A DNA stretch of 64,000 bases. Origin: Weissella confusa (GTDB lineage Bacteria; Bacillota; Bacilli; Lactobacillales; Lactobacillaceae). This document shows, piece after piece, positions 1-64,000 of the stretch. Made by a program: the position numbers and the translations under genes. Location: the NCBI GenBank assembly GCA_001436895.1, contig JQAY01000004.1, forward strand, positions 1 to 64,000. Direction: 5' to 3'. Position 1 is the stretch's first letter. Each line of letters starts with the position of its first letter. The notes below the pieces were generated by a model. The model saw nothing but the letters and a program-made list of their open reading frames with translations. It was not told where the DNA came from and searched no databases.

Positions 1-90
1 AGAACTAGCTTGATGACCCTACACATTTGTTTCATCGAAACGATATTCAGTTTTCAAAGAACTATCTCGGAGTTGCTCATCAGCAACGTT
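1..90 (-). other. Probable rRNA operon leader
   Basis: Read on minus, this stretch has a GTTGCT/AGCAAC hairpin (about 73-88), then GTTCTTTGAAAACT (about 52-65). That is the boxA-type sequence typical of 16S leaders and 16S-23S spacers in Lactobacillales. No mature rRNA is inside the window, so the 16S gene is presumed to lie just beyond position 1. Between 90 and 330 I see only the two promoters and A/T-rich sequence, no gene. Confidence 0.6.
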
Positions 91-93
91 TAT

Positions 94-122
94 ATCTTAC
101 CAACTCATGAAGCAGATGTCAA
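94..122 (-). promoter_or_regulatory. Proximal promoter of probable rRNA operon
   Basis: Minus-strand -35 TTGACA (117-122), 17-nt spacer, -10 TAAGAT (94-99). Transcription would start near position 87 and read leftward through a leader hairpin and a boxA-like stretch to the window edge. Confidence 0.7.
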
Positions 123-216
123 CAACTTATTTCAAATTGTTTAAACAACTCATTCACAGTTTGAACATATTTTCCGTCGCAAGCAACTTATATATCATAT
201 CGAATTGATTTATGAT

Positions 217-222
217 TGTCAA
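217..222 (-). promoter_or_regulatory. Distal promoter of probable rRNA operon
   Basis: On the minus strand a perfect -35 TTGACA (217-222) is followed after 17 nt by a -10 TATGAT (194-199), embedded in very A/T-rich sequence that could act as an UP element. It lies exactly 100 bp upstream of a second promoter of the same type. Tandem strong promoters followed by an rRNA-type leader are the usual layout in front of rRNA operons of Lactobacillales. The transcript would run leftward out of the window. The hexamers are seen directly; the rRNA assignment is inference. Confidence 0.7.
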
Positions 223-329
223 CAATCAATTTCAATTCATTTTGCATCGTTTTGCATTCGAATTAGATTCGTTTGAAAAACTCAACTTGAATATAATACC
301 GAACATCTATAACAAATGCAAGCCCCAAT

Positions 330-716
330 TTAATCCAATCGTGCAACACCGGTCATGTCGACATTTCGAAGTAGATCAGCGGCATCATTCGCATTCATAA
401 ACTGCAAACCTAGCATGCCTAGTCGATCCATATTGAAGCGTGCGGCATCGACTGGTTCGAATGTATACAATGAAATCAAGTCTTCTGCTGTTTCAAGCCC
501 TTGACCGTGCCAAGCTGCTAACTCTCCTAAGCGAAGATTATCAATATCAAAACCAAGTTCATCCTTCATCCCCGTTAGCAATGATCCCAACGCGGTGTCT
601 CCGTCATGCTTGTGCATCTTAACAGTATAGAAGCGTGGCGTTGGGACTTCATCTGTGACCAAGAAGTATGATTGATCATTTCGAGTAAAGACAACTGTTC
701 CTGCGATTAATGACAT
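330..716 (-). CDS. Degenerate Nudix-like small protein
   Basis: 128 residues, start ATG preceded by a strong AAAGGGGGG site. The N-terminus (SLIAGTVVFTRND, then a YFLVTD strand) and a following GDTALGSLL...KDELGFD segment resemble the layout of Nudix hydrolases. However, the Nudix box glutamates (REXXEE) are missing, so it may be an inactive or binding-only member. It sits 19 nt downstream of the S1-domain gene and is probably co-transcribed with it. It is the last gene before the probable rRNA promoters. Function unknown; the Nudix relation is inferred from pattern only. Confidence 0.6.
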   Translation of the reverse strand: MSLIAGTVVFTRNDQSYFLVTDEVPTPRFYTVKMHKHDGDTALGSLLTGMKDELGFDIDNLRLGELAAWHGQGLETAEDLISLYTFEPVDAARFNMDRLGMLGLQFMNANDAADLLRNVDMTGVARLD

Positions 717-735
717 AATGCCATCCCCCCTTTAA

Positions 736-1137
736 TTAGTGAACGTGTGCGTTCAAACGTTGCAATGCTTCCGCAATCATATCATCACGATTATCAGCAA
801 TCGTTTCGAACCCGATATTTAAATGCTGATTAGTCCAATAATGATGGTGCCAATTATCGACACGTTGATTTTCACGGTCCGTTCTAACCTTTTGATTAGC
901 ATCTAATACACTACGACGTGACAATGAAATCTTCTCATTGTACTGGTCGATATCTAGAATCATGACGTCAATCACCTGACCAACGTGCAATTCATCCCCA
1001 ACGTGTCGAATAAATGCCGAGCGACACTCCGAAATATGTATTAATCCCTGCGTGTGATCATCAAGCTGTACAAAAGCACCGTATGGTTGAATGCCAGTCA
1101 CGGTTCCTTGCACAATCTCACCAATATGATAAGCCAT
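736..1137 (-). CDS. S1-domain RNA-binding protein, YugI/CvfD (GSP13) family
   Basis: 133 residues from the ATG at 1137, which has an ideal GGAGGAGG site; an ATG five codons earlier lies inside that site. Residues 1-70 form a single S1 RNA-binding domain (IVQGTVTGIQPYGAFVQLDDHTQGLIHISE, shown here in outline, ending near ISLSRRS). The tail is charged and His-rich. The family includes Bacillus general stress protein 13 and pneumococcal CvfD, small cytosolic proteins that bind RNA and/or 30S subunits and act post-transcriptionally. Probably transcribed with the downstream Nudix-like gene. Confidence 0.85.
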   Translation of the reverse strand: MAYHIGEIVQGTVTGIQPYGAFVQLDDHTQGLIHISECRSAFIRHVGDELHVGQVIDVMILDIDQYNEKISLSRRSVLDANQKVRTDRENQRVDNWHHHYWTNQHLNIGFETIADNRDDMIAEALQRLNAHVH

Positions 1138-1200
1138 AATAACCTCCTCCAATTAGTTTTTCTTATTATATGTATCTCGGGTTTACCCCGAGTGACAACC

Positions 1201-1782
1201 TTATGCAATTGTTGCCTTGATAATCTTGATATCTTCAAGTGGCTTGTCTGCGTAGTTAACACGAACCTTAGCCATGTCGTCCACAACATCCATACCTTCG
1301 ATAACGTGACCGAATACAGTGTGGCGCTTGTCTAGCCATGGTGTACCACCTTGCTCACCGTATGCTGATACAACTTCATCAGGTACAAGCCCCTTTAGTT
1401 GACGCAACATGTTTGCTGGTACACGTGAAGCTTGCACAATAAAGAATTGTGAACCGTTTGTGTTTGGACCAGCATTCGCCATAGACAAGGCACCACGCAA
1501 GTTAAAGACTTCATCTGAGAATTCATCTTCAAAAGAATCACCCCAAAGTGACTCACCACCCATACCAGTTCCAGTAGGGTCACCACCTTGAATCATGAAG
1601 TCACTAATGACACGGTGGAAGATAATACCATCGTAGTATCCCTTTTCAATCAATCCAACAAAATTCTCTACCGTCTTTGGCGCTTGGGCTGGGAATAATT
1701 GAATCTTAACCGTACCCTTTGTTGTTTCCAAAACAGCAACTGGGCCTTCTACTGCAGCCAAATCAAATTGTGGCAATGCCAT
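1201..1782 (-). CDS. ppiB: Peptidyl-prolyl cis-trans isomerase, cyclophilin type
   Basis: 193 residues. Typical cyclophilin fold signatures are visible: the [19 protein letters not shown] segment with the catalytic Arg, Gln and Gly-rich turn, then NTNGSQFFI and the [14 protein letters not shown] end motif. There is no signal peptide, so it is a cytosolic proline isomerase assisting folding. Start ATG has GAGGAG 8-9 nt upstream. A TATAAT -10 lies about 35 nt before the start. It is divergent from the plus-strand dedA gene. Confidence 0.95.
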
Positions 1783-1870
1783 ATCTTCATTCTCCTCTAA
1801 ATCTTAAAATTCACTGCTTGTATTATAACATAAACATTAAGGCCACTCACACTGCCCCAAAAACATGGTA

Positions 1871-1885
1871 AACTAGAATCTAGTT
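1871..1885. promoter_or_regulatory. Palindrome upstream of dedA, possible operator
   Basis: Perfect 7+1+7 palindrome AACTAGA A TCTAGTT in the dedA/ppiB divergent region. On the minus strand it contains TCTAGTTTAC, the same 10 bases found in the inverted repeat over the hemolysin III promoter (53483-53505). The regulator is unknown. Confidence 0.4.
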
Positions 1886-1928
1886 GTCAACAGACATTCA
1901 AACAGATTACTGGGAGTAAACAAATATT

Positions 1929-2591
1929 ATGATGCACATTATCGATTTGTTCCTGCACCTTGATGTTCATTTGAACAATCTGGTTAACGCATGGGGCATT
2001 TGGTCATACGTCGCGCTTTTCGCTGTCATCTTCATTGAAACGGGATCGGTTATCTTCCCATTCCTTCCTGGAGATTCACTATTATTTGCAGCCGGATCAA
2101 TTTCAGCTTTGCATGGTAGTATCCTTAACCACTGGGTACTCATGATCATGTTCTGGATTGCCGCTGTATCTGGTGACTCACTGAACTTCTTCTTGGGTCG
2201 CACGGTTGGCTTGAAGTTAGTTAAGCACCCACTACTTGGTCGCTTCATTAAGGACGAGCACTTGGCGGAAGCAAATGATTTCTTCGTTAAACACGGTAAG
2301 ATGGCCGTTATTTTGGGTCGTTTCTTGCCAATCATTCGTACTTTGGTGCCATTTACAGCTGCTATTTCAGGTTTCAAGTACAAGAACTTCTTGATGCTTG
2401 AAGTCATCGCTGCAACAATTTGGGTCGTTGTCGCCGTTGAAGCCGGTTACTACTTCGGCGGTATCCCATTTGTTAGCGAACACTTCTCATTGGTTATTAT
2501 TGGTATCTTGGTGGTAACGGCCTTGCCTGCTATCATCAGTGCAGTTCGCCAATCAATTATCAGCAAGAAGCAAAAGCAAATGAATCAATAA
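1929..2591 (+). CDS. DedA family (SNARE-associated/VTT) membrane protein
   Basis: 220 residues with about five hydrophobic segments. DedA signatures: FIETGSVIFPFLPGDSLLFAAG near residues 35-57 (acidic residue, then the P-F-x-P-G-D motif) and LGRFLPIIRTLVPFTAAISG near 118-137, with the conserved Arg residues. DedA proteins are proton-dependent membrane proteins; several are undecaprenyl-phosphate or phospholipid flippases. One of only two plus-strand proteins here. A perfect palindrome lies at 1871-1885 in its upstream region and a terminator follows the stop. Two ATGs are adjacent; the first is used. Confidence 0.9.
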   Translation: MMHIIDLFLHLDVHLNNLVNAWGIWSYVALFAVIFIETGSVIFPFLPGDSLLFAAGSISALHGSILNHWVLMIMFWIAAVSGDSLNFFLGRTVGLKLVKHPLLGRFIKDEHLAEANDFFVKHGKMAVILGRFLPIIRTLVPFTAAISGFKYKNFLMLEVIAATIWVVVAVEAGYYFGGIPFVSEHFSLVIIGILVVTALPAIISAVRQSIISKKQKQMNQ

Positions 2592-2595
2592 TTCT

Positions 2596-2628
2596 AAAAA
2601 GTCGCGATTGGTTTCGCGGCTTTTTTTG
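2596..2628 (+). terminator. Terminator of dedA
   Basis: GTCGCG/CGCGGC stem with an 8-nt loop, followed by seven Ts. Confidence 0.85.
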
Positions 2629-2641
2629 TACCCGTATGTGC

Positions 2642-2676
2642 AAAAAAAGACCATCCAACTTGTGGATGGTCTTTTT
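2642..2676 (-). terminator. Terminator after rpoZ (bidirectional)
   Basis: AGACCATCCA stem with a short loop and partner TGGATGGTCT, flanked by A and T tracts on both sides, so it can stop gmk-rpoZ and also back up the dedA terminator. Confidence 0.9.
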
Positions 2677-2684
2677 AACTATAA

Positions 2685-2915
2685 TTAGTCAGCCAAGTGC
2701 TCGGCTTCCAACTTAGTAGCTTCTTCGTCGATAACAACGTTACCGGCTTCGATTTCTTCAAAAGCTTGGCCGATTGGCTTAACTGAATCAAAGTGAGCCA
2801 ACGTTGGCAATGCACCTTGCTCCAATTCGTGGGCGCGCTTAGCTCCCAAGGCAATCAACTTGTAACGTGAGTCAACACGTTCCAACAACTTATCAACTGA
2901 TGGGTATAAAATCAT
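2685..2915 (-). CDS. rpoZ: RNA polymerase omega subunit
   Basis: 76 residues, normal size for Firmicute omega. Contains the conserved N-terminal [18 protein letters not shown] stretch and the [13 protein letters not shown] helix that wraps the beta-prime C-terminus. It overlaps the gmk stop codon by 4 nt (ATGA), so the two are translationally coupled, the classic gmk-rpoZ order. Terminator follows directly. Confidence 0.95.
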
Positions 2916-3529
2916 GATTCTAGCTCCTCAATCATTGCAATATATTCTGGCAACACACGGTTAACGCGCAAACGTTCAACCTTGATAATATCCTTAATAC
3001 GGTCAACCGCCAAAGGCACTTCGTCATTCACGACAGCATAATCATAATTAGCCATCATACGAATTTCAGCAGTTGCAGCAGAGACACGACGGTCGATAAC
3101 TTCCATCGCTTCGGTACCGCGACCAATCAAACGTTCCTTCAGTGCACCAAGATCAGGTGGCGTCAAGAAGATGTATGCACCTTCTGGCATCTTTTCCTTC
3201 ACTTGCAAAGCACCTTGAACATCGATTTCCAGTAGGACGTCGCGACCGGCTGCCAAAGTCTTTTCAATAAAGCTCTTTGGCGTACCGTAGTAGTTTCCCA
3301 CATACTCGGCGTACTCTAACATACCGTCGTTGGCGATTTCTGCCTCAAACTCTTCACGAGTTACGAAGAAATAATCCTCTCCGTCTACTTCACCTGCTCG
3401 GGGGTGTCGTGTGGTCATTGAGATTGAATATTGAAAGTCGATGTCTGTCTCTTCAAACAACGCCTTTCGCACAGTCCCTTTACCAACACCTGACGGACCC
3501 GATAGTACGATCAATACGCCACGCTTCAT
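2912..3529 (-). CDS. gmk: Guanylate kinase
   Basis: 205 residues. P-loop GPSGVGKGT at residues 11-19; GMP-binding [18 protein letters not shown] and [13 protein letters not shown] segments follow; lid RLIGRGTE near 133. Phosphorylates GMP to GDP with ATP. Start ATG has AGGAG upstream. It lies 39 nt after the patatin reading frame end, with no clear terminator between, so read-through from that gene is possible. Confidence 0.95.
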
Positions 3530-3568
3530 GGTACTCTTACTCCTATCTTTTTCTCTAGCTAATCAATT

Positions 3569-5127
3569 TTATATTCTACTCGTTTTTTCCGACTTAGACA
3601 ACAAGAACAACACGGCACTTAGGACAACATCCAAATTAGCCAACATATACGTTCGACTAATCGTGCCAGTCGGCATTGGTAGCACATCACGTTTTTCTTT
3701 ACCAGCCGTCACAATGGCCTCAATAAAGGTCGTCAAATCATACTCGGCTAGCTTATCAACATCTAACAATCTTGCTAAACGTTCAATCGTCGCCAGTCCC
3801 TGACCAGCTGCCGTCTCCTTTTGTTCCGGATCAGCATCGCGACGAATCCATTGCTGCCAGGCCAACCAAACTGGTAGATCCGTCAAAAGTGCTGCAATCG
3901 GTGATGTCACAGGGTCCGTCGCCAACCACTTCACTAACTGACTACCACCCAACCAACTAAAATTAACACCAGCTGGCAAAGCAAAATAGTAACCACCCAG
4001 TTCACCAAGCACTTGGCGCGTTCTGATTTCACCAAGACGCACATAGGTGGCACTCAAGTCAGGGAAAAAGTCTAGCAATGGTCCGAACTGCCACGGCGTT
4101 CGAATGAAGTTAACCACTGCATCCTCTGGGCGATCCCAGTTTTCAGGGACCCCATCCATAATTGATACCGCATAAATTTCCTTTGCACCATGATCAGCCG
4201 CAAGATTAATTGGCAAATTATTCGAATAGCCACCATCGATGTATTGCTTCCCGTTAATCATCACTGGGACACAACTGGGTAGAACGCACTCGATGCTAAA
4301 ATCCAATCGGTCAATTCGTCAGCCGTGGTTTCATCCGTCACACTATACGGTGCGGCCTTTAGCAACGGGAATTCCGTGGCTACCAGCGTCATTTCTGCTA
4401 ACCTTGGTGTCGCTAACTCATGGACAACAACCGGATAAATCAATTCGCGCAATGATTCTTTGTTGAAATAGTGTCGACCAACTAAGTGCGTCGCGATTGT
4501 CTTCGTAAAGTCAGTTCTAGAAACACCGACTTCATCAACCTCATACACAACATCCGTCGTCAGCGTGTCCCAAGTATGATGTGAGATATCACTATTCAAA
4601 TGCATAAATGACATGGCATTGATTGACCCTACCGAAACACCCAACACCTCTTGTGGCACAATGCCGCGTGCTTTTAGCACATCGAATACACCCGCTTCAA
4701 ATGCACCGTGTGCCCCACCACCACCAAGTACCAAGGCAACTGGATATGCAAAATCATGCCGATACGTTAACTCAGCCACTCGGTTAAAGCCAGCTAACAA
4801 CGGGCTATTTGTCTGATTTGGCGCTACCTTTATGGTTAGTGATTTCACGGGTTGCTTACTAAAATAGGTGATTAACTGTTCAAACAACGCCAAACGGTCG
4901 ATTGCTTTCCAACCCAGGGCACTAATTAGTGTCACATCCCCATCTTGCTCACGATAAACCACCGCAGCTTCAATCGCATCATCATCTGTCACAAATAACA
5001 AACCCTGTGCATCAGCGCTTGTCGCATTGTATCTGTCACGAGCCTCAGCTGCATCAGCATACATATTTAGCAGTTGTCCAAATGGCGCAACTTGTTGTGG
5101 TGTTAATTTACCCACTACTATCGGCAT
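3569..5127 (-). pseudogene. Patatin-like phospholipase, frameshifted
   Basis: One gene in two frames. The first part (5127 to 4261) has an N-terminal region of about 128 residues of GNAT-like pattern. The patatin domain follows, with oxyanion loop LGGGGAHGAFEAGV near residues 133-146 and nucleophile elbow GVSVGS near 164-169; it runs into a stop right after ILASSAFYPVVSQ. The second part (from about 4306 to 3569) resumes with VMINGKQYIDGGYSNNLP, which carries the catalytic Asp (DGG). So Ser and Asp of the dyad are in different frames. The change equals loss of one base (or gain of two) near 4262-4280. No slippery heptamer is visible there, so a mutation or sequence error is more likely than programmed frameshifting. 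Own promoter upstream. Confidence 0.8.
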
Positions 5128-5162
5128 ATCATCACCCTCACTCTCAAAATAATCGTATCTTT

Positions 5163-5190
5163 ATTCTAGACACTTTATGTCAGCATGCAA
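5163..5190 (-). promoter_or_regulatory. Promoter of the patatin gene
   Basis: Minus-strand -35 TTGCAT (5185-5190), 16-nt spacer, -10 TAGAAT (5163-5168), about 36 nt before the start codon at 5127. Confidence 0.55.
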
Positions 5191-5201
5191 GTTTTGCGTT
5201 T

Positions 5202-5230
5202 AAAAAAACCAGGACCCAAAAGTCCTGGTT
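5202..5230 (-). terminator. Terminator after recN
   Basis: ACCAGGAC/GTCCTGGT hairpin followed on minus by seven Ts; closes the folD-to-recN operon. Confidence 0.9.
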
Positions 5231-5237
5231 AATGGTT

Positions 5238-6926
5238 CTATTCACTTCGCTTAGCAACCGCTCGTTGAATCAAATCACGGGCATTTTCTTTGGCTGCATC
5301 GGTTAATTCATCCCCAGACAACATTCTGGCAACTTCATTAACACGTTCATCCTCTGAAAGTGTGTGAATACTTGTCTCAGTACGATCACCAACCACTTGC
5401 TTTTCAATAAAGTAATGGTTATCAGCGACTGCCGCTACTTGCGGTAAGTGTGTAATTGTTAATACTTGTGAATAACGGCCAATCACTGCAATCTTTTCAG
5501 CAATGGCTTGCGCAACACGGCCAGACACCCCGGTATCAACCTCATCAAAAATAATTGACGTAATACCTTGTTCGCGTGAAAAAATCGTCTTCATCGCGAG
5601 CATCATTCTCGAAAGCTCACCACCAGAGGCGATTTTAACCAACGGCTTAGCACCTTCACCCGGGTTTGTTTGAATATAAAATTCAACTGCGTCTAATCCT
5701 GTGGCATTAAGTTCTTTCAGTTCTGTGATGTGTGCTGAGAAAACTGCCTTCTCCATGTACAAATCACTTAATTGTTCATGAATCTTCGTCGCTAGCTGCT
5801 TGGCTGCCTTAAGTCGTAGCTCATGAAGTTTCTCAGCTAGTGTACGGGCCTTTTGCTCAGCGACTTCAACTTGCTCAGCTAGTTCAGCTGCTGATTGTTC
5901 GCCACCACCCATTTCCGCCAATTCAGCATCAACTTTCGCTTGGTGCGCCAATACGTCGGTAATGGTTGCGCCGTACTTACGTTCCAATGAGCGAATCAAG
6001 TTCAAACGATCATCCACTTCGCGTAGGCGTTCTTCATCAAATTCCAAACCATCCCGTACTGACAAAATTTCAGACGCTGCTTCCTGCAGTTCATAATACG
6101 CACCGCGTACTGCCTCAGTTAACGTTGCATACTTAGGCGACAACTCCTCGATATCTTCCATTGCGCTCATAGCAGTAGAAATAGTCTCTAGGCCGTTGTT
6201 GTCCCAATCGCCGTCCAACGCTTCATGCGCCTTAGAAAGGGCTGCCAAAACGTCTTGGAAGTTGGTGAGTTCTTGATACTCAGCTTCCAACATCTCTTCT
6301 TCGCCTTCAACCAAACTAGCATCCGCCAATTCCTTACTCTGAAAACTCAGCATATCAAGACGTTGCGCCCACGCTTGTTCGTCAGCCTGACGCTTATGGA
6401 AGGCACTTTCCAGACTACGATAGGTATCGTACGCTGCACGATACTTTTCTAGTACCGGTCCAATGGTCTTCTTCCCATACTCATCCAGCAATGATAAATG
6501 GCGCTCAACTTGCATCAACTCTTGGTGTTCGTTCTGGCCATGAATATCAACCAGGTGCTGACCAATTTCCTTAAGTGTCGTCGCATTGACTAAACTACCG
6601 TTAACACGAATGACATTACGACCACTTTTATGCAATTCACGATGAATTAATAATTGGTTATCTTCTAGCGGGATTCCCAACTCATCAAGTAATTGTGTAA
6701 TCGGTTGGCCCGGCTCCACATCAATTAAGCCCTGCAAGACCGCTTTATCAGCACCCTCACGAATGAAATCTTGTGAACCACGACCGCCGGTCAATAGGCC
6801 AACGGCATCAATAATAATTGACTTTCCAGCACCGGTTTCACCGGTCAAAACCGTCATCCCCGGTTGGAAGCTAATGTTGAGCTTTGGAATAATCGCAAAA
6901 TTTTGAATTGATAATTCTTGTAGCAT
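5238..6926 (-). CDS. recN: DNA repair protein RecN (SMC-like ATPase)
   Basis: 562 residues. Starts MLQELSIQNFAIIP with Walker A GETGAGKSI near residue 30; long coiled-coil middle from about 150 to 370; then the SGGELSRMMLA signature (about 439) and Walker B TSIIFDEVDTGVSG (about 458). RecN is an SMC-family protein recruited early to double-strand breaks and works with RecA. It is last in the operon behind argR, an arrangement conserved across Firmicutes. It starts 21 nt after the argR stop. Confidence 0.95.
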   Translation of the reverse strand: MLQELSIQNFAIIPKLNISFQPGMTVLTGETGAGKSIIIDAVGLLTGGRGSQDFIREGADKAVLQGLIDVEPGQPITQLLDELGIPLEDNQLLIHRELHKSGRNVIRVNGSLVNATTLKEIGQHLVDIHGQNEHQELMQVERHLSLLDEYGKKTIGPVLEKYRAAYDTYRSLESAFHKRQADEQAWAQRLDMLSFQSKELADASLVEGEEEMLEAEYQELTNFQDVLAALSKAHEALDGDWDNNGLETISTAMSAMEDIEELSPKYATLTEAVRGAYYELQEAASEILSVRDGLEFDEERLREVDDRLNLIRSLERKYGATITDVLAHQAKVDAELAEMGGGEQSAAELAEQVEVAEQKARTLAEKLHELRLKAAKQLATKIHEQLSDLYMEKAVFSAHITELKELNATGLDAVEFYIQTNPGEGAKPLVKIASGGELSRMMLAMKTIFSREQGITSIIFDEVDTGVSGRVAQAIAEKIAVIGRYSQVLTITHLPQVAAVADNHYFIEKQVVGDRTETSIHTLSEDERVNEVARMLSGDELTDAAKENARDLIQRAVAKRSE

Positions 6927-6947
6927 AGCCTGCTCCTCTTCCGTTAA

Positions 6948-7397
6948 CTAAGCTTGCGCCGTCAACTTATTTGCAAAGTCCTTTGCAAGCTCACCCTCAC
7001 GCAAAATTACCAAAACACCGGCATCGTCACCAATCAGTCCAAAGACTTCTGGCAAATTAGCTTCTTCTAAGGCCGTCTTCAGAGCTGGACCAGTACCAGG
7101 TGCTACTTTGATCATAATCATGTTACCTTGCGTTGCGACATCAGTAGTCGTCTCTTGTAAAATGCGACCCAACTGACCAAAGTAATCCGCCCCTGACATA
7201 ACAGCGTAGGCAAAGCCACCAGTAGGTAGCGGTACCTTCACTAATTGCATTTCCGTAATATCACGTGAGATTGTTGCTTGCGTAACTTCCCAACCAGCTT
7301 CATTCAATTTACGTACCAAGTCTTCTTGGCGTTGAATTTGCTCGTTGCTAATCAACGTCTTAATGGCTTGTTGACGTTCTTGCTTACTTCGTCTCAT
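6948..7397 (-). CDS. argR: Arginine repressor ArgR/AhrC
   Basis: 149 residues from the ATG at 7397, inside the end of tlyA; a longer reading from 7421 would add an unusual basic octapeptide and is less likely. N-terminal winged helix (residues 1-70) with recognition segment EVTQATISRDITEMQLVK. The C-terminal hexamerisation and arginine-binding domain ends with the GDDAGVLVILRE segment. It represses arginine biosynthesis and/or controls arginine deiminase genes, none of which are in the window. Coupled translation with tlyA. Confidence 0.92.
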   Translation of the reverse strand: MRRSKQERQQAIKTLISNEQIQRQEDLVRKLNEAGWEVTQATISRDITEMQLVKVPLPTGGFAYAVMSGADYFGQLGRILQETTTDVATQGNMIMIKVAPGTGPALKTALEEANLPEVFGLIGDDAGVLVILREGELAKDFANKLTAQA

Positions 7398-8232
7398 CCG
7401 TCTTTTCCTCACGACGTGCATTCAATTGTGCGTGTGCACTAGCCACTACGGCTTCACGTTCAGCTTCAGACATCGTACTATCACCACCATCAAGAACCAA
7501 GTGCGCCAAGAACTCAATGTTTCCTGAACCACCCTTGATTGGTGAATAGTCCAACCCGACAATACTGAAACCAGCTGCCTTTGCATAGCCAGCCACTTTA
7601 TCAATAACTGCTAGGTGTGTTGCAGCATCCTTAACGATGCCGTGCTTCCCAATCGCTTCACGACCAGCCTCAAATTGTGGCTTAATCAACGTTGCCACTG
7701 AACCACCCGGCGTCAAAATCTTTGAGAGTGGTGGCAAAATCAAGTTCAATGAAATGAATGACACATCAATCGTTGCCACTTCAGGTTGTCCTTGCGTGAA
7801 ATCTTGCAATTCTGAATAACGGAAGTTGGTGTTTTCCATCACCACGACACGGTCATCTGAACGCAATTTCCAAGCCAATTGGTTTGTTCCCACATCCAGT
7901 GCGTAAACCAACTTAGCCCCGTTTTGCAATGACACATCAGTAAAGCCACCTGTTGATGACCCAATATCCAAGACCGTCTTGCCATCAACTGAGATATCAA
8001 ACACATCCAAGGCCTTCTCAAGCTTAAAGCCACCGCGTGATACATATGGCATTGGTGCGCCCTTCAAGTGTAGCTCAGTCGTTACCGGAATCTTCTCGCC
8101 CGCCTTATCCATGCGTTGCTCGTTTTCTCCCAAGATTTCACCAGCCATAATTGCTCGCTTGGCTTGTTCACGTGAGGTAAATAACCCTTGTTGAACAGCC
8201 AAAACGTCTACTCGTTCTTTCTCAATCGCCAT
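7384..8232 (-). CDS. tlyA: TlyA family rRNA (cytidine-2'-O)-methyltransferase
   Basis: 282 residues. N-terminal S4 RNA-binding domain (about 1-60, VDVLAVQQGLFTSREQAKRA), then an FtsJ-type SAM methyltransferase domain with VLDIGSSTGGFTD (about 86-98). TlyA enzymes methylate 16S/23S rRNA and are often mis-annotated as hemolysin A. Start overlaps the ispA stop by one base and the stop overlaps the argR start, so the three are translationally coupled. Confidence 0.92.
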   Translation of the reverse strand: MAIEKERVDVLAVQQGLFTSREQAKRAIMAGEILGENEQRMDKAGEKIPVTTELHLKGAPMPYVSRGGFKLEKALDVFDISVDGKTVLDIGSSTGGFTDVSLQNGAKLVYALDVGTNQLAWKLRSDDRVVVMENTNFRYSELQDFTQGQPEVATIDVSFISLNLILPPLSKILTPGGSVATLIKPQFEAGREAIGKHGIVKDAATHLAVIDKVAGYAKAAGFSIVGLDYSPIKGGSGNIEFLAHLVLDGGDSTMSEAEREAVVASAHAQLNARREEKTDETK

Positions 8233-9095
8233 TATTTCTCCAATGTCTCGTTAAAGTAATCCAAAAATGATACCAACAGTGTAATGTCGTTACCTGTCAA
8301 TTCACCAAACTTTTGCAATGCCTGATTAGCAAGGTCAACTTGCTCACGCAATGCATCAACCGCGCCTTGTACACCAAGCAACGTTGGATATGCTTGCTTG
8401 TCCTCATCATCGTCCTGACCAAGGTCATCCAAATCATCCTTAATCTGGAAAGCAAGTCCATATGCCATGCCGAAATTCCAAAGTTGCTCTTTGACCGCTT
8501 CTGATGCGTGAGCCATGATACCACCGGCAATAGCAGCATAAGCAATCAACGCACTGGTCTTGCGATAGTGAATGGCCTTCGCTTGATCGAGTGTAATCGT
8601 ATCAGCGTTTGTCGCTGCCATATCCATCACTTGGCCAGCCACCATACCGTTGGCACCTGATGCCAAAGCTAATTGTAGGGTTAGCTCCGCCTTTTGTGGT
8701 GTTGTTAATAGCGGGTCACTAGCTAGCCATTGATAAGCCAACGGTTGCAAAGCATCCCCTGCCAAAATCGCCACATCTTCGCCGAATTGTCGGTGAGTCG
8801 TTGGCTTGCCACGGCGCATGTCGTCATTATCCATTGCAGGCAAGTCATCATGAATTAAGCTGTACGTGTGGATTAACTCCAATGCACTTGCAGCACGGAC
8901 CAACCCCGGTACACCCATACCGTAAGATTGTGCCACCGCCAATGTCAACAATGGACGCAATCGCTTACCACCAGCCATTACAGCATAAGTCATGGCATCA
9001 CGTAGTGTCTTTTCCGTTGTACTTTGCTTCAATTCGGTTGCCAAAGTCTCTTCAATCTTTGGGACAACTTCACTGGCAAACTCTGTTAAATTCAT
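8232..9095 (-). CDS. ispA: Geranylgeranyl/farnesyl diphosphate synthase
   Basis: 287 residues from the ATG at 9095, directly after the xseB stop; upstream in-frame codons lie within xseB and are ignored. Both aspartate-rich prenyltransferase motifs are present: DDLPAMDNDD (first, about 83-92) and KDDLDDLGQDD (second, about 222), plus the GGKRLRP substrate loop. Makes FPP for undecaprenyl phosphate and quinone precursors. Part of the conserved xseA-xseB-ispA-tlyA run. Confidence 0.95.
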   Translation of the reverse strand: MNLTEFASEVVPKIEETLATELKQSTTEKTLRDAMTYAVMAGGKRLRPLLTLAVAQSYGMGVPGLVRAASALELIHTYSLIHDDLPAMDNDDMRRGKPTTHRQFGEDVAILAGDALQPLAYQWLASDPLLTTPQKAELTLQLALASGANGMVAGQVMDMAATNADTITLDQAKAIHYRKTSALIAYAAIAGGIMAHASEAVKEQLWNFGMAYGLAFQIKDDLDDLGQDDDEDKQAYPTLLGVQGAVDALREQVDLANQALQKFGELTGNDITLLVSFLDYFNETLEK

Positions 9096-9096
9096 A

Positions 9097-9315
9097 CTAC
9101 GCCTCGGGATTAAAATCTGAGGTTGAACCATCCGCATTAACAATCTTTGCCAAGCTTTGTTCAGCCGTTTGTAGTGTCTTTTGTAGTTCTTGACTCAACT
9201 TTACGCCAGTCTCAAACTCCTTCAACGCTTCTTCCAAAGGCACATCACCCTTTTCCAAGCGGGCAACGATTTGTTCCAGCGTTGCCAAGTTTTCTTCAAA
9301 TGTTTTTTCTGCCAT
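9097..9315 (-). CDS. xseB: Exodeoxyribonuclease VII small subunit
   Basis: 72 residues, all-helical, with the family signature [21 protein letters not shown] and the FETGVKLSQ segment. Joins XseA to form the ssDNA exonuclease VII. Its start overlaps the xseA stop. Confidence 0.95.
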
Positions 9316-10580
9316 TATTCTGTTTCTTCTTTCTTCGTTACCGTCGCTGTCACTTGACCATCTGCCAATCGAATCAGAACATCTTCTTGCAATGTCACAT
9401 CCGCCACCGAATTTAGGATATGGCCATCCTGTTCAACAACGCTATAGCCACGAGCCAAAATGGCCAGCGGGCTAACTAATTGCAACCCTGCAACGGCTTT
9501 ACCGACTCGTTGTTCGGCATTTTCAGTTTGACGGGTCATGGCATTTGTTAAACGTGGTGCAATCAAATCAAATTGGTGACGTCGTTGCGTTACCAAAGTC
9601 ACAACGGATTGTTGGAGTCGCTGCTGCGCAATGTCTAAACGTTGTAAGTACCCCTCATAGAGGCGAGCCGGTTGTGTCAAAACATAACTGTTTTGCAACC
9701 GTTGCAACCGTTCTTGTGAATTAACGACTTGTCGTTGCATTTGGTTAACCAACCGTTGTTGCATTTGCTGAATGCCTAACCACAAGTCTGCTAATGGAAC
9801 TGGCGTGGCCAATTCGGCAGCAGCTGTTGGCGTTGCCGCGCGTTGATCCGCAATGAAATCAGCAATCGTCGTATCCGTTTCGTGACCAACCGAGCTGATA
9901 ATTGGCATCGGCATCGTCAGCATTTGCCGTGCGACTGCTTCCTCATTAAACGCCCACAAATCCTCAATTGATCCACCACCACGTCCCATAATCAAAACGT
10001 CGTAGTCGCCCGATTCAGCAACCGCCGTCATCTGGGCAGTTAGTGATGGTACAGCGCCATCTCCTTGCACAACCGCCGGATAGAGGACGATTTCTGCAAT
10101 TGGATAACGTCGTTGCACCGTTGTCATAATGTCACGGATGACCGCACCACTTGGTGATGTGATGACCGCAATTTTCTTTGGAAAGCGTGGGATTGGACGT
10201 TGCAGTTGATTAAACAACCCTTCCTCAGCCAATTTCGCTTTCAATTGCTCGTAGGCCTGATACAACGCGCCGACCCCATCCGGTTCCAGCTTATCAATAA
10301 TCAAACTATACGAACCGTTTGGGGCATACAAATCCATGTGCCCGACAGCGTTCACCTTCATCCCTGGTTCCAACTTGAACTGTAACTTTTGGAAGGCGAA
10401 CTTGAACATCGTTGCGTTCAAAACGGCACCATCATCTTTTAGTGAAAAATATTGATGCCCAGGACGTTGGCGATAATTGGAAATTTCACCCGTCACATAG
10501 ACCTCTTTTAGATAGGGATCGGCTGTGAATTTACGCTTTAAGTACGACGTCAACGCCGACACTGTTAAATAGTCTGCCAT
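9315..10580 (-). CDS. xseA: Exodeoxyribonuclease VII large subunit
   Basis: 421 residues. N-terminal OB fold (about 1-100: [14 protein letters not shown], then [10 protein letters not shown]), catalytic core with [12 protein letters not shown] and [17 protein letters not shown] and [13 protein letters not shown], then a long coiled-coil for XseB binding. Start overlaps the end of folD by 16 bp, so translation is coupled. Confidence 0.95.
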
Positions 10581-11455
10581 GGGTCCTCCAATGCAACCCC
10601 GTGGTGTTGTGCGGCAAGTTCAACCGTCGTTTGTAGCAACGTTGCAATTGTCATTGGTCCGACACCACCAGGGACCGGCGTAATCAAACTAGCAACTGGT
10701 TCAGCTGATTCAAAATCGACATCCCCTACTAGTGAACCATCTTCAAGGCGGTTAATACCAACATCAATAACCACCGCTCCTGCCTTCAATTCTGATCCCT
10801 TAATCAGGCCAGGAACACCGGTTGCAACAATGACAATATCAGCCTCGCTCACAAGTAATTCCGTCAATGATGCTGGCGTGTAACGGTGCAATAGTGAAAC
10901 GGTTGCATTGGCACCTTGTAGCAAGGCGGCCATTGGACGGCCAACCAAAATTGAACGGCCAATCACAACCACGTGCTTACCCGCCACATCAACACCTTCG
11001 TGCTGTAGCATCGTCATGATACCGCGTGGTGTGTTGGCAACTGGATAGTAGCCTTCACGGTTAGCATACAAGCGACCGATGTTTTCTGGGTGGAACCCAT
11101 CAACATCCTTACGTGGGTCGATAGCTTCTTGCACCTTGTGTTCATCAATTTGTGATGGCACTGGGCTTTGCACCAAGATAGCGTCAACGCTATCGTCAGC
11201 ATTCAATTCAGCGATTTTGGCTAGCACCTCTGCTTCTGAAGCATCTGTTGGGTACTTAATTGTCTGTGCATTCACACCGACCTTACCAGCTGCACGTTCC
11301 TTATTGCGAACGTAAATCTCACTAGCTGGGTCATCCCCAACCAAAATAACAGCCAACCCCGGTGTAATCCCTTGCGTCGCCAACTTTTCAGTTTGACGCG
11401 CAACGGCTGCACGTAAGTCCTTGGCAATTTGCTTGCCGTCAATTAACTTTCCCAT
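10565..11455 (-). CDS. folD: Methylenetetrahydrofolate dehydrogenase/cyclohydrolase
   Basis: 296 residues from the ATG at 11455, which has GAGGTG just upstream; a GTG four codons earlier overlaps that site. Signatures: VGDDPASEIYVRNK with the catalytic Lys further along, QSPVPSQID, DGFHPENIG, GRSILVGRPMA nucleotide loop and the PVPGGVGPMT end motif. The QSPVPS form has Ser/Pro where QLPLP is usual, a mild variant. Bifunctional C1-folate enzyme; first gene of the folD-xseA-xseB-ispA-tlyA-argR-recN operon. Confidence 0.95.
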   Translation of the reverse strand: MGKLIDGKQIAKDLRAAVARQTEKLATQGITPGLAVILVGDDPASEIYVRNKERAAGKVGVNAQTIKYPTDASEAEVLAKIAELNADDSVDAILVQSPVPSQIDEHKVQEAIDPRKDVDGFHPENIGRLYANREGYYPVANTPRGIMTMLQHEGVDVAGKHVVVIGRSILVGRPMAALLQGANATVSLLHRYTPASLTELLVSEADIVIVATGVPGLIKGSELKAGAVVIDVGINRLEDGSLVGDVDFESAEPVASLITPVPGGVGPMTIATLLQTTVELAAQHHGVALEDPWQTI

Positions 11456-11534
11456 GGTGCACCTCACTTTTATTCATTATCAATGCATAAATTTTACCAC
11501 AATCTATGCCGTTAAACCATGAACCAGTCCAAGC

Positions 11535-11577
11535 AAAAAACGGCTGAGCCCTTTAAAAATAAGGGTTCAACCGTTTT
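11535..11577 (-). terminator. Terminator after the ECF S-component gene (bidirectional)
   Basis: AACGG...CCCTT/AAGGG...CCGTT long hairpin with A and T runs on both sides. It separates the 11.6-13.6 kb unit from folD. Confidence 0.85.
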
Positions 11578-11636
11578 AATATACTTTAAATTCAGAAAAT
11601 CATTACCCAAAATCAATAATGAATAAAGGGCGCCGA

Positions 11637-12176
11637 CTACTTAACAAACCACGTGTGGTACAACTTAATAAACAACGTTCCTAGAATCGCAATCACCAAT
11701 GTATTCGCTAGCATTGCCATCCCAGCTTGAGCGTACGCCTTACCAAGCATCGTCCCATAAATCCAGTGATCACCAAGTGGTGCAATAACCAACCAAACGA
11801 CAGCATTCGCAATCAGTTGCCAAATGTTGAATAACACCAGCTTACGTGATGTCAATTCACCGACGAAAATACCAATACGTGTCGTTGCCAACCCCATAAA
11901 GAAGCCAAACATACCGTCGGCAATTGCCCAAGTCCACCAAACTGAATCCAAGCTTGCCGATGACAGGTCAGTCAACGAATGTCCAATGAATGCCACAATG
12001 AACCCAGCAATTGGGCCAAAAATAGCTGACATCAACGCCAACCAAGCTGGTGCCAACGTGATATCTGTATGTGCAACGCCTGAAGGCCAGGCAATATATT
12101 TAAACAGCACCACAAAGACAATCGTACCAACAATTGTGCCAATCACCTTGTGTGCTGACAAAATATTATGATTCAT
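11637..12176 (-). CDS. UPF0397 family ECF transporter substrate-binding (S) component
   Basis: 179 residues, about five to six membrane segments. The SAIFGPIAGFIVAFIGHSLTD and WWTWAIADGMFGFFMG stretches and the conserved NAVVWLVIAPLGDHWIYG segment match the UPF0397 family of ECF vitamin/cofactor S components. No ECF ATPase or T component is nearby, so it would use shared EcfAAT subunits encoded elsewhere (a group II arrangement). Substrate not deducible from sequence. It follows the metalloprotease gene by 26 nt. Confidence 0.85.
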   Translation of the reverse strand: MNHNILSAHKVIGTIVGTIVFVVLFKYIAWPSGVAHTDITLAPAWLALMSAIFGPIAGFIVAFIGHSLTDLSSASLDSVWWTWAIADGMFGFFMGLATTRIGIFVGELTSRKLVLFNIWQLIANAVVWLVIAPLGDHWIYGTMLGKAYAQAGMAMLANTLVIAILGTLFIKLYHTWFVK

Positions 12177-12202
12177 GGAACCACTCCTACATCTAGTTTT
12201 CG

Positions 12203-13123
12203 TTATTCATGACTGTCATTCAAGACAACCAAGTTTTGTGGCAAATCTTGCCCGTTAAGTTGCTGATAATACTTTCGGAAAACAGTATTATATGAACCCT
12301 CACTCATCAAGTTGGGGTTCATTGCAAGATAACGAATCGTTTTAACTTGCATAATTTCTGTTTTATTTGGCTTACTGAAGTCGTTAATACCAACCATTGG
12401 GGACATCAAATCATTTGCTTGTCCTTGGTGTTTCAAAGCCAACGCGTGACCGAACTCGTGGATAATTGTATGCTCAGCTTCCTGGTTGTGCAAGTCCTCA
12501 ATGTCCCTTGATGTTACCGGCCCGTATACGGCTCCAGACAGATAGTCTTCACGTTGAATCGTCTTAGCTAACCACACTTTGGCAGCTTGCTTTGAAATCC
12601 ACATCGTATTACCGGCTTCAGTGGTCGTTGCCAAAACAGTTGTATCCGTCTTACCCAGATCATCCGTAATATCTTTGTAGCCAATCAACAATTGATAATC
12701 CGCATCATCTGGCCAGACGTTACGATCAACATTCTCGTGTTGGTTAGCCTTAGTTGACGTGACTTTAATAAAGTCGACCCCTAATGCCTTATTCCAAACT
12801 TCAGCCGCCTTATTTACCCAAACCAACGCTTGACCATCTGTTTCACTCATTGCCTTAGACGACACAACGACCTTCATCTCACCATCAGTATTCAAATCCC
12901 AATGCGATGTGACCGGTAACTTATCAGCATCAGTTGCACCCATGGCAGCCTGTTGCTTACCGACTTTAGCAATATATGCTTTCTCTTGCTTAGCTGCCGC
13001 ATTAGCATCAGCCACATTCATATAGTAACGAATAACTTGTGGTGCAATCAACACCAACAAAATAATAATCGTCAACACGATTGCCAATCGCTTGTTACGA
13101 CTCATCCGCTTCCTTCGTGCCAT
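12203..13123 (-). CDS. Membrane-anchored matrixin-like zinc metalloprotease
   Basis: 306 residues. Very basic N-terminus (RRKRMSRNKR), one membrane segment at about 14-31 and an extracytoplasmic remainder. The zinc motif HEFGHALALKH lies near residue 223, with a Met-turn NDLMSP about a dozen residues later, the pattern of M10-type (metzincin) peptidases. The usual Gly at position 8 of HEXXHXXGXXH is Ala here. Probably an extracellular protease held at the membrane. GAGGTAGA precedes the start. It lies between an unknown 161-residue protein and the ECF S component. Confidence 0.8.
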   Translation of the reverse strand: MARRKRMSRNKRLAIVLTIIILLVLIAPQVIRYYMNVADANAAAKQEKAYIAKVGKQQAAMGATDADKLPVTSHWDLNTDGEMKVVVSSKAMSETDGQALVWVNKAAEVWNKALGVDFIKVTSTKANQHENVDRNVWPDDADYQLLIGYKDITDDLGKTDTTVLATTTEAGNTMWISKQAAKVWLAKTIQREDYLSGAVYGPVTSRDIEDLHNQEAEHTIIHEFGHALALKHQGQANDLMSPMVGINDFSKPNKTEIMQVKTIRYLAMNPNLMSEGSYNTVFRKYYQQLNGQDLPQNLVVLNDSHE

Positions 13124-13161
13124 ATATACTCTACCTCATCTCAAAACCCAAACCTAAAACG

Positions 13162-13647
13162 CTACTCGCCGTCCTCTGCCTCTTCAGCCGGTGCGTTCTT
13201 TTGCTCTTCAATCGCCTCGTTAATTGCAGTCAGTTCCTTATCAAAGAAGGCAGCAATTTTTGCTTCTACCGTTTCTGGATCATCCAAAAATGCTGCGACA
13301 GTTGCTGCCGTTTCAATACGTAGGCCAGACTTTGTCACTAATGGGTGTTCCACAATCATGTAAAGGGTCACATCAGTTTCCGGATCATTAATCACAATCT
13401 TGCTAATCGCATTTGTGTAGCGAACTGGCAAATTAATCAGACCGGTTTCCAAACGCAAGCTAATCGGCTCATCCCCACTAATAAGCAATTCTGCACTGAA
13501 AAGCTTGTTATCTGCCAACGCCTTTTCAGCATATGTAAACAAATCGTCCAAATTAACAGTTGCTTGGTCTGCCGCGGTAAACGACTTCACCTCATACTGT
13601 TCATCCTTAATCGCTGCAATAAAATCATTTCCAGTTAATTGCATCAT
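13162..13647 (-). CDS. Uncharacterised acidic protein
   Basis: 161 residues, not recognised. It is acidic, has no signal peptide or membrane segment, and ends in an acidic tail (EEQKNAPAEEAEDGE). Mixed alpha/beta pattern; the first two codons are both ATG and GCGAGAAA precedes them. It is 38 nt upstream of the metalloprotease and faces the same way, so co-transcription is likely. No function proposed. Confidence 0.7.
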   Translation of the reverse strand: MMQLTGNDFIAAIKDEQYEVKSFTAADQATVNLDDLFTYAEKALADNKLFSAELLISGDEPISLRLETGLINLPVRYTNAISKIVINDPETDVTLYMIVEHPLVTKSGLRIETAATVAAFLDDPETVEAKIAAFFDKELTAINEAIEEQKNAPAEEAEDGE

Positions 13648-13689
13648 ATTTCTCGCTTTTCATTGATATCTAACGATTAGTGTAGCATA

Positions 13690-13725
13690 AAACAGGCCGA
13701 GGTTTGTTTTCCTCGGCCTGTTCTT
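13690..13725 (-). terminator. Terminator after the ABC exporter operon
   Basis: AACAGGCCGAGG/CCTCGGCCTGTT hairpin, perfect 12-bp stem; ends the 16157-13729 ABC operon. Confidence 0.85.
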
Positions 13726-13728
13726 AAC

Positions 13729-14394
13729 TTAATCTGTAATTGGCGTAAAGACATGGTCCTTCAACAAAAGCTGTTCATCGGCCTGCTTGGCTACTTCACG
13801 ATCGTGGGTAATCAAGATAACCGTCTTGCCAAATTCGTGGGCTAGTTCAGCAAAGAGCGCAACAATCTTTTCTGAATTTTCGTGATCCAAATTTCCCGTC
13901 GCTTCATCGGCAGCCACAATCGGCGCATCCACTAACAAAGCGCGGACAATTGCGACACGTTGTTGTTCACCACCAGACAAACGTTGCACATTCTTTTGTG
14001 CCTTCTCTTCGTCGATCCCGACGCGGGCCAATTGTTCCAAGATATACGTCTTATCATTTGCGTGCTTTGACTTCGTAATGGCCAATGCCGTTTGGACATT
14101 TTGAAACGCTGTCATCGTCGTCAATAGATTGTATGACTGAAAAATCGTTGAGACGTACTTCTGTCGAAAAGCGGTTAGGCCAATCTTCTTGATTGAAACA
14201 CCGTCCACTAGGATATCACCTTCACGTGGGACATCTAGCCCTGCCAAAAATGAAAGTAACGTTGTCTTACCAGATCCTGATTCACCGACGATGGCATAAA
14301 ACTTGCCACTTTCGAAGGTCAGATTAACATCCTTGTACAACGCATTGTCCGCCGTTGTATACCAATGCGTTAAATTTTTAATTTCTAGCGTCAT
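13729..14394 (-). CDS. ABC transporter ATP-binding protein, MacB/LolD type
   Basis: 221 residues. Walker A GESGSGKTT (about 37-45), Q-loop TIFQSYNLL, signature LSGGEQQRVAIVRAL, Walker B VAADEATGNLD and the H-loop THD. The Q-loop and signature forms are those of MacB/LolD/FtsE-type ATPases that drive FtsX-fold permeases by mechanotransmission. It is 12 nt downstream of its permease, with GAGGA before the start. Confidence 0.93.
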   Translation of the reverse strand: MTLEIKNLTHWYTTADNALYKDVNLTFESGKFYAIVGESGSGKTTLLSFLAGLDVPREGDILVDGVSIKKIGLTAFRQKYVSTIFQSYNLLTTMTAFQNVQTALAITKSKHANDKTYILEQLARVGIDEEKAQKNVQRLSGGEQQRVAIVRALLVDAPIVAADEATGNLDHENSEKIVALFAELAHEFGKTVILITHDREVAKQADEQLLLKDHVFTPITD

Positions 14395-14406
14395 TATTAT
14401 TCCTCA

Positions 14407-15885
14407 CTAATCGGCTTGCAAAATTTGCTTTGGTCGCATACGCAAGATACTAAAGGCGGCCCCTGATACCGAAAGCACCGCAATCAGGAACGCAACGCCG
14501 CCCAATTCTGCAATTGCTGCCGGCGTCATTGCGACATCCAACTGTTCATTTTTAGCAGCTGCACCGCCACCCATCATTGGGCCACCGCCCATGCCGCCAC
14601 TAGGCTTACCTGATGGCGCACCACCTTGTTGCCCGTTTTGGCCACCACCTGGCATGCCACCACGCGCTGATTGCATTTGTTGGGTCGTTTGTTGTTGTAC
14701 AAGTTGCTTACCAACTAAGCCAGAAACACTATTACCGGCTGCTGTTGCAATACCTAGCGCAATTGCCAAAATAACCAGCATTTCCGTAAACAATTGGGCA
14801 ACAACCTTTGGCTTAGACTCACCAATTGATACCAAGATACCAATTTCACGGCGTCGCTCGCGGGTAATCAAAATAATAATCAAACCAAGAATCAAGACAC
14901 CGGCGATTGACACAATCCAAACAATCTTAGAGGCAAATGCCGCCACGTTCTTCATACTTGCTGCCACTGTCTTATATTGACTTGCATCAGACGTCAAAGT
15001 AAGTTCTGACGTATCAATCAGCTTCTTGGCTTGCTTCACAAACGCCGTTGTTTTAGCAGGTTCAGCCATCGTGAACGTCACGTTTGATGCTTGATCTGGC
15101 GTACCATTAATATCATTAGCCAATGTGAATGATCCATAAATTGTGTTAGCCGGATCTTCTCGTTGGAATCCGTCGGTCGTTGTCTTCAACTTGTAAATAC
15201 CGACAACCTTAACGGTCTTTTCAGTCGCCGCATCATCCGTTGTCTTAACAGTCAACGTATCGCCAACCTTAATGTTGTTAGCCGTGGCCAATTCATTTGC
15301 AATCACAACATTATTGGTGTTTTGGTCACTCGTCTTAATGCCACGACCTGATACGATTTTGGCTGTGCCATCAGAAAATGAAGCCGTTGACGTGGTTGAC
15401 GTCACACCATTGATTTGAATGTCACCTGAATTTTGATTACCCATCATGCCACCACGATCACCACCACCCATCGGCGTATTCGTTGATGTGGTTGTAATCG
15501 CCTTAAAACTTGAGGCGTTTACTGAGGCGCTATTCGTAATGTTATATGAGGCAACGTTTGAAAGCGCCGCAATCTTCTTAACTTCTGAAATCGTTGCCGT
15601 TGGCATCGTAATCGACGTCGTTGTGTCTGAAGATGACGAGTCACTAGAAGAAGATTCGGATGATTGCGCCGCCTTCATCTGCTCAAACATTTTCTCTCGG
15701 TTAGCCGACAACGTTACTGTTGATCCAACTGAATTAGCGGCATTCGTGGCTGCTTTTAGGGCCGCGTTTTGTACAATCAACCCAGCCATCACAAACGCTA
15801 AAATAACCGTTGATGTGAGGACTAACAAGACCGAGCGCCCTTTTCGCGCCCACAATGTGATACCTGCTCGTTTTACGAAATTCAT
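14407..15885 (-). CDS. FtsX/MacB-type ABC permease with Gly/Met-rich loop
   Basis: 492 residues from the ATG at 15885 (AGGAG 10 nt upstream; an earlier ATG at 15906 overlaps that site). One membrane segment near 20-40, a large extracellular MacB-type domain (about 45-310), then three membrane segments near 325, 365 and 465, the FtsX layout. Two low-complexity extracellular insertions: a Ser-rich run near 75-95 and a Gly/Met/Gln-rich run near 395-440. The small upstream protein has similar Gly/Met/Asn composition. It probably exports a peptide or responds to antimicrobial peptides; substrate unknown. Confidence 0.88.
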   Translation of the reverse strand: MNFVKRAGITLWARKGRSVLLVLTSTVILAFVMAGLIVQNAALKAATNAANSVGSTVTLSANREKMFEQMKAAQSSESSSSDSSSSDTTTSITMPTATISEVKKIAALSNVASYNITNSASVNASSFKAITTTSTNTPMGGGDRGGMMGNQNSGDIQINGVTSTTSTASFSDGTAKIVSGRGIKTSDQNTNNVVIANELATANNIKVGDTLTVKTTDDAATEKTVKVVGIYKLKTTTDGFQREDPANTIYGSFTLANDINGTPDQASNVTFTMAEPAKTTAFVKQAKKLIDTSELTLTSDASQYKTVAASMKNVAAFASKIVWIVSIAGVLILGLIIILITRERRREIGILVSIGESKPKVVAQLFTEMLVILAIALGIATAAGNSVSGLVGKQLVQQQTTQQMQSARGGMPGGGQNGQQGGAPSGKPSGGMGGGPMMGGGAAAKNEQLDVAMTPAAIAELGGVAFLIAVLSVSGAAFSILRMRPKQILQAD

Positions 15886-15902
15886 GTTACTTGTCGCTCC
15901 TA

Positions 15903-16157
15903 TCATTGTGTCGTTGTGCTACTTGCTGCAGCATCATCGATTGAATTTGACTGTGATTGGTTACCATAACCGCCCATCGGACCACCGTTACCACCAAAGC
16001 CCCCAGTTTGCTGGGTCATATTTGGTCGACTTGTTTCACCTAAACCAAACGGGTGAAACGCTGCAATAGCACTGAACGCCATTGCTAACGTGGCAATGCC
16101 AAGCGTGACGTACTGTAACCAAGGTCGTTGCTTCTTTTGCTCATAACGATCTGTCAT
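15903..16157 (-). CDS. Small single-pass membrane protein with Gly-rich tail, ABC partner
   Basis: 84 residues from the ATG at 16157, which has GGAGG 7 nt upstream; the ATG at 16172 contains that site. Basic N-terminus, one membrane segment (about 17-37), then an extracellular tail rich in Gly, Asn, Gln and Ser (TGGFGGNGGPMGGYG). Its stop overlaps the possible upstream start of the permease. First gene of a three-gene operon with the permease and ATPase. Not recognised; perhaps an accessory subunit of the exporter. Confidence 0.75.
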   Translation of the reverse strand: MTDRYEQKKQRPWLQYVTLGIATLAMAFSAIAAFHPFGLGETSRPNMTQQTGGFGGNGGPMGGYGNQSQSNSIDDAAASSTTTQ

Positions 16158-16284
16158 ATCGCTATCCTCCATCTATTTTTTGACAAGGCTTATAATATGA
16201 GTCCAAGCTTAGGCGATACTTCACGGGGGCTAAAAGCAAACATAAATTTTTATGTCTTTCGAATTGTTAGTGTGGATTTGGGGC

Positions 16285-16323
16285 ACAAAAAAACGCCGTA
16301 CGACACAAAATCGTACGGCGTTT
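16285..16323 (-). terminator. Terminator after HU gene
   Basis: ACGCCGTACGA/TCGTACGGCGT perfect stem with 7-nt loop, followed on minus by seven Ts. Confidence 0.92.
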
Positions 16324-16342
16324 AATTTATGCAATCTAATGA

Positions 16343-16621
16343 TTACTTGTTAACGGCTTCCTTGAAGTCCTTACCAGCCTTGAAGGCAGGTGCCTTTGCG
16401 GCTGCGATTTCAATTTCTGCACCAGTTTGTGGGTTGCGACCCTTACGTGCTGCACGCTCGCGAACTTCGAAAGTTCCGAAGCCTACCAAAGCAACCTTCT
16501 CGCCCTTAGCAAGTTCGTTCTTGATAACGTCCAACAATGCGTTAACTGTCTTAGCAGTTTCTGACTTTGGCAATTCAGTTTGTGCTGCAACCAAGTCGAT
16601 CAATTCTGTCTTTGAAGCCAT
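16343..16621 (-). CDS. hup: DNA-binding protein HU
   Basis: 92 residues. Complete HU fold: N-terminal [20 protein letters not shown] region, the [21 protein letters not shown] beta-arm with the Pro intercalation site, and the [14 protein letters not shown] end. Nucleoid-associated, homodimeric. Stand-alone gene with a TATACT -10 about 30 nt before the start and its own terminator. Confidence 0.95.
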
Positions 16622-16761
16622 GTGATAATACCTCTTTATTAATTATTACCTGATTAGTATACGCTATGCATCGCAAAATACACAGCTTTTTGTGCGAAAT
16701 TACTAAGCGGTCTTAGTGAATTTTTAAAAATGTATGCAAAATACATACCTATAAAAAGAGA

Positions 16762-16800
16762 ATGCCGCTATAACTGGCAAGTTACAGCGGCTAAGAGAGA
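16762..16800 (-). terminator. Terminator downstream of nagB
   Basis: GCCGCTGTAACT/AGTTATAGCGGC 12-bp stem (one imperfect pair), 4-nt loop, followed on minus by a T-rich run. It lies about 110 nt after the nagB stop. A second small hairpin (GTAAAGC/GCTTTAC, about 16817-16837) sits between. Confidence 0.75.
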
Positions 16801-16910
16801 GAAAGAGAATTGGTTGTGTAAAGCATCTCTGCTTTACGAGTATTAATATAACACCCCATGTATACGTTTGCAACCAATGCCCCCGCCTATTCTCCTATTA
16901 GTCGGATTTC

Positions 16911-17639
16911 CTACACAAACGGCACAATTTCTTCACGATTGGTCAACTTTGCACCAGCTGCCTCATCGATAATAACTGTGACATTTGCATGCTTTTGCAA
17001 GATACTTGCAGGCATGTCTTCCGTAACTGGTCCTTCGATCATCGCTGCCACAGCATCAGCCTTCGCTGCCCCGTAAGCAACCAACAAAATTTCCTTAGCC
17101 TTCATGATGCTACCGATTCCCATTGAGTAGGCGTAGCGAGGCACTTCGTCTTCGTGCTCAAAGAAACGCGCATTTGCTTCGATTGTTGACTCAGTTAGCG
17201 TCACTTCGTGCGTCAAAGAATCGAATGGCGTACCAGGCTCGTTGAACCCGATGTGACCGTTTTGACCCAATCCCAAGATTTGTAGATCGATTGGGTTTGC
17301 GTCAATGATACCTTCGTAACGCTTCGTCTCAGTTTCAGCATCCGCCATACCGTCAGGGACATAACTCTCCTTGAATGGCTTAGCATTGAACAAGTGCTCG
17401 TTCATGAAGTAACGGTAGCTTTGCTCGTGCGTACCAGGCAAGCCCTTGTACTCATCCAAGTTGATTGAAATCTTATCAGAGAAGTCCAAGTCGCTAGCCT
17501 TCAACTCATCATAAATTGAGATTGGCGTTGAACCAGTTGCCAATCCAAAAAAGTGTGCGCCATTCTTAACAGCCTCTGCAAAGACATCGTATCCTGCGCG
17601 GCCACCAGCTTGTTGATCTTTAACTTGTAGAATCTTCAT
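16911..17639 (-). CDS. nagB: Glucosamine-6-phosphate deaminase
   Basis: 242 residues, the size of Gram-positive NagB lacking the allosteric C-terminal extension. Visible: [15 protein letters not shown] substrate loop, [10 protein letters not shown] with the catalytic Asp, and [17 protein letters not shown] with the active-site His and Asn/Glu. Converts GlcN6P to F6P and ammonia. Stand-alone unit preceded by a strong promoter overlapped by NagR-like operators, so it is likely induced by amino sugars. AAGGGG lies before the start. Confidence 0.95.
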
Positions 17640-17683
17640 TTTATTTCCCCTTAAAAAATGCGTTCTGTGTTTTTATTTATCTT

Positions 17684-17724
17684 TGGTATAGACCAATTAT
17701 AGACCAATTCCTATACCAATTCAA
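17684..17724 (-). promoter_or_regulatory. nagB promoter with NagR/YvoA-type (dre) operators
   Basis: Minus-strand -35 TTGAAT (17719-17724), 17-nt spacer, perfect -10 TATAAT (17696-17701). Overlapping it are a complete palindromic TGGTCTATACCA (17684-17695) and, in the spacer, a second site made of TGGTATAG and TTGGTCTATA halves. TGGTCTAGACCA-like sites are bound by GntR/HutC repressors NagR/YvoA and released by glucosamine-6-P or GlcNAc-6-P. No nagR gene is in the window. Confidence 0.85.
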
Positions 17725-17769
17725 CTCAGAAAGTCATTTTTATGTTTGAGAATTTGTTTTCCGGTGGAT

Positions 17770-18010
17770 GTAAATCCGTGTCAGACTAGAACATCTCGGC
17801 TGCTGTGGCTGGGGGCGCCCCACGTATAGAACCGGACATGGCTAAACCTGTGGGGGTAATACTTAGGGGTTTTACCCCTTAGTATTACGGAGGGTAAAGG
17901 TGTACGCTGCAACGCAGTGGACTCCGCCTCCCACGGTTTTGACATGTCCGGTTTAGTGGGCCAAAAGAAGCCCCCAGCCACTCCGACCAGAGGTCGGACA
18001 CTCGCACAAA
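17770..18010. other. Highly structured non-coding element, unclassified
   Basis: About 240 bp with nested complementary arms. 17805-17816 GTGGCTGGGGGC pairs perfectly with 17970-17981. 17831-17840 ACCGGACATG pairs with 17943-17952. AAACC/GTGGG (from 17844) pairs with 17930-17939. Inside are two more hairpins: GTAATACT with AGTATTAC (17856-17888), and CTGC with GCAG (about 17907-17915). The result is a rod ending in a three-way junction. A further CCGACC/GGTCGG hairpin lies at 17983-17997. It is more G+C-rich than its surroundings. An 80-codon minus-strand reading frame covers it, but its composition (Trp, Cys, Pro, His-rich) and lack of a ribosome site argue against a protein. Could be an RNA gene or a dispersed repeat; strand unknown. 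Confidence 0.6.
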
Positions 18011-18026
18011 CTACACACCACAAACT

Positions 18027-18070
18027 AAAAGACCTGATGTCAGGAATTCCCCTAACATCAGGTCTTTAAT
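18027..18070 (-). terminator. Terminator after thrS (bidirectional)
   Basis: AAGACCTGATGT/ACATCAGGTCTT stem with a 13-nt loop and A/T runs on both sides. Confidence 0.9.
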
Positions 18071-18079
18071 CGTTAATTA

Positions 18080-20056
18080 TTATCCCTTAACGGCCTTTTC
18101 CAATGTCTCCATTGCACGTGAGTGACGTGCAATATCTGACATCAACTCTGCTTCAAAGGCATCAACAGACTTTGACTTCGTGTCCGTTGAACCGAAGCGA
18201 CGAATCGTAACCGTATTGTTGTTAACTTCTTCATCACCGATAACCAACGTGTAAGGAACCTTAGACGTTTGGGCATCGCGAATCAAGTAACCCAACTTTT
18301 CGTTGCGATCTTCGTATTCGGCACGGATACCTTGCTTGATCAAACGATCAGCCAAGTCCTTAGCGAACTTACCGTGGGCATCACGGTTAACAGGAATGAT
18401 ACGTACTTGGTGTGGTGCCAACCAAGTTGGGAACGCACCCTTGTACATTTCAGTCAAGTAAGCCGTGAAGCGCTCCATCGTAGAAATAATTCCACGGTGG
18501 ATCATAACTGGACGGTGCAATTCACCATCTGGTCCAACGTAAGTAACGTCGAAACGCTCAGGCAACAAGAAGTCCAATTGGATTGTAGACAAAGTCTCTT
18601 CTCCACCCAAAGCAGTCTTGATTTGAACGTCCAACTTTGGTCCGTAGAACGCAGCTTCACCTTCAGCTTCGAAGTAATCCAACTCCATGTCGTCCATGGC
18701 CTTCTTCAACATCGTTTGAGCCTTGTCCCACATGTCATCGTCATCGTAGTACTTTTCCGTGTTTTCAGGGTCACGGTATGACAAACGGAAACGGTAATCC
18801 GTGATATCAAAGTCAGCGTAAACATCGATCATCAAGCCCAAAATCTTCTTGAACTCGTCTTCGATTTGGTCTGGCATAACGAACGTGTGACCGTCGTTCA
18901 ACGTCATTTCACGAACACGTGACAAACCAGTCAAAGCACCTGACTTCTCGTAACGGTGCATCATTCCCAATTCAGCAATTCGGAATGGCAACTCACGGTA
19001 TGAACGTGGCTTGTGCTTGAACACCATGATGTGAGATGGGCAGTTCATTGGACGCAATTCCAAGAACTCGCCATCACCCATGTCCATAGGTGGGAACATG
19101 TCATCGCGGTAGTGATCCCAGTGACCTGATTGCTTGTACAAGTTCAAGTTTGACATGATTGGCGTGTAAACGTGTTGGTAACCGTCTTGCACTTCGCGGT
19201 CAACAATGTAACGCTCCAACGTACGACGGATTGCAGCACCGTTTGGCATCCAAACAGCCAAACCAGCACCAACTTCTTGAGACGTGAAGAACAAGTCTTG
19301 CTCTGCACCAATCTTACGGTGGTCACGTTCCTTAGCTTCTTCACGACGCTTCATTTCAGCATCCAAGTCTTCAGCCGTCCAGAATGCCGTTCCGTAGATA
19401 CGTTGCAACATTGGGTTTGAAGACTTTCCACGCCAGTAAGCACCAGCAACTGACGTCAACTTAAAGTGCTTAATCCAGTTCGTTGATGGTACCAAACCAC
19501 CACGATCCAATTCAACGTGCTCACCTTGCACAGCGATTGAGATGTGCTCATCGGCTGGCAAGTCGTTAATCAATTCAATCTTGTATGGATCGTTCTTGAA
19601 CATCTCCAAAGCTTCATCGCGCGTAATCTCACGAGAAACGATTGGCAAGTTTTCTGAAGCGATTTGCTTCATCATCTTTTCAATCTCAGGGAATTGCTCA
19701 GCTGAAATTTGGCTACCCTCAACCTTATCAGTATCGTAGTAGAAACCGTTATCGATGGCTGGACCAACACCGTAGTGAATTTGGTCTGGGTACAAACGGT
19801 TCAAAGCTTGTGCCAACAAGTGAGAAACAGAGTGACGCAACAATTGCAATCCTTCTGCATCATCCTTGGTAATCAATGAAAAGGCACCATCTTCTTGAAT
19901 GCCATCGTTCATACCAACGTAGTGACCGTTCAACTTACCTGAAACAGACTTCTTAGCCAATGACTTTGAAATACCGTTAGCAATTTCCAAAGGCGTTACG
20001 CCAGCTGGGAATTCCTTCACAGCACCGTCTGGGAATGTAATCTTTACATCTGCCAT
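18080..20056 (-). CDS. thrS: Threonyl-tRNA synthetase
   Basis: 658 residues from the ATG at 20056 ([11 protein letters not shown]), with AGGAG upstream. In-frame codons further upstream fall in the T-box leader and are not coding. Domains: N-terminal TGS (about 1-62), editing/SAD domain with the [11 protein letters not shown] and zinc-ligand region (65-225), class II catalytic core with motif 2 around [12 protein letters not shown] and zinc Cys, and the C-terminal anticodon-binding domain ([11 protein letters not shown] onward). Charges tRNA-Thr; controlled by the T-box upstream. Confidence 0.97.
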
Positions 20057-20079
20057 ATTGTGTAATCTCCTATTTAATC

Positions 20080-20340
20080 TGCGTGCGACTTGACGCGCGA
20101 AAAACAAAAACGTCCCGTTACAACAATTATACTTGTCGTAACGGGACGTTTGCACGCGGTACCACCCGAATTCGAGAGGGTTCCCCCTCACCTCATCGTC
20201 CCTTAACGCGGGAAACGGAACTGGTTCACCAGTTCGCTTGGAAGTAGTACCGTTCAACGACCGTTATTTGCCTCCCACCAATGGCAAACTCTCTAAAAAC
20301 AATCTTGTTCAACGACTTATCTTCGTCAACGCTTTATTCT
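20080..20340 (-). promoter_or_regulatory. T-box leader (riboswitch) of thrS
   Basis: The minus strand carries the T-box core GGGTGGTACCGCGTG (20153-20167), which pairs with uncharged tRNA NCCA ends. It is followed by a terminator hairpin ACGTCCCGTTACG with its complement and a T run (20105-20151). Upstream are the Stem I/II/III region and a -10 TATAAT at 20346-20351. A likely specifier is ACT in GGTACTACTTCC, fitting threonine. Uncharged tRNA-Thr would favour the antiterminator and switch thrS on. Confidence 0.92.
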
Positions 20341-20396
20341 TAACTTATTATACTCGAAAACTAGAAAAATGAAACCCTTAACTATTGACGCAACGA

Positions 20397-21200
20397 TTAG
20401 TTAACGCCTTCCTCTTCGCCAGGGTTAAACCATGACGCGTGGGCATTTGTCTTTTGCACGGTTAGGTCGAAATAGTGGACAACCTTGTCTGGTGCATTAT
20501 GCCATTCCCACTTCTTGTCCAAAGATGCCTTCGTAATAATACGGTATTGCGTACTTGGGAATAAGCAACTAATAATGGTTAATTGTGGCGATTGTGTTTG
20601 ACGCAATACGTCAGTATCACCTTTGTTAACCAGAATTTGGCCCGTAACCTTATATTCATAAATGCCTGATCGATTGGCCATATAAATTGGCTGACCATTC
20701 AACCAATCACTGCCCTTCAACTGACCATCAACAAGGTAAGGCGCATCCTGATTCAGGCGCTCCTGTAAGGCAGAAAAGCCAGTTTTACCATCATTAAAAT
20801 TGTGGCTGGCCAAGCCGTAATTGCCTTGCCCCATGACGGGAACCTGGTCACCATCCGGATCATCTACCGTGCGATTAGCATAGTTCGCGCCGGCATCCAG
20901 ACCAACTTCACTGTATGCATTATCGAAAATTGGTTGCAAAATGCCTAGTAGCGGCATGCTAACGAACCCTTGCTTATGTAGTCCCTCATCGCGGTGTGTT
21001 TCCTTCATGACCCGGTCAACAATGGCTTGTCGTTCAGGTTGCGTGATTTTCTCATTTGACACCTTAACTCGTTGCTTCAATTCTTCTCGTTGAATGGTGC
21101 CCCGGATATTTAACGTATTCTCTTGATATCCGTAATAACCACCTGCTACGACGCCCCCTACCAAGACCGCCGGCACAACGCGCCGTATTAGCTTTCCCAT
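20397..21200 (-). CDS. srtA: Class A sortase
   Basis: 267 residues. N-terminal membrane anchor at about 7-27, then the sortase barrel. The catalytic His is in NYGLASHN (about residue 133), the Cys in LTIISCLFP (about 209) and the Arg in STQYRIITKA (about 217). The TLxTC consensus is TIISC here. It anchors LPxTG-type surface proteins to peptidoglycan. None of its substrates is in the window. Single gene; no clear terminator between it and the thrS leader. Confidence 0.9.
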   Translation of the reverse strand: MGKLIRRVVPAVLVGGVVAGGYYGYQENTLNIRGTIQREELKQRVKVSNEKITQPERQAIVDRVMKETHRDEGLHKQGFVSMPLLGILQPIFDNAYSEVGLDAGANYANRTVDDPDGDQVPVMGQGNYGLASHNFNDGKTGFSALQERLNQDAPYLVDGQLKGSDWLNGQPIYMANRSGIYEYKVTGQILVNKGDTDVLRQTQSPQLTIISCLFPSTQYRIITKASLDKKWEWHNAPDKVVHYFDLTVQKTNAHASWFNPGEEEGVN

Positions 21201-21292
21201 TAGGCGTCCTCCTCAAATGTTTAGTCATTCTATTCTAGTGCCAAAAGTAATTGCGGACAAGTTAATCAGTGGCAAATTACTTCTAAACGAAC

Positions 21293-21330
21293 AAAAAGAT
21301 TGGCTTCTGCGAGATGCCAATCTTTTTTTA
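21293..21330 (-). terminator. Terminator after first 86-residue gene
   Basis: AGATTGGC/GCCAATCT stem, A and T runs on both sides; may also act on the other strand. Confidence 0.85.
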
Positions 21331-21346
21331 ACTTTATTTGATTTAG

Positions 21347-21607
21347 TTATTGCAACGTTACGCCCGCTTCACGCGCTAGTTGTCGCAATTCAGAAGATTC
21401 CAAATGCAAATCCGAACGTAGTCGCCCAAATGAAATTCCCGGTTTGTTGGCGACACGATCTTGAATACGCTTGATTTGGCGCTCACGATACTCACTCTTG
21501 TGGGCACTTTCGTTTTCAACCGTCACGCTAAACTCTGATGCTGCAGACGTTGCAAAGGTATAGTTCAATTGTCCGACCCCTGTTGACATTGATGTAAAGT
21601 TAGCCAT
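21347..21607 (-). CDS. 86-residue protein, copy A of a tandem pair
   Basis: Not recognised. Polar N-terminus (MANFTSMSTGVGQLNY) of beta character, a basic middle (YRERQIKRIQDRV) and a C-terminal helical part (FGRLRSDLHLESSELRQLAREAGV) with a helix-turn-helix look. About 56 of 86 residues match the neighbouring copy at 21777-22037 with no gaps. It has its own strong ribosome site (GGGGGG), a TATAAT -10 at about 21661, and its own terminator, so it is an independent unit. Could be a small DNA- or RNA-binding protein; that is inference. Confidence 0.75.
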   Translation of the reverse strand: MANFTSMSTGVGQLNYTFATSAASEFSVTVENESAHKSEYRERQIKRIQDRVANKPGISFGRLRSDLHLESSELRQLAREAGVTLQ

Positions 21608-21728
21608 TAATAGCCCCCCAATAACCGTACATTGACGATGTTTTCTTTAAGATAGTTCTTATTATACTCTATTGTTCGTAAAAATGGGATTATTTGTTTC
21701 GGTTCACTGATTATCGTTCAGAAATAAA

Positions 21729-21772
21729 GAAAGAATCCGATGTTTCAGATAACGAAACATCGGATTCTTTAG
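21729..21772 (-). terminator. Terminator after second 86-residue gene
   Basis: AAGAATCCGATGTTTC/GAAACATCGGATTCTT perfect 16-bp stem with a short loop; strong. Confidence 0.92.
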
Positions 21773-21776
21773 TTAA

Positions 21777-22037
21777 TTATCGTAATTCAACGCCAGCTTC
21801 ACGTGCAAGTTGACGCAAATCAGCTGTTTCCAAATTCAAATCGGCACGCAAACGCGCGAACGTGATGTCCGGCTTAGTTGCCACACGATCACGAATACGC
21901 TTGATTTGTGCTTCACGGTAGTGGTTCGGACGACCACTTGCATTTTCTACCTTTACGCCAAACTCGGCGGCTGTTGATGTTGAAAATGAATAGTTCAACT
22001 TTCCGACACCAGTCGACATTGCTGAATAATCTGCCAT
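21777..22037 (-). CDS. 86-residue protein, copy B of a tandem pair
   Basis: Paralogue of the protein at 21347-21607: same length, same MSTGVGxLNYxFxT N-terminal motif, same YREAQIKRIRDRV basic helix and LRQLAREAGV end. GGGGGA ribosome site. It has a TATGAT -10-like element about 40-45 nt before the start. It has its own terminator, so the duplication kept complete transcription units. Function unknown. Confidence 0.75.
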   Translation of the reverse strand: MADYSAMSTGVGKLNYSFSTSTAAEFGVKVENASGRPNHYREAQIKRIRDRVATKPDITFARLRADLNLETADLRQLAREAGVELR

Positions 22038-22153
22038 AATGTTTCCCCCATATGACTATCTCTAATTTAGAAATATCATACAAGTCATATATGGCTGAAT
22101 TGTGATTTGTTTCTGAAGTCTAAAGAAGCAAATCTTGCCCGCGAAGTCAAATA

Positions 22154-22194
22154 TTAAAACCGGCAGCTGTAACGAAACAACTGCCGGTTTTAAT
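22154..22194 (-). terminator. Terminator after flavodoxin
   Basis: AAAACCGGCAG/CTGCCGGTTTT stem, flanked by A/T on both sides. Confidence 0.88.
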
Positions 22195-22205
22195 CATCAT
22201 GTTTA

Positions 22206-22658
22206 TTATGCGTTAGCCTTTTCAATCAAAGCCTTCGTAAATGCTTGCAACTCTTCAGTTGCTTCGACATCTGGGCTCAAGTTAACCTTAACACCATCGG
22301 CACCCTTAGTAGCACCTGACTTCTCAAATTGTTCTTCGAACTTGTCGATAGCAACGGCAAAGTCCTTACCGTAGAAGTCATCACCAGAACCTGAAACACC
22401 GTAGACAATACCCGTCAAATCAGCGTCTTCCAAGTCCTCAAAGAAGTCCAATGACTCATCAGGAACCGTTCCCTTATCAAACGTGTAAGGTACAACCACC
22501 ACGATATCAGTCTCATCAGCTGAAATGTCGTGTGGGTCAATCATTGAGATATCTTCCTTCGTAACTTCAACACCTTCTGATTCAAACGTGTCGATGATAA
22601 CGTCCGCAACATCTTCATTGTTACCAGTAATTGTAGCGTAAAATACACGAGCCTTCAT
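22206..22658 (-). CDS. Flavodoxin
   Basis: 150 residues, short-chain flavodoxin size. The FMN phosphate loop near residues 8-14 is ATITGNNED (classical T/S-x-T-G-N-T with N for T). The acidic 55-65 loop (PYTFDKGTVPDES) and GVSGSGDDFYG correspond to the 60s and 90s isoalloxazine loops. Very acidic, cytosolic, a low-potential electron carrier. It sits alone between mutL and the 86-residue pair. Confidence 0.9.
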   Translation of the reverse strand: MKARVFYATITGNNEDVADVIIDTFESEGVEVTKEDISMIDPHDISADETDIVVVVPYTFDKGTVPDESLDFFEDLEDADLTGIVYGVSGSGDDFYGKDFAVAIDKFEEQFEKSGATKGADGVKVNLSPDVEATEELQAFTKALIEKANA

Positions 22659-22735
22659 GATAATCTACCTCTTTTAAAATCTGTCATTTCGTATTTGTTG
22701 ATACAAGTATATTGCGAATACGAAACACTTTCAAA

Positions 22736-24733
22736 TTAAAAGGGGTGGTTATCATATTCAATCCATGATTCGTGTGAATCTTGAATACGCTTAAACATCT
22801 TTTGCATGTCCAACGTTGAGAACGTGACCAAGACTGGGCGTCCGTGTGGGCAGTTGTATGGGTTTTCTGAGTGTGACAATTGATCAATCAAGCCCTTGGC
22901 CTCAAAGTCATTCATTGACCAGTTAGCCTTGATTGAACGCTTGCAGGCCATCATAATGGCGGTACGCTCACGGAATTGGGCCGTCGTCAAATTACCATCA
23001 CGCAAAATCCAATCAACCATTTCACGAATCGTATCTTCTTCTTGCCCCTTCTCAAACCAGCCTGGGTGTTCACGGACAATCACCGCGTCATCCCAAAACG
23101 GCTCCAAATGCAAGCCAACCTTAGCCAACTCTGCTTCGTGGGATTGAATCTTCAAGATATCAATCTTAGGGTATTCCAATACGATTGGCACTAGCAACTT
23201 CTGCATTTCCATGCCGACCTTACCAATTTCCTCACGGTAGTATTCATACTTCACGCGCTCTTGGGCAGCGTGTTGGTCAATCAAGTACAAACCTTCTTCA
23301 GACTGGGCAAACAAGAATGTACCGTGCATTTGCCCAATATAATCGAGCTTTGGGAACTTTTGACCATGTTCATCAACAGCCGTGATGGTGTCGTCCTTCA
23401 AGTCTAGTGATTCTTGCTCAGCCGCCATCGTCACGCCCCCTTCATCAAAGGGGTTAACTGCATCGGCATCTTGATACTTTTCAGCGAATTCACTCACCGC
23501 CGTGCCTTCCAGTTCATCCGCATTATGCACCACAACCGGCGCGATATCATCAACGGAGAAGTTATCCGCCAACTTTTCATAATCCGCCGTCGACATAGGT
23601 GCTGGGTGATTGGCAGGTGTATCCGGCGCATATGAGCTAACATATGGCTTTGACGCTTCGTTTAGTTGCGCCAAGAACGCCTCGTCATTTTCAGCTGCGT
23701 TTTGCTCCTCGCCTAGATAGTTTTCATAGGCATTTGGAATCAAATTCTGGTTTGCAAAACGTTCCTTAACTGTGCGCTCAATCAAATCCATCAACTGGCT
23801 TTCCTTAGAAAGACGGACTTCATGTTTCTGCGGGTGCACGTTCACATCGACCAACAGTGGATCCATCGTGATTTGCAAAACCGCAATTGGGAAACGACCG
23901 ACCATCAACTTCGATCCATACCCCTTAACAAGCGCACGACTCAAGTTAAAGTTCTTGATATAACGTCCGTTAATCAAAATTGAAATGTATGAACGATTTG
24001 CACGCGTTAACTCGGGCAATGAAATATAACCATTTAATTCAAAGTCGTTGTCCTCAGCCTGAATTGCCAACATCTTACGAGCTTGTTGTACACCGTAAAT
24101 AGAAGCAATGACCTGTTGTAGATTGCCGTTACCTGCTGTACGCATTACTTCATTGCCGTTGTGTGATAGACGGAATGAAATATCAGGATAGCTCATCGCC
24201 AAACGATTAATGACATCGACAATTTGTGCTAATTCAGTTGATTGTGACTTCAAATACTTCAAACGCGCAGGCGTATTAAAGAACAGCTCTGACACTGTAA
24301 TGTCAGTTCCCTTACGTGCTCCCGTTCCGACTTCTTCAAGTAGTTCACCACCCTTGTAGTGAACACGCGTTCCTTGTGGTGCATCAGCAGTAGCCGTTTC
24401 TAGCACGACATCCGCAACTGACGCGATTGATGGCAACGCCTCACCACGGAACCCCAACGAGTGCACGCGGAACAAATCATTGCGTGACGTAATCTTAGAC
24501 GTCGCGTGGCGCAAGAACGCCTTTTGCACCTGGTCAGCCTCAATACCATCACCGTCGTCAATAATGCGAATCGACTTTACACCAGCTTCTTCAACTAGCA
24601 CGTCGATCTGATGACTATTGGCATCAATTGCATTTTCAACCAATTCTTTAACAACAGATGCAGGTCGTTCAATAACCTCACCGGCCGCAATTTGGTTAGC
24701 TAAAATATCTGATAATTCATGAATTTCTGCCAT
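22736..24733 (-). CDS. mutL: DNA mismatch repair protein MutL
   Basis: 665 residues. GHKL ATPase N-terminus: IAAGEVIERPASVVKELVEN with the catalytic Glu, DDGDGIE, GFRGEALPSIASV; then the transducer domain with NGRYIKN and DVNVHPQK. A linker at about 340-450 leads to the C-terminal dimerisation domain. The endonuclease motif DQHAAQER near 480 and the CPHGRP motif near the C-terminus suggest a MutL with latent endonuclease, as in most bacteria without MutH. Starts 15 nt after the mutS stop. Confidence 0.96.
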   Translation of the reverse strand: MAEIHELSDILANQIAAGEVIERPASVVKELVENAIDANSHQIDVLVEEAGVKSIRIIDDGDGIEADQVQKAFLRHATSKITSRNDLFRVHSLGFRGEALPSIASVADVVLETATADAPQGTRVHYKGGELLEEVGTGARKGTDITVSELFFNTPARLKYLKSQSTELAQIVDVINRLAMSYPDISFRLSHNGNEVMRTAGNGNLQQVIASIYGVQQARKMLAIQAEDNDFELNGYISLPELTRANRSYISILINGRYIKNFNLSRALVKGYGSKLMVGRFPIAVLQITMDPLLVDVNVHPQKHEVRLSKESQLMDLIERTVKERFANQNLIPNAYENYLGEEQNAAENDEAFLAQLNEASKPYVSSYAPDTPANHPAPMSTADYEKLADNFSVDDIAPVVVHNADELEGTAVSEFAEKYQDADAVNPFDEGGVTMAAEQESLDLKDDTITAVDEHGQKFPKLDYIGQMHGTFLFAQSEEGLYLIDQHAAQERVKYEYYREEIGKVGMEMQKLLVPIVLEYPKIDILKIQSHEAELAKVGLHLEPFWDDAVIVREHPGWFEKGQEEDTIREMVDWILRDGNLTTAQFRERTAIMMACKRSIKANWSMNDFEAKGLIDQLSHSENPYNCPHGRPVLVTFSTLDMQKMFKRIQDSHESWIEYDNHPF

Positions 24734-24748
24734 AACGCAGCCCTCTTA

Positions 24749-27382
24749 TTACTTCATTTGCTTTTGCCACTCATTTAGTTTCATCATCGCATCAAGTGGC
24801 GTCATCGTTGCGATGTTGGTTTGCTTAATCTCATCCAAAATGGCTTGTAGGGCTGGGTCAACCGCTGGCTCCAACGCAAACAAGTCAAGTTGCGTATCTT
24901 CTTCAACAACTTGTTCCGGTTCTGGTGCGACTGGCAATGCTACCGGTTCAGCCAATTTAGCTGACACTGGTTGTGGTTGCACTAACGTTTCTGAAATCGT
25001 GACATCTTGCGCTTCCAAGCTTGCCAAAATATCAGATGCACGGGCAATCAATGAGTCTGGCAAGCCAGCCAACTTCGCCACGTTAATACCGTAACTTTGG
25101 TCAGCTGGACCCGTCAAAACCTTGTGTGAAAAGACCAACTCACCATTTTCTTCCGTCGCACCAACGTGGACATTACGCAAATGATCAAGCTCATCTGACA
25201 ACGCCGTCAATTCATGATAGTGCGTTGAGAAAAGCGTCTTAGCCTTGGTGTTGTTGTGAACGTACTCAATGATTGCTTGAGCCAAAGCCATACCGTCATA
25301 CGTTGCCGTTCCGCGTCCCAACTCATCAAACAAAATCAATGAACGCTTCGTCGCATTTTGCAAAGCCGTGTTTGCTTCGGCCATTTCAACCATGAATGTT
25401 GAATTTCCCGAAATCAAATCGTCAGCCGCTCCAATACGAGTAAAGATTTGGTCGAAGATTGGTAGTTCCGCCTCACTAGCAGGGACATATGACCCGATTT
25501 GTGCCATCACGACCGTCAAGGCTAGTTGGCGCATGTACGTTGACTTACCAGACATGTTCGGCCCCGTAATCAACATAATCGTTTCGTCTTCATCCATGTA
25601 CACGTCGTTGGCAACGTATGATTGGTGACCCAATACCTTTTCAACCACAGGGTGGCGACCATCCTTGATAACCAACTTTTGGCTATCAACCAATGTTGGA
25701 CGCGTGAACTTATATTGTTCAGCTACCGTAGCAAGTGATTGCAACACGTCTAACTCAGCCAACGTTGGGGCCAGCTTTTGAATACGCGCAATGTTGTCCT
25801 TAATTTGGTCACGCACTTCCGTGAACAATTGGTATTCCAGATCGCTCGACTTCGTTTCAGCTTCCAGAATAATTTGCTCACGTTCCTTCAACTCAGGCGT
25901 AATGAAACGCTCCGCATTCGCCAACGTTTGCTTACGCGTGTAACGGTCAGGGTCAAGCTTACCAATGTTAGCCTTGGTGACTTCGATATAGTAACCAAAG
26001 ACCTTGTTGAAACCAATCTTTAATGTACTAATAGCAGTCGCTTCACGCTCTTTAGCTTCCAACTCAGCTAGCCACTTCTTACCACCCTTCATCACATCAC
26101 GATACTCATCCAAACGGCTGTTGTATCCTGAGCGAATCACACCACCATCAGTAACAGAAATTGGTGGTTCCTCGGCAATTGCCTTTGAAATCAAAATTTC
26201 GATATCTGAAACCGGATCCATGCGACGCAGCAAGTCACCAAAGACAGCTGGATCTAAATCACCAAGCGTCACCATGATATCCGGTACTTGGCGCAATGAA
26301 TTACGTAGTTGCAACAAGTCACGACCGTTAGCCGTACCATAAGCGACACGTCCAGCCAATCGTTCCAAATCGTAAACTGACTTCAACGTTTCTTGCAACG
26401 CCGCGCGTGAGAAGAAGTCCTTTAACAATTCACCAATCTTGTCATAGCGGGCCTCAATGGTCTCGCGATCCAGTAACGGTTGCTCCAACCATTGCTTCAA
26501 TGCACGACCACCCATGGCCGTCTTGGTATTATCCAACAACCACAACAACGTTCCTGAACGCTGTTGCGTACGCAAGTTAACCGTCAATTCCAGGTTTGCA
26601 CGTGAATTACGGTCTAGCTTTAAGTATTGGGCGATTTCGTAAGGCGTCGCCATCTGCAAGTGGTCCAGTGAGCGCTTTTGTGTCGTAAACAAATAAGCCA
26701 ACAAAATATCAGCCGCTTCTTTTTGTTCTGGCACTTCCAATTGTTGCGTCAAATATGACGTTTCCGCATTAGCCGGCCCTTCTTCTTGCTTTGAAACCAA
26801 GATTCCTAAGCTCGTGAGGTTGGCCATCAATTCATCAGGCAACTCAGCGTTCGTGACAATTTCCTTCGTCTCCAAACGGCTGATTTCATTCAATACACCG
26901 TTCGTTGCTGAAACTGACGTCGCCTTCACTTCACCAGTTGAAAGGTCCGCATAAGCCAATCCAAAACCACCAACCGGCGTCATTGATAAGCTGACCAAGT
27001 AGTTGTTTTCCTTGGCTGCATCCGCTGTATTACGCATGCGTGTTCCAGGTGTCACCAGTTGGACAACCTCACGGCGAACCATCCCCTCAGCTTCAGCTGG
27101 GTTTTCCATCTGCTCAACAACAGCAACCTTATAACCCTTATCAACCAGAATATCGATATAGTTTTGTGCGGCGTGGTGAGGCACACCCGCCATCGGAATT
27201 GGTTCAGCAGAATTCTTATTACGTTGCGTCAACGTCAACTCCAATAGTTGTGACCCTAACACCGCGTCATCATTAAACAATTCATAAAAATCACCGAGGC
27301 GATAAAACAAAAACGCATCAGGGTATTGCGCCTTGATTTCGTTATATTGTTTCATCATTGGTGTTTCTTTTGGCTTAGCCAT
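24749..27382 (-). CDS. mutS: DNA mismatch repair protein MutS
   Basis: 877 residues. N-terminal mismatch-reading motif [11 protein letters not shown] (usual F-x-E, here the FYR.GDFYE form), connector and lever domains, then the ATPase: Walker [16 protein letters not shown] (about 607), Walker [12 protein letters not shown] (about 685), STHYHEL, and a C-terminal segment with LDLFALEP resembling the beta-clamp motif. Works with MutL in the same operon. Confidence 0.97.
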
Positions 27383-27412
27383 TATGCAAATTTTCCTTCC
27401 CCATCAAAATGT

Positions 27413-27454
27413 GCAAAAACGCCCACCGGTTCAGCGCCGGTAAGCGTTCATTTT
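27413..27454 (-). terminator. Terminator after the yqeG-to-yceD operon
   Basis: AACGC..ACCGG/CCGGT..GCGTT hairpin with T run on minus, right after the DUF177 stop. Confidence 0.85.
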
Positions 27455-27997
27455 TTAATCTTCGTCCTTGAACAAATCTGCCAAGCCAGCCAAAGGTGTA
27501 TTCGCCTGTGCTGGTGCTTCTTCTTGCTTTTGTTCAAAATCGTCTTCAGAAATGACAGCCCAGCCCTTACCCTCAGGCATTGGTTGGTCCTTCTCTTCTT
27601 CCGTCAAGACTTGAAGTGGCACTGACAAAGCAACGTATTCCATCAACGCTTGATCAAAATCAATCAACCCATCTTCAATCAAAATAACTGAGTCTTCGAT
27701 TTCATAACGATCAGCGTGCTCTTCGTTTTGCAAGTAAACTTCATCGATATCGAAATCAACATCCATTTCAACCGGCGTCAATGAACGCGTTGATGGCGTT
27801 ACCAACTTACCCTTCACATTTGCGTGAATAATGATGTCTTCACGATCAGCTTGCGCAAATCCAGTCACCGTCAATGGGGTAACGTCCAATACAACGTCAC
27901 CAAAGGTTGCCAACAAAGGCTCCTTCAAATCAACGACCTCGCTGAATTGCAATGATTCCGTCTTGTACTTTTGGAGTTCAGCATATTGCCACTTCAT
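27455..27997 (-). CDS. yceD: DUF177/YceD family protein
   Basis: 180 residues, acidic. YceD/DUF177 layout: N-terminal beta strands with the VTGFAQADREDIIIHANVKG part where the family often has a CxxC zinc pair (absent here), and C-terminal D-IDFDQALMEYVALSVPL segment. In most bacteria it precedes rpmF and is linked to rRNA or ribosome assembly. Here it ends the yqe operon, 4 nt after the tmcAL stop, and rpmF is not present. Confidence 0.85.
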   Translation of the reverse strand: MKWQYAELQKYKTESLQFSEVVDLKEPLLATFGDVVLDVTPLTVTGFAQADREDIIIHANVKGKLVTPSTRSLTPVEMDVDFDIDEVYLQNEEHADRYEIEDSVILIEDGLIDFDQALMEYVALSVPLQVLTEEEKDQPMPEGKGWAVISEDDFEQKQEEAPAQANTPLAGLADLFKDED

Positions 27998-28001
27998 GTG
28001 A

Positions 28002-29195
28002 TTATCCTCTTTCTATAAAAACTGGAATACGTCCCGTGTCTAACGGTGACGCTTTGTCCTGACGTGTCCGTGAGAACTGTTGATATAGGCGACCAGCCCG
28101 GTAATCAAGCATTAGGATGCCAGTTAGGTCATCTTTCTCAACTTTATGTATCAACGGCAACGTGAATGACTCACGTTGTTGCTTCAAATAGCGACGACCA
28201 ACCGGCGTTGCGCCTAACATGCGCAAGTACGGTTGTTGCATCGCCGTTTGCATCTCAGCATCCGTTATGTTCAAAACGGTGTATAACAATGTGCGCTGCA
28301 GGCGTGCCTGCGTGTAACGCTTTGACTTGAACGTCGTCATAAACGTTTCGTAGTCAGCTGTTATATCCCGTTCAATGGTTTCTTTAAGACGGTAAGCTAA
28401 CCCATCCGTCAATTGATAAATGGTTTCCAATTCGTCAATCGGCGTGGTCAGTACCTTGTAGCGTAGCGCATCATACCACGTTTCCGACCAATCAGCCGTT
28501 TGCGCACCTTGTGCTAACAACTCAGCTGCGGGTTGCGAAACATAGTCAGCAAATTCAGCTGCTGGTGCCTCCTGATTAATCAATTCACGTAGCGCGGTTG
28601 CACTCGCGATGTGATCATCTGAAAGCGTCGTATCATGATATCCTGCTTTGATGCGTTGAATTGGTTGGAGGCGAATCTGATCCGCTAAACCAAGTTGAAT
28701 AACGGCCGTAGCGTAAGCAAACCCAAGCATGTCATTCGGATCCGTCAAACGGAATCCGACAACTTCTGCCAAAACATCATTAAAAGCTGTCGCATAGGTT
28801 TGCGAATAATCAGCAGAAAAATGGTCATCCGCTGCCAATCGTTCACGGGCCTGTTGCGCAAGTGCTAAGAAATCCAGCTCAGCATGCTCGGCACCAAATA
28901 CGATACTTGAAACACCAGCGTCAGCTAGCAGTTGCACGGCACCACGCGCAAAAATATGTGCGGGTTGCACAGCAAACGCAAAGGGCAGTTCAAAAACAAT
29001 ATCGACCCCACCAGCTAAAGCGAGTTCTGTGCGACGCCACTTATCAAAAATGGCGGGTACCCCACGTTGCACGTAGTTACCACTCATGACCGCCACAACT
29101 GTATCAGCACCAGTAACCGTCTTTGCTTGGGCAACATGGTAGGCATGTCCATTATGGAATGGATTATATTCAGTTACTAACCCAACTGCCTCCAT
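28002..29195 (-). CDS. tmcAL: tRNA(Met) cytidine acetate ligase
   Basis: 397 residues from the ATG at 29195, GGAGG upstream. Nucleotidyltransferase signature GLVTEYNPFHNGHAYHV at the N-terminus, then SGNYVQRGVPAIFDKW and the ELPFAFAVQ segment, all typical of YlbM/TmcAL. It activates acetate with ATP to make N4-acetylcytidine at the wobble base of elongator tRNA-Met. Co-transcribed with the methyltransferase gene upstream and yceD downstream. Confidence 0.92.
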   Translation of the reverse strand: MEAVGLVTEYNPFHNGHAYHVAQAKTVTGADTVVAVMSGNYVQRGVPAIFDKWRRTELALAGGVDIVFELPFAFAVQPAHIFARGAVQLLADAGVSSIVFGAEHAELDFLALAQQARERLAADDHFSADYSQTYATAFNDVLAEVVGFRLTDPNDMLGFAYATAVIQLGLADQIRLQPIQRIKAGYHDTTLSDDHIASATALRELINQEAPAAEFADYVSQPAAELLAQGAQTADWSETWYDALRYKVLTTPIDELETIYQLTDGLAYRLKETIERDITADYETFMTTFKSKRYTQARLQRTLLYTVLNITDAEMQTAMQQPYLRMLGATPVGRRYLKQQRESFTLPLIHKVEKDDLTGILMLDYRAGRLYQQFSRTRQDKASPLDTGRIPVFIERG

Positions 29196-29210
29196 GTTAT
29201 CCTCCAAGCT

Positions 29211-29957
29211 TTACGCTTTCGTCGCGTTAAAGAACCAGCGTGGTGACTCATCAGTCACTTCTGCTCGACCAAAGTCAGCCGTCACTTCAATGTTTGTAAA
29301 GCCAGCTTCAGTCAACAAACGCTTGTATGTGTCCAAAGAATATGTGCGCTCAGTGTGTACTTCTTGCAATTGTTGGAAGCCATCAATGTCTTCGTTATAA
29401 ACAAAGAACGTCAATTCATGTTCCACCGTATGTGGTTGTTCTTCAACACCATATGATGACCACATAAACGCCGTCTCATCATCATGCCAGTTATACATAT
29501 AACCAGGATAATAAACGTCCGTTTGCCATGGTGAAATCACATCGAACAAGAATTGACCACCATCTTCCAAGTGTTCAGCAACTTGCTTGAACGCCATCAA
29601 TGTTTCGTCTTCATTAGCCAAGTAATTAAATGAATCAGCAAATGATGTAATCGTTGCAAAACGCTCATCAAAGTCTGACCATTCACGCATGTCGCCTTCA
29701 ATCAATGGCAAGTCCAATTCGGCTTCTTGCGCGTGTTGTGCAGCTAGCGCCAACATCTCAGTAGACAAGTCTAAAACTGAAATATCGTCATAACCGGCTT
29801 GCTTCAATTGAATTGCCAAGCGTCCTGCACCACCGGCTAGTTCCAACAGCTTACCATCCTTGTTCTTAATGAACTTGGTTGCGTATTGGAACCAATCTGC
29901 GTAGGCTGCTTCGTCAAACAAGTCGTCATACAGCTTCGCAAAAGTTTGGTAATTCAT
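29211..29957 (-). CDS. yqeM: Class I SAM-dependent methyltransferase, YqeM-like
   Basis: 248 residues. N-terminal YQTFAKLYDDLFDEAAYADW is the family hallmark; SAM loop LLELAGGAGRLAIQL (motif I, about 37-51), then LDLSTEMLALA and GDMREW. It directly overlaps rsfS (ATG at the rsfS stop), matching Firmicute yqeK-rsfS-yqeM order. Substrate unknown in the family. Confidence 0.9.
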   Translation of the reverse strand: MNYQTFAKLYDDLFDEAAYADWFQYATKFIKNKDGKLLELAGGAGRLAIQLKQAGYDDISVLDLSTEMLALAAQHAQEAELDLPLIEGDMREWSDFDERFATITSFADSFNYLANEDETLMAFKQVAEHLEDGGQFLFDVISPWQTDVYYPGYMYNWHDDETAFMWSSYGVEEQPHTVEHELTFFVYNEDIDGFQQLQEVHTERTYSLDTYKRLLTEAGFTNIEVTADFGRAEVTDESPRWFFNATKA

Positions 29958-30328
29958 TAGAATTCTTCCTTAACGATCCATTGGTCAATGTCAATTTCAG
30001 GTGCAGCACCCCACAACTTTTCCAAGTTGTAGAATTGGCGCATGTCGTCCTTAAAGACGTGCACAAACAAATCACCAAAGTCCATCAAGACCCATTCACC
30101 TTCGCGACGACCTTCGTGACGCTTCAACTCAAAGCCAGCTTCAGCCATCTTGTCTTCGATTTCATCAACAATCGCCAAAACTTGACGTTGCGTTGGGGCA
30201 TCCAAAATCAAGTAAGCATCTGATACCAAGCTAATCTCGTGGATATCCAATGCGACCAAGTTTTCAGCGCGCTTTTGGTCAGCAGCCTTAACAGCCACTT
30301 CCAACATTTCGTTTACGTTGCTTTCCAT
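29957..30328 (-). CDS. rsfS: Ribosomal silencing factor RsfS
   Basis: 123 residues from the ATG at 30328, just after the yqeK stop. RsfS/Iojap core: VALDIHEISLVSDAYLILDAPTQRQ (outlined), DKMAEAGF, and EWVLMDFGDLFVHVF. Binds L14 of the 50S subunit to block subunit joining under starvation. The start six codons earlier would overlap yqeK and lacks a ribosome site. Confidence 0.93.
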   Translation of the reverse strand: MESNVNEMLEVAVKAADQKRAENLVALDIHEISLVSDAYLILDAPTQRQVLAIVDEIEDKMAEAGFELKRHEGRREGEWVLMDFGDLFVHVFKDDMRQFYNLEKLWGAAPEIDIDQWIVKEEF

Positions 30329-30330
30329 TA

Positions 30331-30927
30331 TTACTTCACACTCCATGCGTTGTATGTCAAAAGCGTGCCCGGATAAACCGGAACCTGCTTTTCAATTAAA
30401 TAAGCAAGCGTGTGGCCCGTTTGCCACCCGACACTTGCTGCCAAGTCTTCAAATGCCAAGGTGCGAACTTCTTCAACACCTGGGAAATCGCGACCTGACT
30501 CAATATAGTCTGCCATGTAGATAATTTGGCTCAGCGTCGTCATGTATGGCGCGCCAGTTGTGTGCTGACGAATTGCTGTCAGGATATCTTCGTTTTCAAT
30601 GCCTAGCTCATCCTTCACCATTTCGGCGCCGACGATACCATGCCAAACGTTGTTTCCCCAATTAACCAAATCTGGATCCAATTGCTTTTCGGCAATCTTC
30701 GCCAAGAAATCTGCATCAGAGCGTTCCTTGGCGTAATCATGCGTCAAGGCTGCCACAGATGCTTTCTCTGCATCAACACCCCACTTTTCAGCCAAGGCCA
30801 CAGCCATTTCTTCAACACGCAACACGTGTTGGAAACGGTACTCTGACATTGCTGCTTGGGCTGCTTCAACTAAGCTTTTACGAGAACCATTATAGTAACG
30901 GCCCCGATAAATCATCTCGTTTGTCAT
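30331..30927 (-). CDS. yqeK: HD-domain Ap4A hydrolase YqeK
   Basis: 198 residues. HD motif AALTHDYAK (about residue 61-69), first His in RFQHVLRVEEMA (about 34), then NVWHGIVGAEM and RQHTTGAPYM, giving the metal ligands. Symmetric Ap4A hydrolase in the family. Its start lies inside the end of nadD (38-bp overlap), so translation is coupled. Confidence 0.92.
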   Translation of the reverse strand: MTNEMIYRGRYYNGSRKSLVEAAQAAMSEYRFQHVLRVEEMAVALAEKWGVDAEKASVAALTHDYAKERSDADFLAKIAEKQLDPDLVNWGNNVWHGIVGAEMVKDELGIENEDILTAIRQHTTGAPYMTTLSQIIYMADYIESGRDFPGVEEVRTLAFEDLAASVGWQTGHTLAYLIEKQVPVYPGTLLTYNAWSVK

Positions 30928-31555
30928 CCATGTATAACCCTTTTTCTACAATGTAGGCTGCTACCATGTCAGGTAGCAGATAGCGCACACTTTGCTTATT
31001 AGCAATGCGCTTACGAATATCCGTCGAACTAATTTCAAGGTTTGGCACCTCAACCCATTCAACAGGATAATCCGTTACTCGTGGTTGTCCTGGGCGATTA
31101 ACACCAACGAAGTGAACCAACTTAAGGAGGTCATCAATGCGATACCACGTCTTTAAGTAAGCCACTTCATCACCACCGATAATGAAATAGTATTCGTAAT
31201 TTGGGTGCTCCACCTTTAGTTGCAACATTGTGTTGTAGGTATAGCTCTTACCACCGCGTTGTACTTCAAGCAATTCAATGCCAAAGCGACTATTACCCGC
31301 AATGGCCGCTTGGACCATCTTGGCACGGTGCAATGGATCAATTGCTTGCTTCACATCCACGTGTGGTGGCTTCGCGTTCGGCATGAAGTATACCTTATCC
31401 AAGCCGAGCTTATCTGCCACTTGTTCAGCGATGACCAAGTGACCAACATGTGGCGGATTAAACGTGCCACCCAAAATACCAATTTTCTTTGTTTCACCGA
31501 TAAACGCACGCTCAGCTTGCGCTTGCGTGACGGTTTTTTCGATTGTATTAATCAT
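30890..31555 (-). CDS. nadD: Nicotinate-nucleotide adenylyltransferase
   Basis: 221 residues. After a 24-residue lead, the adenylyltransferase motif GILGGTFNPPHVGHLVIAE, then FMPNAKPPH, GGDEVAYLKTWY and the EISSTDIRKRI motif. Makes NaAD from NaMN and ATP for NAD synthesis. The N-terminal lead is somewhat longer than usual. Located between yhbY and yqeK, the standard order. Confidence 0.95.
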   Translation of the reverse strand: MINTIEKTVTQAQAERAFIGETKKIGILGGTFNPPHVGHLVIAEQVADKLGLDKVYFMPNAKPPHVDVKQAIDPLHRAKMVQAAIAGNSRFGIELLEVQRGGKSYTYNTMLQLKVEHPNYEYYFIIGGDEVAYLKTWYRIDDLLKLVHFVGVNRPGQPRVTDYPVEWVEVPNLEISSTDIRKRIANKQSVRYLLPDMVAAYIVEKGLYMDDKRDDLSGPLL

Positions 31556-31582
31556 GCCCGAACCCCCGTTTCGAGAGTGATA

Positions 31583-31897
31583 TTAAATCTTTTGTACAGC
31601 CACTGAGTAGTGACGGTTTTCCTTGTCAGCTGATTCACCAAACAACACCAACGTGTGTCCAATTGTTTGTACAACTTGGATGTCCGTGTTTTCTTCGATG
31701 AATTCCTTCAAAGACTCAACTTCAACGTCTGAGTTTGCCAAGATGTTAACCTTGAACAACTCACGCTTGTTGATGGCATCTTCTAGTTGATCCAACCAGT
31801 TTTGTGTCAATCCTTGCTTACCAATGCTAAACAATGGACGCATGTCATGTGCTGATGCGCGCAAGTATCGCTTTTGCTTTCCGCGTAGTGAAATCAT
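31583..31897 (-). CDS. yhbY: CRS1-YhbY family RNA-binding protein
   Basis: 104 residues, the normal single-domain size. LRGKQKRYLRASAHDMRPLFSIG and the GKQGLT loop are the YhbY hallmark; C-terminal IVQTIGHTLVLF strand. Binds pre-50S particles. One base after yqeH. Confidence 0.93.
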   Translation of the reverse strand: MISLRGKQKRYLRASAHDMRPLFSIGKQGLTQNWLDQLEDAINKRELFKVNILANSDVEVESLKEFIEENTDIQVVQTIGHTLVLFGESADKENRHYSVAVQKI

Positions 31898-31898
31898 A

Positions 31899-33041
31899 TT
31901 AAATCATTGCCCTTCGTGTTAATACTGAAACCCCTTCAGGAGCCCAGCCTGCTACAACCGTGTTGGCAGGAACTGTAATCCAGCCCAAACCGTCAATCAC
32001 GATATCTGTCTTCTCTGTTACCTTGAACTCGTGACGTTGCAATGGTGGCAACATGTCCAAGTTCTCCGTCGTTGGTGGCAACAACAATTCACCAGCGTGC
32101 TTGCTGTAGAATTCGTCAGCCTTTTCCAACTTGGTACGGTGAATCATCAAGTTGTTCTCGAAGTAAGCCGTAATACCAGCCTTCTCACCTTGGATGAAGT
32201 CAAAACGAGCCAACGCACCCATGAACAACGTTTGTTGTGGGTTCAATTGGTAAGTCTTTGGCTTCAATTCCTTTTGTGGTGAAACGTACTTCAAGTCCTT
32301 TGGCGTCAAGTAGTGCGCCATTTGGTCTTGGTGAATGATACCTGGTGTGTCGATGATAAACGTATCGTCATCCAATGGAATCTCGATACGATCCAACGTC
32401 GTTCCTGGGAAACGTGACGTCGTAATCACATCCTTGTTGTCACCAGTTGCATCCTTGATGATTTGGTTAATCAACGTTGACTTACCAACATTGGTAACAC
32501 CAACAACATAAACTGAACGACCTTCACGGTACTTTTCAATCATGTCCATCAAAGCTGGCACATCATCGCCGCTCTTACCTGACGTCAATTGCACGTCGAC
32601 CGGACGCAAACCAGCAATGTTAGCTTGTTGACGCATCCAATCCTTAATCTTTGAACGCTTCAAAGACTTTGGCAAAACGTCAACCTTGTTACCAACTAGC
32701 AAAACTGGGTTATTTCCAACAAAACGGTGCAACCCTGGAATCAATGAACCAGAGAAGTCAAACACGTCCATAACGTAAACAACCAATGAATCCGTTGCTG
32801 AAATTTCGTTCAACAACAAACGGAAATCATCATCCGTCAAATCAACGGGTTGGATTTCGTTGTAGTGACGCAAACGGAAGCAGCGTTGGCACAACACTTC
32901 TTCGTTTTCAAATCCCTTCAACAAAGCTGACATTGGGGCATAACCCAATTCACCCTTGTGCTCAGTTTGGATCAACGCACCACATCCAATGCATCGCAAT
33001 CCGTCTGCCAAGTAACCTTGAACTTCTGCTTCACTAATCAA
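31899..33041 (-). CDS. yqeH: Ribosome biogenesis GTPase YqeH
   Basis: 380 residues. N-terminal treble-clef zinc finger (CIGCG near 17 and CQRCF near 52), then a circularly permuted GTPase: NKVD (G4, about 118) precedes GVTNVGKST (G1, about 180) and DTPG (G3, about 232). Required for 30S assembly in Bacillus. Overlaps yqeG by 8 bp. Confidence 0.96.
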   Translation of the reverse strand: MISEAEVQGYLADGLRCIGCGALIQTEHKGELGYAPMSALLKGFENEEVLCQRCFRLRHYNEIQPVDLTDDDFRLLLNEISATDSLVVYVMDVFDFSGSLIPGLHRFVGNNPVLLVGNKVDVLPKSLKRSKIKDWMRQQANIAGLRPVDVQLTSGKSGDDVPALMDMIEKYREGRSVYVVGVTNVGKSTLINQIIKDATGDNKDVITTSRFPGTTLDRIEIPLDDDTFIIDTPGIIHQDQMAHYLTPKDLKYVSPQKELKPKTYQLNPQQTLFMGALARFDFIQGEKAGITAYFENNLMIHRTKLEKADEFYSKHAGELLLPPTTENLDMLPPLQRHEFKVTEKTDIVIDGLGWITVPANTVVAGWAPEGVSVLTRRAMI

Positions 33042-33561
33042 GTGTCGTCCTCCATTGTAGTTCTGGGTGCGCCTTTAGCATTTGCTTCTTAACACCCTTT
33101 TCAAAAAATCGGTTAATCTTTGTATTCCATTGGTCAGTCTCAATCAGAGGCTTAACCAAAATGCTACGTACGCCGTGGTTGTTTGATGACCAGATATCAG
33201 TCAACAATTGGTCACCGACCATCACGACTTCGTTCTTTTGTAAATTAAGCTTTGTTACGGCTTCATTCAAGCCACGTGTCAACGGCTTTAGGGCACGTGA
33301 CACAAACGGTAGATTCAAAGGCTCAGCAACACGTGCAATACGTGCAGCTGAGTTATTTGAAACAATCATTACTGGGATGCCAGCTTCATTCATTCGCTCA
33401 AGCCAGTCATGCAATTCAGTCGTGCCGTCAGGGTTATTCCAAGCAATCAACGTGTTATCCAAGTCAGTCAAAACTGCCTTGATACCTTGTGCCTGAAGTT
33501 GTTCTGGCGTCAAACGGTAGATTGCATCAATCATCCAAGTTGGTGTAAATGATTCAGTCAT
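33034..33561 (-). CDS. yqeG: YqeG family HAD-IIIA phosphatase
   Basis: 175 residues. HAD motif I LTDLDNTLI (about 31-39), motif II IVSNNS, motif III GDQLLTDI; resembles PGP phosphatases of the YqeG/GEP4 type. First gene of the large yqeG-yqeH-yhbY-nadD-yqeK-rsfS-yqeM-tmcAL-yceD operon. A TATAAT -10 lies about 40 nt upstream. Confidence 0.93.
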   Translation of the reverse strand: MTESFTPTWMIDAIYRLTPEQLQAQGIKAVLTDLDNTLIAWNNPDGTTELHDWLERMNEAGIPVMIVSNNSAARIARVAEPLNLPFVSRALKPLTRGLNEAVTKLNLQKNEVVMVGDQLLTDIWSSNNHGVRSILVKPLIETDQWNTKINRFFEKGVKKQMLKAHPELQWRTTLD

Positions 33562-33587
33562 TTTTCGTCCTTTTCACAATTTGTCTT

Positions 33588-33630
33588 ACTATAAATTATA
33601 CGCTAAATACTGTCGTTTATAAAGTGGGGT
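33588..33630 (-). promoter_or_regulatory. Promoter of the yqeG operon
   Basis: Minus-strand -10 TATAAT within GCGTATAATTTA (about 33596-33601) with a weak TTTATA -35 at 17-nt spacing. Confidence 0.5.
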
Positions 33631-33644
33631 GACTAGGTCCCAAA

Positions 33645-33686
33645 TAAAAAACAACCAGCAACGGAAACCATCGCTGATTGTTTTTA
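33645..33686 (-). terminator. Terminator after ddl
   Basis: ACAA.CAGC/GCTG.TTGT hairpin with a 13-nt loop, A/T runs on both sides. Confidence 0.75.
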
Positions 33687-33693
33687 AAATCTA

Positions 33694-34842
33694 TTACTTA
33701 GCGCGCTCAGCGTTGTACTTCTTTTCACCGACGTGTTCTTCACCCAATGAAACGAAGTCGTATGACAACTTGGCGTTACGCTCAAATTCAGCCAAACCAT
33801 AGTTAATGATTTCGTCGATCAAGTTCGTGTAGCTCAAGCCTGATACTTCCCACATTTGTGGATACAAAGAAATGTTTGTAAATCCAGGCAACGTGTTTGG
33901 CTCACCCAAGTATGGTGTACCATCAGCATCAATCATAAAGTCCATACGCGTCAAACCAACAAGACCCAATGCCTTGTAGGCCGTCAATGCCATGTCAGTG
34001 ATTTCCTTTTCAAGGTCATCCCCCAACTCAACTGGCAATTCAAAGACCATTCCTGAGGCGTCAACGAACTTGTTGTTGTAGTCGTACCAAACGTCTTGTT
34101 CAGGCAATACGATACCACCCAAACGTGATGCACGTGGTTGCTCGTTTCCCAAGATTGAGATGAAGACCTCACGTGGCTTGTTCAAAGCAGCTTCAACCAA
34201 TACCTTGTAGTCGTATTGCAAAGCGTCCTTAACACCAGCTTCGAATTCTGCAGCGTTCGTTACGCGTGAAATACCAACTGAAGAACCTTGCTTAGCAGCC
34301 TTAACGAACAAAACTTCCGTACCAAGTTCCTTTACAAGACCTTCGTATGTGTAGTTTTGGTAATCTTGGTCCGTCAACAAAACGTACTTCGTGTTGCGTA
34401 CGCCAGCTTGGTTCAAGATACGCTTCGTCAAATCCTTGTCGAATGACATGGCTGACGCAGCCGTACCAGCACCAATATATGGCTTTTGCAACAAACGGAA
34501 CAACGCTTGCAAAGTACCATCTTCACCCAAGTTACCGTGAACAACTGGGTAGAACAAATCGATTTCAGCCATCTCACCCAAAACGGCAATTGGTGCCAAT
34601 GGGTTCGTCAAATCCATCTTTGACTTCGCTGCAGCTACCACAGTGTCTTCATCTTCACCATCAAACACACGCTTTGAATCAGCGGCGTTGATCATGTAAC
34701 CATCCTTTGAAATCAAGAAAACAGTTACGTTGTACTTTTCCTTGTCCATTGCATCGTAAATGTTACGAGCAGAGCGCTTTGAGACGTCGTGTTCTGATGA
34801 GTTACCACCAAAGAACATCGCAATGTTTAGCTTTTCTGACAT
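33694..34842 (-). CDS. ddl: D-alanine--D-alanine (D-lactate-type) ligase
   Basis: 382 residues. ATP-grasp ligase: FFGGNSSEHDVS (about 10-21), HGNLGEDGT (102-110), KAAKQGSSVGIS (181-192), GEPNTLPGFT end motif. In the omega loop YDYNNKF the last residue is Phe259 (codon 34066-34068) where D-Ala-D-Ala ligases have Tyr. The same Tyr-to-Phe change in Leuconostoc Ddl (Phe261) gives D-Ala-D-Lac ligase activity and intrinsic vancomycin resistance. So the product is probably the D-Ala-D-Lac depsipeptide. An extended -10 (TGTTATACT) precedes it. Confidence 0.93.
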   Translation of the reverse strand: MSEKLNIAMFFGGNSSEHDVSKRSARNIYDAMDKEKYNVTVFLISKDGYMINAADSKRVFDGEDEDTVVAAAKSKMDLTNPLAPIAVLGEMAEIDLFYPVVHGNLGEDGTLQALFRLLQKPYIGAGTAASAMSFDKDLTKRILNQAGVRNTKYVLLTDQDYQNYTYEGLVKELGTEVLFVKAAKQGSSVGISRVTNAAEFEAGVKDALQYDYKVLVEAALNKPREVFISILGNEQPRASRLGGIVLPEQDVWYDYNNKFVDASGMVFELPVELGDDLEKEITDMALTAYKALGLVGLTRMDFMIDADGTPYLGEPNTLPGFTNISLYPQMWEVSGLSYTNLIDEIINYGLAEFERNAKLSYDFVSLGEEHVGEKKYNAERAK

Positions 34843-34911
34843 GTCGTTCTCCCTGTCAAACTGATTGAATTTAGAACCCTAAGTATAACACGAAACTGTA
34901 AACCGGACCGA

Positions 34912-35895
34912 TTACGCTAGGAAATTGCGTGCTTCGTTAAGATAATCATAAATTTCTTTGGGTAATTTTTCGCGTAGCAACAAACCTTGTAGCAAGCGTT
35001 GTTGATTGTACATCCGGTGCCAATCTGCTTCAACTTCCGGTTGCATGCGACGCGTCATTTCTTGACGCCATTGCTTGAGCTGCTTCAAGAAGTATTGCTC
35101 ATACAACGGATTCAAGTTCACCAACGTTACGATATAGCTATCGATACGACGATTCTCGCCCATGACCAACGGTGTTTCCAAACGCTTGATGCGTTCAATC
35201 AAAACCGTGAGCAAGAATACCTTATCTGCGCGTGTCACTGCATCGTCATGCGTCAGCTCATCCAACAAGTTTGCGATGTGCAAGAAAGCATGTGCCCAAC
35301 CCTTGCCTTCAACAAAACCGCGCGTATCATGTTCTAGCGCAATGTACGTTGCCAAGTTATCGATAAGCATTTCGTGCAAATCGTCGCTAAACAGCTCTAC
35401 TTCACTATTGCGATTTGCGTAGTTCAACATCGACAAAATGAAGACCGCGAATGAGCGGAAGAAGATGCCGTCATTATCAGTCTCATCAATGTGTGAGAAC
35501 AACACTGAATCTTGTAATAAGTAACGCGTCATCATCACAATTTGTGCATCGGTAAAGACATTCGCTTGCAACGCATCGCTAATAAAGAAAAAGACACCCT
35601 TATCACGCAACTCAGGATCAGTTTGGCGCAACCCACTCATCACGTCCAACAACTCTTGGTCAGTGACGACAACCGGTTGACCCGCAATCAACGCATTTTG
35701 CCAATCAGACACTTTTTCATGAATTGCAGTCGCCGTTATCGGATCAAGCTGCTCAACAACAGTCGGTGCGTCGTAATCAAACTGGTCAATCAAACGACCA
35801 ACTTCCGTTCCAAGTGAATCAAACAACTCACCATGGTGCACACGCGCACGCATATTTTTTAATTCTTCACGGACATCATCAACGGTGTAATCCAT
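34912..35895 (-). CDS. DUF2785 domain protein
   Basis: 327 residues, all-helical, cytosolic. The central DTRGFVEGKGWAHAFLHIANLLDEL segment (outlined) is the hallmark of DUF2785, a HEAT-like family of unknown role common in lactic acid bacteria. Start ATG at 35895. Stand-alone, between ddl and the repeat tract; no evident terminator of its own before the ddl promoter. Confidence 0.82.
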   Translation of the reverse strand: MDYTVDDVREELKNMRARVHHGELFDSLGTEVGRLIDQFDYDAPTVVEQLDPITATAIHEKVSDWQNALIAGQPVVVTDQELLDVMSGLRQTDPELRDKGVFFFISDALQANVFTDAQIVMMTRYLLQDSVLFSHIDETDNDGIFFRSFAVFILSMLNYANRNSEVELFSDDLHEMLIDNLATYIALEHDTRGFVEGKGWAHAFLHIANLLDELTHDDAVTRADKVFLLTVLIERIKRLETPLVMGENRRIDSYIVTLVNLNPLYEQYFLKQLKQWRQEMTRRMQPEVEADWHRMYNQQRLLQGLLLREKLPKEIYDYLNEARNFLA

Positions 35896-36013
35896 TATCT
35901 CTATCCCTTTTCCGTATTATTGCTTCCTAAATGAAAGCTACCTCCACTAGATTAACACAACCACGCAAAGATAGCAGTTTATTATATTTTGTTTCCAACC
36001 GGGTCGATGACAC

Positions 36014-36240
36014 TTCACCCGATTTTCGTTCATCTAGACACAATTTGAACGTCGGCGAAAACCCGCCATTTCAGCGTTTATTTTCCTTCACCCGTTTTTC
36101 ACCCATTTAGACACGATTTTCGCCCGTCTAGACACAGTTTGAACTCGTAACGAAGCCCACCATTTCAGTGTTTATTGTCCTTCACCCGTTTTTTGCCGAT
36201 TTCGACCCGTTTTTCACTGATTTAGACACAATTCTTATTT
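36014..36240. repeat. 94-bp tandem repeat tract with 22-bp sub-repeats
   Basis: Units begin TCTAGACACA at 36033, again at 36127 and (as TTTAGACACA) at 36221, exactly 94 bp apart. The first two units align without gaps; the third is cut off. Within them a shorter motif, TTC-N4-(AT/GT)-(T/C)TAGACAC-(A/G)-(A/G)TTT, recurs at about 36025, 36098, 36119 and 36213. It fills most of the gene-free gap 35896-36309, which otherwise holds only the kimA-type terminator. Not coding in any frame I could support. Confidence 0.85.
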
Positions 36241-36246
36241 GCTGCA

Positions 36247-36288
36247 GAAAAAAGCCCCAGCCGACACGCAGTCGACTGAGGCTAATTC
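36247..36288 (-). terminator. Terminator after the KimA-like permease
   Basis: AGCCTCAGTCGAC with partner GTCGGCTGGGGCT, followed on minus by six Ts. Confidence 0.85.
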
Positions 36289-36309
36289 ATCTATCTATTT
36301 CAACAACAA

Positions 36310-38142
36310 CTATTCCTTGAGGTGGAAGTAGTATGTTGACACAGTTACGTCACGTGAAGCCAAGGCTGTACGCAAACGCAAACTGTTTTGATTGTGCAAC
36401 GCATTTTGCCAACCGTGACGAGGCACGAATTGTGGAATCAAAATCGTCAATGAGTGGTTACGTTCCTTCGCACCCTTTGCAATTTCATCTACGAAACGCA
36501 ATGAAGGCTCTGTGATTGAACGATATGACGAGTGGATGTCCACGTAACGCACATCTGGGAACTCGCGCTTGAACTCAACGCCCAAACGGTGCTCCTTTTC
36601 AGGGTTCGAATCAAATGAGACGTGCATCGCCAAAACGCGATCACCCATTGATTGGGCATAATCAATCGCATCGGCCGTTGCCTTAGTCAAGTTTGAGACC
36701 AACACAATCACCGTAGAACCATCGTAGTGATGACGCTTGATTGGTTCCTTAGACAACACACGCAATTGCTTAGCAACCGCCTTGTAGTGGCGGTTAATCG
36801 TCCAGAACATACGAAGCAAAACTGGCATGATAATCAAGTATGGCCAGACAGACTTAAAGTGCATCCAGAACAAAATGATAACCAAGGCAAATGAGATAAA
36901 CGCTCCAACAAAGTTGATTGACGCCTTTCCCAACCAGAAGCCTTCACGTTCACGGAACCAGTGAATAATCATTCCTGATTGTGACAATGTGAATGGCACG
37001 AAAACTCCGACCGCATAAAGCGGAATCAAAGCTTCGGTTGATCCGTTAAAAATCAAAAGCAACACAATGGCACCAACGGCCAATGACATAATACCGTTTG
37101 AGTATCCCAAACGATCTCCCTTGTCCATGTAAATGTGTGGCATGAACTTATCCTTAGCCAAGTTAAAGGCCAATTGTGGGAAAGCTGAGAAACCAGTATT
37201 AGCAGCAACCGCCAAAATCAAGGCCGTTGCAATTTGCAAAAGGTAGAACATTACGCCGTGACCGAAAATCGTTTGACCAATTTGGGCCAACACCGTCACG
37301 TGGTCATTTGGTCGAATACCGTACCAGTATGACAAGAACGTAATACCACCAAAGAAGAAGGCCAAAATCAACGCCATGATTGATAGCGTCGCTGCCGCAT
37401 TACGTGGCTTTGGCTCCTTGAAGTTCGGCACGGCATTTGAAATGGCCTCAACTCCAGTCAATGAAGATGAACCACTTGAGAACGCACGCAAGAACAACAA
37501 GATTGTGATACTTGATGATGACGTACCAATTGCTGCTGCAGCATGGAAGGCAACTTGACCAGTCGCAATGTTATACAACCCGTATAAGACCATTCCAGTA
37601 ATCATCACAATGAACAAGTAAACTGGCACCATCAGGAACCCGGCTGACTCACGCACACCACGCAGGTTAATTCCCATCAAGATTAAGATGATGACAACCC
37701 CAATCCCAACTGAGTACGGGTGAAGTGCTGGAACCGCTGACGTAATGGCTTCTGTTCCGGCCGCCACAGATACGGCAACCGTCAACATGTAATCAACCAA
37801 CAAAGATCCACCGGCGACAAGCCCAGCGTTACGGCCCCAGTTCGTTGATGTTACGACATAAGCACCACCACCAGATGGGTAGGCGTGAATGATTTGGCGA
37901 TACGATAGCGTAATGGCCGTCAACAATACCAACACCAAAATGGCGATTGGGATTTGCAACCACAACGCAACCGTACTTGCAGCAATCAACGCTGTCGTAA
38001 TCTGCTCAGTACCATACGCAACTGATGACAATGCATCAGACGAAAGCAAAGCCAAGGCCTTGGTTCGGCTCAAATGTTGTGAGCCCTCTTCCAATGTCTT
38101 AAGAGGCTTTCCAATCAACAACCGCTTTAAAAAGCGCCACAT
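36310..38142 (-). CDS. KimA-like APC family potassium permease
   Basis: 610 residues from the ATG at 38142 (AGGAG upstream). APC fold with 12 membrane segments (about 45-460) and a cytosolic C-terminal domain of about 150 residues. The N-terminal LLSSDALSSVAYGTEQI and the GGGAYVVTSTNWG segments match the Bacillus KimA/YdaO family, high-affinity K+/H+ symporters inhibited by c-di-AMP. The upstream region does not show a c-di-AMP (ydaO) riboswitch; a small CTACAA/TTGTAG hairpin (about 38196-38214) is present. Amino-acid transport cannot be excluded. Confidence 0.8.
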   Translation of the reverse strand: MWRFLKRLLIGKPLKTLEEGSQHLSRTKALALLSSDALSSVAYGTEQITTALIAASTVALWLQIPIAILVLVLLTAITLSYRQIIHAYPSGGGAYVVTSTNWGRNAGLVAGGSLLVDYMLTVAVSVAAGTEAITSAVPALHPYSVGIGVVIILILMGINLRGVRESAGFLMVPVYLFIVMITGMVLYGLYNIATGQVAFHAAAAIGTSSSSITILLFLRAFSSGSSSLTGVEAISNAVPNFKEPKPRNAAATLSIMALILAFFFGGITFLSYWYGIRPNDHVTVLAQIGQTIFGHGVMFYLLQIATALILAVAANTGFSAFPQLAFNLAKDKFMPHIYMDKGDRLGYSNGIMSLAVGAIVLLLIFNGSTEALIPLYAVGVFVPFTLSQSGMIIHWFREREGFWLGKASINFVGAFISFALVIILFWMHFKSVWPYLIIMPVLLRMFWTINRHYKAVAKQLRVLSKEPIKRHHYDGSTVIVLVSNLTKATADAIDYAQSMGDRVLAMHVSFDSNPEKEHRLGVEFKREFPDVRYVDIHSSYRSITEPSLRFVDEIAKGAKERNHSLTILIPQFVPRHGWQNALHNQNSLRLRTALASRDVTVSTYYFHLKE

Positions 38143-38265
38143 GATTTTTCTCCTAAACACCTATATTAGGCAAAACGCCCAAAAATAATTTCAATTTTCT
38201 ACAACGACTTATTGTAGTTCTATTTGGGCTCGTTGTCTATGATTGATACTTACTTTCGGAAATCA

Positions 38266-38303
38266 AAAACGCCAACCCTCTCACAGGAAGGTCGGCGTTT
38301 AAT
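38266..38303 (-). terminator. Terminator after groEL
   Basis: AACGCC.ACC/GGT.GGCGTT hairpin, with A/T runs. Confidence 0.85.
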
Positions 38304-38316
38304 ATTTACTATGAAA

Positions 38317-39963
<1,647 letters not shown>

Positions 39964-39989
39964 TTAATAGTTAATCTGTTTGTTTCAAA

Positions 39990-40265
39990 TTAAAGAACTG
40001 CAACGATATCCTTTTCGTGAACTACCAAGTAATCCACACCATCGACCGTTACTTCTGAGCCAGCATACTTATCGAAGATGACCTTGTCACCCTCCTTCAC
40101 TGCAGCTGGGGCCGTCAAGTCACCAACTGATTGCGTTGAAACAGCGACAACAGTTCCCGTAACTGACTTCTCTTGCGCGTTTGACGCAAGCAAAATACCA
40201 CCAACTGATTGCTCAGGCGCTTCCTCAACTTGCAACACAACACGATCTCCCAAAGGCTTCAACAT
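39990..40265 (-). CDS. groES: 10 kDa co-chaperonin GroES
   Basis: 91 residues. [14 protein letters not shown] start, mobile loop SVGGILLAS, roof and [16 protein letters not shown] segment. Caps GroEL. GGAGG 10 nt before the start. 53 nt upstream of groEL. Confidence 0.97.
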
Positions 40266-40296
40266 GTTATATGACCTCCATAGGCAAAAATTATTA

Positions 40297-40323
40297 TTAG
40301 CACTCTCGATAACTAAGTGCTAA
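40297..40323 (-). promoter_or_regulatory. CIRCE operator (HrcA binding site)
   Basis: TTAGCACTC, 9-nt spacer, AAGTGCTAA. Only one base of the right arm differs from the consensus GAGTGCTAA. It lies in the 5' untranslated part between promoter and groES, the usual place. HrcA binding here represses groESL until heat stress. Confidence 0.95.
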
Positions 40324-40335
40324 CTTACATATTCA

Positions 40336-40363
40336 ATAATAGCACACCCACACGTTTTTGCAA
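40336..40363 (-). promoter_or_regulatory. groESL promoter
   Basis: Minus-strand -35 TTGCAA (40358-40363), 16-nt spacer, -10 TATTAT (40336-40341), immediately upstream of CIRCE. Confidence 0.75.
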
Positions 40364-40375
40364 CATATTTTGGTT

Positions 40376-40418
40376 AAAAAAAGAGTCCTGATACGAAATC
40401 GTACCAGGACTCTAAATA
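40376..40418 (-). terminator. Terminator after DUF4811 gene
   Basis: AGAGTCCTG.TAC/GTA.CAGGACTCT hairpin followed on minus by seven Ts. Confidence 0.92.
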
Positions 40419-40422
40419 ATCA

Positions 40423-41187
40423 TTACTTCAATTGTGACAACATTTGCTTCATTGCTGTTGCCGTCATTTCAGCAGTTTGTTCAGTTGTATAAGCCTTAAC
40501 TTGGTCAGGTGTAGCCTTTGGGTTAGCTTGCATGTACGCAGCAACCTTCGCTTCAATAGCTGACTTCATTTGAGCTTGTTGGGCAGCTTGTGCCTCAGGT
40601 GCAGCTGACTTTTGGGCAGCTTGCAACTTCTTAGATTGATCAGCAGTCATCACAACCCAAGTGTTCTTTGGCACCGTCACCGTCGTCACTTGCTTCTTAA
40701 GCTTGCCACCTTGGCCACCAATACCGAACATCACGCGCCAGAAGGCATTCTTCCACTCCCAACGAGTCGTTTCGACCTTAACAGTTGCCTTCTTAACGTC
40801 AGCAACCTTGTAAGTCATTTCCTTCTTAACGCCGTTTGGAATATCAGCAACCTTCGTTGAAGGCTTACCGTGAACCGTTGGCTTCTTAGCATCAGCTGTG
40901 TCGCTGTAAACCAAGACATAGTTATCAGCCTTTGAACCCAAACGTGATTGGACCAATACACCAGCTGGTGACTTTGAACCCAAAGCTGAGTAGACACGCT
41001 TCGTCGTCGTTGTTGTCTTAGCAGTCAAACCTGTGTTGTTTGCAAAGACTGACGTTGTCATCCACACGGCGCCGATTAGCAATACCGTGAAGATAGGTCC
41101 GAAGATAGCGCGCATAGTACGGTTCTTCAAAACCAACCATGAGTAGAACATGCCGATCGCAAAGACGGCCATAACTAGAATAATCAT
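40423..41187 (-). CDS. DUF4811 membrane protein, partner of MFS exporter
   Basis: 254 residues from the ATG at 41187 (GGGAGG upstream), starting before the end of the exporter stop region with 1-nt spacing. Two membrane segments at the N-terminus (about 1-18 and 27-47), an extracytoplasmic domain with a YSALGSKSP part, and an Ala/Gln-rich helical C-terminus. DUF4811 proteins regularly follow DHA2 exporters in Lactobacillales; their role is not known. Confidence 0.82.
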   Translation of the reverse strand: MIILVMAVFAIGMFYSWLVLKNRTMRAIFGPIFTVLLIGAVWMTTSVFANNTGLTAKTTTTTKRVYSALGSKSPAGVLVQSRLGSKADNYVLVYSDTADAKKPTVHGKPSTKVADIPNGVKKEMTYKVADVKKATVKVETTRWEWKNAFWRVMFGIGGQGGKLKKQVTTVTVPKNTWVVMTADQSKKLQAAQKSAAPEAQAAQQAQMKSAIEAKVAAYMQANPKATPDQVKAYTTEQTAEMTATAMKQMLSQLK

Positions 41188-41188
41188 A

Positions 41189-42730
41189 TTAGTTATTTCC
41201 TCCCTTATCTGCGACAACGTTTCCGTTTGACTTACCGTGCACTAGCTTACCGCTGTGCAAGAAGAACGCCAAGATAATACCAACAACGGCGAATCCAATT
41301 CCAAATGCAAATGATGCGTGGAATCCAGTCATCGTTGCGTTAATCATCTTATCCATGTAAGACACAACGTTTTCCTTGGCCAAGTCCTTAGCAGGCTTAG
41401 CAGCCTTGATAACGTTTTGCGTAACTGATGAAAGCAAGGCAACAACCACCGCGTTACCAATTTGGCGAACCGTGTTGTTAGCAGCCGTTGCTTGTGAAGC
41501 TTCCTCAGGTGGCAAAGCTGACATGGCACTGGCCGTCAATGGCATCATCGTTGTAGCGATACCGAACATACGCAATGCGTACAACAACGTTACCAAGTGT
41601 TGTGGCGTTTCAGCCGTCAAGAATAGGAATGGCACCGTACCGATGGCCAAGATTGAGAATCCAACCATCGCCATGCGCTTAGCACCAACCTTGTCGTAAA
41701 CCGCTCCGGCAACTGGTGACATCGCACCAATTACCAAGGCACCAGGCAATAGCGTCAATCCTGACTCAAGCGCTGACATACCGTGAACATTTTGCAAGTA
41801 CGTTGGCAACATCATTTCGACACCCATCATGGCCATCATCGCCATCATTACGGCGAACGTCGTCAACGTAAATTGCTTGTTCTTGAACACGCGAACGTTC
41901 AAGAATGGATCGTCCATCTTCAATTGACGGAAGACAAACACAATAATGACCAAAATTCCGACTAGGATTGGGGCCAAAACGTTTGGCCAGTTACCAAATC
42001 CATCAGTGGCTGAGTTTGAGAATCCCCATAGGAATGATCCGAATCCAATAACAGCCAAAATCAATGAAGGGAAATCAAGCTTCATATCACGGTTTGGCAC
42101 AACATTCTTAACGAAGAATGGCGTTGCAATCCAAACCAAGACCAACACGATCATTGGCAAGTAGAAAATCGTACGCCATGAGTTTGAAATCAACAAACCA
42201 AACAAGTGGTGATTCTTTTCCAAAATCCAACCTGAAAGCGTAGGTCCAATAGCTGGGGCCAAACCGATAACGATACCGTTAATACCCATCGCAGCACCAC
42301 GTTGTTCAGCTGGGAAAATGTTAACCATAACAACTTGCATCAAAGGCATCGTAATACCAACCGCCACGGCAGCTAGAATACGTCCAAGCAAGAACATCCA
42401 CCACATGTCGTGATGACTAGGCGTAAACGCCGTTGTTGCCATACCAGCCAACAACAATGTGTAAGCGACCATGTACAAGTACTTGGTTGGAATCTTAGTG
42501 GTTAGGTATGCTGATACCGGCACCATAATTCCGTTTGCCAACAAGAAGTATGTCGTTGCTTCTTGGGCCGTTGCAAGTGAAATATTAAAATCGTGCATCA
42601 ACGTTGGGATTGCTGTTCCCAATGACGTTTGCATCAACATTCCAGCAAACGTTCCAATCAACAGCACCATGACCATGGCACCGCGGTTGAAAGGCTTGCC
42701 GTTAATGTCTAAAGTTTCTGACTTTGCCAT
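41189..42730 (-). CDS. DHA2 family (EmrB/QacA) 14-TM drug exporter
   Basis: 513 residues from the ATG at 42730. Fourteen predicted membrane segments. MFS motif C-like GIVIGLAPAIGPTLSGWI near 155-172 marks drug:H+ antiporters; motif A-like GAVYDKVGAKRM near 350. It has its own promoter and forms a two-gene unit with the DUF4811 gene. Substrate cannot be read from sequence. Confidence 0.92.
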   Translation of the reverse strand: MAKSETLDINGKPFNRGAMVMVLLIGTFAGMLMQTSLGTAIPTLMHDFNISLATAQEATTYFLLANGIMVPVSAYLTTKIPTKYLYMVAYTLLLAGMATTAFTPSHHDMWWMFLLGRILAAVAVGITMPLMQVVMVNIFPAEQRGAAMGINGIVIGLAPAIGPTLSGWILEKNHHLFGLLISNSWRTIFYLPMIVLVLVWIATPFFVKNVVPNRDMKLDFPSLILAVIGFGSFLWGFSNSATDGFGNWPNVLAPILVGILVIIVFVFRQLKMDDPFLNVRVFKNKQFTLTTFAVMMAMMAMMGVEMMLPTYLQNVHGMSALESGLTLLPGALVIGAMSPVAGAVYDKVGAKRMAMVGFSILAIGTVPFLFLTAETPQHLVTLLYALRMFGIATTMMPLTASAMSALPPEEASQATAANNTVRQIGNAVVVALLSSVTQNVIKAAKPAKDLAKENVVSYMDKMINATMTGFHASFAFGIGFAVVGIILAFFLHSGKLVHGKSNGNVVADKGGNN

Positions 42731-42754
42731 TTCGTCCTCCAAATTAGTTTATTT

Positions 42755-42782
42755 TTTATAATTGCTATCATTTATTCAGCAA
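42755..42782 (-). promoter_or_regulatory. Promoter of the MFS exporter
   Basis: Minus-strand -35 TTGCTG (42777-42782), 16-nt spacer, -10 TATAAA (42755-42760). Confidence 0.5.
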
Positions 42783-42822
42783 GAGTTAGTTTAAACTTCT
42801 AAATTTTTAAAATCAAGGGTTT

Positions 42823-42841
42823 TTGTCAACTAATTTGACAA
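42823..42841. promoter_or_regulatory. Inverted repeat upstream of MFS exporter, possible operator
   Basis: TTGTCAA and TTGACAA arms around a 5-nt spacer, about 40 nt upstream of the -35. Position and symmetry suit an activator or repressor site; no regulator gene is adjacent. The rest of the 42731-43009 gap holds A/T-rich sequence and the ABC-F terminator. Confidence 0.45.
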
Positions 42842-42968
42842 AGATTTAGACTGTTTTCACAATAGCAAATTGAATTCCGCGCAAACTGCGTCAAACCTGA
42901 ATTCCTAAGTGTGATAACTAACACAAAGTCATTAATAGTCACTTTAAAATGAAAACGCAATCATTAAG

Positions 42969-43004
42969 AAAAGGAGCCGACACCCGTAAAAGTGCCAGCT
43001 CCCG
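42969..43004 (-). terminator. Terminator after the ABC-F gene
   Basis: GAGCTGGCACT with partner GTGTCGGCTC and T-rich tail on minus. Confidence 0.85.
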
Positions 43005-43009
43005 CCTCA

Positions 43010-44968
43010 TTAAATATCAAATTCTTCCAACGCCATACTTGCTTCTGTCCAGCGTTCTTCGACTTCAGCCAATTGTGCATCGATGTCCGCAATTTCCTTT
43101 GACAAGTCCGTCAACTTGCCCAAGTCAGCCCCGTTTGCTGGATCATTCAATTCAGCATTCAACGCATCGCGCTTATCGTTCAAACCAGCCATTTCTTCTT
43201 CAGCCGCAGCAACCGCACGTTCGTACTTACGTTGCTCCTTTTGACGTTCCTTACGCTCTTCACGTGACAACGTCTCAACTTCCTTAGCAGTTGCTTCTTC
43301 GTATTCGGCCGTCGTTTCAAAACTAGCCTTTGCACGATGCGTTTCTGCTTGCTCACCAGCCGTCTTCTCTAGGTAGTAATCGTAGTCACCATCAAAGAAG
43401 CGCGTCCCGTTTGGTGACAGCTCAACCACTTCCGTCGCAACTGAGTTAATAAAGTAACGGTCGTGAGAAACGAAGAAAATCGTTCCGTTGTATTCGTTCA
43501 ACGCCGTTTCCAACACTTCACGAGAATCAATGTCCAAGTGGTTGGTTGGCTCGTCCAGAATCAAGAAGTTAGCATGTTGCAATGACAACTTCGTCAATAG
43601 CAAGCGCGCACGCTCACCACCTGACAAGGCAGAAACCAACTTATCAACCGCTTCACCTGAGAACATAAATGAACCCAAAATCGAACGGACGTCACGTTCT
43701 GGCATCGTTGGGTGTTCATCCCAAATCGTGTTCAAAACTGACTTCTTTGGATCAAGCGTTTGTTGCTCCTGGTCATAGTAACCAACCTCAACATTGGCAC
43801 CAAGCTTTATTTCACCGGCCAACAAAGGCAACTTACCCAAAATCGTCTTAATCAACGTTGACTTACCAATACCGTTTGGTCCAACCAAAGCGACAGCGTG
43901 TTGCTTATCAACTTCAATATTAACGTGGTCCGCGAATACATTCGCTAGGTCATAGCCCAACTTCACTTCGTTGACACGCATCACTTCGTTTCCAGATTCT
44001 TCATCAGCTGAGAATTGAATGTGTGCAACACCAGATTCATTCTTTGGCGCTTCCAAGCGTTCCATGCGTTCAAGTTGCTTGCGACGTGATTGGGCACGCT
44101 TCGTCGTTGACGCACGCACAATATTACGGTTAACGAAGTCTTCCAACTTCGCAATCTCTTCTTGCTGCTTATCGAAAGCCTTTTGTTCTTGTAGAACCTT
44201 TGCTGCCTTCAATTCCATGAAGCGTGAATAGTTACCTGTGTAATGATCCAAGACACCTGAGTGCATGTCATAAATTTCCGTAACCACGCGGTCCAAGAAG
44301 TAACGGTCGTGGGAAACAATCAACAATGCGCCTTGGTAGTTTTGCAAATATTGCTCCAACCAAGCCAATGTTTGCATGTCCAAGTGGTTGGTTGGCTCGT
44401 CCAGAATCAACAGGTCAGGCGTTTCCAACAGTTGCTTGGCAATCGCCAAACGCGTGCGTTGGCCACCAGACAATGATTGAATCTTTTGATCATAGAATGA
44501 CTCATCAAAACCAAATCCATGCAAAACGGAACGAATTGTCGCTTCGTACCCGTAACCATTCTTCTCACTAAAATCGTGTTGCGCTTGGTCATAAGCAGAT
44601 AGCAAACTTGCATACTCATCACTCTCGTAATCAGTCGCTGAAGCAATCTTCGTCTCCATGTCGCGCATCTTCTTTTCCAATGCAATGACATCAGAAAATG
44701 CATCAAGCATCTCATTGTACACAGACAAATCAGAATCCAGTCCAGAATTCTGCGCCAAGTAAGCCAACTTGATGCCCTTCTTCATTGAAATCGTACCTTC
44801 ATCAGGTTGCGTTTCACCGATTAGCATCTTCAAGAGCGTTGACTTACCGGCACCATTGCGGCCGACCAATCCAACGCGTCCTTTATCTTGAATCTGCATC
44901 GAAATATTTTCAAAAAATGTTACACCACTAAAACGGCGTGCAACATTACTTGCTTGCAAAATAATCAT
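43010..44968 (-). CDS. ABC-F family ATPase, Uup-like
   Basis: 652 residues from the ATG at 44968. No membrane segments. Two ABC domains: Walker A GRNGAGKST (about 35) and GPNGIGKST (about 350), signatures LSGGQRTRLA and LSGGERARLL, each followed by ILDEPTNHLD. A linker lies between (about 230-310). The C-terminus is a charged coiled-coil (about 555-650), as in Uup/YfmR-type proteins. Acts on ribosomes rather than in transport; antibiotic-resistance function is not indicated by the sequence alone. Confidence 0.9.
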   Translation of the reverse strand: MIILQASNVARRFSGVTFFENISMQIQDKGRVGLVGRNGAGKSTLLKMLIGETQPDEGTISMKKGIKLAYLAQNSGLDSDLSVYNEMLDAFSDVIALEKKMRDMETKIASATDYESDEYASLLSAYDQAQHDFSEKNGYGYEATIRSVLHGFGFDESFYDQKIQSLSGGQRTRLAIAKQLLETPDLLILDEPTNHLDMQTLAWLEQYLQNYQGALLIVSHDRYFLDRVVTEIYDMHSGVLDHYTGNYSRFMELKAAKVLQEQKAFDKQQEEIAKLEDFVNRNIVRASTTKRAQSRRKQLERMERLEAPKNESGVAHIQFSADEESGNEVMRVNEVKLGYDLANVFADHVNIEVDKQHAVALVGPNGIGKSTLIKTILGKLPLLAGEIKLGANVEVGYYDQEQQTLDPKKSVLNTIWDEHPTMPERDVRSILGSFMFSGEAVDKLVSALSGGERARLLLTKLSLQHANFLILDEPTNHLDIDSREVLETALNEYNGTIFFVSHDRYFINSVATEVVELSPNGTRFFDGDYDYYLEKTAGEQAETHRAKASFETTAEYEEATAKEVETLSREERKERQKEQRKYERAVAAAEEEMAGLNDKRDALNAELNDPANGADLGKLTDLSKEIADIDAQLAEVEERWTEASMALEEFDI

Positions 44969-45065
44969 GATTATTCTTCTCCGTCTCAATACCCTGCGTC
45001 CAAGGCATTGCCTAAATCTCATTTACTAGTGTAACAGAAAGTGCAAGTTTGTCGCATGTGGAAAT

Positions 45066-45102
45066 TAAAAAGCACCCGACAGTAACTGTCAGATGCTCTT
45101 AA
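45066..45102 (-). terminator. Terminator after the glycosyltransferase pair
   Basis: AGCA.CTGACAG/CTGTCGG.TGCT hairpin followed on minus by Ts. Confidence 0.85.
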
Positions 45103-45112
45103 TTGTTTGTTA

Positions 45113-45814
45113 TTAACGCAACGCTGCGTTTCGCTTTTGTTGCTCGTGTTGCACGAAATACTCCCATGCATGCATTTCACTCTCAAACCACAAATGCTCA
45201 CCGTCATAATCCAATACTTCCAATGACGTTTGCACCAATGGCCACTCGGTGTTTGGCTTGCCTTCTAGGTGTTGCCACATAAATGACGCACGGGCTGCGA
45301 TATCACCGGTTGGTGTGTAGAAAATGATGTTCGATACATTTCCCGTCGTTTGATAATAACGCGTTGCTGACTTAAAGCCACGCCAGTCCCAGATATCTGT
45401 AACGGCCGTGTTGTCATTGCGGTCGACGTAGTGCAACATTGACGTCGTACCGCCAGGGTTGCCTGGGAACAAATCAATGTCGATGACATTACGACCATAA
45501 GTTGTCCCAAAGCGACGCGCTTGTGCCATCCCCCAGTCCAACCCATCCAAGTGGTAACGGGCCTTGTCGATTTGTGGGTTGTGACGGTAGTGAACCGTCT
45601 TTGCTTCCACATCCGTTGCCTTTTGGAAGACATCGTACATGTTCAACAAAGCATCATCTGGCAAACCGTGGTTCGCTAAATGCATGTGTTGATCAGGGTA
45701 GTACCCACGCACCACTTGCTTTGCATCAACGCCATTCTCGCGGTCTGCCTTAACTTGCGCAGCAATATTAGGGTCAAGCGTTGGCAAGTTAGAGTTATCC
45801 AAATATAAATTCAT
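45113..45814 (-). CDS. Stand-alone N-terminal domain of TagE-like glycosyltransferase
   Basis: 233 residues from the ATG at 45814 (AGGAG upstream). It resembles the N-terminal third of the neighbouring large glycosyltransferase: compare ALLNMYDVFQKATDVEAKTVHY with EVINMYDYYAHTEYVPDR in the neighbour, and DIWDWRGFKSATRYY with DSYDSRGFISRQQY. It has no GT-B C-terminal donor-binding domain, so it is unlikely to be catalytic by itself. Probably a partner or acceptor-recognition subunit. It follows its partner by 15 nt. Confidence 0.7.
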   Translation of the reverse strand: MNLYLDNSNLPTLDPNIAAQVKADRENGVDAKQVVRGYYPDQHMHLANHGLPDDALLNMYDVFQKATDVEAKTVHYRHNPQIDKARYHLDGLDWGMAQARRFGTTYGRNVIDIDLFPGNPGGTTSMLHYVDRNDNTAVTDIWDWRGFKSATRYYQTTGNVSNIIFYTPTGDIAARASFMWQHLEGKPNTEWPLVQTSLEVLDYDGEHLWFESEMHAWEYFVQHEQQKRNAALR

Positions 45815-45829
45815 GAGTTTCACTCCTTA

Positions 45830-47761
45830 TTAATCTGCCAAGTACTTGTCGCCTGAAATGCCGTTAATCGTCACTTCATCACTGCGATTACCAAGTGTGT
45901 AGGCTGTCATCGTCGTTCCACCAAGACCAACACCAACATTAGAAAGGGCGTGTGCTTGTTCAGCCATGGCTGGCCAACGGTTATCAGCATCAGCTAGCAA
46001 ACCTTGCCATGCTTGCCAAACAGCTTCTTCGTAGTAACGGTCACTGTGGTCGTATGCAGCATCAGAGAAAGCTTGCAACTTTTCAGGATCATTAAATAAC
46101 TCAAGGAAGCGGTCAGCCATTTCTGTTACGAATTGGTCTTCTTGGCCCTCAGGCGCCCACTTTGTTAGGTAACCGTTCTCGCCATCAATAATCAAATCGT
46201 TTGGACCGTAGTTCACATTCGTTGAAACACCAGGCATACCATTTGCCACGGCTTCCATCATTGAAATGTTGAACCCTTCCATCATTGAAGCCAATCCATA
46301 AACTTGGTGTGAACGGTGAATAGCGTACAACTCATCACGGTCAGTCACATAATCATGCAACGTTACAACCGGTGATTCCAAACGACGCACTTGATTCAAA
46401 TCCGTCGTTTCAGCGCCCTTTTCATCGTACATGGTTGGCTTTTCTAGTCCGTACTTATCGAACAAACGCAACAAGTCCTTATTCGTCTTGTTGTTACCCG
46501 TGTTATCGAAGTAACCGTAGACATCCAGGTGTGCATTCAAACCAGGTTGCTTTTGGTTGGCAATCATCAAGGCTTCAGCAACCGCGGCCGGACGCTTGTC
46601 TGGTGCGCGACGAACAATCATCAACACTGAATTTGGTTGACGGTCAGCCATTGGCACACGGTCAGCTTCACGAATTTCAGCTGGTACCACACCAACTGGA
46701 ATCGTGAATGGCGTTGCCTTTGGTGCATAACGCGCCACAACATCCGCCGTTTGACGTGGCATCGCTGAAATAACCGCTTGGTAATCATTGATGTGCATGA
46801 AGTCGAACTCGTAATTATTGTTCTCATCAGTCGTCATGACATCACGCGTGTCTGAGGCATGCAAATTGTGCAAGTGGAAGCCAATGTATGCAGGACGATC
46901 CAACTTTAACAAGCCTTCATCAGCGGCCGTCGTACGGTCCATGATGAAGATGTTTGGCGCATCCTCTGAGAAGAAGTCGTTATTCAAATCGTTAACGAAC
47001 TCAGCCGTCAATTCATCAAATGAATCAAAGATATACGTCATGCCATTTGGCTTAATCAAACGATATCCTGACACATAATTTACAAATTGTGGCGCTTCAA
47101 ATGGCTTGGCTTCAAATTCTTGCCCTGACATTTGTGCGTTCTCAGCCAATTGGTTTTGGCTATCGATATGCTTACGGTTCATGACCAATGTTTCCGAACC
47201 ACGAGGCGCCTTGCGACGAAGATATTCTTCAATTACAGGGCGACCTTTGCGATCAACAAAGACGTTGGTATTTGGCGTACCATCTGGGTCGATGTATTGC
47301 TGACGTGAAATGAAGCCACGTGAGTCATATGAATCGACGCGGAACAAGTTACCAAAGTGTTCGAATACTTCAACCATCGTGACACGCGATTCGTGTTGCA
47401 AATCGACGTGAATGCGACCCAAGAAACGGGTACGGTTTTCATCTTCATAGGCCATGTATGTGTCTGGCGTATCAGGCAATTGTTCAACAACCGCCACCGG
47501 ACGGCCACCCCACTCAACATCTTGCGCCGTCAAAATGCGATCCGGCACATATTCAGTATGCGCGTAGTAATCATACATATTGATTACTTCAGCATCGTTT
47601 AATCCCCACGCTAGCAAGTCTCGGTGCCCATTTGGATTAAACACACGCGTGACAATTTTGAATGATTGCCCATTCTTACGGAACAACTTACCACGTTGTA
47701 CCTGTGCGTGTTCAATTCCTGAACCTTGCGCAGCGAGGCCCTCGTTTACGAAAAAGTTCAT
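45830..47761 (-). CDS. GT4 glycosyltransferase, TagE/GtfA-like
   Basis: 643 residues from the ATG at 47761. N-terminal region of about 220 residues typical of lactic acid bacterial TagE-type enzymes, then a GT-B fold. The EX7E donor motif is visible in SMMEGFNISMMEAVANGMPGVST (about residues 520-542), with NGYLTKW after it. Relatives glucosylate poly(glycerol-phosphate) wall teichoic acid or O-glycosylate serine-rich adhesins; which applies here is open. It forms a pair with the 233-residue protein downstream and starts 60 nt after folC with no terminator between. Confidence 0.85.
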   Translation of the reverse strand: MNFFVNEGLAAQGSGIEHAQVQRGKLFRKNGQSFKIVTRVFNPNGHRDLLAWGLNDAEVINMYDYYAHTEYVPDRILTAQDVEWGGRPVAVVEQLPDTPDTYMAYEDENRTRFLGRIHVDLQHESRVTMVEVFEHFGNLFRVDSYDSRGFISRQQYIDPDGTPNTNVFVDRKGRPVIEEYLRRKAPRGSETLVMNRKHIDSQNQLAENAQMSGQEFEAKPFEAPQFVNYVSGYRLIKPNGMTYIFDSFDELTAEFVNDLNNDFFSEDAPNIFIMDRTTAADEGLLKLDRPAYIGFHLHNLHASDTRDVMTTDENNNYEFDFMHINDYQAVISAMPRQTADVVARYAPKATPFTIPVGVVPAEIREADRVPMADRQPNSVLMIVRRAPDKRPAAVAEALMIANQKQPGLNAHLDVYGYFDNTGNNKTNKDLLRLFDKYGLEKPTMYDEKGAETTDLNQVRRLESPVVTLHDYVTDRDELYAIHRSHQVYGLASMMEGFNISMMEAVANGMPGVSTNVNYGPNDLIIDGENGYLTKWAPEGQEDQFVTEMADRFLELFNDPEKLQAFSDAAYDHSDRYYEEAVWQAWQGLLADADNRWPAMAEQAHALSNVGVGLGGTTMTAYTLGNRSDEVTINGISGDKYLAD

Positions 47762-47820
47762 CGCAATACCCTCTTTAACTAGTTTTATTAGGCTAAGTAT
47801 ACCAAACCCGCTTACAAAAA

Positions 47821-49134
47821 CTAAGCCCAACCCATGCGCACTTCTGAAACAAAATATAACGAACCTGTGAACAAAATCATATCATCAGGTCCCATTGCAT
47901 CAGCGATTGTGCGATAAGCTTCTCGCCAAGATTCATGAACCGTGACATCATGCCCCGTCACTTGGCGTGCTGCTTCCGTTGGATCAAGTGCGACGCGAGC
48001 ACCTGGATTTTGGAAGTGCGTGACGTGCAAATCAACATTGGGTAAATCTGCCAACGTATGTAACATTGCTGAATAGTTCTTATCGGCCAATGCACCGAAA
48101 ATGACGTGAATCCGCTTATCTGCAAAACGCGTCCGTAACGTTTCAGCCAATGCATCAACACCGTGTTGATTGTGGGCGCCATCCAAAACAGTCAACGGTT
48201 GCTCCGAAACACGTTCAAACCGTACCGGCCACGTCACTGTTTGCAAGGCCTTTGCTACCATTTCAGCTGTCAGCGACACACCCAATTCATCGGCCACTAA
48301 ACTTGCTGCTTCAAGGGCAACCCCGGCATTATCAATTTGATAATTACCCATCAAATCAACAAAGACATCCTTAAACTCGTGAACACCCGCGAAGTCGAAG
48401 GTTTCACCCCAACTTGTTTGGCTTGGCAACATCTTGGCTTCAAACTCATCCCCCAAGCGATACAACGGCGCACCCAGAGCATTAGCCACCGTTGTCACAA
48501 CTTGTTGGGCTTCTTCAGGCAATCGGCCAGTCACAACTGGACGTTGACGCGCAATGATGCCCGACTTTTGCGTCGCAATCTCAGCAAGCGTGTTTCCTAA
48601 CACTTGCATGTGATCTAAGCCAACTGTCGTGATAACCGATACCAACTTATCTGGAATCACTTCAGTCGTATCCCAGGTACCACCGATACCGACTTCCAAT
48701 ACAACGACATCGACTGGGTGCTCAGCAAAATAGACAAACATCATCGCTGTCAACGTCTCAAACTCGGTCGGACCACCCTGAGGCAACTCTTCGTCTAGCG
48801 CTTCAGTGATTGGTGCGATGCGACGCATAATATCCAACAAAATGTCATCCGGAATATTACCGTCATTCCCTTGTACACGTTCATTGAATTGCAAAATAAA
48901 TGGCGACGTGAACATCCCCACCGTCAAGCCAGCCGCACGCAATAATTGCGCAATCATCTTGCTAGTCGATCCTTTACCGTTCGTCCCCGTCACATGCACA
49001 TACTTAGACGCACGTTCTGGGTGACCCAAACGGTCTAATAAAGCATTAATGCGATCAAAACTAGGGGTCTTCTTCCACTTGTGTCGACCATGAATATACG
49101 CAATCGCGTCCGCTGCTGTGTTCAGTTCAATCAT
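47821..49134 (-). CDS. folC: Folylpolyglutamate synthase/dihydrofolate synthase
   Basis: 437 residues. P-loop HVTGTNGKGSTSKM (about 49-62), the GGPTEFETLTAMMF omega region, LEVGIGGTWDTTEV, GLDHMQVLG, and VLDGAHNQHG in the C-terminal domain. Adds glutamate to folates. Next to valS, the common valS-folC order of Firmicutes, though a terminator separates them here. Confidence 0.95.
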   Translation of the reverse strand: MIELNTAADAIAYIHGRHKWKKTPSFDRINALLDRLGHPERASKYVHVTGTNGKGSTSKMIAQLLRAAGLTVGMFTSPFILQFNERVQGNDGNIPDDILLDIMRRIAPITEALDEELPQGGPTEFETLTAMMFVYFAEHPVDVVVLEVGIGGTWDTTEVIPDKLVSVITTVGLDHMQVLGNTLAEIATQKSGIIARQRPVVTGRLPEEAQQVVTTVANALGAPLYRLGDEFEAKMLPSQTSWGETFDFAGVHEFKDVFVDLMGNYQIDNAGVALEAASLVADELGVSLTAEMVAKALQTVTWPVRFERVSEQPLTVLDGAHNQHGVDALAETLRTRFADKRIHVIFGALADKNYSAMLHTLADLPNVDLHVTHFQNPGARVALDPTEAARQVTGHDVTVHESWREAYRTIADAMGPDDMILFTGSLYFVSEVRMGWA

Positions 49135-49206
49135 GATGTCGCCTTCTTCCGTTTTTCATTAGCAATATCGTATCACACCGGCATTTTTCTGGTATGTTTT
49201 TTAGGC

Positions 49207-49252
49207 AAAAAGTAAAGGCGCCATCTATCGAAATAGACAGCGCCTTTACAGG
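49207..49252 (-). terminator. Terminator after valS
   Basis: GTAAAGGCGC/GCGCCTTTAC outer stem with an inner TCTAT/ATAGA stem; five Ts after it on minus. It is about 110 nt downstream of valS. Confidence 0.88.
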
Positions 49253-49363
49253 TGTAATTTAACTAGCATTGTAACGACGAACAGCTTAAATTCGTTATTA
49301 ACAATATATAAGATATTACTCCAAAAACTCGCATCCTGCAAGCCTTTAGACGTAACAATCTGA

Positions 49364-52027
49364 TTACTTAGCTGACTTCAACTCTTCCAAACGTGATTCA
49401 GTCGCTGCCAACTTAGCTTGCCAGTCAGCCAACTTCTCGCGTTCTTCCGCAACAACAGTTTCAGGGGCGTTGTTCACGAACTTCTCGTTACCCAACTTAC
49501 CTTCAGCGCGCTTAACTTCACCAGCAAACTTCTTCAAGTCACCTTGCAAACGAGCGATTTCTTCGTCCAAGTCAATCAACTCTTCCAAAGGCACGTAAAC
49601 TTCAGCACCAGAAATAATTTGCGTCATAGCCAACTTTGGTGCAGCTACATCAGCAGAAATTTCAAGTGACTTTGGCTTTACGAAGCGGTTGATGTAGTCT
49701 GAGTTTTCATCAAAGATGCGGGCCAAGTTTTCATCTGACGTCTTGATCAAAACGTCGATTTCCGTTGACATTGGCGCATTGGCTTCCGTACGGATCGTAC
49801 GAACGGCCTTGATCAAGTCAGTCAAGCTTTGGAAGTCAGCTTCAGCTGTTGGGTTATCCAACTCAGCCTTCACTTCTGGGTAAGCAGCAACCACGATTGA
49901 CTCACCGTCATGTGGCATTTCTTGCCAGATAGCTTCCGTTACGAATGGCATGATTGGGTGTAGCAAACGCAATGTGTTGTCCAAAACGTATGCCAACACT
50001 GCTTGCACATTCTTCTTGGCAGCTTCATCGTTTCCGTTCAACGTTTCCTTGGTCATCTCGATGTACCAGTCAGCGAAGTCGTTCCAGATGAAGTTGTACA
50101 ATGAACGACCAGCCTCACCGAACTCGAACTTATCAAAGTTCTTCGTTACTGAAGCAATTGTCTCGTTCAAACGTGACAAAATCCACTTGTCGGCCAACGT
50201 CAAAACTGACAAGTCAGCAGGCAATTCAGCCTTCGTTTCGTCATCCAAGTTCATGATAACGTAACGTGAGGCGTTCCAAATCTTGTTGATGAAGTTCCAA
50301 GCTGAGTCCATCTTCGTGTATGAGAAACGAACGTCCAATCCTGGTGTTGAACCAGTTGCCAAGAACCAGCGCAATGCATCGGCACCGTACTTCTCGATGA
50401 CATCCATTGGGTCAATTCCGTTACCCAATGACTTTGACATCTTGCGTCCTTGTTCGTCACGAATCAAACCGTGAATCAAAACGTTCTTAAATGGACGACG
50501 ACCAGTGAATTCCTTTGATTGGAACATCATACGAGCAACCCAGAAGAAGATGATGTCGTATCCCGTAACCAACGTGTTTGTTGGGAAGTACCGCTTGAAG
50601 TCTTCAGCGTCTTCATCAGGCCAACCCATCGTTGAGAATGGCCACAAAGCTGATGAGAACCACGTATCCAAAACGTCAGAGTCTTGCTCCCAGTTTTCGA
50701 TATCTTCAGGTGCTTCCATTCCAACGTACATCTCACCCGTTTGCTTGTGGTACCAAGCTGGGATTTGGTGTCCCCACCATAGTTGACGTGAGATAACCCA
50801 GTCGTGGATGTTATCCATCCAACGCGTGAAGGTATCTTCGAAACGTGGTGGGTAGAAGTCAACACGGTCGTCTGACTTTTGCATATCCAAAGCTTGCTCA
50901 GCCAATGGCTTCATCTTAACGAACCATTGCGTTGACAAACGTGACTCAACTGGCACACCAGTACGCTCTGAGTGACCAACTGAGTGAACAATTGGCTCAA
51001 TCTCAAGCATCCAACCTTCAGCTTGCAAGTCATCAACAATAGCCTTACGTGCATCAAAGCGATCCATACCAACATACTTGCCGGCACGCTCGTTCATTGA
51101 TGCATCTTCGTTCATTGTGTTGATACGCTCCAAGTTGTGGCGGTTACCAACACCAAAGTCGTTAGGGTCGTGGGCTGGCGTAATCTTAACCATTCCTGAA
51201 CCAAACTCTGGGTCAACGTATTCGTCGGCGATAATTGGAATCTCGCGACCAACAAGTGGTACGCGAACCATCTTACCAACCAAATCCTTGTAGCGTTCGT
51301 CTGATGGGTGAACAGCAACAGCAACGTCACCAAACATCGTTTCAGGACGCGTCGTTGCAATTTCAATGTAGTCCTTACCATCGTAAGTGACACCTTCTTC
51401 AACGAATGGGTACTTAACGTGGTAGAAAGCACCTTCATCGTCTTGGTGGATAACTTCGATATCTGACAAAGCCGTACGAGCCTTAGGATCCCAGTTGATG
51501 ATGTACTCACCACGGTAAATCAAGCCCTTTTCGTACAACGTCACAAAGACCTTACGAACGGCTTCTGACAATCCTTCGTCCAACGTGAAACGCTCACGTG
51601 AGTAGTCCAAAGAAAGTCCCATCTTACCCCATTGTGACTTGATGGTAGCAGCGTATTCGTTCTTCCAGTCCCAAACTTGGTCAACAAACTTTTCGCGACC
51701 CAAGTCGTAACGTGAAATGCCTTGCTCAGCCAAACGTTGTTCAACCTTAGCTTGTGTAGCGATTCCGGCGTGGTCCATTCCTGGCAACCACAACGTGTCA
51801 AATCCTTGCATACGCTTTTGACGGATAATCATATCTTGCAACGTCGTGTCCCAAGCGTGACCCAAGTGCAACTTACCCGTAACGTTTGGTGGTGGAATAA
51901 CGATTGAGTAAGGACGAGCCTTATCGTTTCCTGATGGCTTAAAGCGGTTTTCTTGTACCCACTTGTCGTAACGGCCAGCTTCAACAGCTGACGCGTCATA
52001 CTTTCCAGGCATATCAATTTCGCGCAT
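49364..52027 (-). CDS. valS: Valyl-tRNA synthetase
   Basis: 887 residues, start ATG at 52027 with AGGAG 8 nt upstream. HIGH motif [14 protein letters not shown] (about 47-60), CP1 editing domain (about 190-340), KMSKS motif [11 protein letters not shown] (about 528-538), anticodon-binding domain, and the C-terminal coiled-coil arm (about 815-887) typical of ValRS. Regulated by the T-box upstream. Confidence 0.97.
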
Positions 52028-52079
52028 GTGAAATTCTCCTTATAACATAATCTCTATTTGTGTAACGATGTGGCGAGCA

Positions 52080-52324
52080 ATAAAAAACGCCCTGACCATA
52101 CAATAACTGTATGATCAGGGCGACTTAATCGCGGTACCACCTGATTTAACGGGACTTCTCCCGCTATCTCGTTAGAACTTAACGCGTTTCTCACGTTACC
52201 GACTACTACAATTTCACCGGCAAGGCCCACTAACTACCTTCAGTCAAGAATTTCGATGCGCTTTTCACCAACCGCGCACTCGCTGCACAATCCTCATTGA
52301 CTTACTTTTTAGTGCATTGCTATA
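52080..52324 (-). promoter_or_regulatory. T-box leader (riboswitch) of valS
   Basis: T-box core AGGTGGTACCGCGATT (52127-52142 on minus) followed by a terminator with CGCCCTGA.CATAC stem and its complement plus six Ts (52083-52122). Antiterminator and stem regions extend back to a promoter with -35 TTGATT (52354-52359), 17-nt spacer and -10 TACAAT (52331-52336). GTA or GTC within TTGTAGTAGTCGG is a candidate valine specifier. Confidence 0.93.
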
Positions 52325-52368
52325 AACGTAATTGTACGGTTATTTGCTTTGAAAATCAAGGTGAAAGA

Positions 52369-52677
52369 CTAGTGTTCAAAGAAGAACGATATCATGCGAT
52401 CAACCAAGGGCGTAAGAAATAAAACAACAATCATCATCTTATAGAACTTCAGTGACTCAAATATTTGATCAATACGGACATTTAGTGACTTCAATTCTCC
52501 CCTCATCTCGCCCTTAAAATCCGATAAATCCATGCGAATGTCATTCATTTCAGAGTGAATCCCCTTTAACTCAGTTCGGATATCCTTGATATCGTCTCGT
52601 ACCTCTTGGAAATCATGCTTCTTAAAATCATCAAACTCCGCGTACGTCACGTAACGCTCTGTCTTTGTTTCGGTCAT
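52369..52677 (-). CDS. Small coiled-coil membrane protein
   Basis: 102 residues from the ATG at 52677 (GAGGAG upstream). A heptad-like coiled coil (about 15-70, repeated DIRTELK, EMNDIRMDL, EMRGELKSL) ends in one C-terminal membrane segment (FYKMMIVVLFLTPLVDRMISFFF). The layout recalls hemolysin XhlA-type phage accessory proteins and DUF1640-type proteins, but no phage genes are nearby. The reading frame sits just upstream of the valS promoter and downstream of the LysE terminator. Confidence 0.65.
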   Translation of the reverse strand: MTETKTERYVTYAEFDDFKKHDFQEVRDDIKDIRTELKGIHSEMNDIRMDLSDFKGEMRGELKSLNVRIDQIFESLKFYKMMIVVLFLTPLVDRMISFFFEH

Positions 52678-52732
52678 TTTCGTCTTCTCCTCGTTGACTA
52701 TTAACACCGTATCCATATCCCCATAAAACAGA

Positions 52733-52762
52733 TAAAGAGACGCCGAAGCGTCTCTTTATCGT
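52733..52762 (-). terminator. Terminator after LysE exporter
   Basis: AAAGAGACGC/GCGTCTCTTT perfect stem with a 3-4-nt loop. Confidence 0.85.
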
Positions 52763-52781
52763 TAAGTCCAGTATATCAGAT

Positions 52782-53402
52782 TTAGTGGAAGAACAACATC
52801 CCCACCGCCTCATATAATAGGTACAAACCGTACCCGATAACAATGAAAGCGGAAACGATGTTCACCCAGACCAGCGCACGCTTAGGCAAGCGTTCTTTCA
52901 GCAAATTCATGGTGATTGTAATACCATTGAACCAAATGAAGCTGGCAGTGATTACACCGATGATGAATGGCCAAACTTGGTTGTCAGCCAATGTACCGCG
53001 CAATGCACCAAGCATCAACGAGCCATCGATTAGTGCTTGCGGATTGGCCCATGACACAATCACCGCTGTTAGCATCGCCTTTTTCATCGTCATGGCATTT
53101 TGCTGCGTGTTCAATTGCACTGAGTTGGCACCGCGTAGAATGCCATACCCAATCCAAATAACCAGCAAGCCACCGAGTAGCATGACAATCAGCTTCAACA
53201 TTTCATGCGAACTGATCAGTGCGCCCATCCCGAAGAACGCCGCCATTGAAAAGGCAGCATCGGCTAGCCAAACGAACAAGACATACAGAAAAGCCCGACG
53301 GAGGCGATTATTCATGGCATTGTTAAACACATACAAATTTTGCATACCGATTGGCGCAATAAATGCAAACCCAATCATCATGCCCTTCAAAACTGTCATC
53401 AT
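52782..53402 (-). CDS. LysE/ArgO family amino acid exporter
   Basis: 206 residues from the ATG at 53402, 8 nt after GGGGAG; a GTG three codons earlier overlaps the ribosome site. Six membrane segments; the N-terminal FAFIAPIGMQNLYVFNNAMN (G-x-x-x-Q-N-x-x-V/F pattern) and SWANPQALIDGSLML match ArgO/LysE exporters of basic amino acids. Divergent from hemolysin III gene. Confidence 0.88.
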   Translation of the reverse strand: MMTVLKGMMIGFAFIAPIGMQNLYVFNNAMNNRLRRAFLYVLFVWLADAAFSMAAFFGMGALISSHEMLKLIVMLLGGLLVIWIGYGILRGANSVQLNTQQNAMTMKKAMLTAVIVSWANPQALIDGSLMLGALRGTLADNQVWPFIIGVITASFIWFNGITITMNLLKERLPKRALVWVNIVSAFIVIGYGLYLLYEAVGMLFFH

Positions 53403-53482
53403 AGCTTTCACTCCCCTTCATCACTGCTATCCAGTATACAAGAAATCCAGTCCTGGCACTACCTGAACAGGCAAATCCAGAT

Positions 53483-53505
53483 CATCTAGTTTACAACACT
53501 AGATG
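53483..53505. promoter_or_regulatory. Operator-like inverted repeat over hemolysin III promoter
   Basis: CATCTAGT (53483-53490) and ACTAGATG (53498-53505), perfect 8-bp arms with a 7-nt spacer, covering the -35 of the plus-strand promoter (53490-53495). A repressor bound here would block it. Shares TCTAGTTTAC with the palindrome before dedA. Confidence 0.65.
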
Positions 53506-53518
53506 TTAAGGTTATACT
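53490..53518 (+). promoter_or_regulatory. Promoter of hemolysin III gene
   Basis: -35 TTTACA (53490-53495), 17-nt spacer, -10 TATACT (53513-53518), 34 nt before the start codon. Confidence 0.75.
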
Positions 53519-53552
53519 GTACTTATCAATTAGAAATCAGGGGGATTTAGTT

Positions 53553-54206
53553 ATGCCAATCCTAACAAAAGAAAATCGCAAATACTTAATTACATATGAA
53601 ACGTTGAACGCTGTGACCCACGGCCTAGGTGTGCTAGCTGCTGTTGTCGGCGCAACTTTACTCCTCTGGGAAAGCATGCACGCAAACTTCAACTGGTTTA
53701 CCATGGCAGCCCTATGGATTTATGCCATCTCAATCATCACATTCCTACTCGCCTCAACGCTCTTCCACGCCTTGGTATTCACCAAAGCTGGTAAGATTTT
53801 CCAATTCCTTGATCACTCCGGTATCTACCTCGTCATCCTTGGAAGCTACACACCATATACGTGGCTATTCCTACCCGGTAAAGTTGGCTGGCCAATTTGG
53901 ATTACTATCCTCGTGCTGACCATCGCCGGAATCGTTTATGATTTGTTCTTCGTTGGGCGCTGGCCATGGCTGTCAGTCTTAATTTACGTCATCATGGGCT
54001 GGTTAATCATCTTGGCTTTCCCAGCATTGCACGCCTCATTAACCCCATTTGCCTTCAACTTATTGTTGGCTGGTGGTATCACCTACACACTTGGTGCTGG
54101 CGTTTACCTCATTCCAAAACTGCCTATGAGCCACGTATACTGGCACTTGTTTGTTCTGGGTGGCGCAACATTGATGTACATTTCAATCTTTAGCATGTTG
54201 TTCTAG
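53553..54206 (+). CDS. Hemolysin III/PAQR family membrane protein
   Basis: 217 residues, seven membrane segments. Family landmarks: ETLNAVTHGLGVLAAVVGATLL near the start, SSTLFHAL (here ASTLFHALV, with the conserved Ser-x3-His), LDHSGIYLVILGSYTP and a C-terminal H-x-x-W/FH pattern (MSHVYWHLFVLGG). PAQR-type membrane hydrolase-like proteins (YqfA/TrhA) help regulate membrane fluidity or energetics; the hemolysin name is historical. Strong ribosome site GGGGG before the start. Confidence 0.92.
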   Translation: MPILTKENRKYLITYETLNAVTHGLGVLAAVVGATLLLWESMHANFNWFTMAALWIYAISIITFLLASTLFHALVFTKAGKIFQFLDHSGIYLVILGSYTPYTWLFLPGKVGWPIWITILVLTIAGIVYDLFFVGRWPWLSVLIYVIMGWLIILAFPALHASLTPFAFNLLLAGGITYTLGAGVYLIPKLPMSHVYWHLFVLGGATLMYISIFSMLF

Positions 54207-54212
54207 AGACAA

Positions 54213-54253
54213 AATAACGGGCAAGCACAGTTTCAGTGCTTGCCCGTTTTCGT
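54213..54253 (+). terminator. Bidirectional terminator between hemolysin III and the 54.3 kb gene
   Basis: AACGGGCAAGCAC/GTGCTTGCCCGTT perfect stem, 8-nt loop, A/T runs both sides. Confidence 0.93.
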
Positions 54254-54931
54254 TTACTTCTTAACCGTTCCAGCCGTTACCCAGTTGGTAAAGTCTTGGT
54301 TTTCATCTTGTTGTTGACCACCTTGTTGGTGATTCGTGTAATCGTTCTTTTGTTGTTGTGAGAACGTTGCCCAAACAGATCCACCAATGTAGTAGCGACT
54401 TGATGCCAACAAGACATCCTTCATGTTCGCTTGCTTGGCATCCCCAAGTGACGCTGCATTCTTGATTTGATCACCAGTCCAGTAACTAGCGACTGCGTAC
54501 TCCAAACCATCTTGCAACTTTACTTGGCGGGCGATGTACACGTTTTGCACATCCTTAGCCTTGGCTGCTGCTTGCACCACCGTTACAACTGCAGATGCGT
54601 ATGCGTTGGTGTACTTATCAAAATCTTGCGTTGTGTCATCTTGCAACACAATCTTTGCCGTCCCATTGTTAACATCCGCTGACAAAACAGATGGCGCCAA
54701 CTTATTTGCCTTAAGCACCTTCGTGACATCGAACGCAACTGGCTCGCTAGATGACTTAGCTGTCGTCTTTGATGAAACTGTTTTATTATCTTTGTGACTC
54801 GTTACTGAAGACTTTTCGGATGATTGCGTTGATTCAGATTTGTGTGAACCACCGCCAACCAAGGCAAAAATTGCCACGATTCCAATAATTAATACAATCC
54901 CAGAAATAACGGCACGCTTATACTTAGCCAT
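54254..54931 (-). CDS. Membrane-anchored extracytoplasmic protein, unknown
   Basis: 225 residues. Basic start MAKYKRAV, membrane segment at about 8-27, Ser/Thr/Lys-rich linker (about 28-65), then a folded domain (about 66-190) and a Gln/Asn-rich tail. No Cys for lipidation is seen, so it is likely anchored by its N-terminal helix. Not recognised. Stands alone between bidirectional terminator and tRNA-Lys. Confidence 0.75.
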   Translation of the reverse strand: MAKYKRAVISGIVLIIGIVAIFALVGGGSHKSESTQSSEKSSVTSHKDNKTVSSKTTAKSSSEPVAFDVTKVLKANKLAPSVLSADVNNGTAKIVLQDDTTQDFDKYTNAYASAVVTVVQAAAKAKDVQNVYIARQVKLQDGLEYAVASYWTGDQIKNAASLGDAKQANMKDVLLASSRYYIGGSVWATFSQQQKNDYTNHQQGGQQQDENQDFTNWVTAGTVKK

Positions 54932-54985
54932 ATAAATAACCTCTTCTATTACTTGCTACTTTAAACATTTTATCACAAAACCACT

Positions 54986-55015
54986 TGCCTATTATGTCCT
55001 TCGTAGTGCATAATA
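54986..55015 (+). promoter_or_regulatory. Promoter of tRNA-Lys
   Basis: Plus-strand -35 TTGCCT, 18-nt spacer, -10 CATAAT in CATAATATTATT, a few bases upstream of the expected start of the tRNA precursor. Confidence 0.45.
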
Positions 55016-55027
55016 TTATTTGTTGAC

Positions 55028-55101
55028 GCCTCCTTAGCTCAGCTGGTTAGAGCAACGGACTTTTAATCCGCGGGTCCAGGGTTCGAATCCCTGAGGGGGT
55101 A
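55028..55101 (+). tRNA. trnK: tRNA-Lys (anticodon UUU)
   Basis: 74-nt cloverleaf. D-arm GCTC/GAGC, anticodon stem CGGA/TCCG with loop CTTTTAA (anticodon TTT), T-arm CAGGG TTCGAAT CCCTG. Acceptor stem GCCTCCT pairs with AGGGGGT through two G-U pairs. CCA is not encoded. Followed by a strong terminator. Confidence 0.93.
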
Positions 55102-55115
55102 TAAACCGTCAGCGT

Positions 55116-55156
55116 TAAAAAGACCGGTATCTTTTGCGAGATGCCGGTCTTTTTGT
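55116..55156 (+). terminator. Terminator of tRNA-Lys (bidirectional)
   Basis: AAAAAGACCGG.ATC/GAT.CCGGTCTTTTT stem, 8-nt loop; also ends the converging minus-strand gene. Confidence 0.92.
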
Positions 55157-55163
55157 ATGCTTA

Positions 55164-55940
55164 TTACTTACCAAACAACTTTGAGAAGAACCCAAATAGT
55201 CCTGATGACTTTTCGTGTTGGCGTGACAAACGTGAATCATCCGCCACTGCTGATGCCTCTTCAAGAATATCAACTGGTGTCGTCTCAGCCGCTGGTTCAA
55301 ATGGCTTTGGTTGGTCATTAGCCTCAATCGCTGCCGCAGCTGCCTCGTTAGCTTCCTTGGCAGCCTTTTCTTGCGCAACGTACTCAGCAATCATGTCATC
55401 CGTCAAAGCTGGCATTGCCAACGTCTTCGTCGTAACACCCATCGTGACAATTGCTTGACCGTCCTTACCAGAACGACGGCTCTTAGCACGTACCTCAACT
55501 TGTGATGGTACCGTGTCAGTTGGCAACTCAAGCTCGAATTCAAGGCTCTTATCAACGAGCAAGAAGATTTCATCTGCCCCGTGCAACTTTACAGTCACGT
55601 CGACATCCGCTTGGTTAACGCGTCCTTCAAGCAAACGCTTATCGCCTTGCGTTGAGATAACAGCCGTTACCACCGGTGCTGGCAATTCGATTGTCAACGT
55701 AACCTTTTCTTCTGATGATGCATCGCCGGGCATCTTACCAGTTACGATAATGTCACCTTCTAGCAAGCCAGCTGGCGCCTTTGCCATGAACTCACCGTTT
55801 GGATCAGACACCAACGTATCTTCTTTACCGTTAGGATACGTAACCGTTATAATTGCTGCTGGTGCCGCGTGCCCCATAACAGTCGTGCCCAAACTGTTTG
55901 TTAAGGTCGAAGCGACCAAATTTACTTTTGTATCATTCAT
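55164..55940 (-). CDS. Ig-like-domain protein without signal peptide
   Basis: 258 residues, not recognised by name. Two bacterial Ig-like domains by pattern: residues about 8-85 (TVMGHAAPAAIITVTYPNGKED, SDPNGEFMAKAP) and about 88-175 (EGRVNQADVDVTVKLHG). An Ala/Glu-rich helical stretch (190-225) follows, and the protein ends in an amphipathic, hydrophobic SSGLFGFFSKLFGK. Such Ig-like repeats are normally extracellular, but no signal peptide or membrane segment is visible. The end may bind a membrane. Close to tRNA-Lys, converging with it. Confidence 0.75.
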   Translation of the reverse strand: MNDTKVNLVASTLTNSLGTTVMGHAAPAAIITVTYPNGKEDTLVSDPNGEFMAKAPAGLLEGDIIVTGKMPGDASSEEKVTLTIELPAPVVTAVISTQGDKRLLEGRVNQADVDVTVKLHGADEIFLLVDKSLEFELELPTDTVPSQVEVRAKSRRSGKDGQAIVTMGVTTKTLAMPALTDDMIAEYVAQEKAAKEANEAAAAAIEANDQPKPFEPAAETTPVDILEEASAVADDSRLSRQHEKSSGLFGFFSKLFGK

Positions 55941-56033
55941 GATGTCAGCTACTCCATCTCTAATAAACTGTTAATATTACTACCATTGTAACAGATTAAA
56001 CACTCACCGACGACCTAATCCTATTTATATAAT

Positions 56034-56066
56034 AAAAGGCCGGAACATAAATGTCCCGACCTCACA
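56034..56066 (-). terminator. Terminator after usp
   Basis: GTCGGGACAT/TGTTCCGGCC imperfect hairpin with T run on minus. Confidence 0.75.
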
Positions 56067-56073
56067 GGTTTCT

Positions 56074-56529
56074 TTACTTAGCACGAACAATCAACGTATC
56101 AACGTTTGCTGTACGCGTTACGTATTCAGTAACTGATCCAATCAACAAGCGCTCAATGGCGTTCAAACCAGTAGCACCAATCATAATCAAATCAACATTC
56201 AACTTCTCAGGTGCTTGGTGAGCAATGATGTCCTTTGGTGAACCATACTCAATCGTGTAGTCCACGTTCTTAACACCAGCATCCTTAGCTTGTTGCAAGT
56301 AAGTTTCCAACGTCTTCTTAGCAGTTTCAGCAACTTGCTCGACCATCGTCGTCTTGAAGTCCGTTACGTTTTGGAATGCGCGTGTGTCGATAACGTGCAA
56401 AATGTGCAAGTTAGCGTCTTCCCCATTACGCAATGCAACTTGAATTGCCTTCCCCAAAGCAGCTTCAGCTTCCTTTGATCCATCAACTGGAATCAAAATG
56501 TTCTTGTAGTTTACATTAGTATCAGCCAT
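56074..56529 (-). CDS. Universal stress protein UspA family
   Basis: 151 residues. NILIPVDGSKEAEAAL start and the ATP-binding GATGLNAIERLLIGSVTEYVTR motif (G-2x-G-9x-G-S/T) near residues 118-139, of the ATP-binding UspFG type. Cytosolic stress protein. Stand-alone gene, in the same area as the probable 6S RNA and rarA. Confidence 0.93.
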   Translation of the reverse strand: MADTNVNYKNILIPVDGSKEAEAALGKAIQVALRNGEDANLHILHVIDTRAFQNVTDFKTTMVEQVAETAKKTLETYLQQAKDAGVKNVDYTIEYGSPKDIIAHQAPEKLNVDLIMIGATGLNAIERLLIGSVTEYVTRTANVDTLIVRAK

Positions 56530-56611
56530 GATAGTTCCTCCTCTAAGTGGCTATTTGCCTATATGTTCATTATACGCCATTTGTAATAAATTTGATAAAT
56601 AAACCATGTCT

Positions 56612-56652
56612 AAAAAAAATAGCACCTATGAAGATTTCACAGATGCTACAAC
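56612..56652 (-). terminator. Terminator after the 95-residue membrane protein
   Basis: GTAGCA..TGAA/TTCA..TGCTAT hairpin with eight Ts on minus. Confidence 0.8.
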
Positions 56653-56662
56653 GAAAATATGA

Positions 56663-56950
56663 CTATTTAAACAAACGCGACGTGACCACGACTGCCAATA
56701 CCGTCGTTAGAATGGTTGCCAAAATCACGAAGATCCCCGCTGGCAATGGTGCTGAACCATGCAACACAACACTAATGATCAATGCCAATGCGTCAATCGT
56801 GAAGAACCAACCGAAAAATGTGGCTGGCATGCTCGCTTGTGATGCTGACAAGTTAAAAAATCCTTGACGGTGCGTTAGTAGATAAATGCCCATTGCGCCA
56901 ATCAACAACGCAAAGACAAGATACATAATAATGATGCCCATTTCATTCAT
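56663..56950 (-). CDS. Small three-TM membrane protein, unknown
   Basis: 95 residues with three membrane segments (about 4-26, 42-64, 68-90) and a short loop containing THRQGFFNLSAS. Not recognised. It follows the ncRNA region, with GAGG before the start, and has its own terminator. Confidence 0.65.
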   Translation of the reverse strand: MNEMGIIIMYLVFALLIGAMGIYLLTHRQGFFNLSASQASMPATFFGWFFTIDALALIISVVLHGSAPLPAGIFVILATILTTVLAVVVTSRLFK

Positions 56951-56977
56951 CCTCTATCTCAAAAAATAATAATTGCA

Positions 56978-57209
56978 AAAGAAAAGCGCTACCAGGGCTA
57001 ACCGTGGTAGCGCACGAACACTTGATTGGCGCCGTTAACGATTCACAATGAGTTGACTCCAGATTATAGGTAAGTGGGTGAATAAGTCAGCTTTAGCGGC
57101 TACTAAGTGAAATAGCTTGCCTCGCCGGCTTCCCGACATCCCCGGTCAATATGGTTGTAAAGCAACTACATATAGTAGGAATCATGCGTACGTCCAAGGA
57201 ATTCGCATA
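56978..57209 (-). ncRNA. ssrS: Probable 6S RNA
   Basis: An independent small transcription unit of about 230 nt on minus. A perfect -10 TATAAT (57215-57220) lies just before it and a strong terminator (GCGCTACCACGG/CCCTGGTAGCGC with a T run, 56976-57013) ends it. The ends pair: ACGTACGCATGATT (57180-57193, read on minus) with AATCAAGTGTTCGT (57014-57027), two mismatches, as in the closing stem of 6S RNA. A largely unpaired middle could form the RNA polymerase-binding bubble. Location next to rarA matches the Bacillus ssrSA neighbourhood. No conserved primary sequence was matched, so the identity is inference. Confidence 0.6.
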
Positions 57210-57246
57210 CCGTTATTATACGCTTCCAAGTGCAAAAAAGCAGTAG

Positions 57247-58530
57247 TTAACGTAAACCATTTTTCTGGGCGTCACGTAGCTTTTGGTACTGTTCCTTGTA
57301 GGCTTGCTCTACCTTAGAATTTCCCGCTGGCACGAAGTAGTTCGCCCCGTTAAGTTTATCTGGCAAATATTGTTGCGGTACCCAATCGCCGGGATGACCG
57401 TGTGGATAAACGTATTCCACACCGTGCCCAAGTTTTTCAGCACCCTTGTAATGCGCATCACGCAAATGATCTGGCACGTCGCCAGTCCCACCCTTACGCA
57501 CATCAGCCAAGGCGGCATCAATTGCAGTGTACGCTGAATTCGACTTGGGTGACAACGCCAATTCAATCGTCGCATTTGCCAACGGAATCCGCGCTTCTGG
57601 GAAGCCGAGTTTCTCAGCTGCTTCAATCGCCGTCACGGCACGCGCCGCAACCGCCGGATTTGCCAAACCAATATCTTCGTATGCAATTACACGCAAACGA
57701 CGTGCAATAATTGGCAAGTCACCAGCTTCGATCAAGCGGGCCAAATAGTGCAACGCCGCATCGGTATCACTACCACGAATCGACTTCTGCAAAGCTGAGA
57801 TGACGTCATAGTGGCCATCCCCATCCTTGTCTGCCGTCAACGCTTTACGTTGCACTGTCTCTTCAACAATCGGCAACGTGATGTGCACCTTGCCATCTTC
57901 ACTTGGCGCCGTCGACTTAACCGCCAACTCCAAGCCGTTCAATGCTGAACGCAAATCACCGTTCGTTGCATAAACCAATTGGCGTTCGGCCTCATCATCC
58001 AACACCGCATCAAAGTTCCCCAAGCCACGTTCTTTATCCGTTAACGCTCTTTGAATAGCTGTCTTCATATCATCTTCAGACAACGGCTTCACTTCAAAGA
58101 TTTGCGTACGTGAACGGATGGCCGGCAAAATTGATAGATATGGATTTTCAGTCGTCGCACCAATCAACACAATACGCCCACTCTCAAGATGTGGCAACAA
58201 AAAATCTTGCTTTGTCTTATCTAAACGGTGAATCTCGTCTAACAACAAAACGACCGTGCCAGACATCTTGGCTTCTTCGGCCACAATTTGGAGGTCCTTT
58301 TTACTATCCGTTGCGGCATTCAAAATGCGAAACGCATACTTAGTTGACCCCGCAATCGCACTAGCAATACTTGTCTTTCCCGTGCCTGGTGGTCCATATA
58401 AAATCATTGATGATAGCATCTTAGCCGTCACCATGCGATTAATAATTTTGCCCTCACCAACTAGATGTCGCTGACCAACAATCTCATCAATCGTTCGGGG
58501 CCGCATGCGAAACGCAAGTGGTTGTTGCAT
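57247..58530 (-). CDS. rarA: Replication-associated recombination protein RarA (MgsA)
   Basis: 427 residues. AAA+ ATPase: LAFRMRPRTIDEIVGQRHLVG start, Walker A GPPGTGKTS (about 47-55), Walker B LLLDEIHRLDK, sensor IGATTENP, then the tetramerisation domain with SIRGSDTDAALHYLARLIEAGD and GHPGDWVPQQYLP near the end. Acts at stalled forks. Confidence 0.95.
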   Translation of the reverse strand: MQQPLAFRMRPRTIDEIVGQRHLVGEGKIINRMVTAKMLSSMILYGPPGTGKTSIASAIAGSTKYAFRILNAATDSKKDLQIVAEEAKMSGTVVLLLDEIHRLDKTKQDFLLPHLESGRIVLIGATTENPYLSILPAIRSRTQIFEVKPLSEDDMKTAIQRALTDKERGLGNFDAVLDDEAERQLVYATNGDLRSALNGLELAVKSTAPSEDGKVHITLPIVEETVQRKALTADKDGDGHYDVISALQKSIRGSDTDAALHYLARLIEAGDLPIIARRLRVIAYEDIGLANPAVAARAVTAIEAAEKLGFPEARIPLANATIELALSPKSNSAYTAIDAALADVRKGGTGDVPDHLRDAHYKGAEKLGHGVEYVYPHGHPGDWVPQQYLPDKLNGANYFVPAGNSKVEQAYKEQYQKLRDAQKNGLR

Positions 58531-58551
58531 GCTGCTTCACCTTCTTTCTTA

Positions 58552-58995
58552 TTATCCAAACAACTTTTTGTACCAAGGCTTCTGTGGAGCATCTGGCATT
58601 CCCGTTTTTTCCTCATCATCTTCCAACGTCAGCGCCACCACATCAATTTGTGTGATGTTAACAGCTTCCTTCGCCGTTAAAACCGCAACAACATCTGAAC
58701 GATCATAAACATCATCTGACTTCAACGTAAAGCCAACATTGTACTTAGATGCCAGTTTGATATACGGCGTCAACAATTCCATATCAAGATGCCCGTTTAA
58801 TAGCAAAGTCGCATCCTTATGCTCTTTCAGTTGCGTCTCCCAAGTTGGCATGTATTTCGTATCACCAAAGGTTGCCCGTGTCTGCGCAACATAGATACGC
58901 TCGCGAAACGTGCCCAAATAGTGATTTTGTTCATCAGGGTTAATCTTTGGCGTCCCGTAGACGGCCGCTTGTACGTGTGGATCCATGTCAGGCAT
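58552..58995 (-). CDS. yueI: YueI family protein (DUF1694)
   Basis: 147 residues, start ATG at 58995 with GGAGG 8 nt upstream. YueI hallmark: GTPKINPDEQNHYLGTFRERIYVAQT, and later the conserved LLNGHLDMELLTPYIKLA. Small cytosolic protein of unknown role, often beside rarA in lactobacilli, as here. Confidence 0.87.
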   Translation of the reverse strand: MPDMDPHVQAAVYGTPKINPDEQNHYLGTFRERIYVAQTRATFGDTKYMPTWETQLKEHKDATLLLNGHLDMELLTPYIKLASKYNVGFTLKSDDVYDRSDVVAVLTAKEAVNITQIDVVALTLEDDEEKTGMPDAPQKPWYKKLFG

Positions 58996-59050
58996 ATTCG
59001 TGTCCTCCGGTTTCTTATTAGGTTAAGTTTAACATATAACAATATGTAAA

Positions 59051-59086
59051 CAAAAAAGAGCCCACAAAATGCGAACTCTAACTTGT
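59051..59086 (-). terminator. Terminator after prfC operon
   Basis: GAGTTCGC with partner GTGGGCTC, several G-U pairs, followed on minus by six Ts. Confidence 0.7.
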
Positions 59087-59093
59087 ACTTATA

Positions 59094-59303
59094 TTATCCG
59101 AACATCAAAGTTGAAATCCCCGCTACAAAAACGTACATCATATATGCGCCAAAAATCCAGTGTAGTGCATTAAACAACATTGGGAATGGTCGCAAGATGC
59201 GGTGGCCTGCAAAGTAGACCACCGTTGGTACGATCAAAATCAACGCAAATATTTCAAACCCCATTAGCCATGTGTTCGGTGCCATTGGCATCAAAAGTGT
59301 CAT
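59094..59303 (-). CDS. Small two-TM membrane protein, unknown
   Basis: 69 residues with two clear membrane segments (about 14-32 and 45-66) joined by a basic loop with HRILRPFP. Starts within the prfC stop (ATGA overlap), so expression is tied to RF3. Not recognised. Confidence 0.65.
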
Positions 59304-60871
59304 AGCTTCTCCTCCAAATCAACATCTGGGTACTTATCCTTAAACCAGCGTTCTGCGAATTGGTTTTCGAACAAGAATACTGGTTGCTCAGCACGGTCAC
59401 GTACTAGCAAGTTACGTGATGAAGCCATACGTGGATCAAGTTGCTCTGGGTCAATCCAGCGGGCAATCTTTGAACCCATTGGCTCCAAGCTAACTTCCGT
59501 GTTGTATTCGTTTTCCATACGGAATTGGAAAACTTCGAATTGCAACGCACCAACGGCACCAAGGATGTAATCCCCTGAATCCCAGGCCGTGTACATTTGA
59601 ATCGTTCCTTCTTGAACCAATTGGGTCACACCCTTGTGGAATGACTTTTGCTTCAAAACGTTCTTAGCGTGAACACGCATGAACAATTCAGGTGTAAACG
59701 TTGGCAACTCTTCGAATTCAACCGCCTTCTTACCGGCGAAAATCGTATCACCGATTTGGAAGTTACCCGTGTCATAAACACCGATGATATCACCCGGATA
59801 AGCGTTCTCAACGTTCTCACGCGTATCGGCCATGAATTGCGTCACGTTAGACAAACGAATCTTCTTGTTTGTACGTGCCAACGTCACGTCCATTCCACGC
59901 TCGAACTCACCAGATACGATACGCACAAAGGCGATACGATCACGGTGGTTAGGGTTCATGTTCGCTTGAATCTTGAACACGAATCCTGAGAATTGCTCGT
60001 TACCAGGTTCCACTTGGTCGCCATCAACCGTGTTCTTAGCTGAAGGTGCTGGTGCGAATTGCATGTACGTTTGCAAGAACGTCTCAATTCCGAACCCTTG
60101 CAAGGCTGAACCGAAGAAGACTGGCGTCAACTCACCGTTCATAACCGCTTGCTCGTCGAATTGGTTTCCGGCATCCTTCAACATCTCGATTTCGTCGCGC
60201 GTCTCAGCCCAAAGTGGGTTGTCTTGCAACTTGTTTGGTTCTGCCAAATCAGTGCCAGCTTCGTTCAAAGGCAAGAAACGGGCTGCTTCTGATTCTGGAC
60301 GGAACACTTCGACATTGTTGTGATACAAGTCAAACAACCCAGCCAAAATTTGTCCTGATCCGATTGGCCAATTCATTGGGTAGGCGTTGATTCCCAACGT
60401 TGACTCCAATTCATCAACCAAGTCCAAGGCATCGCGACCATCACGGTCCAACTTGTTGAAGAATGTGAAAATTGGAATGTGACGTTCACTAACAATTTCG
60501 AACAACTTCTTCGTTTGTGGCTCGATACCCTTTGCAGAGTCAACCACCATGATAACCGAGTCAACAGCCATCAACGTACGGTACGTGTCTTCAGAGAAGT
60601 CTTCGTGTCCTGGGGTGTCCAAGATATTGATGCGCTTACCGTCAAAATCAAATTGCAAAACAGATGATGTTACGGAAATTCCACGCTTTTGCTCAATTTC
60701 CATCCAGTCTGACTTTGCAAAGTTTCCCTTACGTCCCTTAACCGTTCCAGCTTCACGAACAACACCACCAAGCTTCAACAATTGCTCAGTGATCGTCGTC
60801 TTACCGGCGTCGGGGTGGGAAATAATCGCAAACGTGCGGCGCGTTTGCATTTCCTCTTGTAATGATGCCAT
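59300..60871 (-). CDS. prfC: Peptide chain release factor 3
   Basis: 523 residues. EF-G-like GTPase: [16 protein letters not shown] (G1), [11 protein letters not shown] (G2), [12 protein letters not shown] (G3), [10 protein letters not shown] (G4), followed by domains II and III and an [11 protein letters not shown] part. Recycles RF1/RF2 after termination. Coupled with a small membrane protein downstream. Confidence 0.96.
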
Positions 60872-60937
60872 TTTTATCGCCTTAATTTCTTAATTTATTT
60901 AGTGATTCTTTAAAAATCTTAACAATTTAGTATAACG

Positions 60938-60974
60938 AAAAAACGGCTATGATTCAACACCACAACCGTTCTTA
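60938..60974 (-). terminator. Terminator after the 61 kb gene
   Basis: AACGGTTGTGGTG with partner CATAGCCGTT, six Ts after it on minus. Confidence 0.85.
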
Positions 60975-60995
60975 TATACATTGCATTTTAATTGA

Positions 60996-61736
60996 TTATT
61001 GCTTTGTCCAACCCATTTGTTGCGCGATTTGATCCATCGTTAACCCACCGCGGGCGTCGATGTAGTTATTCATTGCTGCTTGAATTTCAGTTGATGACAA
61101 ATTAGCCACGTCGTAGCCTAGTGCTGCCCATTCCCCGCGAGCCGTCGCAATGTCTTTCGAGTCAATTTGACGTTCAGGCGAATCTGAGTCACTAGACGAT
61201 GATTGGCTGCTTGATGTCACGCTCGATGAAGTTGTTGCCGAATGTGCGGCCGCAACTGATGATGAATAAGCTGCCTTTGATGCCGCCGTTGCTTCTTCTG
61301 CAACTGATGCCGCCGCCTCTGAGGAAGCCTTCGCCTTCGATGAAACTGCCGCGTGCTTAACCGAATCACGCTTGAGCTTAATCTCTTGCATCGCAACCTT
61401 GACGTTCTTATTCACAATTTTAATTGCGCCGTCAACAGTTGTTGCTGACTTGTACAATGACAATGCTTCTTGCCAGTCGCTCTTATCAGCCTTTTTGTCG
61501 GCAGAAATTGCAAAATCCAATTGTTCCAGCGCCGTACGTGCCTCAACTGAAACCTTTTGCTTTTGTGACGCCTTATAGAATTGGCGTGCTGACTCCCAAT
61601 CTCGTTGCTTCAAAGCGGCATGCGCATTTCGAATATCCGAACTGTATTGCTTGTTCTTACTCATCGTTTGATATCCGAAAACACCCGCCGCAAACGCTAC
61701 AATCAGTACTACCACGATTACAATCATCTTTTTCAT
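60996..61736 (-). CDS. Membrane-anchored protein with TPR-like and Ser/Ala-rich regions
   Basis: 246 residues from the ATG at 61736. Membrane segment at about 4-23; a TPR-like helical region (DIRNAHAALKQRDWESARQFY, then SDWQEALSLYKSA) at about 35-110; an Ala/Ser-rich low-complexity linker (125-190); a C-terminal helical domain (about 198-246, TARGEWAALGYD and IDARGGLTMDQIAQQMGW). Not recognised. Likely extracytoplasmic, perhaps cell-wall associated. Confidence 0.75.
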   Translation of the reverse strand: MKKMIVIVVVLIVAFAAGVFGYQTMSKNKQYSSDIRNAHAALKQRDWESARQFYKASQKQKVSVEARTALEQLDFAISADKKADKSDWQEALSLYKSATTVDGAIKIVNKNVKVAMQEIKLKRDSVKHAAVSSKAKASSEAAASVAEEATAASKAAYSSSVAAAHSATTSSSVTSSSQSSSSDSDSPERQIDSKDIATARGEWAALGYDVANLSSTEIQAAMNNYIDARGGLTMDQIAQQMGWTKQ

Positions 61737-61769
61737 AACTATCCCCTTGTCTATGCCCTCATTATAAAG

Positions 61770-61812
61770 GAAAAGCAATGTCCCTGGGTAGTCCAGGTGA
61801 CATTGCTTTTCA
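61770..61812 (-). terminator. Terminator after ntdP
   Basis: AAAAGCAATGTC.CC/GG.GACATTGCTTTT stem, A/T runs both sides. Confidence 0.9.
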
Positions 61813-61826
61813 AAAACATATTGCGA

Positions 61827-62378
61827 CTAACGATCACTGCGACGCTTGATTTCCAAGTATCTGCGATACCACAAGTCGATGTACTCGTCCGAAAATGGGC
61901 CCTGATGCTTATTGATCCAATCAACTAGGATTTTAACATGCTCCTTTACGATAAAATCAATATCCGCTGGGTAATGCCATTGTGCCTTGTGCAATTCATA
62001 CTCGTCCGTATCAAGCAAGCGCTTTTCACCATCTGGAAAGACCTTTACGTCCAAATCATAATCCACGTACTTCAAAGCTTCTTTATCTAAAACAAACGGA
62101 GAAGCTAAATTACAATAATAAGACACCCCATTATCTCGTATCATCGCGACGATGTTGAACCAATACTTACGATGAAAATACACAATTGCGGGTTCACGCG
62201 TCACCCAACGACGACCGTCATCTTCGGTCACCAAGGTATGGTCATTCAACCCAATAATTGCATTTTCACTCGTCTTAAGAACCATCGTGTCACGCCAAGT
62301 TCGGTGCAAACTGCCGTCATGCTTGTAGCTCTTGATCGTAATAAAGTCGCCCTCCCGAGGTAGTCGACTATCTTTCAT
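61827..62378 (-). CDS. Nucleoside tri-/diphosphate phosphatase, DUF402 (YgaC)
   Basis: 183 residues from the ATG at 62378; ten earlier codons lack a ribosome site. [21 protein letters not shown] at the start, [27 protein letters not shown] with metal-binding acidic residues and DEYELH are the DUF402/Ntdp hallmark. Staphylococcal relatives hydrolyse NTPs and NDPs. It follows recX with no clear terminator, so the two may share a transcript. Confidence 0.88.
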
Positions 62379-62530
62379 TATCTGAGCCCCTTTACGGCTT
62401 TTCACCAAATTATTCTTTTTTATTGTATCACGCTACTACCTATAACGCACTGCCGTTTTGGACTCAGACTATATTATTGAATGTTTATGCACCTCATTTG
62501 CGCGTTCGTTATGCAAAACTCTGTATATTG

Positions 62531-63334
62531 TTACGAGTTTTGTTCGAATTCCTTTATCCACTTATCCACAAGAGACAAGTCATATCCCTTGCGAAAAAGA
62601 GCTGCCTTCAGCCGTTTTTTAAATTCCCAGCCTTCATATTGACGATACCGGTTAACTGCTGAACTAGCGTCCCGATTCAGATTTTCCCATTCTTGATCGG
62701 GGTTTTCTTCAATCGATGCTCCATAAGCTTTCAGTGCTTGATTAACTAAACGACTGTCGTAGCCAAGTTGTGACAACTTTTGTTTGGTCTTTTGTTCAGC
62801 CATGAAATGTGACTGACGATGGTACTTAATCATCAACTTTTCAACTTTTTCATCGAGCTGATCAATTTGGTCCTCAGCCGTGTACTCAGCTAACGCATCC
62901 TCAATAAAGTATTTATCAATTCCAAGCTGTTGCAACTTCGTCTTAACGCCCCGTGGTCCAAGCTTCCCAGAATGGATAGCACTACGAACGTACTCCTCAG
63001 CAAAACGCGCATCATCAATGACATTGGCTGCTTCCAGTCGATTGATAATCTTAGCAATCACTGCCCCCGGAATCTCTGATTCCTTCAACTTAATAATAAC
63101 TTGCATTTTAGAACGCATACGGCCTGTGGCATAAACTAACGCCTTGGTATAGGCCTTTTGCTCAAACTCAGCCGCCTCAATTTCTTTTATATCTTCATCT
63201 TCTAGCTCGGTATCTTTGAACAAATTATATTTAATCAAGATTTTTTCATCTACAGCCAAAGCAAATTCATCATCTAAATAAACGTTATAACGTCCTGGCT
63301 TCCGCTGACGGGTTACTTTTGTCACTTTTTTCAT
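62531..63334 (-). CDS. recX: RecA regulator RecX
   Basis: 267 residues, typical of Firmicute RecX. Three-helix repeats: ALVYATGRMRSKMQVIIKLKE, FAEEYVRSAIHSGKLGPRGVKTKLQQLGI and HFMAEQKTKQKLSQLGY, ending with LFRKGYDLSLV. Inhibits or tunes RecA filaments. Start ATG at 63334 has GGAGA upstream. Confidence 0.93.
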   Translation of the reverse strand: MKKVTKVTRQRKPGRYNVYLDDEFALAVDEKILIKYNLFKDTELEDEDIKEIEAAEFEQKAYTKALVYATGRMRSKMQVIIKLKESEIPGAVIAKIINRLEAANVIDDARFAEEYVRSAIHSGKLGPRGVKTKLQQLGIDKYFIEDALAEYTAEDQIDQLDEKVEKLMIKYHRQSHFMAEQKTKQKLSQLGYDSRLVNQALKAYGASIEENPDQEWENLNRDASSAVNRYRQYEGWEFKKRLKAALFRKGYDLSLVDKWIKEFEQNS

Positions 63335-63406
63335 GTGCGGATTCTCCTGAAGTTAGTTTGTTTTTTCTGGTTAACGCAAGCGCTCAAATTAAGTTTAACC
63401 TAAAAT

Positions 63407-63443
63407 CGCAAAAAGAGCCAACGCAAATTGCGTCGACTCTTTC
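63407..63443 (-). terminator. Terminator after phoU
   Basis: AAGAGTCGACGCAA/TTGCGTTGGCTCTT hairpin, five Ts on minus. Confidence 0.88.
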
Positions 63444-63454
63444 GTATCGTTCTG

Positions 63455-64000
63455 TTAGATAAATGATGACATACCTGGGTTCAATTCAACAATCTTACCC
63501 GTACGCTTGTAGATAATCCACTCAGCGATATCCGTCACGTAATCTGACGTACGCTTCAAGTAACCAGCAACAACCAAGTAATCAGTTGAAGCGGTAACCA
63601 ATTCTGGATCTGACTTCATGGCATCGATAGCCATCTCACGGATTTCACCTGTGACGTCTGATACTGACATGGCAACTTGCGCAATGGCTTCAGCTGACAC
63701 AGCATCGTCATTCACGTAGTAATCCAAAACATCAGAAACCATCTTCGCAACTGTTGAGCCAGTCATACCGACCTTCTCTTCAATGGCAGCCACACGCTTG
63801 TTACCCTTCACGTGAATCGTTGAAAGCGCAATGTTACGTGCGTTGTCACCGATTCGCTCCAAAACTGAAACGGCCTTCAACACCGTCACAATTTCACGCA
63901 AATCAGTCGTCACTGGTTGGTACAAAGCAATCATCTCGAAAGTCTTCTTTTCCAAAGCTATTTCGCGTTGGTTGATTGCCTTATCACCATCAATAATCTC
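63455..64000 (-). CDS. phoU: Phosphate-specific transport regulator PhoU, 5' end cut by window
   Basis: 181 residues visible; the frame stays open to the window edge (IIDGDKAINQREIALEKKTFEM before ALYQPV), so the start lies beyond 64000. Helical PhoU repeats with metal-binding ERIGDNARNIA and, in the second half, YLKRTSDYVTDIAEWIIY. It controls the PstSCAB transporter and two-component signalling. pst genes presumably lie to the right. Confidence 0.92.
   Translation of the reverse strand, partial: EIIDGDKAINQREIALEKKTFEMIALYQPVTTDLREIVTVLKAVSVLERIGDNARNIALSTIHVKGNKRVAAIEEKVGMTGSTVAKMVSDVLDYYVNDDAVSAEAIAQVAMSVSDVTGEIREMAIDAMKSDPELVTASTDYLVVAGYLKRTSDYVTDIAEWIIYKRTGKIVELNPGMSSFI

Follow-up and report, generated by a model that had tools for sequence, protein, structure and literature searches.

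A one-armed paired-rod element between nagB and thrS of Weissella confusa and its dispersed family of putatively mobile DNA

The attC sites of integrons are DNA hairpins whose sequence varies while their structure is kept, and they act as folded single strands. REPs are described as repeats of 20-40 bp carrying a GTAG or CGTC tag, and REPINs are described together with RAYT (Y1) transposases (PMC3116915; PMC3733652). For REP dimers, a preference for unlike halves is reported with 'no obvious explanation' (PMC3733652). The repeat bcr1, of about 150-170 bp, is presented as a clade-restricted dispersed repeat with conserved secondary structure (PMC2267715), and a title cited in that paper attributes mobile element characteristics to it.

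The element considered here lies in a stretch of 64,000 nucleotides of Weissella confusa DNA (the window). An earlier note on this DNA had suggested that it might be a structured RNA of a new kind or else a DNA element present in many copies and confined to Weissella. Its comparison with other copies points to an undescribed family of mobile DNA, here called paired-rod elements, rather than to a new RNA. On balance, the window element is probably a one-armed deletion derivative of such a non-autonomous mobile DNA element. No report of repeats of this kind in Weissella was found in the open-licence papers searched.

Structure and distribution of the family

The highly paired element that had been noticed between nagB and thrS is real and occupies positions 17752-18012 (Table 1). 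Its + strand folds, as had been proposed, into nested arms forming a rod that ends in a three-way junction (-125.3 kcal/mol against a mean of -94 for shuffled sequences; z -6.48; 0/100 shuffles as good). The fold of the - strand is also better than all shuffles (z -6.02). Three arms were recovered by the inverted-repeat search: one of 12 bp (17805-17816 with 17970-17981, 100%), one of 19 bp (17830-17848 with 17935-17953, 89%) and the apical one of 15 bp (17856-17870 with 17874-17888, 93%). The rod is of type A, with a covariance-model match of 184 bits. The predicted CCGACC/GGTCGG hairpin was found as well; it occupies the position of a separate end hairpin, whose sequence varies across family copies. 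The TCGG near 17796, proposed as a competing partner for part of this hairpin, corresponds to the stretch CTCGGCTGCTG, which in folded full copies is mainly paired to the opposite core half, a half that is missing from the window copy. The window copy also lacks the central palindrome that goes with this left core half, and its terminal repeat does not match the exact end pattern used in the genome scans. The 80-codon frame over the element, already suspected to be spurious, has no Pfam match and a coding reading was rejected. On the reverse strand, thrS is preceded by a T-box leader (20139-20338) that exceeds the Rfam cut-off; a further T-box leader above the cut-off lies elsewhere in the window (52113-52326, reverse strand).

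Table 1. Coordinates in the window of the parts of the element and of its neighbours
Feature	Position	Strand	Basis or remark
nagB	16911-17639	reverse	
Promoter-like site upstream of nagB (context, outside the element)	17696..17724	-	consensus match only
Core hairpin, right half (GGTGGATG...CTCGGCTGCT)	17752..17804	+	segment (query 13-66) recurs in many copies
Type A rod (12-bp outer helix, further helices inside it, three-way junction with two apical hairpins)	17805..17981	+	fold, inverted repeats
First apical hairpin of the junction	17856..17888	+	inverted repeat I4, 15 nt, 93%
Second apical hairpin (CGCTGC AAC GCAGTG)	17905..17919	+	fold; covaries in the rod alignment
End hairpin TCCGACC-AGA-GGTCGGA	17982..17998	+	fold; other copies carry different hairpins there
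Terminal inverted repeat, diverged (+ strand reads GACACTCGCACAAACT; consensus of the family GTGGTNNGTGTC)	17997..18012	-	comparison with other copies
thrS terminator (context, outside the element)	18028..18067	-	terminator prediction

The assertion that the element resembles none of 6S, tmRNA, SRP or RNase P RNA is borne out by its scores, which lie below every Rfam family cut-off. At gathering score only two T-boxes and one tRNA were recognised in the window. A relaxed search gave a single sub-threshold match at the element (best 24.6 bits against a cut-off of 44) and three matches at five other family loci, all sub-threshold. A plasmid or phage origin was considered through blastn searches with one full element and one rod of another genus, which gave no match. 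Five exact-pattern scans of viral contigs returned 0, 0, 0, 0 and 2 matches; the two matches share only 17-18 nt with rod C and were taken as chance.

The organisation of full copies was deduced from 126 stretches analysed by blast with rod queries, 85 of which had a rod match; several dozen were inspected by eye. A full copy is free of genes and about 515-600 bp long (515-596 bp in the fifteen measured). At each end lies a terminal repeat GTGGTNNGTGTC, followed inward by an end hairpin; between the two end hairpins, a core hairpin separates two different rods that face opposite ways. The two rods, each of about 175-210 nt, point outward around the core hairpin, which often contains a palindrome like GGTGAACTGTTCACC. 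The rods fall into type A and its homologue B, type C, type D and its homologue D2, and E with E2. Types A and B share conserved unpaired motifs in their internal loops, and a CGGAG/CGGAG internal loop, recognised by eye, is common to C, D and E. In L096 (582-665) and L097 (399-482) a nearly identical insert with small hairpins is found in one A2 and one B1 rod at the same internal loop; modules therefore move inside rods too. When six copies were folded as single strands, two (L097, L075) closed as a star with all arms separate, two (L063, L246) kept the rods apart with a partial closing stem, and in two (L031, L101) parts of the two halves paired with each other.

Some loci depart from this plan. 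Units of 38 bp consisting only of two terminal repeats and one hairpin occur in two genomes (L199, L200). One locus of the window's own genome (L062 840-1500) has small open frames between its B rod and the core, two of whose peptides have no Pfam match; at that site G014 has a gene-free copy with two rods. In G014, four contig ends (L209, L210, L214, L215) fall inside B rods at one common inserted sequence, which occurs only in that genome among 28 and is perhaps an insertion sequence using the rod as target.

A blast of window positions 17740-18075 against 60 genomes gave 11 matches in the own genome and further matches in five other Weissella genomes; in a seventh genome, from another family of the order, a 27-nt match covered the thrS terminator part only. 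With two full elements as queries, the carriers numbered 6/28 Weissella genomes, and these searches did not detect the family in the other 22/28. Copies differ by roughly 10-20% in blast. In three genomes the exact end pattern was matched 22, 43 and 22 times (reversed control 4, 4 and 3), and 38-bp units made of ends only are among the matches. In the named collection an exact 19-nt end pattern hit 23 stretches, of which 22 belong to Weissella confusa DSM 20196, VTT E-062653 and FS54. The remaining stretch (L141), which matches the end hairpin exactly, comes from a metagenome bin labelled Actinomycetales, and chance or misbinning may account for it.

Rods of similar shape were also encountered outside Weissella. 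Under strict filters, a search of 395 genomes of the order with a covariance model built from A and B rods found 6 places in the window genome and, at 2.5e-4 per genome, a match in one genome of another genus; about 0.1 such matches are expected by chance over the whole search. A blast with this stretch gave matches in 4/15 genomes of that genus; nine of the matching places lie in G428, a genome with a listed contamination of 8%. Five of these places fold as rods, and the four that were read further have a second rod nearby. The consensus fold of ten such stretches is poor, several being truncated or unlike outside the apex. This suggests that paired-rod units are a wider kind, with possible homologues in another genus of the family. 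Of the two descriptions offered in the earlier note, that of a multi-copy DNA element is upheld by the many dispersed copies in 6/28 genomes; specificity to Weissella holds for close sequence similarity in the searches, but not for the rods of like shape.

Base pairing in the rods

The earlier note had proposed a covariance test, with a lack of compensating changes, together with no transcript, as evidence against an RNA. Compensating double changes were found at 30/57 consensus pairs in 47 homologous A and B rods, the alignments being restricted to near-complete rods. In this set 97.8% of cells pair (83.4% in shuffles), 358 cells show changes on both sides (115 in shuffles) and the covariation score is 0.418 against 0.161, with 0/500 shuffles as high. 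Slid structures reach only 35-44% pairing. The number of further pair types, 58 against 60.7 in shuffles, is not above chance. Compensating changes are abundant, yet nearly balanced between the strands, which speaks against an RNA made from one strand.

This balance was seen in the wobble pairs. Among pairs predicted on both strands, 58 cells of 4692 are G.U and 37 are A.C; the G.U/A.C counts for types A to E are 6/4, 17/18, 22/4, 8/5 and 5/6. Selection on RNA should favour G.U strongly, and the near-balance therefore fits pairing that matters in DNA, type C being the exception. Most pairs in the rods are common to both strands (51/63, 59/63, 66/68, 70/80 and 63/73). When each strand is given its own structure, G.U cells sum to 296 in the core-to-end direction and 204 on the other strand. 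RNase P, taken as a control for strand balance, has only 5/32 pairs common to the strands, which makes an equivalent count impossible. RNA folding is better in the core-to-end direction for 66/77 rods; RNase P reaches 18/28 in the same test, so the energy difference between strands does not discriminate. Of the 47 cores, 3 have a promoter-like site on one strand and 1 on the other, against a shuffled mean of 5.3, i.e. no excess. In types A, B and C the variability of paired columns equals or exceeds that of unpaired ones, and in type D it is lower; the outer helices of C and D keep their pairing despite being very variable. Watson-Crick pairing on both strands together with the lack of a promoter excess is therefore better accommodated by a non-autonomous DNA element than by an RNA gene, and strong covariation alone is no proof of RNA.

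Rod exchange, placement and candidate movers

Loci were grouped by their outer flanks, the first cluster merging several sites. Comparison of relatives at orthologous sites reveals unlike rods, inverted rods and rod losses. Where the window copy lies, rod A stands alone in the window genome, while the site is occupied by B2 and A in G003, by a D remnant and B2 in G027, by B2 in G014 and by D and C in G004; rod type or order also differs among relatives at other sites (clusters 11, 12, 14, 15 and 23). Relative to G003 (L101), the window copy is missing half of the core, rod B2, and the end hairpin and terminal repeat on the left, and its deletion junction with the nagB flank lies near 17750-17752. 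Aligned with this relative, which keeps the lost rod, the window element appears to be the surviving arm of a two-armed element. Another orthologous pair (L031 and L102) has 19/902 differences in the flanks and 2/176 in rod A, with B rods of different subtypes (45/171), and is best read as a single-rod replacement. In a further pair (L074 and L105) the flanks differ at 19/904 positions, the B2 rods at 18/176 and the C rods at 9/186. The window rod is identical to its G003 orthologue (L001/L101, 0/177, flanks 28/916), the rods of L064 and L115 are also identical (0/177), and those of L075 and L104 differ at 1/177 and 1/210 positions; in these three pairs the rods change no faster than the flanks.

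The combination of rods in a copy follows a rule. The 47 two-rod copies, in which orthologous copies are counted apart and six have a partial rod (L065, L091-L094, L197), comprise A+B (13), B+C (13), B+D (7), D+E (5), D+D2 (4), B+E (2), C+D (2) and A+D (1). None carries the same type twice, whereas random dealing of the rods gives a mean of 10.6 such copies and at least 3 in each of 2000 trials. The result is the same for copies with both rods at least 80% complete (0/41; dealing mean 8.9). When A is merged with B and D with D2, 17/47 copies carry two rods of one superfamily, D and D2 differing at 72-74/206 positions. The rule therefore concerns unlike sequence and not unlike ancestry: what two-rod copies avoid is near-identity of the rods. 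Two equal rods would form a long perfect palindrome, which cells would presumably not tolerate. Loss of sbcD as a cause of palindrome persistence was rejected, with a match in 28/28 genomes, 21 of them above the cut-off and including all six carriers.

Five sites were compared for emptiness. The site of L097 is cleanly empty in four relatives, G004 having an unlike outer left flank, and the four other sites show remnants or altered flanks. Many dispersed copies with target duplications had been named beforehand as the mark of a repeat or MITE; the dispersed copies are there, but the only cleanly empty site shows no visible target duplication. In 33/41 loci (32/41 under a stricter energy cut) a terminator-like site directed towards the locus lies within 40 nt, against 28.5% and, under the stricter cut, 18.8% of positions in intergenic gaps of at least 100 nt, a baseline drawn from the 64-kb window alone. 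The 41 loci include sites counted in more than one genome, and 3/44 loci with short flanks were dropped. Such placement may reflect target choice or tolerance.

None of the mobilising enzymes searched, Y1 transposase and reverse transcriptase, fits the family. Y1_Tnp occurs in 3/28 genomes and is missing from the carriers G003, G004, G014 and G027, and no family ends lie beside three of the Y1 genes (L144-L146). Reverse transcriptase occurs in 3/28 genomes, none of them a carrier. No transposase was seen between family ends in the stretches retrieved by the exact-pattern scan from three genomes.

Interpretation and comparison with known systems

In the favoured reading as mobile DNA, the spread of copies would involve the folded single DNA strand of the unit, in some copies a closed star whose five arms stand on a terminal stem, being recognised by a recombinase or transposase. 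Recombination between copies through the core half and the end that they have in common could later swap single rods; breaks at extruded hairpins might set this off, sbcD being present. Several observations run counter to the reading as mobile DNA: neither of the enzymes searched fits the family; no target duplication is visible at the one site that is cleanly empty; there was no recent burst, copies standing roughly 10-20% apart; 66/77 rods fold better as RNA core-to-end, and G.U outweighs A.C in type C; some orthologous rods change no faster, or slower, than their flanks; and the star is the predicted fold of only some of the six copies.

Three other explanations were weighed. Each rod could be the gene of a structured non-coding RNA, transcribed outward from the core and acting in trans or as a decoy, so that the element would be a dispersed pair of RNA genes. 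The strong covariation, the unpaired motifs conserved between types A and B, the better folding of the core-to-end strand and the surplus of G.U on that strand and in type C all speak for it. It is nevertheless unlikely, given the near-balance of G.U and A.C in types A, B, D and E, the scarcity of promoter-like sites in the cores, the absence of any Rfam family above gathering score at the element and the position of most loci beyond terminators. That same position by terminator-like sites would suit a structural DNA serving the host at gene ends (an insulator, a replication-fork or a chromosome-folding site) that is under selection and whose mobility is over. Sites common to several relatives and the identity of the window rod with that of G003 despite the differences in their flanks agree with such a role, and a constraint by host function would also fit those orthologous rods that change no faster, or slower, than their flanks. 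We consider this reading quite improbable in view of the frequent deletion remnants at common sites, the free exchange of unlike rods and the 22/28 Weissella genomes in which the family was not detected.

Mutation bias on its own might also maintain the pairing, if template switching at replication kept the arms of old inverted repeats equal without any selection or active mobilisation. The variability of paired columns in types A, B and C, the very variable yet paired outer helices of C and D and the many deletion remnants are in its favour. It would leave aside the internal-loop motifs that stay unpaired and conserved between A and B, the exchange of whole rods between sites, the recurrence of the end sequences and the lower variability of paired columns in type D, and we regard it as very improbable.

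The favoured reading of the window element as a derivative of mobile DNA can be widened, tentatively and with more doubt than belief, to mobile DNA of a new class within this lactic acid bacterial family: modular units of two interchangeable, unlike, junction-bearing rods would be mobilised and re-assorted as folded single-stranded DNA by a structure-reading enzyme, with related units in at least one other genus. If true, bacteria would hold large elements without genes, their parts shuffled in the manner of cassettes and their identity residing in shape more than in sequence. They would offer a natural test bed for the survival of long inverted repeats in sbcD-bearing cells, for the enzymes that read folded DNA and for the reason why paired hairpins are unlike, a question left unexplained for REP dimers in the account cited (PMC3733652).

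Paired-rod elements share with attC sites a variable sequence with a kept hairpin structure and differ from them in having no cassette genes and no array that could be seen. Like MITEs, they are non-autonomous and intergenic and have terminal inverted repeats (GTGGTNNGTGTC at both ends); in contrast to MITEs, they have complex, exchangeable rods as arms. As to further features of MITEs, no target duplication was visible at the one clean empty site, and no matching transposase turned up among the enzymes and stretches searched. With REPINs, as these are described in the sources cited, they have in common dispersed, gene-free inverted pairs of hairpins able to fold as one strand and a preference for unlike halves, and the inverted doublet forming a larger hairpin has its counterpart in the two outward rods around a core in 47 copies. 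Their rods of about 175-210 nt with GTGGTNNGTGTC ends are unlike the short tagged monomers of REPs, although some end hairpins of the family contain CGTC as part of a varying stem, and a RAYT flanked by repeats has no equivalent, Y1 being missing from four of six carriers. The comparison with bcr1 was made by description only: both are dispersed, clade-restricted repeats that conserve their secondary structure, and the two-rod exchangeable plan is absent from the description of bcr1 consulted. In kind, REPINs and bcr1 are the nearest relatives of the paired-rod elements.
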